DNA of 64,000 nucleotides from Citrus sinensis (taxonomy: Eukaryota; Streptophyta; Magnoliopsida; Sapindales; Rutaceae). The notes beneath the pieces are model-generated. The model was not told the DNA's origin, searched no databases, and worked only from the letters and a program-made list of their open reading frames with translations. Positions 1 through 64,000 of this stretch are shown here, in pieces (within the stretch, counting starts at the first letter, position 1; every line of letters starts with the position of its first letter). The position numbers and the translations under genes were made by a program. The DNA lies in assembly GCF_022201045.2 (NCBI RefSeq), contig NC_068560.1:32381501-32445500 (forward strand). Reading direction: 5' to 3'.

Positions 1-737
1 GGGTGAGTATACAGGTGATGAATGACAGAAGATCGAAGAAAATCTTTTCTAAAATCTTATGGGCTCATTTCAAAGGAAATTACGATTGAGGGATTGCCTT
101 TCACCAGCAATCTATGCTGCTTTGTTCCATGTTTAAAATTGTAAAATATAACATGCAGCTTCTAACAGTCTTTACTCACTTTTCTTCAAAACTTTAGAAA
201 GAGCAAGCAGCTGATGGACAGCCTATCCTATCAGTTGCGAGAGAGCAACAAAATACTCACTATAATCTCCTTGGCAAAGAGACACAAAAAATATTCTCCC
301 ATGAAATATATATGAGAGATTTTCAAATTATTATTACAGAACTTTCTATAATGGAAGAGAGATAAATCACTGGCCAGAATATACAAAACATAGAGTCATT
401 TATACAAGTGGAAAAATATCAATAACATTTAATATGTGCTTTATCACTGAAAATTTCTTCTTCCCACCAATATTGTGTATTCTACTTGAGGGGAAGGAGA
501 AGTGCACTCTCTGAAAGGAATTTGTTCACAATTAATAAAAATGAACTAAAAGAGGGAACAAGTGCAACCAATCTTAACTTGTTCAGTAAATTGGGGGTTA
601 ACAAGCCAATATATATTCTAACAATAGCAACAGTTATTCAATATTTCATACCATCAGTTGATGAGGAAGAAAAATACATATGCTACAGAGAAAGTTAGTT
701 CCAATGTCCACAAACTATAAAGATGTGAAAGGATATT
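1..737. other. Left edge, unresolved 3' part of the coiled-coil gene
   Basis: No convincing exon could be found here on either strand. The minus-strand gene to the right ends its last recognised exon at a clear donor (CAG then GTAATC, at 762/761), so this stretch is most likely intron or 3' sequence of that gene. A weak acceptor near 515 would open about 37 codons before a stop, but the peptide does not look like a coiled coil and is not supported. Confidence 0.4.
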
Positions 738-761
738 TCAAACAAAGAAGTTACAGATTAC

Positions 762-3700
762 CTGCTCAGGATGCTCCTTCATGAGTGTACATGAGTAGCT
801 ACCTTCATCACTAAGACCCAAGCATACGTTTTGGGCATCTATACCATTAGTCATATTCTCGTGTTCCAAATACTCGTCCACATCCCCTGTTGGACCATTA
901 CCGGTATCGTCTGCACTCATTCTTCCATGGCTTTTTGTGTCTGCATTTGTAGTTTTCTGAACATTTCGGCCAGTCAGCTCATTGGAAATGCAGCTCTCTT
1001 TGTGCAAACCATCATTTCCTTCTTTCCGACAGGGAAATGTGGAACTGTAAAGCAATTTTTTCATCAGAGAAAGATCAGAATAAAGTCTAGACTTTTCCTC
1101 ATTGCACTCATGCAAAGAAACTTCAAGCTTTTCCTTTTCCTCTTTGCAGCATTCGAGGCTCATCAACGAACATTCCAGTTCAGCCTTCGCCAAGTCATAA
1201 GCCTTTGTTTTCTCACGCTTGTCAGAAATCAAAGATTGTAACTCAGCCTCCAATTCCAAGATCTTTACTCCCAGCTCTTCATTTTTCTTCAAGTGAGCAG
1301 CTTCGGATTTCTTTCTATTCTCAATTTCATCAATGGCATCTTGCAGTTTCCAGAGCATTTCCTCACTATGCTTTTTTGAGATAGACAGATGATGTTTTAG
1401 TTCCTGCACCTTTGTTTCACATTGTTCTTTAATGAAAGCAATCCTCAAGGACTCTTGCATACCAGTTGGCAGCCCCTCAGACTCTCTTTTTTCATGAAGC
1501 TTCAAGCATTCAGCATCAGCCTTGTCTTTAAGCTCCTTCAAATGGATGGACAAGTTTCTGAACTCTTCTGTCTTCAAGATCTGCTCTGAGAGCTTCCGCC
1601 TAAGCTCATTGCACTGATTCTGCAGCATCTTCTGTTCATCAATATATCCTTCTGACGAGATTACTTGAGCGTGCTGTTCAGCCAATTTAGCTTTGAGTAC
1701 CACAACTTTGATTTCCAGTTCTTCCCTGGACATCATCAGATCATCAATCTCTTCTTCAGAACCCACCAACAATTGCTTCATCCTTTCAACTTCAAGAGCA
1801 AGCTGACTTTTATGTTCACCATAATTATCTGCCATAGTTTCAGCTCTACTTTTGTATTCTTCAGACTGAGCTATTAAACTGTTATTTTCATGAAATAGTA
1901 CTCTGTTCTCAGCAATAGCAGAATCTAACTCGGATCTTAGGGTGTCAAGACTTGTCAATAATCTGGCATTTTCTTCATTGCACTGTGCTTCACGAGCAAG
2001 ACAACTATTAAGTACAGTCTCTACATCAACATTCTTTGTGTGGAGCTCAGTAAGGAGTCTATCTGTGGAGTAAACTTGCTGTACAAGCTCCTCAACCCAT
2101 GCCTCGTACTGAGTTCTTGTGAAAATGAGTCTAACATCCGCAGCTAGTAATAGTTCATGCATTTCAGACAACTCAGATTGCAGGCTAGTAACAGAAGAAG
2201 ATTCCTCGCTGGCTCTTAATTTCTCCGACTCTAGATCCAAAACAAGTAGCTTAAGCTGGACCAGTTCAGACTTCTGCTGGTCCAAATCAAGCAACTGACA
2301 GTGCTTCTCATTCAGTTGGGAAGTAAGATCTGTAACTACATTCTTTAATTCATCTCTCAAGCTTCTCTCGCTCTGTAGCTCATCACGTAGAGATTGCAAA
2401 GTCTCTTTTGATGTGTTGCCCTCTGATGCAAGCCTAGAAGATTCCTCAGCATATTCCTGTAAAGAAACCATCAAAGCCTGGTTTTCTGAAGTAAGTTCTG
2501 CTATTTTCTGGATCATTTCAGAGTTCTGCTGGTCAAAATCTATCAACTGTTGCTGCTTCTCATTTAGTTGTGAACTAATATCTATGGCTCTACTCTTTAA
2601 TTCATCACTCAAGCTTCTCTCACCATGCAGCTCATCATGTACAGATTGCAAACTATTCCTGACTGAGTCGAGTTCCACTGCAAGCTTAGCGGCTTCTTCA
2701 GATTTGTTCTGTAAAGATACCATTAAATCTTGGTTTTCCTTTGTCAGTACTGCTGTTTTCTGGATCAGTTCAGACTTCTGCTGGTCAAAATCTAGCAGCT
2801 GGGAGTGCTTAGCACTTAATTGGGAAGTAATATCAGAGACCGCACTCTTTAAGTCATCTCTCAAGCTTCTCTCAACAAGCAGTTCATCATGAAGAGATTG
2901 AAAACTTTGTTTAAATGAGTCGACCTCCAATGCAAGCTTAACAGATTCCTCAGATTTATCCTGTAAAGCCACCATCAAAGCCCGGTTTTCCTCAATAAGT
3001 TCTGATATTGTCTGCTTGCTTCGATCAAATTCCTCGGTTACAACCTGTAATGCCAAGATTTCTTGAGCAAGGTCTCTGTTCTTAGAACTAAGTTGCTGCA
3101 GCTCAACTTCCAGATAATCAAGATCAGAAAATAGGTCTGTGTGCCGTTGTGCATTGTTCTCTTCAACTTCTGAACTAACCTTGAGTTTGTCTGCAACAGC
3201 CTCAAATCTTAGCTGAAGCTTTTGCAACAGAGCATTAGAGACACTTTGTTTATCAATCATATTTCTTAAATCATGTTCAAACTTCTGCTTCACCAGCACA
3301 ATATCTGATTCTGATTTGCTAAAAGACATTTGAGCCCTATCTTTTTCATCTATTAGAGCTTTCTTCTCTTGCATGAGTTGTCGAATCTTCTGACATGCAT
3401 TGCGCTGGAGCACTTCTAACCGCATTATAACACTGGTTAAGTCCTTGGACTCCAAATTCTGATCAGCAGACTTATTATGGAGACACAATTCACTAAAACT
3501 TTCTCCATAAGATGACAACATGTCGTGCATCTTGTTTTGCAAATTGTTGATGGTCCTCTGCAAGTTTTTGTTCACAGAAGCCAACTCATCAAAATCAGTT
3601 TTAACAGTTTCTAACTCTTTCTGCAACAAGGAAGTCTCACGTCGAAGATTGCCATTTTCCAGGGATTCCTTCTCCAGTAAATTTGCCAACTCTGTCTTCT

Positions 3701-6700
3701 CTGCAGCAATGGCCTCATATTTACTCTGAAAGCTTTTGAAGTCCATCATCAAGGATTCCCATTCACTTAGCTTCTGTGTAAGATGACGATTTTCACAGGT
3801 GACATCTTGTAAATTAGATTCTAAAATTTGGTTTTGCAGAGCCATGTCATTGCATTTGGCAATGCAACTGGCCTTATACTCATTTAGGAAGTGAATATCA
3901 TTCATAGCTGTCTGCAGCCTTTGCATCAATAATTCATTGGATTCAGTTGAAAGCTCTAGTTGGTGTGAAAGTTCATCCATCTTCTCTTTCATCAGTCTAA
4001 TCTCACCACTTGCTTCAAGCAAAGTCTTCTGTAGAGTCTTTGAGAACACATCCAAGTATATATTCACAGAAAGCAATTCACAAGCTTCTTCTTCTACCTT
4101 TCGGTAAAGCCCTTCCTGCAAGTAGAGCGACCTTTTCAAATCCTCTATAAGAATATCTCCACCCAAGTGTTGTTTCTTTACCCCGATATACTGATCCTGG
4201 CACTCCAAGTGTCTGTTTGCATGGGATTCTTCCGGATTCAATTTCCGGTTTTGCACCATATCTTGGTATTCTTGACAGCTCGGTTGTGGTGAATCTACGA
4301 AAGCTTGCTTGATGAGATTCTCGTTAGTCTGATACATGGATAAAACTTGGGAAGATAGCAGTTCAAGGTCCTTCTGTAACTGGTTCACAGCAATGGAGTA
4401 ATTCAAGCGTGCTCTCTTAAGTGCTGCTTCTGCACTAACTGCCCTTCTTTCCAGCTCCTTGTTGAGCGACTCCAAGACACGTCTTTCTTCAGAAAATCTT
4501 AGTACTTGCTCATCTACGTCTAGGCGCATTGCTTCTATTTCAGCCTTAGCAGATGAAACTGTATACAGACAACTAGAATGCTCATTTCTGAGATTCTGCA
4601 ATTCTCCCAGCATATGTCTCTGGTTTTCCTCAAGCTCCTGAATGAGAGCTTCATAATAGCACTCCATCTGGTCCATTTTCTTTGCTAGGCTTTCTCTTTC
4701 AGCCTTTGACTCATCCAACTCTCTCAGAAGTTCAAAGATTTTTCCTCCCACTGAATCAGCGGGATTTACAGAACTATGTTCGTGAGATGCCAGAGCAGGT
4801 ATGCCAACACACTGAAGCATATCTAAATCCGGTTGATACAATTCTGTTTCAAGCCCAGTCCCCGATAAATATTGCTCATATTTATTCAAACTTATTTCTC
4901 CAATTTCATTCACCTTTGATCGGTCACATGTGACTAAGTTGGGAGTAGACATGGTTATTTCAGTTCCTTGTTTAACAGCTTCCCAACTGGTAAATGGATG
5001 GCATGATCTCAATTTTATTAGCCTTTCCAGATCGCTTTTTAAATGTGAACACTCTGATTTCAGTGCAGAAACCTCTTCTGCCAGCTGTTCTCCGGATGCA
5101 ATCTCAGCAGCAAGTTTCTGGGCAAAATTTTGAGCTTCCATACCTATTTCATCAGCGTGACTTTGCAAGGAGCTTACTTCAAGCTTCAGCTCATGAATAG
5201 ATGACTCGGCCATTTCCAAACAGCCTCTGAGTCTATTATTCTCTTCATGAGCAATTGCCAAGTCATTGTCTGCAGAGTAGTCTAAACCCCAGCCCGGTAC
5301 CCAATCATTGGTTCCCTGTGCTGAAAACCGCTGATCAGAAGGGTCTCCTTTCTCTTGTTGAAGACTTTGGTTATGTCCAGCCAAATCACCAGAAACTATA
5401 CTCTTAAGGCTGTCAATTTCATGTGTGCTCGATGCATCATGTTTCTCTGCATACAAACTTTCTGACGTATTAGAAGAGCTATCAAATCCAACAGCAGATT
5501 CTGTGTAATCTTCATTCAGCCCCGCCTCTTCTTCAAGTGAGGGGAGCTCCTTGGATTTATCTTTGAATCTAACTCTTGCATTGACCTATGCTTCAGGAAA
5601 ATAAAAATAGAGGGAAAAAAATTATCACTTTAGAGAAATGGCATATTTTGGTCCTAGACATCAAAATTGTTAGTTATCTAAAAACCAAACTACTAAATCT
5701 CAGGCAACAGCCAAAGATAGCAGGATGAACATTTGACATGTAGAGATACGTATTTTTAGACAGAAGAACAGATATAATGGAAAGAGACAATTTATGGGGA
5801 AGAAATGAACATTAGACACAGTTTCATTTATTTTATATTTAGCAGCCTGTGGCTTGAAAAGATTTTACACATAAACCACTGTGAGCGAAAGAACAATTAT
5901 AATTTAAAATACATGTACAAATATGAAGAACAGAAAGCACCACACCTTATCCAGCTGATTATTGATTCCGCCGCAAGATTGATCAGGACTAATTTGGTCG
6001 TTGCCTGACTGCAATCCCCTTTCTCTGAGTTCCCTCTGCTGCTCAAACTCTCTGAAAGAAAGACTAATTAGATATGAAATGGTCAACAATATCCAAACAC
6101 ACGAAATTCATATGTTTCTAATGAGGTACCTGAAACCCGTTTTAGAAGTTAGCAGCTGCACAGTGACCTGAAATTGAAGAGAGAGGGGAAAAAAAAAGTA
6201 AATATAAAAAAGGATGGGACAATGTATGCCTGTAATGCTAACAACAGAAGCACAGAGGAATAAGCTATGGCGTTACAAGAAGCTACTCAAGTACCACTGG
6301 CTTTTTATTCATATAGCAAGTATCCAGCAATGAATCACTAAAGTAACTTGCCAAAGATTATATTATGTCAGAGAAGAATTCTCACATGTAATATTGTTCC
6401 AGAATCACCACCATGAAGAGGCAGCGAAACAGTTGAAGGCTTTGATGCATCGGCATAGTCAGCAAGATTAATAGTAGCCTCACCAAGAATGCTAGACCGA
6501 GAAGAGCCCTGGCGATAATATACGGGTCAAAGACAGTTAATCTCACTTCTAACAATATGACAGTAGAAACAATCTCTAACTGAGAATGAAAATGATGCGC
6601 AAAAACTGTCCACGGATAACAGAAAGTTCAGGTTTTACACTGCGCTACAGATAACTATTTAAAATTAAGAACTTAAGTGAAAGAATCAAGATGACTACCA

Positions 6701-7407
6701 TTGCCACAACAAACTTATAGAGCTTTTCGTCATATTGTTTAGTTTTAATGTCCTGGAGAAGTCTTGTAGTCTCATAGATTGGATCTGCCCATTTGCATGT
6801 CCCATTTCTCACATTTGCTTTGGTGGTTTTTCCAATTGCTTTTCCTGAATCGGCAGGAATGAAGGATATAAAGAGTTTATCCCATCCAGTTTGTTGAATC
6901 TGATTGATAACAAAAGAAACAGCACATAAATTTGTTGCACAAATCATAATAACTGAATGCCAAGATAAAATGTTATCAATATATGTATGAGCCAGCATTT
7001 GGAAGCAACAAAAAAAGATGAAACAGAAACTACTTTTCAATGCATTGTGCGAGATTAGATTAGCATCCTTGAACATTTGAACAGAGGAACTAAACTAAGA
7101 TTTAATGTATAAATCACTTTGTATAACACAATCTTTGCTTTTATCAGTTGTGCAAAAAATAGTAGACATATAGGGAACTTATGATGGGTCAAATTTATCA
7201 ACCAACGAGGTACATTAAATCTTCAAAAAAAAAAAAATTAGAAGAATTAAAAGTTTGGGAATATAGAAACCATCAACACCTTAATCTCATTAGTAACACA
7301 ATTTCAAATTATAAATGGCAAAAGCTTACATGTGTGGCATGAAATTGTAACCGGAAGACCACTTTTACTTTTGTCTTCTCAACCTTCCACCTAGCAACCC
7401 TTGACAT
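762..7407 (-). CDS. Long coiled-coil protein with N-terminal NT-C2 domain (3' end incomplete)
   Basis: Six coding exons are visible on the minus strand: 7330-7407, 6699-6899, 6386-6508, 6130-6167, 5946-6051 and 762-5585. All have GT-AG borders and phases that join without a break, giving about 1790 residues. The first 150 or so residues (start MSRVARWKVEKTKVKVVFRL, then QTGWDKLFISFIPADSGK) match the NT-C2 (EEIG1/EHBP1-type) domain, thought to act in membrane or cytoskeleton contacts. The rest is heptad-rich coiled coil with several near-identical tandem repeats of about 84 residues (roughly 2230-3010). Arabidopsis At1g22060-type proteins have this architecture and, from memory, are about 2000 residues, so one or more C-terminal exons are probably missing to the left. 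The start is the first ATG after the leader acceptor at 7410. The exact cellular role is not known. Confidence 0.85.
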
Positions 7408-8640
7408 TTCTGGAAGATTAATGTATCATTAGCTGCATAACATTAAAGTTCCACTGTCTTAGACAAAACTCATTTTCGAATTAATGGGAACAGGATCATA
7501 TCATTTCTCTGATTAATAGAACAAAGATCAAACAAATGGACATCCCTGTACATTCTTTGGAGAATTCTACTAATACTAATCACATTATGCACAAATAGAA
7601 TAACATAATTATGCAAAATTAGCACAAATTTTCAACTTAATGAAATAACAAATTGACCCAAATTGTAAAACTTAAAATGCATATTCGTCATACTCGGATC
7701 TCAGGGTAGACCACAACGGACCTGATTGAATCTGTCATAAAAATTTGAATCTTATAAACTAAGGAAAATTCAACTAATTAGTCAAATCAATTTGACTTGT
7801 AATTTTTCACAGAAACAAATACAAGATCCAAAACTTTTCTTCCCTCCTATTTCTCAGTAAACAAACAGAGAGTAATGTGGGAAGGAAAAAAAATGAATTG
7901 AAAAAAACCAAATTTTGGGACAAAATCAAGCTAATGAAAGCACGTACCTTAAAACTCGTAAAGAACTTGAAATGCCCACTTGAAAACTCTTCGATCCAAA
8001 TCCTCAACAACAAAATGATGCAGTGAAATTCACAGTTTCACCACAAAAAACGACAAAGCAGAACAGAAAACAATGCACTCTCTTCACACTGTAAAATCTT
8101 AAAAGACTGACAAGGAAGGGAGAGAGAAAAGAGAGAGCAAGAGAATGAGTAAAGCAGAATCCAAAATCAAGTGTCTAGCCAAATGTAGAAAAGAAAAAAA
8201 AAGAAGCAAAAAAACAAAGCGATTTTTATGTTTTCTTCAGTTAAGAAAGTGAAAAATAAATAAATGAATAACTAAGCGTTTCAGTATATTCAACAAAACG
8301 CCAAAATCCCGCTAAGAAAAATTTACCAGATTTGACTAAAATGTCACCGTATTTGCAAAAACGTCAAAACCAGAATAGAACAAGAAAACGCAGTAAATAA
8401 ATCGGTAGTAAGATCTTGCACCCAAAAAAAAAAAAAATTTGAAAATTAAGACTTTAAAATGAAAAATGAAGAAATAAAATAATGGGTAGGTGAGCTACCT
8501 AGCTGTGGATCTACATGTGCTTAAGATGGAAGTAATAGCAGAGAATCTTGATTGTGAAGTGTTCTTGGGTTTGTGAATTTTCTTGTCTTTGTGTTTTTGT
8601 GTGCTGTCCGGGACTTCACTTGGAAGAAGAGAAGTGGGAT
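7408..8640 (-). promoter_or_regulatory. Spliced 5' leader of the NT-C2 coiled-coil gene
   Basis: Reading the minus strand, a leader exon near 8500-8640 ends at a CAGCTAG/GTAGCTC donor. A second leader exon follows a CT-rich tract with acceptor CCTTGTCAG near 8112 and ends at donor AAG/GTACGT (7948/7947). The coding exon starts at acceptor CTTCCAG (7410), two bases before the ATG. The second leader exon holds an upstream ATG at 8013. No TATA box was picked out. Exon limits are inferred from splice signals only. Confidence 0.5.
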
Positions 8641-9721
8641 TTTCGGGAGAATGAGGTGGCGTGAGGAATCAAGAAAATGTAATTAATAATTATATATTAT
8701 TATAGAAACTACAGGTGGTGGTAGATTAAAGAGGGGATTATTAATATTTAATGACTCGGGAAAAAAAATAGTTGTTAACATGAATGAATGAATGAATGAA
8801 TGAGGTGAGATGGAAGGAGGGAGCGAAGGTGAAATATCAGCTTTCATGATTTTAGGATTTCCTTTTTGTTGTAGAAAAGGGACATCCCGCCAAAGCTTGT
8901 CCCGTCATTGTTTAATTATCTCAATTAATTAATTGATTAATCAAGAAAGAGTCGATGATGATGGATTAGCTCATGTGGGGCTGTTTGGATCTTTCTGAAA
9001 AAGCCTGCCTTTTTTTGTTGTGTTCTTTTTTTGACTAGAGAAGGGAGTGAGGGATTACTGCATGTTGGTTTCAGAAATGGGGTTCTTTTTCAGAGGGATT
9101 TTTGCTTTTGGGTCAATAAAATGCATCATTTAAATTGGCTCTAAAAAGGTTTTAATCTGGGGAAATATGTGGATTATATTGGATGTGGATCATTTCGAAA
9201 GAAAGATACATCTGATGCGCATGGTGATCTTTTATATTTTTTATTGATTAGTTCAATGTCAATTAAGGTAATATGCATCAATATTGACTGTAATTAGGTA
9301 ATACCATCGAATTTACATCCATCCGGCCCGGCCCCGGGCCCAGGGCAGAGAAAGGATAACATGTGTGGAGAGCAATTTCACTTGTTAATCTGTCCACAAA
9401 GGGATCATCTTGACTTTAATGATCACAGATAGACATTAAAACTTTATGGTAACATCCAAAATAAATAAATTATAGTTAGCGTTGTTGTTAAATATATATA
9501 ATAGTTATATGGTAATGAAAGAGGAATATTAGATTGGGAAAGCATCAAAGTAGAAAAGGAATGATGATGGAGAAGAGTGGACAAGAAGATGTAGCCAAGA
9601 AAATGTAACTACTAGTGCTGCGTGAGTGAGAGTGAGGTCCAACACATTCAATAATGCAGGCAATAATTAATATCCATGAATGAATAGAATTGAGAATAGG
9701 GCAAGGAAATTTTTGAAACCG
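8641..9721. other. Intergenic spacer with a TGAA microsatellite
   Basis: AT-rich spacer without a supportable reading frame. A tetranucleotide run (TGAA, about six units) lies at 8781-8803. A GC-rich patch (ggcccggccccgggccc) lies near 9325-9342. Confidence 0.6.
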
Positions 9722-9755
9722 TGGGGGGGGAGGGGGGGGGGGGGAGGGGGAGGAG
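9722..9755 (+). repeat. G-run / potential G-quadruplex tract
   Basis: About 34 bases of almost pure G interrupted by single A residues (runs of 8, 13 and 5 G). This meets the simple G-quadruplex pattern and abuts the foldback element on its right. Such tracts are also prone to sequencing and assembly error, so the exact length is uncertain. Confidence 0.7.
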
Positions 9756-9767
9756 TCGTATTCAAAA

Positions 9768-10522
9768 AAGGAAAAATGATACAGAGACCCCTAATGTTTG
9801 AAAAAAAGAACACAAAACTCATAATATTTAAAAAAAGACACTCAGACCCCCATTTGTTAACAAAAATTATAATTTTAAAGTGTAATTACCATTATACCAT
9901 TATAGCATATTAAAAAATAATTGTTCATTGTCTAATTTATTCCTATATTATTAATAAAATTACGAATATAACTTCATTATCCAATTTTCCATTTAATTTT
10001 TGTCAAATTTTCTCTTCAACTAAATAAATTTAATCCATTGTTCAAGAATAAAAATAAATTAAATTGATCACTAATATAATAAAAATAACAATTCTCCATT
10101 TAAACTTATATAATCAACAAAATAAAAAAAATTGGTTACAACAATAATTACAAAATCGTAATTGTACTAAATAACATATTCAATAAATTGACATATGGAG
10201 AATTTTTATTTTTATTATATTAATAATCAATTTAATTTATTTTTATTCTTGAGCAATAGATTAAATTTATTTAGTTTGAAGAGAAAATTTGACAAAAATT
10301 AAATGAAAAAATTGGGTAATGAAGTTATATTCATAATTTTATTAATAATATAGGAATAAATTAGACAATGAACAATTATTTTTTAATATGCTATAAGGGT
10401 ATAATGGTAATTGCACTTTAAAAATTATAATTTCTGTTAACAAATGGGGGTCTGAGTGTCTTTTTTTAAACATTAAAGAATTTTGTGTTCTTTTTTCAAA
10501 CGTTGGGGGTCTCTGTATTCTT
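9768..10522. mobile_element. Long foldback (terminal-inverted-repeat) element, MITE-like
   Basis: The left arm (about 9771-10113) and right arm (about 10193-10522) are inverted copies of one another over about 330-340 bp, leaving only about 80 bp of loop. Shared blocks include ATACAGAGACCCC at the ends, a subterminal repeat built on AGACCCCC...TTTGAAAAAAG, and a long AT-rich core. Candidate flanking direct repeats TATTCAAAA (9759-9767) and TATTCAAAC (10523-10531) match at 8 of 9 positions, which would suit a Mutator-type 9-bp target duplication. No transposase frame is present, so this is a non-autonomous element. Confidence 0.75.
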
Positions 10523-10717
10523 TATTCAAACATAGGGGGTCTATATGTCTTTTTTTCTTCAAAAAATCAAAATCTGATGGAATTGGGCCTCTCAATGCCC
10601 ATGGCCCCATGGGTTTGGACTTCGGTCTCACTTTCTTCTCTGCTGCCTCCCACAAAAAAAAAAAAACAAGAGGATCACGGGCCTCACGGCTGACACTGAC
10701 CCCCTTTGCTCCTCTCT

Positions 10718-10796
10718 CACGTGACTATACATCCCCATCACGTGCGCTTTACACGTGATGTCGTGCAGGGAACGTGTGCACTTTTACTTTATAAAC
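10718..10796 (+). promoter_or_regulatory. G-box/ABRE cluster with TATA box, no obvious gene
   Basis: Three CACGTG G-boxes lie within 40 bases (10718-10723, 10739-10744, 10752-10757), followed by AACGTG at 10771 and a TATA box (TTTATAAA) at about 10788-10795. This is the layout of an abscisic-acid or light-responsive plant promoter. A pyrimidine-rich stretch follows, as at many plant start sites. The first ATG downstream (about 10959) opens only about 23 codons, so the transcript, if any, is non-coding, has very short coding exons, or is a gene relic. Confidence 0.5.
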
Positions 10797-12049
10797 CGTT
10801 CGTCGCCTTTATTTCTATTTTCTCTCCCTTTCTCACAACACATTAAAAGACTTAGACGCGAAGTTGATAATATCTATCGATTTCTTTTCTAAAAAAAAAA
10901 AAAATCCTTATGATTTTTTTCTTATTAGTTACTACCGATCATTAACAGTTAGATTAGATGGCTACATGGATTTGGCAGGATTCAGTTGTTCTACATTTTG
11001 GGATTATTTTAGGCTGTATTTGCACTAAAAAAAATTAGGAAAGCATCCTAAGATTCAAGGAATAGAGTGACAGCATGCGTTTTAATCATTTGTGCAACTA
11101 ATGCTTTTAATATATATATATGATCCATAAATAGAATTTGATGTTTATCGTACGCTAGTTGTTAGTTGTGATGTTATTATATATTAAAGCGAATCAAACT
11201 TTCACTCGAGCGATTGGCCGGATATGATATTTCCCGATGATGTTTTGGGTCCTACCCTCACCTAATGTCCTAAGCAATCTCATTACCATTAGAAAATCAA
11301 AAGTCAAGCACTCATAAAATCACTTTTTACACACTTTAAGATCTGATTTTATCCTCATCACATGTCTATCTTTGATTTTTCGTCACTTTGTCATTAGTTA
11401 TCACAACTGCCGGGTCACAACTCACAGGAAAGAGTGATTGTAAAAACTATACAACATGTATACATAGTAATGTGATTTGGGTATGGTTAAACTTTTGTCA
11501 ATCTTCATGAGATTTTGAGACACATGACAGTTATGGCTTATAGTGATTAAGAATTAAAATTTATTCTTCTTATTCTCTCTCCTTATCTTTAGATATTATC
11601 TCTTAAATAACTAATCCTTTCTTTCTTATTATTTTTTTTTTAAACTAATCCTTTCTTTCTTCTTACCATTTTTGGTTTTCACATCTATCATTGATTAATA
11701 TTCCTTCATATAACATTCTAATGAATATAAATTAGTGTTTAAAGATAGAACTGCGAAACATGATTTATTAATTGCTTACGTGAACTCAATTGTAGTATCA
11801 AGTTAATTACATAAATTAAGCAGCTGCCGTCAAAGGTATTAACATAACAATAATCTTTGATCTTGGAAGCAAGCTTGATAATGTAATTCAAATTATATAT
11901 ATGAACATTAAATATTATAACAAAGTCTCACAAATTATTATTGATAATAATAATAATAATAAAAGTCGTATAGCTTATATATATATTTCCACTAGAACAA
12001 ACATAATTACAGTAAATTTTCAATCTCTTTCGGGACCTCCTCAATCTAC
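10797..12049. other. AT-rich spacer, no gene seen
   Basis: No reading frame with family similarity was seen on either strand. The stretch holds A/T runs and an AAT run near 11947-11962 next to the RNase H relic. If the promoter at 10718-10796 is active, its transcript would start at the left end of this segment. Confidence 0.5.
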
Positions 12050-12530
12050 ACCCGAGGTTCTGAATTTGATAAGGCCATTTTCGCTAAACCATGCGCCACT
12101 AAGTTACAAGACCTAGGAGTATAAACCACCCTATATTGATTATTTTGTTCTATCAAACTTCTAATATGACAAATTATTCAATCCAGCTCTCCTCTACTAA
12201 AGTTATCCTTGAGAATAAAGCTGGCAACATTTTTGGAATCAGACTCTATAAATAGAGGAGAAAGAACAACATTTACAGCCAACTTTATTCCTTCTAAAAT
12301 CGCTGAAGTTTCAGCAATTTCCACATCTGCTAAGCAAGGTTTCTTTGATATTGCAACAGCCATTACAACTCCTTGGTAATTTTTTATAATGCTTCCCAGG
12401 CCAACGAAACCGCCTTCCTTGTCACAGCTGGATCAATATTAAGCTTATACAAAGGAGGATCTGGAGGGTGCCAAGTATCAGGCTGAGGAGGAACAATTTG
12501 GGAAGCGATTGTTTGAATAGGTAGCCCAGC
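12050..12530 (-). pseudogene. RNase H domain relic of a LINE-type retroelement
   Basis: Minus-strand translation gives the C-terminal RNase H (RVT_3) domain common to plant non-LTR elements. The order is LYKLNID near 12450, GSIIKNYQGVVMAVA, AETSAILEGIKLAV with the conserved Glu, FIESDSKNV with the conserved Asp, and CNLVAHGLAKMA near 12080. A single-base deletion near 12427 shifts the frame between LNIDPAV and the following DKEGGFVGLGS segment, so the domain cannot be read through. It has neither reverse transcriptase nor endonuclease and is a 5'-truncated remnant. Confidence 0.75.
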
Positions 12531-12639
12531 CTTGATAGATTCCAGCAAAATTACAGCCTGATTGAAAACTTGATGGCAATCCTCTATGGAGTTCCTATAT
12601 AAAGCCTTATTTCATGATTTCCAAATTGACCATGTGTGT

Positions 12640-12900
12640 ATTTCATGTGTACATTTATTTTTTTCCCTGTATACGCACGGATAAATTTAAAATATACATA
12701 ATATTCTCCTTGTTAAATATATAGATGATGGATCTAAGAAAACAACAAAGAAAAAAAAAATATTCTTCATTTCGTCTTTGCATTTTTTTTTTCTGTTGTT
12801 TTCTCCTTTTTTTCCCTTTATATACCCAGATAAATTAAAGACACGCATAATTGATTCTCCCCACTAAATACATAGTTGATGGATCTCCGAGAACAACAAA
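12640..12900. repeat. Degenerate direct duplication downstream of gene A
   Basis: Two copies of about 100-150 bp lie side by side (about 12655-12755 and 12805-12900). They share a block built on GATAAATT...CATAAT...TTCTCC and then TAGATGATGGATCTAAGA / TAGTTGATGGATCTCCGA followed by AACAACAAAGAA. A related stretch (near 16290-16360) lies downstream of the paralogue A', so these look like copies of the 3' flank of the A-type small genes. Confidence 0.5.

Positions 12901-12901
<1 letters not shown>

Positions 12902-12955
<54 letters not shown>
12902..12955 (+). repeat. (AAT)n microsatellite
   Basis: About 18 uninterrupted ATA/AAT units. Read on the other strand it produces poly-Ile or poly-Leu frames that are not genes. 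Confidence 0.95.
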
Positions 12956-12956
<1 letters not shown>

Positions 12957-13111
12957 CAAACTTTTTGCTTGTACTTGTATAAATATACACACACATACGC
13001 ACACATACACATATGAAAATGCTTAACATGCATATACACTATATATACGTAGAAATTTTACTTCTCATGCCCAAACCAGCTATTTATTAATTATAGTCCC
13101 ATATATTTTGA

Positions 13112-13366
13112 TCAACATGTAGCTTTTGAATTTGGATGATGACATTGACAGTCGGCACCGGCGGCGGATGAGACCACCTTAGTGGAACGAGACTTGTTGG
13201 ACACCGAGAAGAAGAAACATGCACTTCGGATTTTCTTGTGATCATCAGCGTGAGCAACAATATCGTCAGTTGTCTCAGCAGCTTTTTGTTTCTTCATTTT
13301 TTCCCTGTACATGCCTCGCTTCACATAAGCCTCTGCCAGACTGGGTCCAAGACCAACTCCAGCCAT
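13112..13366 (-). CDS. Small unknown protein, A-type (copy A)
   Basis: An 84-residue single-exon frame. I do not recognise a named domain. It shares with three neighbours an N-terminal motif (SLAEAYVKRGMYREKMKK, residues about 9-26) and a C-terminal block rich in Cys, Phe, Ser and Lys (SACFFFSVSNKSRSTK then VVSS). It pairs with 16462-16713, with which it shares the MAGVxL start and AGAD near the C-terminus. The lysine-rich amphipathic segment could bind a partner or membrane, but that is speculation. There is no signal peptide or membrane helix. A TATA-like box (CTATAAATTC on the minus strand, about 13436-13445) lies about 75 bases upstream of the ATG. An ACGTGGC element lies further upstream near 13634. 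Confidence 0.7.
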   Translation of the reverse strand: MAGVGLGPSLAEAYVKRGMYREKMKKQKAAETTDDIVAHADDHKKIRSACFFFSVSNKSRSTKVVSSAAGADCQCHHPNSKATC

Positions 13367-14661
13367 TTGCTAGTTACTAATTGAAGATTATGGAGTTAAT
13401 TAGAAGGATATGTATAATATGAGAGCTCCTACATTGAATTTATAGGTCGAGACCCAGGAATATTGTAGCTAGCACATGGTTTAATTATATGGTGGGGCAT
13501 TTACATTGGGCCAGAATTATGTTCCTCTTTGGTTGTTTGGTGGCTAAGTAAAGTAGGCTCGTTTATTCTTCCTGATCTTGAACTTTCTACGGTGGCGGCG
13601 TATGTGTCTGGAACTTTACTATGTACGAAAAGACGTGGCATTTTTTAAGTTGGTTTCATATTTCCACTTTATTCACCACTTCCGTTGACATTTGCTTTTC
13701 TGTGCTAGCTTAATTGCAATCGCCTTGCCCGCGATAGCTAGCCAGCTACTTCTCTGTAACGAATTAGGATTTTCAATATATAAGATAAATTAAAAGTTAT
13801 AGTACCAATTGCAATGCTTAGTAACTAAAACTAATACAAATGTAGAGAACTGATGACATGAGAGAGTGACACCGCATGTATTCAGTTTTTTATTGGAGGA
13901 ACCAGGTCCTTTCAGTATGAGCTGAACATGATGTGTGATGTTGCTATCCATAAAAGGAGAAATGTCGTTCGCTTGATCAAACCCTACAAACATATAAATG
14001 ATGATATAAAATTTTAACCATGAAAAATCATAAAGTTAACCTCATCTACCTTTGGATTGCCCCTTTAAATAGCAATAACACTTCCAACCTTTTTTTTTGT
14101 TCCCCCTCCCCATCTCTCTACGGTGGAAAAGTCTAGTTCTTTTCTTTCATTTTTGTTCTAAAGTTTCACGCGTTGTGTAAATGTAGCCCTTTACACTCAT
14201 TTATTGATTTTTGATGCCGTGATGGGTTGTGGATTCTTTTTGTTATTTTAGCGCTGCATAATTAAGGTTTATTCTACAACACATCCAATGTCTCTATGGC
14301 ATGCACCAAATCTGGAAAATTTCAAGTCTTGTGAGACTGATTTATGCAAAAATTCTCTTACTACATCAATTGCAATTACCAAATTTAGTAGTGGAGAATT
14401 ATTCAAAAGATCTAATCATCTAATATAGTGTAGCTCTTAAGTTATTATGTACACATCCTCTCTTGATGAAGATATATTACCAGGTATCTTTAATGTTATC
14501 TCTTTGGCGGACCTTGCAGGGCAGAACTATCATTTACTTTAAATCTCAATACTCAATATTAAGTTGCATGTAACTTTACAAACTTTATAAACAAAGAGAG
14601 ATGGAGAGCAGTACGTAATTAATTATTTTTATCACTTGTACAAACGCTGCGGAATCATGAT
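13367..14661. other. Upstream region of gene A and spacer
   Basis: The first 300 bases form the minus-strand promoter of the small gene A, with a TATA-like box about 13436-13445 and GACGTGGCATTTT near 13632. The same ATGTGGCATTTT sequence recurs near 17011 ahead of A'. The rest is AT-rich spacer without a supportable frame. Confidence 0.5.
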
Positions 14662-14799
14662 AATTGTAAGACAAAGCTCACTTACATACGCAGAACCCAT
14701 CTTAATTATTCTTTAATATTTCATTTCTTTAATTGTAAGATAAAGCTCACTTACATACGCAGAACCCATCTTAATTATTCTTTAATATTTCATTTCTTT
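14662..14799. repeat. 69-bp tandem direct duplication at the 3' end of gene B
   Basis: Positions 14662-14730 and 14731-14799 are almost identical (one C/T difference near the start). The unit runs from AATTGTAAGA to TTTCATTTCTTT. The right copy covers the stop codon of gene B, so the 3' untranslated region has been duplicated recently. Confidence 0.9.
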
Positions 14800-15020
14800 G
14801 ATTCTTTCCCAGAATGGTCCACAGGTGAAGCTTGGCTTGATTCTTCAGAATGTATCTTCTTAGCCATCCACGAGACAGAGCCACTCGATTTTTTCTCTTC
14901 TGAACGATCATCAGTCCCTTCAATCTTGGCTCCATCTTCTTGCATTTTCTTCATTTTCTCCTTATGAGCCTTCATTGACACATATGCCTCTGCAAGAGAG
15001 GATCCAGCAGGAGTTGCCAT
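14790..15020 (-). CDS. Small unknown protein, B-type (copy B)
   Basis: A 76-residue single-exon protein beginning MATPAGSSLAEAYV. An upstream in-frame ATG at 15032 would add four residues, but the MATP start is shared with copy B' and is preferred. It carries the family motif SLAEAYV then HKEKMKKMQEDGAKIE, and a C-terminal SWMAKKIH block, with a very charged, Ser-rich tail. No membrane segment or signal peptide is seen and no named domain is recognised. A TATA-like box (CTATAAATT, minus strand) is at about 15104-15112. A block of about 75 bp further upstream (15223-15297) is also conserved ahead of B'. The function is unknown. Confidence 0.75.
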   Translation of the reverse strand: MATPAGSSLAEAYVSMKAHKEKMKKMQEDGAKIEGTDDRSEEKKSSGSVSWMAKKIHSEESSQASPVDHSGKESKK

Positions 15021-15222
15021 GGACTGCAGCAAAAGTTTTGTGATATATATCTAAATGATTTGTATTACAACTTTGATTGCTCTGTGTAAATGATGATGAG
15101 CTTAATTTATAGAGGTTTTGGAACTTGGGTGTCAAGCAATTCGTCACCTTCTTTAGTATTTAAACTCATCATTAAGTGATTTTGATTAAACAATTTCAAG
15201 TTTTTCTCCAGCATTCAGACTT

Positions 15223-15297
15223 GGACAAAATTAAAGTAGGGACATTCTGAATGGTCCATTTTGGTTGGAATATCTTATTACCTTGGTGAGCAAGGTA
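15223..15297 (-). promoter_or_regulatory. Upstream block conserved between B and B'
   Basis: This stretch, containing GGACAAAATTAAAGTAGG, GACATTC and TTGGTTGGAATAT, is clearly similar to 18391-18471 ahead of B'. It lies about 200 bases upstream of the ATG in both cases. Either it is simply part of the duplicated unit or it holds shared control elements. Confidence 0.5.
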
Positions 15298-16461
15298 TAT
15301 TAATTAATTGGTTATTATATTATATATTTACTTGATGCGACTGGCACAGAGTTATTTGGACCCAAAAAAGATTTGATGAGTATAAGGTGAAAAATTACTC
15401 TATTTATTCAGTGGTGGAGTACAGCTAAAAAATCGACAGGGTCAATTCTTTATTTTAAAATATTGATTAATTTTAATGGTGTTCTCATCTTTATTGTAGA
15501 GAGATGGTTGAAAAATTGGGATATTGGTTGCATAGCTTCAAATTTTAGAGATTTATTATTTAGCGTGGACTTTAGCAGAACTTTAAATTATTTTATTATC
15601 CAATGTATGAAATTTGTATATCAACCGTGTAAGGGCTGATATAAACTTTTTTACACTTACTTTTCATATTTTATTTAGAAATTTCAAAATTTTTTAAAAT
15701 TCCGTAGGTGTCATGACACCGTGTAGCCTTGTATAGCCCCTGTATTTATTTATTGTTTGACTATAAGACCAAGAAAGGATATTCGCTGAGAAATTGAGAT
15801 GGATCGGTCTGGGGAAGAAAGGAATTGATTCACTGGTTTTTCTTTAAGAATAACAAATCTATTTGACAACAGAACTGATTACGGATAGTTTTACTTCCTC
15901 TTGTAAAATTCAATGGCAGGCAATGAATCTGAACATGCATGGCCAATTGCCTTTATTACTGCGTTACGTTCAATTAGCATCAGAAGACAAACCCCAGATT
16001 ACAGACAAGTGATAATGTTTCTACCTCCTCTAAGCATTTTATGCTGAAAGATCTTTGTAAAATACAAAAATTCTCAAATCATCATCTAAATACTGATCTG
16101 ATTAGTTACTGGTAATTACATGCGAACCAATTTAAAAACTTGGTCATCTCGTACTGATAAAATTTAAAAAAGAAATCACACTACAACAGAGTACTTGTTT
16201 ATACAACTAACCAACCACCAAAAAAAAAAAAAATTGAAATGTCACAAGATTCTGCTTTTTCATTAATTTTTTACACCCACACAAAAGGTACATAATGATA
16301 ATTATCCCTCACTAGATATATAGTTATGAGGAAAGTACAAGAATGAACAAAATAATAATCGTAACAATAAAGCAAACTTTTGCATGGCCAGTGGCTAATT
16401 AAAATATCCCCAGACTACCATTAATTCATGTAGCTTAAGCACAAAATGGAACCCCATCAAA
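15298..16461. other. Spacer between B and A'
   Basis: AT-rich, no supportable frame. The part near 16290-16360 resembles the 3' flank of copy A (12655-12900), including an AATAATAAT remnant, which supports duplication of the whole unit. Confidence 0.5.
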
Positions 16462-16713
16462 CTAGCTTTTGCAGTTCCATTGATCACCAGATTGTAGCTT
16501 TTGGTGATCAGAATCTGCGCCGGCCGATGAAACCTTAGCAGAGTGACTCTTCTTTGACACCCAGAAGAAACACCCACTTGGGATTTCCTTTTCATCATCA
16601 GCGGTACTGCCGATCTTGGAAGCTTTCTGTTTCTCCAGTTTCTTCATTTTCTCCTTATGCATCGCTCGCATGGCATAAACTTCTACCAGACTAAGACCTG
16701 CAACTCCAGCCAT
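16462..16713 (-). CDS. Small unknown protein, A-type (copy A')
   Basis: An 83-residue single-exon frame; a start at 16719 would add Met-Ala. It begins MAGVAGLSLVEVYAMRAMHK and continues EKMKKLEKQKASKIG, then has a C-terminal SGCFFWVSKKSHSAKVSSAG block and an acidic/His tail. It is the partner of 13112-13366: same start, same AGAD near the end, and a similar Cys/Phe-rich segment. The EKMKK core and Lys-rich helix are shared with the B-type proteins. The CTATAAAT box is near 16843-16852. No named domain is recognised and the function is unknown. Confidence 0.75.
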   Translation of the reverse strand: MAGVAGLSLVEVYAMRAMHKEKMKKLEKQKASKIGSTADDEKEIPSGCFFWVSKKSHSAKVSSAGADSDHQKLQSGDQWNCKS

Positions 16714-16719
16714 TGCCAT

Positions 16720-17981
16720 TAATTAATTACCAAGGATTGACGACGCACTGGACCTCTCTTGTTTCGAGTATGAAGTAAAGTTGTCAGAGAAATTTTGATT
16801 TCAACGCGTTGAAGATGGGAGTTCAACGCTTAGAAGATCATTAATTTATAGGCTTCTGCTTCCCTAACGTGTGAGTGAATGTACCATAATTCTTTTCTGG
16901 TTGGCTTGTCGGGCAAGATTGTTAGACTTTTGCTGAGTTTTTTCCTGGACTGGCGTCACCAACTACGTGTCAAAAGTCATGAGTAGGCCAAGTGCATACG
17001 TAAGCTAAGATGTGGCATTTTGTCACTTTTTGTGTTGCTTAATTTATATGCGGGGGTGGTTCGTCCATTAATTCTTTTGATGTTGAAATTTCTTGCAAGT
17101 CAAGAATCAGTGCGAACCTGCGATGTGTTTTCTCTTTTGGGTTGGGGAATTTCGTGGACCGTTGCCGCCTTATCTTTTGTGTTAAAAGTCTCTGTAAATT
17201 ATAACCTTTCCCTACGCTGATGATGGCTTGACCTGACCCAACAACTTTAAGCATTAAGCAGCCTCTTATGAAAAGGAATTTGTAGTTATTCAATTTTGAA
17301 GGCTTCAAAGAGCCAGCAATTTCCTTGACTTTTCACCTGAAACGTGAATTTAGGTGATTGTTTTGTCGTTTTTCAGTGATATGAAATTAAAGTTAACAGA
17401 TAAAAAGATAGCTATTTTTTGTTGTTAAAAAAAAAAGTGAAATATTAATAATGGTAATAGTAAACTACAACGACTTATAATTTAATCAGATTTGACCGGG
17501 TTTGATTTTTACAGATTTAAAATAATAATAATAATAGATTGACTTAATTATAAATACTCTTTGTTCAAAACTTACTTTTGCATACATCGGAGGTTTCACC
17601 CCACCTATAGAACAAGCCAATCACTTCTATTTGCATTTAGGTTGAAGTATGGACAACCAGATAAGTAATTATGTTAAAATAAAATCCATATGTCATGTTA
17701 ATACAAAGATTTTGTTAGCTGAAGAAACAAAAACGTAGATCGTGATTTTTTTTTCTTCAGTAAAGATAAAGAAACTTATATGGATTAACCATTGCGTTTT
17801 ATTTTTGAAGCCATTTGGTATATAACACAAGAGGCAAGGCCACTTGAGCCGGATTTGGCTTTCATATCAATATTTTACAAACTAATTAAAGTAAGGAAGA
17901 GATAGGAAACAGTGAATCATTTTTTATAGCTAGAAGCACACTATATTTATCAAAAGCTAATTAACGTGAAATTTGATCTGA
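16720..17981. other. Promoter of A' and spacer to B'
   Basis: The first 300 bases are the promoter side of A', with a TATA-like box near 16845 and ATGTGGCATTTTGTCAC near 17011. Short frames at 17020-17308 on both strands overlap each other and show no family similarity. The rest is AT-rich. Confidence 0.5.
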
Positions 17982-18209
17982 TCATCGCTTATTATCACAT
18001 CGATCTTCTTCTTTTCCAGCACAATCCACGGATGAAATGCGTCGTGGATGCATCTTCTTGCCCATCCATGAGAAACAGCTACTAGATTTTTTCTCAGCTA
18101 AATCAGTCTCTTCCAGCTTGGCTCCTTCTTCTTCCATTTTCTTCATTTTCTCCTTATGAGCTTTCCTTAACACATATGCCTCAGCAATATAGTACCCAGG
18201 AGTTGCCAT
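17982..18209 (-). CDS. Small unknown protein, B-type (copy B')
   Basis: A 75-residue single-exon protein beginning MATPGYYIAEAYVLRKAHKE and continuing KMKKMEEEGAKLEETD. A C-terminal SSSCFSWMGKKMHPRRISS block and a basic/acidic tail follow. It is the closest relative of 14790-15020: both have MATP, KAHKEKMKKM and SWMxKK. The TATA-like box (CTATAAATC) at about 18272-18280 is about 65 bases from the ATG. It is the last of four small genes, all on the minus strand, immediately before the ALD1-like gene. The function is unknown. Confidence 0.75.
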   Translation of the reverse strand: MATPGYYIAEAYVLRKAHKEKMKKMEEEGAKLEETDLAEKKSSSCFSWMGKKMHPRRISSVDCAGKEEDRCDNKR

Positions 18210-18390
18210 GGCCCAATTAGTTCAATTTGAGTTAGAAACTTGGTTTGTGTCGATGATTCACTAACAGGGTTGATTTATAGCAGTTTGAACGTGATACGCA
18301 AGGAATTCATTGACTTACTAAAATAATCACAATGATACTTCGAACCGAACCCTATTAAACCTTTTGCTCACTTACAAATATTTTAGAAAT

Positions 18391-18471
18391 GGACAAAATT
18401 GAAGTGGGGACATTCATAGTGGTCCTGGTTGGAATATTCTGTTAGCTTGATGACCAAGGCATCACTATTTG
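18391..18471 (-). promoter_or_regulatory. Upstream block conserved between B' and B
   Basis: This is the counterpart of 15223-15297 (GGACAAAATTGAAGTGGGG, GACATTC, GGTTGGAATATTCT), about 180 bases upstream of the B' start. Confidence 0.5.
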
Positions 18472-18881
18472 CCGCATGTGATTGAATTATTTTCTTTTTG
18501 ACACATATCCCGATGGATTCAATTATATGCATTTTTTAAGAAAGAAACTTTTGCGAGGGAGATTCCACAAGGTAATGTTTTTGCATCATCTGTGTTGGAC
18601 TACTGGAGATTTTCACCGGGTTTACTTTTTGAATAAACAATATATAAAATAAAAGATTACGGATACATTTATTCTATTTGGCCGCAATATCTCACAAAAT
18701 TCTCAAATTAGGTAGTCATCTAAATCTTAATTTATAGTCTTTATTCATATAAGGTGACCAGAGCATAACTGATAGCATTCACCAGGGAGCTATTCTGGAT
18801 TGAATGCATTAGAATTCTGAGGTGGGGAGATATACCAACGCATTGATTTGTCTCATGAAAACATTGAAGATATAAAATCGT

Positions 18882-22482
<3,601 letters not shown>

Positions 22483-25400
22483 TATTGTAAAATAATTCGA
22501 AATATATGGAGTCTAAGTATTGCTATTTGCAATCGACTGTTGTTGGAACACAACACAAGTCCCTAGGGAATTGTGCAACCTGGGGCCGTTTAAATAATGG
22601 GCGTCCATCAGAACTTTCTACGGTAGTTCCCAGAAAGAAACAAATGAGAAAACAAGCCGCTTACGACAGCCATCTCATTAACACACAAGTTCCCGTTTCC
22701 AGGTTACATAAATTCTATGCGCCGAAGATTGATTCCACACTAGCTCCCACCAAATGTGCACATTTTTCCAGTGGAAAAATTGCAACACGAATTATTCCTT
22801 GAACCTAACATTGTTTTGAGTTCCCTACGTACAGAAGTGCATGCATTAAAGGATATGCCTTTTTGCTTCAAATAGTGGAAAAGCAAAGCTAACTTTACAG
22901 TCTCAATTCCTAACGTGGCACTGGCCAGCGGCTGCTGAGAAAGAAATCCATAGTGAAAGGAACGGTTGCCTTCAGAGGAGTCGTGGAGCATTTGGGGTGG
23001 ACCTGATCCACATACATGGTTTAATTAAGAATTTGGAGTAGGCGAGAGAATGACTATACCACTAATACTGTGTTTATTTGTTAAAATAATACTGTGTTTA
23101 TTTATTAAAATAGAAGTGGTGAGTGTAGATTACTCTCATTTCAATATTTACTTACTCATTTAAGGAAAATAATGGGTTTCACTTATTTTTTAAATGAAAG
23201 GTGAGATTCCCATTCACATGGGGAGGTGGGGGTGGGAGCCTCTTCCTTTATTACCTTTATATTATTAAAAAAATAATAATATTATATTATTTAATAATGT
23301 TACACTTTTTAAAAAATAATAATATCATATTTATTTAAATAATATTATTATGTTGTTTAATAATATTACATTCATTAAATTATAATATTAAATTTATTAA
23401 ATATAATATTCTTATATTTAGTTAAAAATAATAATTTACATTGCTTTTAAGTAAAAATTACCTAAAAATAGTATTATTATATTCATAGAGAATTAATAAT
23501 ATCACTATATACTATCTTTCTTTGAAAATATAATATTGTTATATTTATGTAATATTAATAATTAATACTGATACATAGTTTATTATATAAAATTATTAAT
23601 AATAATTATTATTAATTTATATAATTAAAATTAGCAATAAAAAAAATAATTTATTTTAGAATTATATTTTTTATTCACTTTGCAATTAAAATCTAAAATT
23701 CTTTAAATAAGAGTAAAATTATAATTTAAAATAATTTACTCTTAATCAAACACAAAATAACTATTAAAATAATATTTTAATTCATATTCTACACTCTCCT
23801 TCCGGTGTAAATAAATAATCAATTTTCACTCCCACTTCGTACTCCCAATTTTAAAATTCTCGGTCTTCATAATTTCTACTTTTATACGAGAAGTAAAGTC
23901 TGCGTGGAAGTTCGATGAAACGGGACTTTTTTGTGTTGATGAGCTACACAAGGTAACAAGGTGAGGTAAACGTACAAGAAATACCCTAACCCTTTGCGTT
24001 AGACGTTGGAAAAGTCAAAAAAAATCTGGTATTAATTTCCACAGAAAGAAAACATAACATGTCTTATGTCCGTAGTATCAAAGACAAAATCTAACATAAA
24101 GCTGAAAGGATCGTGAGAATGCCATTCTTTTATCATTGATATGACAAATTATTGAAATTGCATCCAAAGGAAAGAATACCCAATTAAGAAGGGATCTGGA
24201 GAAATCATGTTCTGATCAAACTAATTAATTATTGATTGGTTATTAATAAATAAAAAATAAAAAAAGTTAAATTTTACCTATACACTACCACTAAAAGACA
24301 CATGACAGAAGATCTTTAAAAGATCAGTATAACTTAGATCAGAAGAGAATCCTCTTCCATTAAGAAGACCCATCATTTTTTTTTTGTTTCTTTCGATTTA
24401 ACAAGGATAAAGATATTGTATTTTTTTATGGTTAATTTAATCTTTCTTCTGTTAAATAATTTAAATAACAATGCTCTTTTGAATATTCAATCACAATCTA
24501 TTAAGATCAAACATATATTTGCAAATTAAAATCATCCACACGACATTAGGGAAGACAAATGAGAATCACCCAACAAAAGACTCATCATTTTAGTACTAAT
24601 TTTAGATTTAGGTCACAAGGAACTAAATTATTTTAAACTTTAAATTGCATTCATTTTTATTTTTTATTTTTTATAAAATAACATATGATTAGTTAGGATC
24701 AGAAATTATTTTATCCGACCAGCTCTTTGCCTAGTCTTAGCGTTATATGAATTAATGCCAAACTCATGGTAGGCCATTTGGTAACCATTCCTGGTTGGAC
24801 TTGGACCAACACCAGGAATTTATCAAACTTCGACAGTAATAGCAGACAACTCGGAAGTAAGAAAGAAATAAATATAAAGAAAATAACTCAGAATTACGAA
24901 CGGATATTTTTCTGATGAATTACCTCTAAATCACTTTATTTTTATAAAAAAAATTCATATAGCTAACTAATCACCCACCGTTATTACCATTAGAAACTAT
25001 AAAAGGATTTGAAGTAAGAAACTGTTTGGCCCTAGAATATGTGGTGCTCCTTTTAAGTATTATGAAAACTAGAAAATATAGATAAATAAATCGAAATAAA
25101 GGAAAAGAATATCAATTTGGGGATTTTAATCAGTTTTTTTTTTTTAAATTAATAATTTTTTATTGTTGCCAAAAAGACGAATTTACCCGGAGATGTCAAT
25201 AGATTCTTGACTGTGACTGATAATCATTAACTAGTTAAGTTGATGCATAAAATGCAAAACATAGGTGCCGCCGCCACTGTGAATTCTTGGTGGCTACTTT
25301 TTCTCCCAAAAAGAAAAAAAAAAAAAAAAAAGCAAAAAGAAATAAGGTTATTTTATTTCTTCTGTTGAGCCCATTTTGTGATTTACTGATTTGTTCCTGA

Positions 25401-25680
25401 CTCTTGTTTCATCTCTGACTCCCCCAGAGCAAATCTAAGAAACCCCCGAAATGGCGGGAAAAAAATAACGCCACATGATATAATTTATCTTTTTCTTAAG
25501 TAGAAAATATAATTAACCAATGGAAATAATTAACAAATTTATCTTTTTATTTTTAAGCTGATTTTAAAAAAGAGAAAAGAAAAGAAAAGAAAATTGTTTT
25601 GACAAAAATAGAAAATATGTTAATCACTAATCAGAGGAGAGCTCATATTGATTATCATAAGCTGGTCCTCATGTAATCAG
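22483..25680. other. Intergenic region upstream of ALD1-like and TRM9-like genes
   Basis: This 3.2-kb spacer separates two divergent genes. 23085-23770 is extremely AT-rich, with imperfect inverted ends built on TGTGTTTATT...TTAAAATA and a tandem 26-bp repeat near 23069-23120, probably a decayed MITE. A-runs occur near 25313-25330. No frame with family similarity was found. Confidence 0.5.
23085..23770. mobile_element. Possible decayed AT-rich MITE
   Basis: The left edge (TGTGTTTATTTATTAAAATA) is roughly the inverse of the right edge (TAATCAAACACAAAATA near 23745-23760), and the core is over 85 percent AT with many short ATTATT palindromes. No target duplication could be fixed, so the limits are approximate. 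Confidence 0.3.
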
Positions 25681-25699
25681 TTCTCTATAACCGAATATT

Positions 25700-26553
25700 C
25701 GTCCAATCGTCCTCTCTAGTTCTCTACTCCTAAAACCCTGATTCAATTCAATCGCTTATCTCCGTACAGTACACCTTCTGTTGTAACCCTAAGCCTAATC
25801 GCTGAGATGTGAACTGAATCAGGTAAAACTCTTACCATGTTTATTAATGTATGCGTTGTTGCTTTTGAGAATTCAAAACCCTAGATTTGGTTAATGGCAA
25901 TCCCTTGATTTAAAAAAAAAAAAAAAAATCTCTGGCTTAGAAGTGAATTGTTTTGCTACTTGTTAGCGACAAGCTAAAGTAAGCAGGAACTTTGTATTGG
26001 TTTTGTTGTGCCTGGATAGAGTGAATAATAGAGGAAATAGCAGACACTATTGATCTGAAATGAAGGTGTACTCGTGTTCTTAATTTTGCTTTAATTTCCT
26101 AAGCCAAGGCCTAAATACTATGATGTCATATTTTGTTGTAGCATACAATGTGGAGATTAACTGAAAGTTGATTGAAACAGTTTGACTGCTTGATTATGAA
26201 GTATGGGAAGTTAGCCACATTTTGATGTGTTTATGCTAAATTATGAAAATGAAGGAAAATGGGGAACTTATTTTCTTTACTTAGGTAATGAAACCAATGG
26301 ATTTGCTCAGGCAGAAATAGCATGTGGTGGTTTTTGTGTCTTCTAATTGATTTGCTATCACTAATAATTGCCGATTCATACATTTGATTTGTATCATATA
26401 AAGTGAAAGCCATATTCAGGAGGTAACAATCATCTTCTATCGTTGAAACAGTTTATTATATGTTCTAAATTGAATTTCTAGGAAGTTCTGTTAGTGAGAA
26501 ATTCTTTATTTATTATCTTTTATCGTCTGCAGTGCCACGCCTGAGTTGGTTCT
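25700..26553 (+). promoter_or_regulatory. Spliced 5' leader of the TRM9-like gene
   Basis: A CT-rich leader exon ends at donor GAATCAG/GTAAAA (25822/25823). A leader intron of about 710 bp ends at acceptor TCTGCAG (26532). The next 21 bases contain an in-frame TGA before the ATG at 26554, which fixes the start. Confidence 0.6.
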
Positions 26554-28461
26554 ATGCTTCAAGCTGCTGTTTTTGATGTTCTAAGGGCAACTAGATGCTT
26601 TCATAAATTTTGGGAGCCATTCTCTGTACCCATTACCTGTGGTAATTGTGTTTTTCATCCAGGAATTTCTGGAACTATGAGAGAAGTTAAAGTAAAAGGT
26701 GCTTCTGATTTTTGTACCCTTGGAGCTGATGGAGAATCTAGCATTCATTCTGTATCTACAGGGGAGGACCAGCGATGCTCATCCTCAAGCATAAAATCTA
26801 CTCCTGAATTAGAAAAGAAGTATGTCCATCGTGTTTATGATGCCATAGCTCCCCATTTCAGTTCCACTCGTTTCGCTAAGTGGCCAAAAGTTGCCACTTT
26901 TTTGAATTCTTTGCCTTCAGGGTCTCTTGTCTTGGATGCAGGTTGTGGAAATGGGAAGTATTTGGGTTTAAATCCGGATTGCTTCTTCATCGGTTGTGAT
27001 ATTAGTCCTTCCTTAATTAAAATTTGTGCGGACAGGGGGCATGAAGTTTTGGTTGCAGATGCTGTAAATCTCCCCTACAGATCTGATTTTGGCGATGCAG
27101 CCATCTCTATAGCCGTATTACATCATCTGAGCACTGAAAGCAGGAGAAAGAAAGCAATTGAAGAATTAGTTAGGGTTGTCAAAAAGGGTAGCTTAGTTCT
27201 AATAACAGTCTGGGCAGTGGAACAAGAGGATAAATCATTAGTTACCAAATGGACTCCTCTTACTCAAAAGTATGTGGAAGAGTGGATAGGACCTGGGAGT
27301 CCTCGAGTTCGTAGCCCTTCAGCTCGAACGTTAGAAAGCATCCCAGAAACCGAGGATAATGGTTCTGAAGAGCAAGGAAAAGACCCAAAGCAGAGTGTAC
27401 CTGATAAGTTGTGGGAATCTATAAGTTTAACCTCTCAAAGTGAAGATGATTCAGTGATTTCTCAAGATGTGAAAATTATCACGAATCAACAGGAATATTT
27501 TGTCCCTTGGCACTTACCTTACCACCGTGCTGAAGTCAGTGGTGCATCTGCTTGTGCTCTTGCAAATGGCCTAGCAAAGAAAGATGACAAAAAGGGTGCT
27601 GTAGTGTACAACCGATATTACCATGTCTTCTGTGACGGTGAGCTTGAAAGGTATGCATTATTATCTTTTGCAAATCTTGATGTTTGAACCCAATTATTGC
27701 ATCGTTGCTTTTCTTCTATTGTTTGGTCTTTTGGTGATTGGACTACATAAGCAACTTTGCCGGATTTGGATAAAAAAATGCTTATAGCAATCCATCCTGT
27801 TCATTCTTCTTGTTTGATTTCTTTCCCTTTTTTCTTTTGTATGTTAATTATTTCACAAATATAAACGAAACTTTGCTGACTTTGGTGTGAGCGGGATTCA
27901 AACTCCTTACCTATTGTACCTTCCCAAGAATATTATGTTCAATCACCATAAAGTATTTTGTTATTGTGGTGGTGAAAGACAACAGACTCTTCTGCAATAG
28001 AGTTGCTATCTTTGGCAAGTTTTGAACCTGGGATTGAATTTTAGGAGGGAATAAAATTTAGATGATTTCTCCATAACACTGTGTTTAACCCATATGAATG
28101 TGCTAGGTATAGAGTTTTTAAGCATCAGTTTTTTAAATTTATTACCTAAAAGGAGCAACAAATGAGTTAACCTGTCTTTGTTGTTGAAGTTAAAACCTAT
28201 AATATTTTATGCTATAAAATAGGGAGGTCATTTCTGTCCACTCAAGGTCCTTTCTTCATGTTTGCAAATTTTGCTTACTACCACAACTATTTCCCTTTTT
28301 TGTCTGTTTATATGAAATCATTTATTTAACTATTACTTCTCCACACTCATTCCGTATTCATCCTTTTCTGCAGATTGGCATCTGATATCGACAATGCAGT
28401 AGTAGTTGATCGATTTTTTGACAAATCAAATTGGTGCATTGTTCTTCAGAGAACTTCGTGA
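26554..28461 (+). CDS. TRM9: TRM9/ALKBH8-type tRNA wobble-uridine methyltransferase
   Basis: Two exons, 26554-27650 and 28374-28461, join in phase to give 394 residues. The Trm9-type start of the catalytic domain is KKYVHRVYDAIAPHFSSTRF (residue about 89). SAM-binding motif I is VLDAGCGNGKYLG, followed by FIGCDIS, ADAVNLPYRSDFGDAAISIA and VLHHLS. The C-terminal YNRYYHVF...GELERL region also matches the family. Trm9 proteins methylate carboxymethyluridine at the wobble position of certain tRNAs, with Trm112 as a partner in yeast and plants. A linker of about 100 residues, rich in Ser, Glu and Asp, interrupts the C-terminal half. The Arabidopsis counterpart is, from memory, At1g36310. The true start could be the Met at about 26678, but the first ATG after the in-frame stop was chosen. 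Confidence 0.88.
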
Positions 28462-31400
28462 CAAATCAATCTTGTGTTACAGCTGACCAACATTCCAATT
28501 GAAGCTCCTATGGACGACAATTTATAGTTGTTGTCTTGGAAGCAAGCTATGCAGACTTTCTTGAAGATGCGCATTGTAGCAGTGGAAAGAGAATATACCA
28601 AGGACTTAATCATTGCACTTGTAGTAGCGATACATTTCTGTATTATTTGAAATATGTGAAGAAAGTTTTGCATTTCTTTCTGTACCTGGGTTTCAGGTGA
28701 AAAGGGAATATTATCTTAATCTTTATCTGAATATCTTCTGTTCTAACCAGTTTTTTTGGAAATTTTATGGAGGAATTTTGTTTGTGCAATCATTTATTTG
28801 AAGAGTATCTACCTTCTCTCAAGATTTGATGAACTTAATATCTACCGGTTCAGGTAAACGTCTTATAATGGGCTTTCCCACCACATCATTTTAAGTCTAA
28901 TATTTTATGGGACAACTGTATTTCCAGAGGGAGGCTGAGTGTTGGTGCGACAGCTTAATAAAAGTTTTATTATGTGGTAAAGCAGTGGGTATTTGAGTGA
29001 GATTCACTAATTTTAATGTTTAAAAAATTACTGGTCTTACAATAGAATTTATTAGTTTGTCATATGCAAAGTCTGATTAGACCATCCCATCAACTCAATA
29101 TGTTGAGCTGGAAGTAGTGGGACAATCTCACACATTTTTTTCCCCTTCCAAATGAGATGAAACATTACCATTGCAATAACACATGCACACATCTCATGCC
29201 CTGTCAAAGGTGGCATGACAACGAGTCGGGTATTATGCAAGGACACCAATGCCCGCACTCAAACGTGCTTTTGATAGAGGTTATTTTCACCATTGATCCT
29301 TATTTATTGTGAACTTGAATGCGTACAGCCAGAGATTCCCTAATAAAAATTAAAGATATTTGTCAACTTCCCCTATCCCTTATAATGCATCCCCTTTTAT
29401 TTTTCAACATTTGCATATATTTAAAAATAATAATACCTTAACTATTTAGCTCTAAATGAACATGCAACACCTTGTTTTAAAATATTTTTAAAAATTTATT
29501 TTTAATTTTAGGTAAATATCTATTATAATTTAATGATTGTTAAGTTTAATTATAATAAATGTATTACTAAATATTTGGACTGAATGCAAAAATCTCCACT
29601 TTGACTTTTTTTTTTCCCATCCTTCACTTCTTTCAATTGACTTTAATTTGAATATTATTCTATTATCATTTGTTTTCGATCATGACAAGATTTTAGATGG
29701 TCTACTGAATTTCTAGTCCATTAAATAATTAAAATCTCTAAGTAAATATTTAGGACAATATCATAATAAATGGTCGTTCCAACTTCCAATTATTAAGCTC
29801 CTGAGTGCTAATGTTTACGTTTTAGGGTTATAATTTTTTATTTTAATTTTTTTTATTTAAGTATTAATTTTAACTTTTAAAACATTAAAAAAGATAAATA
29901 GTCAATTAGCCGAATGTATTTAATAAGCGGGTACAAGTATTAGTATTTATAACCAAATACGCACCACCCAATCAAGAGGTATAAAAAGTTACAAATATTT
30001 ATACCTAATCTACTAAAGATTAAGAGTAAAATTAGACCAGATACCCGTAATGTTATGGACCCCTACGAGCTTGAAGCTTCTGTACCACAGGTCTTTTTAC
30101 ATCCCTAGTCTAACCCTATAAAATTTCACTTATACCCTTTAATTTTTTTCAAATTTTCATAAAATAATAGAATTTGTATTTTATTTTTAAATATATCCCC
30201 AATTCAACTTTTTTTTTTAATAATTTTTTGTTTTTTAATTAGAGTTAGAGACATATTTTATAAATGATTCAGTTATTTGTTTATTGAGTAAATTGAAATC
30301 ATTAGGAGGTTAAAATGTTGGTACTATTTTAACTTCTTATAAAAAAAAGTTATGGTTTGGTCTAATTGGAAAAAAAAAAGTCAATTATATTAAAAGAATT
30401 CAGTAGGAGGAACTTTACAAAAGAGAATTCTTTACTTTAGTTAAAGCAATAATGCTAAAAATATAATATTTGAGTCATAACTTGAGTCTCAATACTATAT
30501 TATATGTTAATCATAAATATAAAATTTCTTATTACTCTATTCCACTATCCAATCAATGAATAACACATTAGTTGAGGCTTAAATATTAGGATCCCTAACA
30601 TTACTCTAACAATGATATAGTAACAATTAACAACATTTTCATAATTTCATAGTTTATTTCCTTCACTTCATCCTTGTTCTTTTTCTTTTCATTAAATCAA
30701 ATTATTTAAATAACATTCTCCATCACTAAAATAAAAAAGAATTTCATAAACAATTTTAATAATTTATAATATGAGCTTGTTTATTGTATTGTTGTTATAT
30801 TTTTTATTAAATATACATATTTTAAGCGCTTTAATGTGGTGTTGCTTAATATATGTGTTTTCTAACCCCCTCCCCCTTACATGAAACGAGATTCACATTA
30901 ATATGTATCATAAATTTATAAACTAATCTGGAGTGAAAAAAAGTCTTGGGTTCACCCCTGTGCTCAGTCATTTACTAGGGCTACCAGCAGCAGATGCAAT
31001 TCCATTGCATATATATGGGTCATGCCCTCTTTTTCTTTTTTAATCAATATACGCTAACGTGAGGTGGGCAGTGTAAACCAATTAATGTTTAAATCCTCTA
31101 TTTTTATTTTTTTTTATCAAAACTTACATTTGAGTAGCCGGCAAACAAAAATTGTGTGAGAATCATACGGCAGCAAGGCCACATGGTTCTTGGCTTCAAT
31201 TGTAATTAATCGATTATCAGGTGCATAAATGCGACGCATACAACCCTGATCCACATGGAAATGTCACGGCCACTAAATACAATATGATTGCTGGCTGCCA
31301 TAACTTTATTACAGAACCGCTCCTTGTACTTTCCTAATTTATCTGTACCGATCCGGATACCTAGTGAGTTGGTGACTGATGTGTGCTTATCATCATCAAT

Positions 31401-32584
31401 TCGAATAATGGAGTAGCAAGCAACGGGAGAGAGAGAGGCGTGGCTCATTGGCATTAGCTATCCATCCATCACCATTTTGAACGATTATGATGATGTTACA
31501 CTCGACTTCGATCGCTGTGACAGCCTGCAGGCCCAGCTAGATCCTCTTTTGATGGTCGTGGACTCTCGTTATTACTCAAATTTATTTATTATCGGTTGGA
31601 GGGTGCATAGAAATTAATGTTTTCACCTACCCTGTGCCTGCCTCTCAACTGATCAATCTGAGAAATTATCTTGTTAACCAGGAGAGGAGACATTTACAGA
31701 TGATGATACAACACATAGTCATGCAGTGGGCGAATCATGCAATTACGTACCTTGGCGATATTTGAATTATTTAAACCCATTGGTTCTGATTAACTAACTT
31801 TATATTTGAATTAATTACAATCGTGAAATTGACGTGCTTCTAACACTGAATGGGATTGGGATTTTGCTTTACATATTTAATTAAAAGAATGGATTGAGGT
31901 GACTGAGTACCCAGTAGTGAAGGCAACGCGAACACATGTTGCTTTCTCATTTACTCCCGTCGACATCGGCATCCGTATTCTATTTAAGAGCTAAGGGGTC
32001 CAGCAACTTTGCGACGTGGGAAGTTGCTCAACCGCACGCACATATGTGTTTAATTGGTTATTAACACTTCTTCAGCTCTTAGGGTTTGATGCAAAATCAT
32101 TATGGCAAAGAGTTTTAAAAATTTTCACGTAAGTCCAGATTGTATTAAATCTCCCACACACTTATTTTGCAAAATCATTATGAGAATACACAATTCTCCC
32201 ACTAAACCAAAGACGTCTTGATCTCTGACTGTTAAACATATGGCCAGTGAGTAAAGTGAAAAATTGAAAACACACAGGACTTCTATGTTGACACTTGACC
32301 TGTGAACCGCTAATTTATTGTGAATGTTACGGCAAGCAATGGGGTACAAAAGTAGAGGTTTATTGCACCTGGGCCAACATTATTGTTTTGCCCCTTACAC
32401 CTTGAAGAGCATTTTTTTTTTTTTATTTCTATCTCTACCTTCTTCCTAAGGATATAGATAACTTCCATTCCTCGGCCACAGCCGCACAGTTTACGAATAA
32501 AGGTTGTGTTTTTTATTTTTATTTTTTAAAGATGTTTTTACTCAAAAATATCAATGTCCACAAGTGAGCCAAAATAAAAGTTGA
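28462..32584. other. Long AT-rich intergenic region, no gene supported
   Basis: Apart from the 3' untranslated region of the TRM9-like gene (to about 28700) no gene is supported. An 82-codon frame at 31206-31454 (minus) has an ATG, but I see no family match and no splice partner. A region near 31970-32100 has a TATA-like TATTTAAG and moderate GC, and could be a short transcript start. T-runs occur at about 32410. Confidence 0.5.
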
Positions 32585-33270
32585 GGAAAATATCCACCGT
32601 TCATCCGTTTTTTTTAATTTTTTCAAAAATATACAATTCTTTTTTTTTCTGGAATCCACCTAAAGTTATATTTTGTTTCACTTTTCTACTTCCGTTTGGA
32701 ATCCGTTAAGAAAACTAATAGAAACTTAAAAAAACATCATTTTACACCTAAAACGAAAATTACAATTTCACCCTAAAAATGCCAAAAATAATCAGATTTA
32801 ATGATGAATATCATTATTGGTACGTTAATGAAGTACAAAAAAATCTTAAATATTAGAGATTATAACTCAATGAATAATAAAACTTTACTTATCTTAAATT
32901 CAATTGATGGTTTGCAAGATTGAGCTATTTTTAATACTACTGTTATAATTTAGCATTCTAATTACAGACATATTAAAAAAAAACCCTGCATTTGATGGTT
33001 GTGGAATTAATTTCTTTATTGACCGATGGAGAAAATAATTAGATTTAATCTGATTATTTTTGGCAATTTTTAGGGTGAAATTGTAATTTTCATTTTGAGG
33101 GGGGTAAAATGGTCATTTTTTTAAGTTTCCGTTAGTTTTTTTAACGGATTCCAAACGGAAGTGGAAAAATGAAATAAAATGTAACTCTAGGTGGATTCCA
33201 GCAAAAAAAAAAAAGGAATTGATTATTTTTGAAAAAGTTGAAAAAAACGGGTGGACAGTGGATATTTTCC
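32585..33270. mobile_element. Foldback element with about 215-230 bp inverted arms
   Basis: The left arm (32585-about 32800) starts GGAAAATATCCACCG and the right arm (about 33040-33270) ends with the inverse GTGGATATTTTCC. Internal blocks match as well: TGGAATCCACCTA against TAGGTGGATTCCA, CGTTTGGAATCCGTTAA against its inverse, and CAATTTCACCCTAAAAAT against its inverse. There is no coding capacity. It is a non-autonomous terminal-inverted-repeat element, about 686 bp; a target duplication was not found. Confidence 0.7.
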
Positions 33271-34036
33271 CTAAAAATTATTAAAATTGTCATTTTAAGA
33301 AGGGATAAGCTGCCTTGTGTGCCTCTATTTTTGGCAATAAATTAAAAAGATAAACATCAAACACTCGACATCGTCTATTAATTAAATGGATCCGCTTATG
33401 TTGCCACTGTTGTTACAACATCGTCTATTAATTAAATTATATACTTGGACAAAATTTCAAAAAGAGCCTAAAATAACCAAGAGACAAAAGCTAAAAAAAG
33501 TATTGATATTGATGCTCTTTCTTTTTTTTTTTTAACTTTTTAATTATCTACTTCTATGAATTAGAGTTTGCACAAATGGAGGGATCAACATGAAGCTTGG
33601 TTTTAATAAGAGTCCAACATCAATATTAAGGGTAAATAATATTTTATATAATTTAACTCAATCTTACGACATTATTCATTCATTGAATAGTAAATTTTTA
33701 AAACTCGGCAAATTACTTATTTATCTGTCCATCCGGTGAACAGATATTAGATGATGTGAAATTAAATCTCTTCGGATATTGCTTAAAAATTTGTGGTATT
33801 ACTCTTTCCGATTTAAGTGCCGTCTTACATATGATTAAACAAGAAAAATAGTAAAATGGTGCAAATTTTACACGCACACACGCGGAGAGAAGAGACACCA
33901 CCTTTGCTATTTAAAGGGCATTTTGAGTGGTTCCTAGTCTAATTTGGCATGATTTTGTAACATTTTGGGACGTCACGTATTCACATAATTTAGGAGTAAA
34001 TTTTGTATGCAGCATTTACGGGCTGCGAATCCCACT
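33271..34036. other. Upstream region of the GPAT gene
   Basis: AT-rich. A 20-bp direct repeat (ACATCGTCTATTAATTAAAT) occurs twice near 33368 and 33419. No frame is supported. Confidence 0.5.
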
Positions 34037-34044
34037 TATATAAA
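34037..34044 (+). promoter_or_regulatory. TATA box of the GPAT gene
   Basis: TATATAAA lies 37 bases before the ATG at 34081, implying a very short 5' untranslated region of about 10 bases if it is used at standard spacing. Confidence 0.55.
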
Positions 34045-34080
34045 GCTCCTTGATCGTGCCACATTACAAGTGAACTAAAT

Positions 34081-35447
34081 ATGGCTGGCAAGCAGTTTCT
34101 AGTACGTAAAGCTCTTTCTTTCTTTTCCAAATTTCAACTTAAAAGACAAGCAAACCCATCTTCTTTTCAATTTAGGCACAAAGGTAGCCATGCAACACAC
34201 TCAGAGTTCCACAAACTCGCCTCCCTTCTACAAAAGCCACAAGAGCTTTCAAACAAAACGTTGGTTTTTCACTTAGAGAGTGCATTGTTAAGATCATCCT
34301 CACTGTTTCCATACTTCATGCTAGTGGCCTTCGAAGCGGGCGGGCTGTTGAGGGCTTTCATTTTGTTTCTCTTGTACCCTTTGGTTTGTCTTGTTGGAGA
34401 AGAGCAAGGCATCAACGTTATGGTCTTTGTAAGCTTTGCGGGGATCAAAAGGAAGAAGTTCATGGTTGGAAGTTCTGTTTTGCCCAAGTACTTTCTAGAA
34501 GATGTTGGAGATGAAGGCTTCGATGCTGTGATGAAAGCTAAAAGAAAAATAGCAGTGAGTGACATGCCAAGAATCATGATTGAATGTTTTTTAAAAGATT
34601 ATTTACGAGTTGATGCAGTTGAAGGAAGGGAGTTGAAGACAGTTTGTGGATATTTTGTTGGTTTAATGGAAGGGAAAAACGCAAATGGGGTTATTTTAAA
34701 TGAGCTTAGAGTGGGTTCTCATGTTATTGGCATAGGATCTTTCAATAAGTCCACTGACGACCAACTCTTTTCGTACTGCAAGGTAGTCCAAAAGTGTGTG
34801 TGTGTGTGTACATATACATATATATTTTCTCTTTTTAATATCATTTTTTTAAAGTAATGTACAATTTTGTCCCACTTATAATTTGTCTTTGAACAACAAT
34901 TATTTAAATAAATCTGGATACAATTTGACAATAACAGGAGATTTACTGGGTGAGTAAAGCAGAGAAATGGAATTGGAAAAGCCTTCCAAGGGAGAAATAC
35001 CCAAAGCCATTGATCTTTCATGATGGAAGATTGGCTTTCAGGCCAACTTTAGTCGCCACACTAATCATGTTCATGTGGTTACCACTTGGAGTTTTGGTCT
35101 TCTTGATCAGATTTATCTGTGGCGTGTTCTTACCTCTCAATATTTCTGCAATTGTAAGCGCCTCAACTGGGTTAAGTACCACTGTATCGAGAGCAAAGCG
35201 CTTGAGTTGGATTGCTTCAAACAAGAATGACAAGAAAGAGAGCGGCGTGCTTTACGTTTGCAACCACAGAACTCTGCTTGATCCGATCTTTGTTGCAATT
35301 GCGTTAATGAAACCTCTGGCGGCAGTCACCTACAGTGTGAGTAGATTTAGCGAGGTGACCTCTCCGATCAAGGTTGTCCGGCTTACGAGAGACCATGAGA
35401 GAGACAGGAAAGTGATGGAGCAACAACTGAGCCAGGGTGACCTTGTG

Positions 35448-35483
<36 letters not shown>

Positions 35484-35816
35484 CTGCTGAGGTTCAGTCC
35501 TCTATTTGCCGAGATGACTGGCGATATAGTTCCTGTGGCTGTAGATCTGCAGGTTAGCATGTTCTACGGAACCACAGCTAGCGGATGCAAATGTTTAGAC
35601 TCCATATTTAACTTGCTGAACCCATTTGTAATCTACTCTGTGAAGATTCTTGAGAAGCTACCTAGTTCGCAGACATGCATTGCTGGTGGGAAATCAAGGA
35701 CGGAAGTTGCCAATCACGTGCAGAACCAGATTGCCAAAGCTCTCGGCTTTGAGTGCACAACTCTTACAAGAAAAGACAAATACATGATCTTGGCAGGCAA
35801 CGATGGAATAATATAG
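34081..35816 (+). CDS. Glycerol-3-phosphate acyltransferase, GPAT2/3 type
   Basis: Two exons, 34081-34782 and 34938-35816, join in phase to 526 residues. The N-terminal half is the HAD-like domain of plant GPATs (LLRSSSLFPYFMLVAFEAGG, about residues 70-90). The nucleophile motif is degenerate: FHLES in place of the usual DxD. Hydrophobic segments lie near residues 90-110 and 270-295. The acyltransferase motifs follow: NHRTLLDP at about residue 343, [20 protein letters not shown] at about 403, and VPVAVDLQVSMFYGTTASG. The end LTRKDKYMILAGNDGI is typical. The enzyme transfers an acyl chain from acyl-CoA to glycerol-3-phosphate in the endoplasmic reticulum or mitochondria. Family members with an active phosphatase half make sn-2 monoacylglycerol for cutin or suberin; this one lacks the needed Asp residues. 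Length and sequence fit the GPAT2/GPAT3 clade (about 520-530 residues). Confidence 0.9.
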
Positions 35817-35977
35817 GATTATGGTGGACTGCAACCAACGGTTTGCTGCACAGAACTCTGCAGTGCGGAAGCATATCAGCGTCTACTTGAACTGATTTGA
35901 AAGATAAAAAGCGAGGCCTTAAATGTAGTTTAGCACCTATGGTGGTTTGTGATTGTACAGTTTCATGTCAAAGGCAC

Positions 35978-36030
35978 AAAAAACACGTCCAAGCCAGGTG
36001 CTCAGATCACGAAGCTTGGACGTGTTTTTT
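35978..36030. other. Perfect 17-bp stem-loop in the GPAT 3' region
   Basis: AAAAAACACGTCCAAGC (35978-35994) is the exact inverse of GCTTGGACGTGTTTTTT (36014-36030), with a 19-base loop. It lies about 160 bases past the stop codon, at or just beyond the likely polyadenylation region. It could be a small foldback insertion or a transcript hairpin. Confidence 0.8.
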
Positions 36031-36806
36031 GGGGTGGGAGTGTATTTCTTGTCTATTAATTACCATTTAACATATATTGTTAGTAGTTTGTGCAAATTGA
36101 AAGAGTTAAATAAACAGCCGACATAGTACGGGGTAAACCATGTAAAATTTTTTGGGTACATTGAAATACTATTCTTATACTAATCTATATTTAATTATTA
36201 TTTTCTATTGCATTGTAATGTATTAAAAAAATAGTTAATATAATGAAACATGCATAAAATAAACCCATTGTAAGTTGTATTGCATTAAAATATTATTTAT
36301 ATTTTAAATATAACAATTTAACTTTTATTACTTAATAAATTATTAATTTATATTTAAATGATAATATTATAAGACTAAATATTTAATAAATAAATGATAA
36401 TAAATTATTTTACTTTCATTACATAAAATCATTTTAATTATTTAACTTGAAATATGTAAAAAAATATTTTAATTATATTTAATCATTTATTATTTACTAA
36501 AATGCTAAATTTGAAAATAAATTTATAATGTAATATTATATTTTTATAATATAATATATATAATTATCTAGTATTATGATTTTACAATATAATATTAAAT
36601 TATACTATATAGTAATAACTACTATATAGAAATAAATTAAACTATAATACAATATTATTATTAATATAGCATAATATTTTAAAATTTTATTATTTAATAC
36701 GCATATTATTAAATCAATTATTATTATTATTATTTTTAATAAATCTGGAAATATATTAAAAATAAAAAAAAACAGGAAGAGATACAAAGTTCTCATGAAT
36801 AAGAGA
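36031..36806. other. AT-rich spacer
   Basis: Very AT-rich with no supported gene. An (ATT)n run at about 36716-36737 lies just beyond the 3' side of the LINE fragment and may be part of its tail. Confidence 0.5.
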
Positions 36807-37393
36807 TTAAACTATAAAACGATACTTAGAATAGCCCCAAGCATCGTCAAATAAATTTTTTCTAATAGTCATTGGTGGTTCATCCCACCAAATATACATG
36901 GAACAAAATAAACTCAAGTTAGCCAAGCAATCCATTACAGAATTTCCTTCTCGAAAAATATGGGAGCATCTAAAAACCATATTTTTAATCAAACTACGAC
37001 AATTAATCCATCTATTACGGATGCACCATGGAGGAGCAAATCTATGATTTTGGAGACAAGACAGAGCAGCAGTAGAGTCGCTCTTTAACCAAACATATTG
37101 CCACCCTCTATTAGCTGCTTCTTCAATAGCCACAATGATACCAAATATTTCAGCATAAAATGAAGAATGAAGGCTTAAAGGCATTGCGAAGCATCCTTTA
37201 AAGGCCCCATTAAATCCCCTGAAAACAGCAGCACAAGCTGCCTCTCCCGGATTTCCTTTAGCAAGGCCATCCGTATTAATTTTAACCCAAGGAATTAGAG
37301 GAGGATGCCAAAAGACTGAAATTACCTTCGGAGCACGTCGCAACGGCTTCTTTATGCCCAATATATCATAAATTGGAACATGTAAATCAATTT
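36807..37393 (-). pseudogene. Truncated LINE fragment with intact RNase H domain
   Basis: An open frame of about 195 codons without its own ATG encodes the plant non-LTR RNase H domain. Visible motifs are WVKINTDGLAKGNPGEAACA with the first Asp, FYAEIFGIIVAIEEA with the Glu, VWLKSDSTAAL with the second Asp, and HIFREGNSVMDCLANLS. The frame starts abruptly near 37393, where sequence turns AT-rich, so the reverse transcriptase and endonuclease parts have been lost by 5' truncation. Only the last domain of the element remains. It is unlikely to be expressed as a host gene, although all acidic active-site residues are kept. Confidence 0.75.
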
Positions 37394-37833
37394 TTATTAT
37401 AAAAATTAATATATTGAAATTATTATTTAATAATTAATTTAAAAGTTAATAATAAAACCCTAAATATTAATAATTTAAATAATATTAATTTGATTTTAAC
37501 ATTAATATAAACCAATATTATTTTTTATGAGACAATTTAATACTAAAACAAACATAAACATTGCATTATAACTTAAGGCAATGCATCCTAATACAATACA
37601 CTATAATGCAACATAATTGACATAGTGTGTCAAACACATCCTTTAAATTTTAACTAATAAGAACAAAGAGGAATTACAAAATCTGTAAAAGCTGTTGTTT
37701 GGCAGATATATGGATCTGTACATTATTGAAGGTTTAGCAACATAAAAATCTAACACTTCCCTTGTAACAACTTTCAAAAATAAGGGAAGCAGTATGCATT
37801 TGTGAACGGTATTTCTAGAAGCTAAAGCTAACA

Positions 37834-40800
37834 CTAGATGTTCAATCCCCAATCATAAGGCTGATATGTCACCTTCAACTGAGAATTTGCAAGTGCCTCC
37901 AGTAGAGCTTCAGAGTCGGTTGGCTCCAGGTAATTTGATGCATGCTTCAGTACTTCCACCTCGTTCTTTCCAAAATCCACACTATACCTGTGCATAAACT
38001 TAGAAGACAATTTAACTAAACAACAGTAAGTAATGGCCTAAATCTAACCATCACGTCTTCTTCTGCCATTCAGCACTAATTTTAAAGTTACAAGTGCATC
38101 ATCCTACTTCTGTTCAATGCAAAGTCCTGATTTCATTCAAGGAATTAATGGTGATATGTCTACATTGATTGATTTACATTTTTCTCTCATGTGCTTGAAT
38201 GCACCATCCACGTGTTTGAATGCATGAGAGAGAGAGAGAGAGAGAGAGATGAAATGGTGAGATTATAAATTAAAGTTCTATTGGGGAATGCATAAAAGGA
38301 GTTACAGTGGGAGAGATTACCATTTAAGGACCATACTCATTGTTGCAACCTTGGCATGCAAATCAATCACAAGTCCTCCACCTCTCAGAAAGCTACGGGC
38401 TGCCTTCATCAACTCTTTATCAATGTTCCCAGGTGAGTAGCATCGAAGAGCAGGGCTGGATCGGGTACCACAAACCAGTGCAAAGTGAGTTGAAGGCTCC
38501 GGGTAGGGAAGTGCCACCTGATAAGAATTGCAAATAGGAAAAACCTGATCAGAACATTACTTCTATGAGCAAGATGATCATAATGACAGCCCGTAGTTGA
38601 GAAAAGATGCTGATAAACTGTTTGCCTACTCATGGGAAAAAGATTCACACAATTAAAATATACAAACAAAGGAAGAATAAAGCAGGTTGAAAATGCAGGT
38701 CCAAAGGTAATGGCTACTAAATTCGTGTGATTGTCAGAGAACATGGAAGTGACAGGCCCTATGAGTGATAGAGACCTTCCTTTGATTGAGAGAAGTGTGC
38801 TTCATTCATGAAATACAACATAACTGCCAAAGATAAAGACTAATAGAATAGCCAACTTACCTGTGAACGTTTATCTTTTGCACCAAATGGCTTCATGAGA
38901 TTGTATGGCGGCCGCTGATTGCCCCTTAATATGCCATTTTGAATTGCTGAAAGTGAGTATGTGTACCCACCAATGACATACTTGAAGTCTCCAAAGAACT
39001 TCCTTCGTTCAAGTGCTCCAACGGGATGACCGCACACTAATATTGCATGTATGGCCATCATATTGTAAAGATTTATGAAGAATGCCAGCATTTCCTCCCT
39101 TGGCATATCTTGCAATTCTACTCTTTGGAGCTCCTGAACTGTTCTCAGATACCTACAACAATATAAAATGGCATAGCTAGGGTAACAGCTTCAACAGCTT
39201 GACTATAAAAACACAAAAATGCAAATGAAGATACTAAACTAATTTTGCGCAATTAGGAGGCATTTAAACCTTGCAAATTCTTCACTTCCATGAATAGTTC
39301 TGTAATCAACATGCCTTCCATCTTCTGATAAATACGCTTCAAAGATTGCATAGGACAAGAATCTCAGCCTTAATGCAATTTCTGATATGGGCTTGGGTTT
39401 TGCATCGATTATACCCCTCGGGATGTTGTGGCATTGTGATGACACTAAAGGATCATGGTCCAAAAACCGATATAAGTGATTTCCATCTTCGAATAGGTTC
39501 TCACTAGTTAAGAAGCATCAGATGAACAGAATGAGAAGGATTATTAATTGTGGAAGAATAATATGACACTGAAATGATATATAGATACTTAAAAAAAATA
39601 TTTCAATGAACTCACTCAAGCACGTGTCGGAAGAAAAGTTTGCTTGCAAGCTTTCGCCCAAATTCCACAGCCTGTTATTATTATTAAAAAAAAAACAGCA
39701 TAAGAAGTATTAAACCCAAGGACAACAAATGAGACAAACCAGATAACAGAAGACGTTAACCACTTTCACCAGAAACTGACCTAATTTTCCCCCAATTGAA
39801 GAAGACAAAATAAAAAGAGAATAAGATTATGCAACTGACCTCCTCTCTTTCCAGATATTGGTCCTCTGATAAGAAATTCACAGCTTCTGAACCTAGAAAA
39901 CAGTTGGTGAACCTGCGCATCTTGTAAAATCGGTCCTTAACAACAACGTTTTCTTTCATTTTAAGAACAATAAGCGCTAGTTCATCAATGGCACCACTAC
40001 TAGACAAGTCATCTTCACCGGAAAGAGGCGGTAATGGAGCTTCAAATGGTGGTGCTTCAGTAATTAGATACTCAATCTTCTCGTCAAGCTTGCCAGATTC
40101 ATCCAAGGCCTTAAGCTCACTCAAGCCACCCATTAGGATTTCATTAAAGAACACCTTAGGGACAGCAGATGACCCTGCAAACTTCTCTAACTCCATCTTT
40201 CTACTGGGGTAGACATCAATGTTGATCTCGACATATCTGAGTCTTTTCCAATACAAAAATAATCTAACTTCTCGGGATTCCTGGCAACCTAACCTCGCGT
40301 ACAGTATAACTCTTCCTTTCATGACTAAAGGTTGTGGTGGTTCTTTGACAACTTCTTGCCTCTGCTCAGTTCTGTTTTCTGAATCAACATCAGATGACAT
40401 CTTGATATAGTTTAAGGGATTCCATGAATATCTTTCTGCCATTCTTTTAGAGGCTTCAACAGCTTCACTATCTTTACCAGAACCTGAAGCCACATTATCT
40501 TCATCAATGGAGACATCCTGTCCAGTTTCATCCTTTTTCCCCGAAAGACGGCGCATAACATTAGCAACTGCACCAGAGCCCTTCTCCTTGACAAAGTTCT
40601 TTAGTGCTGCCGCCTTCTCTGGCCACACAGATCCCTCAGCTCCTAGATCAAGCTCCAGAGAACGCGTTGATGTACTCCTATTAGCTTCCATCCCAGGAAC
40701 CTCTGTTCCATCAAAGACAGGTTCTGGCTCCCTCTCCTCCTCACCAATAGTTTCCTGATCTCTTTCTACTTGAGCTGTAGAATCCAAAACACCTGCCACA

Positions 40801-41588
40801 ATTACCCTGTCAGCATCTCTAGATTCACCTCGTTCATTCTTACAGTCTAACTTTTCTCCTGCACCTTTAGATTCTATATCTCTACTCTCATCGATGTGGC
40901 CCAAGTCAACACATTCTGTAGCTTTAGATTTGAAATCTTTACTCATCTTGCTCAAGTCAATGCATTCGGCAGCTTTAGATTCTAAATCCTTACTCTCATC
41001 CATCATGCCCATTTCAACACCTTCAGCAGCTTTATATTCTAAATCCTTATTCTCATCGATCTTGCCCACATCAAGACATTCTGCAGCTTTAAATTCCAAA
41101 TCCCTACTCTTATCCATTTTGCCCACATCAGCACATTCAGCAGCTTTAGATTCTGAATCCCTATTCTCATCACTCTTGCCAACATCATCACATTCGGCAG
41201 TTTTAGATTCTAAATGCCCACTCTCATCCATTTTGCCCACATCAACACTTTCAGCAGCTTTAGATTCAAAATTCCTACTCCCCAATTCAGAAGTTTTAGA
41301 TTCTAAATCCCTGCTCTTATCCATCATTGCCAAGTCATCATGTTCAAAATTAATATCTAGCTTCTCTGCTTGAGCTTTAGAATCTACATCACTACTCTCA
41401 TTGATCTTGTCACCCAAGTCATCTTGTTCATTATTATTATTGTCCCCGAAGTTATCATTGCTGATGTTTAGAGACATCGACTCCTCTAATGGTTGATCTT
41501 TTATTTGAAAGTCTAGTGTATTTCCCTCCAACTTTTCAGCTGTTGGAAAACTTATAATATTCTTCTCAGCAGTGCTTCCCTTTTCCAT
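37834..41588 (-). CDS. Glutaredoxin-DEP-DUF547 protein with N-terminal repeats
   Basis: Six exons join in phase: 39840-41588, 39616-39671, 39270-39503, 38861-39152, 38321-38517 and 37834-37987, giving 893 residues. The order is an acidic N-terminus with about eight imperfect 20-residue repeats (pattern ESKAAECxDVGKMDESRDLE), a glutaredoxin-like domain from about residue 423 (GRVILYARLGCQESREVRLF, a CxxS monothiol-type site), a DEP domain from about residue 530 (RFYKMRRFTNCFLGSEAVNF), and a DUF547 domain (REEMLAFFINLYNMMAIHAI, NGILRGNQRPPY, HFALVCGTRSSPALRCYSP). The end is VTYQPYDWGLNI. The Arabidopsis relative is, from memory, At4g08550. DEP domains often bind membranes or G-protein partners, and DUF547 has no assigned activity. 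The function is unproven. Confidence 0.88.
38226..38249 (+). repeat. (AG)n microsatellite in an intron
   Basis: About twelve AG units inside the last intron of the DUF547 gene (37988-38320). Confidence 0.9.
40870..41310 (-). repeat. 60-bp coding minisatellite in the DUF547 gene
   Basis: The DNA repeats with a period of about 60 bases, encoding eight or so 20-residue units with the core SKAAECxDVGKMDESRDLE. Units differ at several positions and one is shortened (near 40935-40990). Confidence 0.85.
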
Positions 41589-42650
41589 AGTTCAAGAAAA
41601 CTATAAGTTTCCGATCCAACTTATATACGCATGACTATTAAATTTATTCTTCTTGCACTCAAAAAATGGATTCACGGAGTTGGTTAGACTCCTGCAAGAG
41701 ATTAAAAGTTACTCGGACGATATAAAACCAAACAGGATTATAAGCTGGTTCATAACAATAAACCAGGTCATATATGAAAACTTCAACGTGCACATTAAAT
41801 AAACTTTACCATTTGCAAGTTCTTAGACCAACGTTGGTACTCAGCAATCCAATCTGGCAACAATAACTTATCAATTAAATCTCTGCAATAACTCATCAAT
41901 TTCATAGAATATAAATTCAAAAAAAAATTGTAAGAACTCTTCTGTAAATATCTAAAACTGCAAAGAAGGTTAGCAATAAATAAACATTAAAAAATAAATA
42001 AAAATCTGAGCAATAAAAAAGGTTAGACAGATTTCAGATACATTCGGGTTTTCACAGTGAGCCAGCAAGCAATCAAACAAATGCAAAGAAGCAAAGAAAA
42101 CCGAACTTAGCAATAAATAAAGATTAAAAAGAAGAACACAGCAAAATTCATAAATAGATTAATGTATAAATTATAACAGAAAAACACCGGCACTGCCAAA
42201 CGCCTATTCTTTTCAGGCTTAATACGCGCTGCACGGACCTCAAAAATCAAAATATAATTTGTCTTTATTTTCTTGGCTTTTCTCTCTAACATCATCAATC
42301 AGATTAATACGATAAAAATCATAGATTAGTGAAATCAATCTCATCAGATAGACTCAAAAAAAAAAAGGCGATATATAAAAAACAACTTCCTTTCTCAGTT
42401 AAATTAAAAAAAAAAATCACATAAAAGGATAACAACTTACAGATCTGAAGAGTGTAGCGATTGATTGCGGGGATTGAGATGTGGAAAATCTCACGAGAGT
42501 TGAAAATTGCCAATAAATGTAAGTTAGAAGATTTCTTTTCCTTCTTTGGCTTTTGTGATTTTGTGAGGACTGGATGAAACTAACATGAAATTTATAGCGG
42601 GAGAAGCGGGAAGTCCGTGGGCTGCGATTGTATGAATTTGGATTAGACTT
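41589..42650 (-). promoter_or_regulatory. Promoter and spliced leader of the DUF547 gene
   Basis: On the minus strand a TATA box (CTATAAAT) lies at about 42591-42598, next to a GC-rich TTCCCGCTTCTCCCGC stretch that resembles an E2F-type site. A leader exon ends at donor ATCT/GTAAGT near 42440, and an acceptor TCTTGCAG near 41692 starts the leader exon that runs into the ATG at 41588. The inferred leader intron is about 750 bp. Confidence 0.5.
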
Positions 42651-43301
42651 TTTTGGACAATCAGTGGACCCAATCTTTGGACTTTTACTCAAAACTAGTC
42701 AAACTACCCGTACCCGTTTCCCATTATTACGAATTTGCCACTCCTGCACGCCTGTTTAATGTTTAGTACGACATAACGCCTATATTTCTTGACCATCTTT
42801 TCCGTCTCACTTACAAGGATCCTGTGAACCGTAGGTCAAGTCTTAACGGTGTTTCTTGTTGATACTTTTTAAATTTGCTTTTTTATAACAGTCTTTTTAT
42901 TTTATTATTTAATATTAACTATAAACTTTTGATACGGGAATAATCGTACCAAATGCAAGGTTTGAAAGCTGGTGTATATGATTATGAATTACTTGGTAAG
43001 ATGAATGTACATATACATGGCTGATACACTGAACATGTATTAGTATCGCACTATTTTCATATGATCCCAAAGCTTTTTGTTACATTGCAGGATCCAAGCC
43101 GTCACAAACAAGGCCAAAAGACTCGGTCCGTTATCGTTTACGTCCTATTTCAATAACTTTCTCTGTGACGTTGAGCTCACAGTGACCAACACTCATGTTT
43201 CCTGTTATCCATGTGATATACATTTACACCTTAGATGTTATATATCTGTGATCTGGCCAAGCCACCCACTTAATACTCGCAATCTTGTAATTAGGCAAAG
43301 G
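42651..43301. other. Spacer between DUF547 and PPR genes
   Basis: No gene seen. It holds the upstream side of the DUF547 gene and the 3' flank of the PPR gene. Confidence 0.5.
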
Positions 43302-45158
43302 TCAAGAAGACTGCAAGCAATACCCAGATAAAGACTCTGCGTTCCACTCGATATCTCCACATGCATTATAAACAGTCATAAGGATGTAATCATCTACCTC
43401 AAAACCTTCTGCTTGCATCCGATACATGAGCTTCAACGCCTCCTGGCATAGCCCATTCCTTGCATAACCGACAGTCATAGACTTCCAAGTGAACAAATTA
43501 CGTTCTGGCATACTGTCGAAAACTTGAGATGCCTCCGAAATATATCCACATTTAGCATACATATTAATTAAAGCGCTGCCAACATACACATTAGACAATG
43601 ATGTGGTCTTTTTTACAGAGGAGTGGATCAACATCCCCTGCGAAACATTTTCTAGCTTAGCACATGCTTTTAGAGCCGATGAATAAGTGAATGGGTTTGG
43701 CTCCACGCCTTCCTCCAACATATCTTTCAAGAAATCAAGAGCCTCAGACTCGTGACCAAGACATGCATAACCAGAAATTATGGCAGTCCATGAGACCACA
43801 TCTCTAAGAGGCATCTGTTGGAGGACCTTGGATGCAACTGGGAATTCCCCATTTTTACAGTAAAACCACACAAGAGTACTTCCTATGTGTTCATTGCTTT
43901 GGATAAAATTCTTGATTATTTGAGCATGAACTTCCTTCCCCAGCTGAAAAGCCCCAATCAATCCACAAGCCTTAAGGATGCTAACAATGGTCAAGTTATT
44001 AGCATGTATTTTTCGTCTCTTCATAACTCGAAAAAGGCCTATAGCCTCCTCACCAAGCCCCTCTCGAGCATATCCTGATATTATTGAAGTCCATGTAACT
44101 GTGTTTCTATTTCCCATTTCATCAAATACTCTTCTAGAGTCCAAAATCTCCCCACACTTTGCATACATATCCACCAAGGAAGTACGAATGAAAACATCAT
44201 CCTTATACAGCTTCTTAACTATGGCTGCATGCAACTGTCTTCCCAATTTTAACGCCCGTTCCTCTCCACAAGCCTTCAGAACGCTACATACAGTAAACTC
44301 ATTAGGCAAAAATCCCTCGCTTAACATTCGTGAAAACATAAAAATTGCTTCATCCCCTCGCGCTTGTTGCGAGCAGGCAGTTATCATTGCTGTCCAAGAA
44401 ACAACATCCCTCTCTGACATTCCATCAAATGCACAAAAAGCACTAGAAAAGTCACCAAATTGCGCATAAAAATGCAGAATTGCACTATCAACAATCAAGT
44501 TTCTACAATGACATTTCAAAATAGAAGCATGAATTTGTCTTCCAAGCTCAAAATCTAATCTCGTACCGCACAGATTCATTACACACACAAACATCTTCTC
44601 ATTTCCCCGAACGCCAGTTCTAATGGATTCACTAAAAAGCATAAAAGCCTCGTCAACAAAACCAAATCTCGAATAACCATTAACCATCGCAGTCCAACTA
44701 ACAACATTTCTCTCAGACATTTTGTCAAACACTTTTCTCGCTTGAACTAGCTTCCCTAATTTCACATACACACTGATCAAATTATTATCAACATACAAGA
44801 CCGACTTTCTCAAAGACTTTAAAACAATTGCATGTATTCTTTTGACTTGTTTTACGGTGTTACATGACCGAAGCCAAATCGCAAGCAGGTTGGAGTCGAC
44901 GCTCTGACTCACCGAGGGTGCGTGCGAAGATTCGGCATCTGCGTTATCTTGCAAACTAAAATCATCGCTTGATTTGTGGAAATTGGTGTGGGAATTTGTG
45001 GTCTCCCTATAAAAGCATCGACAATCATTGGGATTTTTCTGATAATTACTGTTGATTGTTTTCGAGCTGTGTTTCGGAGATTGTAGCGGTTGAATGTTGA
45101 GAAGAGAAGATTGTTGAAAAAGAGAGAACTGTGAAGAAAACAAAGTTAAAGATAGCAT
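43302..45158 (-). CDS. Plastid PPR protein, ortholog of At4g18520 (PDM1/SEL1)
   Basis: A single-exon frame of 618 residues. The first 60-80 residues are rich in Ser, Gln and Asn and fit a plastid transit peptide. Then follow about 12-14 PPR units of the PLS type, each with signatures such as DVVSWTAMITACSQQARGDE, NTVTWTSIISGYAREGLGEE and ALINMYAKCGYISEASQVFD. No E, E+ or DYW editing domain follows; the protein ends shortly after VYNACGDIEWN. Sequence and length closely resemble Arabidopsis At4g18520. Published work links that protein (PDM1/SEL1) to chloroplast RNA processing and early chloroplast development. As usual for PPR genes there is no intron. The ATG is the first in a long open frame. 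Confidence 0.9.
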   Translation of the reverse strand: MLSLTLFSSQFSLFQQSSLLNIQPLQSPKHSSKTINSNYQKNPNDCRCFYRETTNSHTNFHKSSDDFSLQDNADAESSHAPSVSQSVDSNLLAIWLRSCNTVKQVKRIHAIVLKSLRKSVLYVDNNLISVYVKLGKLVQARKVFDKMSERNVVSWTAMVNGYSRFGFVDEAFMLFSESIRTGVRGNEKMFVCVMNLCGTRLDFELGRQIHASILKCHCRNLIVDSAILHFYAQFGDFSSAFCAFDGMSERDVVSWTAMITACSQQARGDEAIFMFSRMLSEGFLPNEFTVCSVLKACGEERALKLGRQLHAAIVKKLYKDDVFIRTSLVDMYAKCGEILDSRRVFDEMGNRNTVTWTSIISGYAREGLGEEAIGLFRVMKRRKIHANNLTIVSILKACGLIGAFQLGKEVHAQIIKNFIQSNEHIGSTLVWFYCKNGEFPVASKVLQQMPLRDVVSWTAIISGYACLGHESEALDFLKDMLEEGVEPNPFTYSSALKACAKLENVSQGMLIHSSVKKTTSLSNVYVGSALINMYAKCGYISEASQVFDSMPERNLFTWKSMTVGYARNGLCQEALKLMYRMQAEGFEVDDYILMTVYNACGDIEWNAESLSGYCLQSS

Positions 45159-46104
45159 CGCCTGTTTGTTTCAAAATTCCCGCGAAAAATAAAGCAATCG
45201 GTTTTGATGATGGAGAAGACTACGCCCCGCCTCACTAATCGCTCCAGCGGGCTTTTGATAATTAAAGCGTCACTCATGTTCGGCATCAACTTTAAACGAA
45301 AAGACTAAACTGTCCTGCCTGACGTTCAGGAAATTATCAGTAATTCGCCATTAGATTTGGAAATATCATATTTAGATTTGTCAAAAATGCCAGAATATGA
45401 ACACAAGCCTTAACAGCTGTATTCTCACATCCTCAAATAATTTAGCCACAAACAAGAAGAACGTTAATCATCTGGCTGCAAAGTTAACTTACAAGTACCT
45501 CCTTTTTCACGATTTCAACCAAACATACGCTTTCACTTGACAATCCTATTTTTATTTTTGTGACCTTTGGTAGAATTTCCTTAGCAATTTTAATCAATGT
45601 ATATTGACACAATTATTCTAATGAATATTTTTTAAGATTTATATTTCTATTATTATAAAAATAGTTAATCAATAGATAAGATATTTTTCTCTTTTGTTCC
45701 TTAAAAAAAATATATGAAGATTTAAATTCCGCAAGCGTTAGTGTGAGAATGAGAGTAGATATATATAAAATGATTTAAGATAAATTATTTTTTAAATAAG
45801 ATTAGATATAATTTATTTTATATTTAAAAACTTCAGTCATATCGCTGAAATTTAAGATTGAGTCTTAATAAATGTTTCATGTAATATCAATCTTATAAAT
45901 AAAAGGTAACTAAAAGGGTTGGACATTAATAAATATCCGAAGTCAAAGTCCTAACCGAAGGTCATCGAAAAAATAAGTTAAAAAATTACCTCTTTAAAAT
46001 AGAGTGTTAAGACTTAAGAGGGGATGTGTCATGTGTGTGCCTATTGTGAAATAATGACGAACCACAGGGTGTTGTCTAATAAAAACGCTGATCATCCATC
46101 CATT
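45159..46104. other. Intergenic region upstream of the PPR gene
   Basis: The first 100 bases are the PPR promoter side. The rest is AT-rich with no supported frame. Confidence 0.5.
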
Positions 46105-46717
46105 GGGTAATTTTTAAAAATCTCTTAGATTTGGGCTTGTTGCAAGTAGATGGTGAGAATTTATTTATTTATAAAAAATTTCATACCGTCACTCAACTTT
46201 AACATTGACCGTTAGTTGACTGTGCAAAAATAATATTATCCTTAACAATAATTTGTAGACGGAAATAACTAAAAAAAAATTAAAATTATTGGTGCGAAAA
46301 GCACAAATCCTATTTTTTAACAATTTTATCCTTGTCAATTTCAAAGATTTACAATATCATAGGTAAAGATTATAACTATTTCATTTTTAAGTTTTTAATT
46401 TTATCTTTTTTGTAGGAACTTTAAGAAAATATCAATAATTTAAAAAGAATTTTTCAAATTTTTAATTTTATCTTTCTTGTAGGGACTTTAAAAAAATATC
46501 AATAATTTAAAGAGGATAAAATAACCAATAATTTTAATTATTTTTTTTAGTTATTTCTGTCTACAAACTGTTATTAAGGGTAATATTATCTTTGCACAGT
46601 CAACTAACGGTCAATATTAAAGTTAACTGACGATAGGAAATTTTTTATAAATAAATAAATTTTTACTATCTACTTACAACAAGCTCAAACCTCAGGGGAG
46701 GTTTTTAAAAATTACCC
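46105..46717. mobile_element. MULE-type foldback MITE with target-site duplication
   Basis: The element starts GGGTAATTTTTAAAAA and ends with the inverse TTTTTAAAAATTACCC. The inverted arms extend inward about 190-200 bp, for example AACATTGACCGTTAGTTGACT near 46200-46222 against its inverse near 46598-46620. It is flanked by identical 10-bp repeats TCCATCCATT (46095-46104 and 46718-46727), a length typical of Mutator-like elements. The core contains two tandem copies of an about 65-bp unit (TTTTTAATTTTATCTTTCTTGTAGGGACTTTAA type). There is no coding capacity. It lies about 140 bp upstream of the next gene's ATG. Confidence 0.85.
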
Positions 46718-46858
46718 TCCATCCATTCACAAAGATACGACATCGTGTTGGAGTCACTTTTAATTTTATGAAACTTCGAGAGAAATGCTGATATTTTTGC
46801 AAAAACCCTCCCAGAAAATATTACGAGCTTTCTGGTAAATGTTCAGCAGTGCTTTCTA

Positions 46859-49695
46859 ATGGAGTTGGCGCGTGTGGCTTCCCAAGGCTCTTGCTTTCTC
46901 CCTCTCATAAATTTTCGAGCTCGGGCACCTGTCTCTTCCATCAGTAGCTCAGTTCCAATTTTATTTTCCTCTCATAAATTTAAATGTAAGTTCCGATCTT
47001 TATATATTTCCTTGAAGTTTTGCTCTGGAAAAATACATGAAACAAGTCGTATTACGAATTTTGTCCGTTAAAATTGAACATATTGTTTTAGTAATACCAA
47101 CTAAGCGAACAAGCTCCTAATGAGGGTAAGAATTTAATTTTTGATGATACGTTGTTTGCAAATTTCGTGATATTTATGTTGAACACCAATGGAAAATAAT
47201 AACTCAAGAGGAGGTCAGTCAGGTGAATGACTAAAATTATGTTGTCATTATTAGGTTGTCCTTTGCTGGTTAATCCGGTGAGGCTGCGAAAGTCCTCCCT
47301 TGCTGCTGTTGCTCGTGATGTAAGTGCCGTATATCATGATTCTAATGAGCCTGCTAGTATTCGTGAGGATTCCGTGATGGATGGTGAAAAGAGGGATGAA
47401 AAAGATGGTTCTAAGAGCTTGGATGATGGTAAAATGATCCGAGTATGTGACAAGCTCATTGAGGTTTTCATGGTTGACAAGCCTACACCGACTGACTGGA
47501 GAAGGTTGCTCGTTTTCAGCAAGGAATGGAACAACCTAAGGTCTAATTTCTTCAAGCGTTGTCAGGACCGAGCAGACGCTGAGGTGGATCCTGAAATGAA
47601 GCACAAGCTTCTCCGGCTTGGAAGGAAGCTGAAAGAGGTTGTTTGAGCAACTTAAATATTTAATTTCGCAATGGCAGCATTGATGTTTGCATGTCTCTTA
47701 TTCTCGTATGTTATGCTTTTTGGTTTGGTTTGGTTCTTGTTGCATCTGTTTCGATGATTTGTTGAGAGTTTCTCTTCCTCAGATTGATGAAGATGTGCAA
47801 AGACACAATGAACTTCTTGAAGTGATCAAGGCAGCACCATCAGAAGTAAGTCAAATAGTTTCCAGGCGTCGTAAGGATTTCACTCAAGAATTTTTTGAGC
47901 ATCTTCACACTGTAGCAGAATCGTATTACAATGATCCAGCCAAACAAGATGGTGAGACTGATTGACTTTGTTAATTGTCAAACCTTGTTAGAAGAGTGAC
48001 TCCACCACTCATGTGTTTCTGTCAAAACAATTTCATTGACTCAAAAGAGTAAATAATTTTCCTTAAAACCTAATTCTTGCTGGAGATGAATCTTATTTCT
48101 TAACTGTTGCTGGAGCAGAAGTCTGGATAAACAATATGAATTACATTTTGTAAAAGCTTTGAGGTAACAAACCTGCACTGTGGATCTATAATCTATTGTT
48201 ATTTTATTATTTTTATAACAACCTAGAGGATTATGAAGGATCGAGATGTCGATTTCCTTTCCAGCTTTGCAAACACCTGTACTCTTGAACCATAGAAGAA
48301 TAAGCTAGCTGACCTTAAAAATTCTTTACTCTTAATTACAAGCATTTACTGCTGATATAAAGCAGCAGTTTTTCATTTGAATCATTTCTAATTACTGTGT
48401 GATTCTTTGTACATATGTTGGAAAGCTTCCACAGGGTCTATTTTACCTTGACTCGTCACAGGGCCACTAAACCTGTCTTTGCCTAAATTGTCCAATCTTT
48501 GTCTTGCTCATCATGATATCTTGGACAGAGGGTGAATGTTCCCTTATTTTTGTCTGATCAGATATAGCAAAGCTTGGAAAATTGTGCGTGGCTGCTGTTC
48601 AAGCCTATGATACAACAACTGAGAGCATTGAAGCACTGAATGCTGCAGAGTTGAAGTTCCAAGATATTATCAATTCACCTTCTGTAGATGCTGCTTGCAG
48701 AAAAATAGACAGTCTGGCCGAGAAAAATCAACTTGATTCAGCATTGGTGCTGATGATCACCAAAGCATGGTCAGCTGCCAAGGAGTCCAACATGATGAAA
48801 GAGGAGGTTAGTAATTTGCTGCTCTAAGAAATGGCTCTTTCATCGTACAACTATTTGGTAATCATGAATTTCTTAATTTATGATTCTGGGACCAGAAATT
48901 CCATTGGTTGTGTAAATTTCTTTATCATTTTGCTTGAGAGTAATAAAGGAGGAGATAGATTCTGTGGATTAGGAGAGATAATTTGATGATCACCAACTTT
49001 TACATAATTATATAGTAAATGTCAAGTGGTCTTTGAACCAATGTATAGCCTTCTTATTTTGAAAAAAAATAGAGCCAGCTTCAGATATGGCAATGGAAAA
49101 TTTTAATTGATAAACTTGGAGGTCTGATATGTTTCTTTGCTAAGAACATTTGGTGGTTTTGATTGCTGCATACAGATTGCATAATAGAAATATTACGATG
49201 ATTAGCTTTATGGTGTTAAATTGATACAATAGTAGTTGTTCTTCCAATCTGCTCTATATAACAGGTCAAAGACATACTTTATCATTTATACATGACTGCA
49301 AGAGGTAACCTTCAAAGGCTCATGCCAAAGGAGGTTAGGATTCTAAAGTATCTTCTCACAATTGAGGATCCTGAGGAACGACTGTGTGGTCTAAAAGATG
49401 CATTTACACCAGGAGAAGAAATTGAAGGGAAGGATGTGGACACTCTGTACACGTAAGCATCAGAAATGGTTACTTTCTTATCTTTTAGCTTTATTTTGGT
49501 AATAACGTTTTACTTTTTTCTTCTCCCCATTGCAGGACCCCAGAGATGCTCCACGCCTTGATGAAAACTTTGGTGGATGCTTACAATTTTAGCCGAGAAG
49601 GCTCTCTCTTGAAAGAAGCCAAGGACATGATGAATCCCAATATGATTGAAAAGATAGAGGAACTGAGGAAGCTGGTAGAAAAGCACTTTATGTGA
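46859..49695 (+). CDS. Plastid protein like At4g37920 (endoribonuclease E-like)
   Basis: Six exons, 46859-46985, 47255-47637, 47783-47951, 48562-48806, 49265-49452 and 49536-49695, join in phase to 423 residues. The N-terminus is rich in Ser, Arg and Phe and fits a plastid transit peptide. The conserved body includes VCDKLIEVFMVDKPTPTDWR, RRRKDFTQEFFEHLHTVAES, CRKIDSLAEKNQLDSALVLM and ILYHLYMTARGNLQRLMPKE. It ends in a helical EKIEELRKLVEKHFM. From memory this matches the Arabidopsis protein At4g37920, annotated as endoribonuclease E-like, but I see no RNase E catalytic domain. The role is therefore unproven. The gene sits between two MULE-type insertions: the upstream one ends about 140 bp before the ATG, and the downstream one starts about 230 bp after the stop. 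Confidence 0.88.
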
Positions 49696-50084
49696 GAAGG
49701 ACAACTGAAACATTCTTGCTTGAAGCTCTTAGTATATTTCATCATCACCCAGAAATCTGACATAAATACCAAACCTGGAGACGTATAAATCTGCTAAGAC
49801 CACTTAGCCTTCTGCTAAAGCATATTATCAGCACCATACCTTGGCGTTCCTATAAATTTTGGGAACAAGCAGCCGTCAGCACGGCCTTTATTTGCAGCTA
49901 CCCAAGATTCTAAATTTTAATCTATTTTGGGTCATTCTATAATGCTGTAACTAAATTTACGGCATTGATGCCGTAATGGACGTGGACCGTTAGATTTGAA
50001 TAAAAAATCTCTACCATTAATTCTAAATAAATAGGTAACCTGTTACCTAAGTAGCAGGTAATTACTATTTTTTGTTCAAGTTCT

Positions 50085-52505
50085 AGGTTACATTTACCAA
50101 TTTTATGTGTGATTTACAAGTTTTATGAAACTTTTACAAGTTAATGTTGATTTACAAGTTTTATGCAATATTTACAAGTTTTTGTTTCATTTACAAGTTC
50201 TTCTTACAATTTACAACTCTAACATTAATTTACCTATTTTTTCATTAATTTACTAGTTTTATGTGTGGTTTACATATTTTATGTTTTATTTCACACTTAA
50301 TATGAATTTACTAGTTCTATATCATTTTTCTAAGTTTTTGTTTTGTTTACAAGTTTTTCGTACAAATTACAACTCCAGCATTAATTTACTCATTTTTTCA
50401 TCAATTTACTAGTTTTATGTGTGATTTACACATTTTTTATTTTATTTCACAATTTACTAGTTCTCTGTCAATTTACTAGTTCTATGTCATTTTTATAAGT
50501 TTTTGTTTTGTTTACAAGTTCTTCGTGAAAATTACAATTCCAACATTAATTTACCATGTTTTTTTTATTAATTTATTAGTTTTATGTGTGGTTTACATAT
50601 TTTTTGTTTTATTTCACACTTAATGTGAATTTACTAGTTCTATGTCATTTTTCTAAGTTTTTGTTTTGTTTACAAGTTCTTCGTACAAATTACAACTCCA
50701 ACATTAATTTACTCATTTTCCATCAATTTACTAGTTTTATTTGTGATTTACACATTTTTTGTTTTATTTCTCAATTAATGTCAATTTACTAGTTCTATGT
50801 CATTTTTATAAGTTTTTGATTTACAAGTTTTATGTCATTTTTCTAAGTTTTTGTTTTGTTTACAAGTTCTTCGTACAAATTACAACTCCAACATTAATTT
50901 ACTCATTTTTCCATCAATTTACTAGTTTTATGTGTGATTTACACATTTTTTGTTTTATTTCACACTTAATGTGAATTTACTAGTTCTATGTCATTTTTCT
51001 AAGTTTTTGTTTTGTTTACAAGTTCTTCGTACAAATTACAACTCCAACATTAATTTACTCATTTTCCATCAATTTACTAGTTTTATTTGTGATTTACACA
51101 TTTTTTGTTTTATTTCTCAATTAATGTCAATTTACTAGTTCTATGTCATTTTTATAAGTTTTTGATTTACAAGTTTTATGTCATTTTTCTAAGTTTTTGT
51201 TTTGTTTACAAGTTCTTCGTACAAATTACAACTCCAACATTAATTTACTCATTTTTCCATCAATTTACTAGTTTTATGTGTGATTTACACATTTTTTGTT
51301 TTATTTCTCAATTAGTGTCAATTTACTAGTTCTATGTCATTTTTATAAGTTTTTGTTTTGTTTACAAGTTCTTCGTGCAAATTACAATTCCAACATTAAT
51401 TTACCATTTTTTTCATTAATTTATGAGTTTTATTTGTGGTTTACATATTTTATGTTTTATTTTACACTTAATGTGAATTTACTAGTTCTATGTCATTTTT
51501 CTATGTTTTTGTTTTGTTTACAAGTTCTTCGTACAAATTACAACGCCAACATTAATTTACCATGTTTTTCATTAATTCACTAGTTTTATGTGTGGTTTAC
51601 ATATTTTTTGTTTTATTTCACACTTAATGTGAATTTACAAGTTCTATGTCATTTTTATAAGTTTTTGTTTTGTTTACAAGTTCTTCGTGCAAATTACAAT
51701 TCCAACATTAATTTACCATGTTTTTCATTAATTTACTAGTTTTATGTGTGGTTTACACATTTGTTTGTTTCATTTCACACGTTATGTCAATTTACAAGTT
51801 GTATGTCATTTTTCTAACTTTTTGTTTTGTTTACAATTTCTTCTTGCCAATTACAACTCCAACATTAATTTACCCATTATTCCATTAATTTACTAGTTTT
51901 ATGTGTGGTTTACAAATTTTTTGTTTCATTTCACACTTAATGTCAATTTACAGGTTGTATGTCATTTTTCTAAGTTTTTGTTTTGTTTACAAGTTTTTCT
52001 TGCCAATTACAACTCCAACATTAATTTACCCCCTTTTCCATTAATTTACTAGTTTTATGTGTGGTTTACAAAGTTTTTGTTTCATTTCACACTTAATGTC
52101 AATTTATAATTTCTATGTCATTTTTCTAAGTTTTTGTTTTGTTTGCAAGTTCTTCTTGCAATTTACAACTCCAACATTAATTTACCCCCTTTTCCATCAC
52201 GTTACTAGTTTTATGTGTGGTTTACAAAGTTTTTGTTTCATTTCACACTTAATGTCAATTTATAATTTCTATGTCATTTTTCTAAGTTTTTGCTTTGTTT
52301 ACAATTTCTTCTTGCAATTTACAACTCCAACATTAATTTACTACATTTTCTATCAATTTACTAGTTTTTTTCTATTTTTAATTTTTTTTAATTTTGTAGA
52401 CCAATTTACCACTCTAACACTAATTTATCCGTTTTACCTTCAATCTACGAGTCATACGTGTGGTTTAGAAATTTTTTGTCTTATTTCACATTTATTTGGA
52501 ATTTG
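50085..52505. repeat. Satellite-like tandem array inside the Pack-MULE
   Basis: About 2.4 kb consists of tandem units with the core TTTACAAGTTCTTCGTACAA, then TTACAACTCCAACATTAATT, then ATCAATTTACTAGTTTTATG. In the middle part units alternate between about 155 and 191 bases, giving a 346-bp higher-order repeat (for example starts at 50759 and 51105, and at 50950 and 51296). The outer units are more diverged. Open frames of up to 152 codons in this array are by-products of a stop-poor repeat and not genes. Confidence 0.9.
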
Positions 52506-54082
52506 GGTTATTTAGTTTAGGTCAATTGCCTCAACTTAAATTCAATGTGAAAATGGTTAAAGAGTTGGATTATTGACATTTTATGATTTAGATAGAATGA
52601 TATAAGGGTGGGCATGAGTTGGGTTTGATAGGGTTAGTGAAATTCTAACCTGGTCTACTTTTTAATGAGCTGAGATAAAATCCATCCAACTTAACTAAAT
52701 AAACTTGTTTAACCCAATTTTACCCAAACCTTATATCGTCTGGTTAAGTTGATTAGGTTGAAGGTCAAATCAAAATTTTAAATTGAACAATGAAAATGAT
52801 ATAAAACTTGAAATGAAACTTATTAAAATCAAATATAAATCTTTTATAACATGAAATTTTCATTCACTATATAGTGTACGTAAAGAAAGTTAATAAATTA
52901 ACTATCTTTAAATTAAGAAAATTTCCACAAAAAGCATATAGACTTTATTTCTCCTACATCTCCTTTTCCAATTCCAAATTCAAACTTTTTAGATAATTAG
53001 CTAGCATCATATACAAAAATAAAATGAAAGTGATATATAATTATGTGCCATTAAGTATTCACTAAAAAATAAAAAGAAATTAAAAACAACTTACTTTTAT
53101 ATTAATCTTATAAAATAATAAATTTACTTATAAGAGAGTGTGATTTTGGTTTTGGAATTGTAGTCTAGAGTAGCAGATGCAAGAATGAAATAGCCTCTTC
53201 TATTAAAAGATTAAAAAGAATAAAAAATTAGATAAGCCATTTAAGTCTTTATAATTTTGCAATTGAGAATTAACACATTATCATTATCCTTCTTCTTCTT
53301 CTTCTTCTTATTATTATTATTATTATTATAGATTTGGTTGGGTTAGACTAGTTAATTATAATTGATCCAGCCCAAACTAATTATTAATTAGGTTTGAAAA
53401 AAACAGACTCAATTAAACCACAATAATGTGCTCATGGTGCATTTACTAATCAGTAATCAGAACAGGCTACAATCAAAATCAAGAATGTGAATAAGAATAA
53501 GTTATTTATTTGAGCTGTAGAAATTGAAGTCGGAATGAGATTCATTTCCATCGATGTGTTTAATTTGTCTTGAAATCGGAATGAATTATCATAATTTACT
53601 TAAATGCCCTTTGTTGATTATTGTCAATTGGTGGTGGTAATAATAATAATAATAATAATAATCATCATCATCATAATAATAATATTTATTAAAATAGTAT
53701 TATAATTATGATTACTAATTCATTATTGTTATTATTTATTAATTTCATGATTTTGTTATATGATTATTATTTATGAAAATATTATTGTAATCAAACTTTA
53801 TAATTATTATTAAAATAATAAGTTATTATTATTAATATTTTATTATATTATTATTTAGTAAAAATATTATTATATTTATAATTTTGTTGTTATTATTATC
53901 AGTATGAAATTATTTCATGATTATTTATTATAATATTATTATAATTCTAATTCATTATAATTTATTAATCTTTTATTATTATTATTTATTTAATATTATC
54001 TAATTAAAATTTATAATAATTAATTAAAATATTTTTATAGTTATTATTTATTAAAAAAATTCAATATTATAACAATTATGGC
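52506..54082. other. AT-rich inner part of the Pack-MULE with trinucleotide runs
   Basis: No gene. CTT/ATT runs lie at 53289-53330 and AAT/ATC runs at about 53638-53690. The stretch 53640-54060 is almost pure A and T built from ATTATT-type units. Confidence 0.7.
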
Positions 54083-54312
54083 ACCCTCCCATATCATAGC
54101 AATGACAGGACCGGAGGTTATGTACCCAATCAGAGCACCAAAGAAAGGCTTTGACAACAAATCCTCATAGTGCTTCTGAGCAAAAGGGCGGTCCACAGTC
54201 ATAAGCTTCAAACCCTTCAAAGAGAAACCCTTCTTCTCAAATCTGCTGATGATTTCAGCAACGAGCCTCTTTGGACCCCATCGGGCTTGATCATGATGAA
54301 AGTTTGTTCCAT
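54083..54312 (-). pseudogene. Captured first exon of a nucleoside diphosphate kinase gene
   Basis: From an ATG at 54312 the minus strand reads [16 protein letters not shown], the standard NDPK start. A one-base deletion near 54264 then shifts the frame, and the family sequence continues as [54 protein letters not shown] and IWEG. It stops near 54083, about where an exon border lies in many NDPK genes. The active-site histidine region is not included. The copy is broken and incomplete and cannot give active kinase. Confidence 0.85.
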
Positions 54313-54410
54313 TTCTTTGAGATTCAGAGAAACCCAATTGTTTGAGAATTGAGTGAAATACCACCACTTATAGGTGAGAGAATAATGCATGCTCTATATA
54401 TATACAAATT
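54313..54410 (-). promoter_or_regulatory. Likely captured NDPK promoter and leader
   Basis: Upstream of the captured ATG on the minus strand is a TATA-like CTATATATATAC near 54394-54405. About 80 bases of typical CT- and A-rich leader run to the ATG. This suggests that promoter and first exon were taken together. Whether it drives transcription is unknown. Confidence 0.4.
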
Positions 54411-54988
54411 TGCTGTCTTGGTCAAAACAATGCAAATGCGATAGAGGAGAATCAGTAAAGAATGACGAACCCAGCCCGGTTCTCCTCTTGACTCCTGACG
54501 CCGAGTCGTTATCGTCGGACCGAAACCACTTCACGAACACGAACCTAGCTGCTTCACGAACACGAACCATTGTAGAGCTTCTTTCTCACTTCTTTTTGGC
54601 TCAAACAGTTTTCAAAGCAAAGATTGCAGTAAAAGAGGAACGATCGAGGAAACAAAATTCGGGTTAGCCAGCAAACCCGATTGCTTCGAAAATACAAAAT
54701 CCGGCGTGCTACGATTTTTAGATTCGATTCCGGGACCTTCGAATTATGACCAGACTTTGATTCTATTTGGACTTTCGTAGATTTCAATTTTAAAATATAT
54801 ATAATTTTGAAATTTTAACCGGTTATTTTTTTTAAATAAATGTTTAACCGGTTGTAAACCTGTTAATGAAATTTTTTTAAATACTTTTATTATATTATAG
54901 TTATTAGGTATCGTTGATCTAATCCAATGGCCCACGTTTATTACGGTATCAATGCCGTAAATTTATTTACGGCATTATAGAATTTTCC

Positions 54989-55798
54989 ATCTATTTTATT
55001 TTAGTCGTTTACGGTGTAGGCATTTTGGAGCCATGTCTCCTTTTGTATACTAGGGCTCTTCTTAGTCGGAAAATTGTGTGAAACATTTGATACCATTTAT
55101 TATGTATCTGCCAATAATAAATATTATATCTTACTCATATGATAACGCAAATGATAAATCTTTCACTTTGATATGCAATGAAGAGATATGAAATCATATA
55201 TGATGAGCAATGTTAGGAACGAGAGCACAAGTTGCATTTTTCAGGTTTAAGATTGCACCGACGGTTTAGTACTTTAGTTAGGTAAACGCATACGGATGGG
55301 AATGCGTATAAAAATTTTGAGAGTAAACGACAAGTCGTTTGGAGGCAGTAAATGCAGCTTGAAATTTCAATGTTTACATGACATGTCGTCTAATTCGCTG
55401 AATTATGCATAAAATATTAAGATACCGATGAGACCGATACAATTTTTGAAAATTAAATTTATTTCCCGAAAATTTAAATCTTTTTTCTAACGCAATTATG
55501 TATTCCTCCCTTATTATGAAAAAAAAAAGGTTTAATTTATTATATTTGCTCATCCTTAATCAAAATTGAAAGTTGTACGTTAACCATACATGATAGCTTA
55601 GTCGATTGCACGGTGGTTCCTTACGATCATGAATCTCCTCCGATGATCTTGCTTCGTTGATTTTAATTTCCAGCCCCGCTTCTTCTCAATCTCGGTAATT
55701 TGTCCTTTCAAGAGAACTCAATTCCCTAATTTTGGTTCCAATCTGCAGCAATTAGAATTATAAATAAATTGATAAATTTGTTAACAAGAAACAAGAGG
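54989..55798. other. Upstream region of the ATG14-like gene
   Basis: The first 9 bases are the right target duplication of the Pack-MULE. The rest is AT-rich spacer and promoter. A CT-rich leader (about 55620-55700) with a possible donor CTCG/GTAATT near 55696 precedes the ATG at 55799. Confidence 0.5.
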
Positions 55799-58700
55799 AT
55801 GAACAAGAAAGCCAGTAACTGCGCCATTTGCGAGAATTCAAATCGCGCTTCGATTTGTGCAGCCTGTGTCAATTACAGGTATCTCTAACAATTAAGCTTA
55901 TTGTACCTTTTATTTTTTAAAACTTAATTACGCTTGTTTTCTTATGAAAACGGTGTGTTTATTGCGTATGATAATGCCGTATTATCTGGCAACATGTAGA
56001 TTAAGTGAGTGCAACACTTTGTTGAAGTCATTGAAGAGTCGTCGCGATGCATTGTATATGAGATTGAGTGAAGTTCTTGTGGCTAAGGTTTGATTCATGC
56101 TTTTACTACAGCTACTTTTGTTTTCTGTTCTTTTTTTCTTTTTTTGGGGTTAATGCTGTAAGTAATATTGTTTAGGGCAAGGCTGATGATCAGCTGAATT
56201 GGAGAGTGCTACAGAACGAGAAACTTACGAATTTGAGGGAGAAGCTCCGGCGTAGTAAAGAGCAACTTTCACAAGGTTGACTTCTCCTAAATTGTTATCT
56301 AATGCAATTTTAAGTCAGTGGTTGCTGCACATTTACTTTATTTTTCTGTTTTGTATCTTGCACAGGGAAGTTGAAGATTGAGAAGTCATCTTATGATTTG
56401 AAAGGCAGATATGCTATTCTTGATTCAGCTCGTTCTATGGTACAATAGATGCTTATGGTTTTTTTAAGTTTATTGATAGTATGGTTTCAAATTTACCTAT
56501 GATTAGTTTGTTTTTCAATATGAATGAAGATCTTCTGATTTGTGTTTTACTTGTAGATGGAAAAGAATCGTGCGGAACAGCTAGAGAAATTCTATCCTAA
56601 CATTATCTGCACTCAGAGCTTGGGGCATGTAAGACTTGTGCCCCCAAATTCTTTTTAGTGTTGATATCGTTATACTTGTTATCCACTAATTAAATGTCTG
56701 CTAGAGGATTTGACATAAGATACTTATTGTTTTTGCTGTTCTACCAGTATTTGATAGTTATTTACTATATCCTGATTGTAGTTTGCTCATTTTTTGTCTA
56801 TAAAAAATAACTACCATGTTTGTTCCTTAATGCCTTTCTAAAACTGCAGATGGCTATTGTTTCTGAACTTCTCCATAAACAGTCTGTGGTTATAAAACAG
56901 ATATGCAAATTGTTTCCCCAACGCCGGGTAAGGACTTCGATGCTTGTCTACTTCAATGCCAAGGCTTGTAAGGCATAAACTTAAGGAACTATTAGTTGAA
57001 TTTGAATTTTGAGGCTTTATATTATTACTTCAGATGTGAGTTGTTGTGTAAAGATATTTGAAGCTCAAGAGTGTGCCTATAGATGTTTTCATATAAGAGA
57101 GTTGTGGTGCTTTGGTTCATGCACAGATCCAGAGTTAATATCTCTAAGAGATACTTGTTGTGCTTTCAGATATGACACATGGTTTCTTTTCTTCAGGTGA
57201 ATATAGATGGAGAGAGAAGAGATGGATCTAGTGGTCAGTATGACCAGATTTGTGGTGCACGATTACCTAAAGGACTTGATCCACACTCAGTCCCATCAGA
57301 GGAGCTTGCTGCATCTTTGGGGTAATCTTGCTAAGCTTTCATTAAGACTTATGTACTTTGTCTTTCTATTCTCTTTCTTTAAGACTACGTACATAAATAT
57401 ATCCCTTCTGTTCTCATCCGAATAGATAAATAGAAAAGAAATATAGTGTGGACTATGTTATCAAATCCAAACAACAATTATCGGTCATTTTAAAAGATTC
57501 GGTTTTGCTGGTTACTAGCCTGGATATTTTTCTGCTTGGTACTAACTACTGATCCCAATGAGTGGAGAACAGATACATGGTGCAACTTCTAAATCTTGTT
57601 GTTCTGAATTTGGCTGTTCCCGTCCTTCATAACTCAGGTTTTGCGGTAAGCACTGGTATTCCTTCGAGAGCATGCTTTAGGTTCCCTTAGGTTTTACTTA
57701 GTTTTTTGGTTATTCATTCTTTCCATACAGTTGTTGGTGGGATTAAAAGTGTGATTTATGATGACTCAATAATTTGGCTGAAGAAAAATTCTGCTGTTTT
57801 AGAAAGCATTGATGCAAGCTATTGCTCACAGCCTTCATAGGAGCATCCTTTGAATTATATTGATAGCATCTTCAAAATTTTGTTCAAAATGTTGTGGTTA
57901 TCAAAGTTTCCAACTATACTTTTTGCAAGGTTCCGTCAAAGAAAAACTTCACCTGGGATTTTTGGCAATCGTCTAATATCAGGCGGACAATACAGCTTTA
58001 AGATTATTTCTTTTCCTAAATAGGCTTATTACATATTTGTGTTATTTAAGCACTCCTCTTATATGCATGCTAACAAGCACTGATTTTTCCTGAGCTAGCG
58101 TTTTATGAATTTTGACCTTATGAATGTCTGGAGATCTTGTTGTATGTTAATACAATTTTGGATACCTTTTATTTTTTTATCTTCTGAAAAAGAAAAACCA
58201 ATTCATCAGTGTTCCTAATTGTGCACTAGTTACTGGATACTTTTTTCCTATAGAAAAATTTTATCTTCCTGAACTGATGTAGTGCCTGGATTAAATAAAC
58301 AAATAAGATATTGCCCTTTATTTAGGATTTGTTTTATGTTTTGATTATGTTCATATATATACTGTAATTATATCTCAGGGTTCCTGCTCGAGAATATGGC
58401 AACGGGATTCTTATTGGGATGCACGTCCTTCTTCTCGAAGGTATATTGACTGGGAATGTAATAGGCTAATTAAGGTATATAATATTTTAGAACTGATTTT
58501 AATTATCCTGTGCAGCAATGAATATCCCCTGTTTATTCCACGCCAAAATTATTGTTCCACCAGTGGAGAAAATTCTTGGACTGATAGAAGCTCAAGTAAC
58601 TTTGGTGTTGCTTCAATGGAATCCGAGAGAAGGCCCCAACTTGATTCTTCTAGAAGTGCTAGCTTTAATTATACTTCTGCATCTACACATTCTGTTGAAA

Positions 58701-59796
58701 CACACAAGGATTTGCAGAAAGGGATTTCTCTTCTCAAGAAAAGTGTGGCATGCTTAACAGCTTACTGTTATAACTCACTATGCCTAGATGTTCCTGCTGA
58801 AGCATCTACTTTTGAAGCATTTGCTAAGTTATTGGCAACACTATCTTTATCCAAGGAAGTTCGATCTGTTTTTTCCTTGAAAATGGCTTGTTCGAGGTAC
58901 ATATGCCAACCTTAATATTGTAATTTATGTTTCATGGCCCCTTCAATTTTGTTCTGCCTTGCTGATATTACGAATAAAAGCGAGCAAGTTTTAGAAATTA
59001 TTGAACAAGAGTAAAAACAAATAATAATAAATAAATAAATAAAATCATTTTAGTAATTTTCAGCCTTTCTTAGAAGAGATTCATCCTATTGCTGATTTGC
59101 TAGTGAGACCTTTGACCACATTGTCATGAATGATGAATGATCATATTATGTTCTTGCTTTTTCTGAGATGAAATAGGATTTTTTTTTTTTGGTTTGCGAT
59201 GCTGTTGGGCATCACACTATCTTCTGATTTTCAGGTCTTGCAAGCAAGTTCAAAAATTAAACAGATCAGTTTGGAATATGAATTCTGCTATTTCCTCTAC
59301 CACTTTGCTGGAGAGTGCACATATGTTTCCTATTACGGTACAAATTTGGTCATCTAGATTGTTATAGAAGAATTGGTTTTGAAATTTTATCTTATGTTTA
59401 TAAACTGCTTTGTTAGATAAAATTGATCTGTCCTTGGTCTCTGTCTCTGCTCTAGAAACAAAAGCTGATTACGGTCTGTACCTTTATATCACCTGTCTTC
59501 CCTAACATTTTGAGTAATATGAGTTTGAGTTTCAAATGCATTTTTCCATGATTGAATATGTTTAATAATTTTCATAATATTTGTTTTTTTCTCAGAAAAA
59601 TTTAAGTGATAACAATCTCCCAAGTTCGGCAGCCAGTTTTCTCTATGCAACTGAGATGTCTGATATTGGAAAAAATGAAAGCCTTATTGATGGATGGGAT
59701 CTCGTGGAGCATCCCACTTTTCCTCCTCCACCATCACAAACAGAGGATGTTGAACATTGGACTCGTGCAATGATTATTGATGCCACAAAGAAATGA
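55799..59796 (+). CDS. ATG14: ATG14-like autophagy protein (PI3K complex I subunit)
   Basis: Twelve exons join in phase: 55799-55878, 56000-56087, 56176-56275, 56366-56439, 56557-56628, 56850-56927, 57197-57321, 57573-57645, 58379-58440, 58516-58896, 59235-59337 and 59596-59796, giving 478 residues. The N-terminus carries paired cysteines (CAIC at about residue 8 and CAAC at about 20), as in ATG14 proteins. A coiled coil of about 90 residues follows (MRLSEVLVAKGKADDQLNWR onward). The BARKOR/UVRAG-type body includes HMAIVSELLHKQSVVIKQIC and LLNLVVLNLAVPVLHNSGFA. The C-terminal part has a Ser-rich linker and ends DGWDLVEHPTFPPPPSQTED. ATG14 recruits the class III phosphatidylinositol 3-kinase to autophagosome formation sites. 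The Arabidopsis relatives are At1g77890 and At4g08540 (ATG14a/b, about 470 residues). Confidence 0.9.
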
Positions 59797-60993
59797 TGTG
59801 TAGCCAAACTAATTTCCTACTCGTAAGTACCTTCACGCTTTTCATTTTTTGGAAGGTTTCTTTAACACTAAATTATTCACACACATATGCTGATTAATTA
59901 TGTCTCAAGCATACACATGCAGGGCAATTTATCATCAATATTAAGTTGCAACTTCCAACAGTCTGGGTCTGGTGAAACTTATATAAGTTTATCACTCGAA
60001 TAACACAGTACTAAACCCATAGAAAAAGGTGGCCTGTAAGTTCATCTTCCCTTGCATGTCATCGTCGATGGGGCATATAAGAAAAATAACAGTTTATAAA
60101 GAGAACTTGACTAGATCTTAGTATCTCTTCCTTTAGAATCAGCCAGAAATGCTTTTGTGGTCTTAACATGCACGGTAGACTTAAAAAGCCGCAATTTCTA
60201 TAGTTTGAGGAATACTGTTATTCCATTTTTAATGTTACTCCTTTTTGTTTTCTTAACACAGATGAAGCAAATGACTTTTTGCATTATAGCTAATGTCTTG
60301 ATAAGTTTGGTAAATTCATATATGTATGTGTGTATATATATATGTATGTATGTATGTATTCACTAAATCCTCCGAACTTAAAGCTCATATTGATTTTTGT
60401 TTCAGTGATATTTTCCAGGAAGAATACACTTACTAAAGCAGAGGCCAGGGGAGAGGATCAAAATGTTTGGGCTTTTTTCCAATTGTCAATAGATAGATAT
60501 GACCTGTGTGTGTGTATATGAATGTATATGATTACAACCAATTGTAGGACTTTTTTTTCTTTTTTAAATTCTAATTTCCTCTAGTAATCTTTGTGATGAT
60601 AAATCTTTGTGATGATATTGAATTTGAATCGAGAAAGAAGGGGGGAAAAATCAGATGCTTCCCTTTAATTTAACTACCAAAATGTAAGGATTTTATCCAT
60701 ATTCAGTTCTTATTAGTGAAGCTGTTTTCTGTTCTCCCTATTGTTGCATGCAATTTGCTTGGTTAGATATAGTCTGGTTTTAGTAAGTCTTGAACACCAA
60801 GTATTGACCAAAATCTAGGATATTGTTTTTTGAGCTATTGTCACTGTATTGCGAAATTGGCTTTAAGTTAGGAGGTGCGTTCAGTTGAGATTTTTCCTTT
60901 ATAGACACGCCGCACGCGCACGCGGATATTTATGTACATATATACATGCATACAGTCTTTTTCTAGTGCAAGTGTTTTTTTTCTTTTTTTTTT
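59797..60993. other. Spacer after the ATG14-like gene with TA/TG microsatellite
   Basis: The 3' untranslated region of the ATG14-like gene lies at the start. A TATG/TATA run is found at about 60319-60360 and a TG/TATG run near 60508-60530. No supported frame. Confidence 0.5.
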
Positions 60994-61079
60994 AATTCGA
61001 ACACGTTGTTAAGTCATGGAATTTAATAGAGTTAATTTTAATGTGATTAAATCGTACGGTTTAACAATGTGTTCGAATT
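60994..61079. repeat. Short inverted repeat (86-bp hairpin)
   Basis: AATTCGAACACGTTGTTAA (60994-61012) faces its near-perfect inverse TTAACAATGTGTTCGAATT (61061-61079). T-rich and A-rich flanks extend the pairing. It is a small MITE-like hairpin. Confidence 0.75.
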
Positions 61080-61096
61080 AAAAAAAAATAAACTTG

Positions 61097-61265
61097 TGTA
61101 TCTATAATTATCTGTATTTAGAGTATGTTTAGATAAGAAAAGTGAACTAACTCGATGTCATTAGAATTTAGAAATTAGTTATGTATCTATAATTATTTAT
61201 ATTTAGAGTATGTTCAAATAAGAAAACTGAACTTGCTTAGTGTCATTACAACTTGAAAATTAGTT
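61097..61265. repeat. 85-bp tandem direct repeat
   Basis: Two adjacent copies (61097-61181, 61182-61265) share TGTATCTATAATTATYTRTA, then TTTAGAGTATGTT and TAAGAAAASTGAACT. They differ at roughly 15 percent of positions. Confidence 0.8.
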
Positions 61266-62567
61266 AAATACCCATTAACTTTGCTCGAAATGTAGAAAAA
61301 GACAGAAGTCCTTTTGTTACAAAACACCGTCTACTTTCGGATCTAAGAGAAAATGGACGTTAGGTTCTGTTCAGGAAAAACTTGTATGTGGCTTGTTATA
61401 CCAACAGTGCAAATTGATCTAATCCCCATTCGGGTTGACCATCAGAATATATGTCGCTGGTTTCCCGCCCATATATAGAGTATTTCCCAAAAAAGTTTTA
61501 TGAAAATTGCAGAAGCTGCTTTGCCAAAAACTGACCTTTCAAAATTCATTTAACTGCTTATGAAAATATGCAAGTCAAAAACACTTTCAACTCCTTATTA
61601 ACACCCTAAAACACATTCTCAACACATCAATGGCTAAAAGAGCCAACGGAGACCGTGTTTAAAAAGAAGCTTTCAGAAAACCAGCAGGAATTTTTACTAA
61701 TTTCTTATTATTTTTGTCAAAAATAAAAACCTTAATTTTCATTAAAAACTTTCATTCCAAAAACTCATTGCTTCTTAATGATAACAATGACCCTTTTGTT
61801 AATGCTTTAAATATAATTTATATTTTCGTTAACTTGGCTAGACTTCTAAACTCGAAAGCTAAATAAAAAAGTAAAATTACTTACTTGCTTCCTTGCTAGT
61901 TGCTGTCTAAAGAAATTGCAAAGTGAAAAAGAAAATTTTAAATTTATTCCCATTAAAATTTATCTACTCTTTTAGCCTAAATTTTGAGTGATGTGAAATT
62001 GTGGGAGCAAAATGAGTTGGAAAAGCCATCTTCCATCCATATGGAGTTTTTCGTTCCACGTTTCCTATATTTATATTTGTTGATACTAAGGATGGAGTTG
62101 GCGGTCGGCTTTCTTTCAATGACATAATTGATATGTTTGAGGTTGTGAATGCTCGCTTAGTAAAATCTTTAAGTCCGATAAGCTTGAAGGCATGAACGTA
62201 GACATAATTGACTGAACCACGTAAAAATTACGTGTTTGTTCTCTCTTTCACCTTGTCTCTTTATTTTTCATTTCACATTAATTTGTTTATCTCGAATTTG
62301 GTTGTTTTGTTTAAAATTGCATTTAAGTTTCTTGTATTGCGCTAAACGAGGCAGTTGCAAACATACCCTATATCAGCGGCCTCCACATTAGTTAACCAGA
62401 ATGTCCAATCTTGATTTGAAACTGAAATCGACTTCAAAGACAAAACGAAGCTCAAAAGTGTCAAAAGCAAAATCTCTTGCTGATCTAACAAATGAAGGAG
62501 AAAAAAATACAAAATAAATGAATGGAGTGAACAACTGCCAGTGAATAGGTATAGACAGAGGCAAGGA
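61266..62567. other. Spacer, no gene seen
   Basis: AT-rich intergenic sequence. The right end holds the 3' untranslated region of the minus-strand bZIP gene. Confidence 0.5.
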
Positions 62568-63796
62568 TTAAACTGAGCTGGCTCTTCTCAATTGGTATTT
62601 GGACATAGGAGTTGGGTATGAAGAGAAAAGGATATCCACTTCCTGCTAAAACAATAACAGAGAAAAAAAAATTTACTCCCAGATAAAACCTATGGAATTG
62701 GCTACATATTTTATATTTTAAATAGTAGCATTTGGATAAAGCATGCGTGTACCTTCTGCTTTTTGAGCCAGCTATTTCTTTTCCTCAACCACAACACTTG
62801 ACTCTCCAGTTGATTTGTATAAGCCTTTGATCAACAAAACAAACAGAAACCTATATAAATTGCACGAGTAAAATGTGTAGAAGTGTATTGCATTTTATAC
62901 CCAATATTTACTATTACTACCTGCTTCCTTGCCCTTGACCTAGCAGCAGACTCACGGTTCTTGATCATCCTCTTCTGCTTTCTCTCAATTGTCTTCTCCA
63001 TAATCTCGTCCGAATACCTCCTCTTCCTCCCAACATTATTCACTTTAGATAATTCTGACGGTGCCGCCGATGTCGCTGGCATCGGCATTGATAAAGCCAA
63101 TTGATTCTCTGAGTATCCAATATCCCCAACTGGGTTCTCGTAAACTGATTCAGAAACATTATAACTTGTATCCATCGCTCCCATTTGCTGCTGCTGAGAT
63201 GCCATTTGAAACTGCAACCAATCTGCTTGCTGAGACACCACGACCATCGGATCAATCCCCATACTGATCAATGGCTGATGATGATTACCAGCAACACCAT
63301 TGTGATTATTATTATTACTAATATTATTATTATTATTATTATTATTTCCCATGCTGTTATTAATAATACCAGCGCGCAGTAAAAAATCCTCAAGTGTCGT
63401 CTCTCCAGGTGTGAGTTGCTGCTGCACTACAGCAGATTGGTTACTATGATCAACTTCATGCTCATGATGAACAGTATCTTTCCATACTTGATCAATCGTT
63501 TTCTTACTCAACCTTCCATTCAGATTTATGTTCCCAAGAAAGTACGAAGGCGGGGGCGACGACGATGAAGATGAAGAAGAAGGGTTCTGCACAATCTGTA
63601 CTCCATCTTGATTATCACCTGAAACGGTCTGCACGTTCTTGATCACTGCTAACTCATGATTCAAATTCATATGGTTACTCATTAGTGAGGGCTTCCCTAT
63701 ATTTCCCATCTGGCTCCGAACTTCATGATCATATATAAGATTATTATAAGGCGGCCCTTGCCCTCCATTTGGAGATACCATAATTTTATCATACAA
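62568..63796 (-). CDS. Group A bZIP transcription factor (ABI5/AREB-like)
   Basis: Three exons, 62921-63796, 62753-62824 and 62568-62642, join in phase to 340 residues. A second ATG at 63781 would give 335 and is nearly as likely. Group A landmarks are NGRLSKKTIDQVWKD (about residue 94), GETTLEDFLLRAGII (about residue 130), and the basic region KRMIKNRESAARSRARKQ ending exactly at the first exon border. Then comes AYTNQLESQVLWLRKRNSWL, giving only three Leu heptads, and the end MSKYQLRRASSV. A poly-Asn stretch is coded by an ATT/AAT run at about 63306-63348. Group A bZIPs bind ABRE/G-box sites in abscisic-acid responses. The N-terminal LxRQxSIYSLTLDE block usual in ABI5 is not seen. The zipper differs from the usual EVxxLKEENxxLKKQ pattern. 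Confidence 0.85.
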
Positions 63797-64000
63797 TATA
63801 GAGCATTAGTTAATAAGGAAATATGAACTTGACCAGCATCAGCATGAAATTAACAATAAAAGAGTTATGAGTCCACTAAATTCTATTTTTGTATTCAATT
63901 TTTTTTTTTTTTGCACTAATTAATAGTGTAAAGACTAGCGGAGAGTGAAGAAGAAGTTGAATGAACGAAATGTAAGCAAGCAGTTAGAAAGGATCTGGGA
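63797..64000 (-). promoter_or_regulatory. 5' flank of the bZIP gene, cut by the window edge
   Basis: Contains a T-run at about 63900-63913 and an A/T-rich leader. No TATA box could be fixed with confidence. Confidence 0.35.

Follow-up and report, generated by a model that had tools for sequence, protein, structure and literature searches.

Cargo apparently derived from spliced NDPK1 mRNA in a recently moved Pack-MULE of sweet orange

The window, by which we mean the whole stretch of 64,000 nucleotides of Citrus sinensis DNA analysed here, harbors a non-autonomous MULE that is most probably a Pack-MULE whose cargo came from the spliced mRNA of NDPK1, a host nucleoside diphosphate kinase gene, was acquired once and has since been spread by transposition, presumably in trans. 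An earlier note on this DNA had already called the element a Pack-MULE. This label holds, since the element has the target-site duplication and terminal inverted repeats of a MULE, a relative whose ends are of this type carries a FAR1/MULE transposase gene, and a fragment of NDPK1 is found inside. Its parts are the following (positions in the window):

49920..49928, no strand: left target-site duplication ATCTATTTT
49929..54988, no strand: non-autonomous MULE, 5060 bp, with an identical copy at G000:C9:25450866-25455925
49929..49999, plus strand: left terminal inverted repeat
50092..52368, plus strand: minisatellite array with a period of about 156 bp, but 191 and 346 bp mid-array, and subunits of about 19-20 bp
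53638..54053, no strand: AT-rich (TAA/TAT) low-complexity stretch, immediately left of the captured NDPK1 fragment
54082..54383, minus strand: captured NDPK1 fragment (5′UTR, exon 1, exon 2 and part of exon 3), intronless
54082..54085, no strand: CACC at the left capture join, common to NDPK1 and the sister MULEs L005, L007 and L030; CGCC in the C3 copy (L004)
54384..54988, minus strand: right subterminal region and terminal inverted repeat, parts of it common to L014-L018, L020 and L022
54395..54404, minus strand: TATA-like box of the MULE, 21 nt upstream of the NDPK1 fragment, also present in the sister loci L032 and L033
54918..54988, minus strand: right terminal inverted repeat
54989..54997, no strand: right target-site duplication ATCTATTTT

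The ends, the duplications, the copies, the missing introns and the capture joins can be read directly in the DNA. The boundaries proposed earlier (49929-54988, 5.06 kb) proved to be exact, with ATCTATTTT standing as a perfect 9-bp duplication on both flanks of the element, which is within the range of about 9-11 bp used to recognise Pack-MULEs. The terminal inverted repeats that also define this class had been put at about 70 bp. They match at 59 of the first 71 nt, the best value among 200,000 random 71-mer pairs drawn from the window being 45, and the inverted arms at 49934-49999 and 54918-54983 (66 nt each) are 86% complementary. A 9-bp duplication was seen in all four NDPK1-carrying copies with both flanks, and one of 10 bp in the three other family members examined (at L034, the element end was shifted by 2 nt to see it). 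In a family member on C1, the flanking 9-mers agree at eight of nine positions.

A genome search with the end sequence, the check suggested in the earlier note, revealed a repeated family at distinct insertion sites. With the 75-nt right end as query, at least 60 matches were obtained at E≤1, at least 41 of them with E≤3.4e-12, and at least 19 were short and weak. Three further full-length copies of the element with both ends present were found on C9, C7 and C3, each with a 9-bp duplication of its own; the duplications of the C9 and C3 copies sit inside AT simple repeats, such that their lengths are less certain. At L022 (C9:11061838 onward), the right end is shared, as is the beginning of the cargo, 2,500 of the internal bases being N. 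The earlier note had named a lack of other genomic copies as counter-evidence, and this did not materialise. The C9 copy is identical to the window element at 5060 of 5060 bases, and movement was therefore recent. The insertion, formerly described as fairly recent from its unmutated duplication, thus has backing beyond the duplication alone. The absence of any difference over 5060 bp, minisatellite included, is striking, and assembly duplication or gene conversion could produce such identity in the absence of recent transposition. However, the flanks of the two copies (1.5 kb per side) have no BLAST similarity and the target-site duplication differs from copy to copy, and we consider this explanation very improbable. 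The 5060-base identity suggests movement recent enough that the insertion could vary among cultivars or bud sports, making the element a possible marker.

With respect to its mobilisation, the element carries no transposase of its own. A FAR1/MULE query was unmatched in the window and in the locus L001; the 107-aa frame of the element corresponds to NDK, and ten further frames gave no Pfam match above the cut-off, with one weak Kazal_2 row below it. A 6.3-kb family member at C1:8271711-8278028 combines the family's ends and the minisatellite array with a decayed FAR1+MULE gene, and a related FAR1+MULE frame of 746 codons is open at C3:30212198-30214435. The latter was considered as the autonomous partner and not adopted. 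It is enclosed, together with P450 cargo, by a left end (30200767) and a right end (30223605) of a 22.8-kb composite, and for this reason may sit in a nested element. No intact transposase was found within an element having both family ends and a target-site duplication, the gene of the C1 member being decayed. We infer from the shared ends, for which the C1 element provides the link, that a FAR1-type MULE transposase could mobilise the element in trans.

The parent of the cargo lies elsewhere in the genome, at C3:51911760-51912824. When the spliced parent is aligned with the fragment, 278 of 304 columns are identities, 24 are mismatches and 2 are gaps. The parent's two introns in the covered part (213 and 212 bp, both GT..AG) are exactly absent from the fragment, and the alignment is continuous through both exon junctions (54263/54262 and 54214/54213), and stop codons abound in the unspliced parent. 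The homology sets in at the parent's predicted cap site, about 30 bp past its TATA, and terminates within exon 3. Because the introns of the parent are absent, the fragment seems to be derived from mRNA and not from gene DNA. It has neither a poly(A) tract nor a target duplication of its own, as judged by inspecting both joins by eye, and a retrocopy step is for this reason without a direct trace. The cargo had gone unnamed in the earlier note.

The encoded frame matches Pfam NDK with E=1.8e-18. A one-base deletion adjoins the first exon junction, and the frameshift is common to the three element copies that were aligned. Owing to this frameshift and the missing 3′ part, the fragment, as read from its sequence, encodes no complete kinase. 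Relative to the parent, there are 3 substitutions at codon position 1, 4 at position 2 and 7 at position 3, too few to infer purifying selection. Besides the parent gene and the element copies, the genome search returned no other NDPK1-like loci, and other kinase matches outside the element copies are at 38-62% identity. Since the identity between the fragment and the NDPK1 gene is just 91-93%, its source may be a diverged or lost copy of this gene.

The element around this cargo is a mosaic. Its left half resembles L005-L008 and L030, its right end L014, L032 and L033, and many family members have the minisatellite array beside their left end. At the joins, there are 4 nt of microhomology on the left (CACC) and 1 nt on the right, the one-base match being near chance. 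The ancestral state of the left microhomology is uncertain, because the C3 copy has CGCC and the site also deviates in two of five sister elements. A short conserved frame ('...FVKWFRSDDNDSASG...') in the right subterminal region has no Pfam match above the cut-off (best DUF5990, E=0.087), and the window's own version of it has none above this limit either. An 880-bp gap at L032 (element positions 4626/4629) was considered as an intron and set aside. The insert starts with TG, ends with CA and has a flanking 4-5-bp repeat (by eye), and it is on these grounds likelier a solo LTR than an intron, a GT..AG reading being possible as well.

Sister elements contain a P450 fragment in which two blocks match the presumed parent gene on C1 at 94% and 96%, with a 120-bp gap between them. 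In contrast to the NDPK1 fragment, it is collinear with its gene upstream of the first search block as well, over at least 112 bp that include a TATA-like stretch. As a candidate for a second spliced capture it was rejected, in that the gap is without GT..AG and a multiple of three (its edges were read, the central 85 bases excepted). By eye, the edges read as continuous P450, judged by a known P450 pattern. The likeliest interpretation of this sequence is ordinary capture of genomic DNA, with a deletion inside the fragment.

On the left side of the element, the idea that the insertion replaced the polyadenylation region of the neighboring gene found no support. The gene's stop codon (49693-49695) lies 224 bp before the target-site duplication, and three hexamers resembling poly(A) signals (49762, 49784 and 49851) precede the element, though hexamers of this kind occur often in AT-rich DNA and are non-diagnostic either way. 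The last two exons of this gene, called At4g37920-like in the earlier note, were without a Pfam match.

How did spliced NDPK1 sequence come to lie within a MULE? One explanation, to which we give somewhat less than an even chance, is a conventional retrocopy of NDPK1, produced through a LINE or an LTR element, that was inserted in or beside a MULE and then trimmed, or was located elsewhere and then copied in, and in either case was inherited as ordinary DNA. Exact loss of two introns and a homology that begins at the predicted cap site are what one expects of a retrocopy, and LINE-1-like RNA-based duplication in dicots is the topic of PMC4838847, to go by its available part. However, poly(A) and a surrounding duplication are absent, the 3′ half is missing, the joins show short homologies, and the genome search yielded no free-standing NDPK1 retrocopy. 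The mosaic structure, the microhomology of CACC and one base, and the adjoining AT-rich low-complexity stretch speak for direct capture of NDPK1 cDNA as filler at a time when a gap left by MULE excision, or a break at the AT-rich stretch, was being repaired. A gap-filling model is also favored for animal Pack-TIRs in the available part of PMC8277862. We hold direct capture as a tentative possibility, for the capture of a since-lost retrocopy would look the same in sequence, the right-hand match is near chance and the left-hand one is altered in the C3 copy. An identity of only 91-93% to the sole NDPK1 gene found also leaves room for another donor, namely an intronless paralogue or an ordinary gene from which the introns have disappeared, captured as genomic DNA like the cargo of other Pack-MULEs. 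Yet the single NDPK1 gene found has introns, other kinases are far more distant, and it would have to be coincidental that the homology begins at the predicted cap site, such that this explanation appears improbable.

Under the preferred reading of a Pack-MULE with cargo from spliced NDPK1 mRNA, the left half (terminal repeat, 156-bp minisatellite and AT-rich middle) resembles one MULE subtype and the right end (TATA region and terminal repeat) another, with 302 bp of filler, which would derive from the host mRNA, between them. The filler would have been acquired a single time, before the known copies separated, and probably when an internal break or gap of a MULE was repaired by means of short homologies, a mechanism that we infer. 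It would already have been DNA at capture, either as an NDPK1 retrocopy now lost or absent from the assembly, or as free cDNA. Later movement would have occurred in trans via a FAR1-type MULE transposase, with 9-bp duplications at AT-rich sites, and the last spread would be very recent. More speculative, and in our view rather doubtful, is the general idea that MULE gap repair takes up free cDNA, that is, mRNA reverse-transcribed by another element, turning a cut-and-paste transposon into a carrier of gene pieces that derive from RNA. In the present case the piece would lie in sense behind the element's own TATA box, the NDPK1 cap site falling approximately at the transposon's likely start point, if it is transcribed.

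Capture by Pack-MULEs, which in plants were reportedly treated by Jiang et al. in 2004, is usually explained as the copying of genomic DNA. Unlike in such captures, the cargo here is spliced and begins at a predicted cap site. In other respects the element is like the plant Pack-MULEs in the available part of PMC13317346, having MULE ends, a target-site duplication and a host gene fragment, no transposase, and several copies. Within Citrus, the part of PMC4334395 at hand describes CitMule of Citrus clementina, which shares a FAR1-type MULE transposase family, AT-rich 9-bp duplications, recent movement and imperfect terminal repeats. Compared by description only, CitMule differs in its length of 6.8-6.9 kb, its transposase gene and its terminal repeats of 65 bp at 78%. 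In sweet orange itself, 31 of 40 spontaneous structural variants are attributed to three hyperactive MULEs, and a MULE insertion of 5086 bp is also described (PMC9832951, available part); their likeness to the present element is one of description, not of sequence.

For the animal Pack-TIRs, microhomology at one or both breakpoints is given for 190 (67.6%) in the accessible part of PMC8277862, whose pipeline discarded intronless captures with multi-exon parents in order to control for retroduplicates. Because such captures are dropped by design, RNA-derived ones may be under-counted. The literature searched, with most subscription papers outside its coverage, contained no plant Pack-MULE with spliced cargo. 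The only precedent it offered for RNA-derived cargo in a DNA transposon, by the available part of PMC6710886, is a hAT element of Pseudocercospora fijiensis carrying an intronless histone H3, for which the authors infer capture of a transcript or a retrocopy. The two cases are alike in that a DNA transposon holds a spliced host gene; they differ in that the fungal element is a hAT and not a MULE, with most copies containing the third exon only and being damaged by RIP. The spliced cargo described here is evidence that MULEs can also acquire RNA-derived sequence and disseminate it.

The element has the form of an ordinary young Pack-MULE. Its unusual part, missed in the earlier note, is a cargo that is most likely RNA-derived, a fragment of an NDPK1 gene. 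The features on which our analysis rests are the following:

49693-49695, stop codon of the neighbouring gene
49920-49928 and 54989-54997, target repeat ATCTATTTT, identical on both sides
49929-54988, the element, 5060 bp, between the perfect 9-bp repeats
54082-54383, minus strand, NDPK1 fragment
54395-54404, TATA-like box of the MULE, 21 nt upstream of the NDPK1 fragment

The inverted terminal arms comprise 66 nt at 86%, and 59 of the 71 outermost nucleotides match, as compared to a maximum of 45 among 200,000 pairs drawn at random from this window. The limits, terminal inverted repeats (TIRs) and perfect 9-bp target repeat (TSD) claimed previously are thus borne out. Within its own genome, the element has at least 114 matched stretches, a lower bound because the search scores the best candidates only, and many of them are pieces of the tandem array. 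The siblings that the earlier note proposed to seek by end sequence do exist: searched alone, the right end gave at least 60 rows (41 with E<=3.4e-12). Full-length copies with both ends and cargo lie in the window, at C9:25450866, on C7 (4689 bp) and at C3:1655994 (4949 bp), and all four have a separate 9-bp TSD (ATCTATTTT, ATAAATAAA, TTATTATAA and TAAATATAT, respectively), those on C9 and C3 sitting within AT simple repeats. The C9 copy is identical to the window element at 5060/5060 positions, and BLAST found no similarity between the flanks of the two. Over the right 2580 bp, 13 of 2580 sites differ in the C7 copy, with 21 gap columns besides; in the C3 copy it is 91 of 2529 sites, with 73 gap columns. 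A fifth locus (L022, from C9:11061838 onward) shares the right end and the cargo start, with 2,500 internal bases read as N; its right terminal repeat is apparently part-doubled (L022:5843-5934), the left TIR matching there twice with overlap. Three further family members have 10-bp TSDs (L029, L034 and L038), visible in L034 after shifting the element end by 2 nt. In many family members, a 156-bp minisatellite with 19-20-bp subunits (window 50092-52368) lies next to the left TIR; its length varies among copies. The Pack-MULE identity and young age proposed earlier are upheld. The suggestion that the element replaced the neighbour's polyadenylation region is neither supported nor contradicted, because poly(A)-like hexamers precede the element (49762, 49784 and 49851); a Pfam scan of the last two exons of the neighbouring gene, At4g37920-like according to the earlier note, gave no match.

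No transposase was found in the element: a 746-aa FAR1/MULE query had no match in the window and, among the loci compared, matched only L023, L025 and L030. A Pfam scan of ten more of its frames yielded nothing above cut-off, a single weak Kazal_2 row staying below threshold (E=0.002, 18.6 bits vs a cut-off of 22.8). The locus C1:8271711-8278028 combines the array and left end typical of the family with a right end, and it contains a decayed FAR1+MULE gene; the 9-mers outside the ends agree at 8/9 positions. An open 746-codon frame lies at C3:30212198-30214435 (L025:3198-5435; FAR1 E=6.8e-18, MULE E=9.4e-27), and a 2360-bp stretch covering the greater part of this frame shows 95% identity with the C1 locus. 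The frame sits inside a 22.8-kb composite that also carries cytochrome P450 cargo. It is through shared ends that the transposase would be linked to the window element.

A 107-aa minus-strand frame in the element matches Pfam NDK (E=1.8e-18), and at the DNA level the cargo has a single matching gene, C3:51911760-51912824, with the match falling into three blocks. These are contiguous in the element and lie 213 and 212 bp apart in the gene, where both gaps start with GT and end with AG. The spliced parent forms a single kinase frame, while the unspliced parent is full of stops. Of the 304 columns aligned between the window copy and the spliced parent, 278 are identical, 24 mismatched and 2 gapped; for the C3 copy, the figures are 280, 20 and 2 of 302 columns. 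The homology starts at ATTCTCTC, about 30 bp past the parent's TATATA and at what we infer to be its predicted cap site, and stops within exon 3. The genome search turned up no further NDPK1-like locus, the remaining kinase hits having 38-62% identity. A one-base deletion beside the first exon junction is common to all three aligned copies (L001, L003 and L004; L001 and L002 are identical). This makes a single capture the most likely history, and it means that the fragment encodes no complete kinase.

The joins of the cargo can be read against sister loci. Five sister elements (L005-L008 and L030) track the element as far as the left join and then diverge. There, ATGGCACCATC stands in L005, L007 and L030, ATGGCACCCTCCC in the element and TTCACCCTCCC in the NDPK1 gene, so that CACC is common to these three sisters, the element and the gene; L006 and L008 have a one-base difference in this stretch. 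An original CACC microhomology is likely but not certain, because the C3 element copy reads CGCC. At the right join, TAATGCATGCTCTATATATATA is common to the element and the sister loci L032 and L033, which diverge where NDPK1 starts, with one shared base. (L032:2811-3690 is a probable solo LTR, TG..CA with a 4-5-bp flanking repeat, within the sister MULE end.) In none of the loci compared, most of them for only about 1.5 kb past the join, does the left context lead on to the right one, the element copies themselves excepted. The element thus resembles a mosaic in which a filler lies between parts of two MULE subtypes.

A second Pack-MULE group of the same family (L024, L026, L027, L028 and L029, on C4, C3 and C9) carries a cytochrome P450 5' fragment together with upstream sequence; their end positions give these elements lengths of 5.7 to 11.3 kb, one of them lying inside the 22.8-kb composite. 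Upstream of the first search block, the homology continues for at least 112 bp, across a TATA-like stretch, and this capture looks genomic. A 120-bp gap relative to the presumed P450 parent was considered as an intron and rejected, its edges lacking splice sites. One MULE family thus seems to have both kinds of capture, which makes the introns and upstream sequence missing from the NDPK1 fragment more telling.

The NDPK1 fragment most likely passed through mRNA and cDNA, and most likely then entered the MULE during repair. Entry as an inserted retrocopy or as free cDNA would look alike in sequence. Since the fragment lies in sense behind the TATA-like box of the MULE, a transcript through it is possible.

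A literature search, with most subscription papers outside its reach, found no plant Pack-MULE with spliced cargo; intronless captures were left out by design in PMC8277862, and the word 'intron' is absent from the main text of a 2026 review (PMC13317346). Of the 40 spontaneous structural variants detected in sweet orange, 31 are attributed to three MULEs, one insertion measuring 5086 bp (PMC9832951), and CitMule, of FAR1 type, is described with AT-rich 9-bp TSDs in three of four copies (PMC4334395). An intronless cargo is reported for a fungal hAT element, which bears an intronless histone H3 (PMC6710886).
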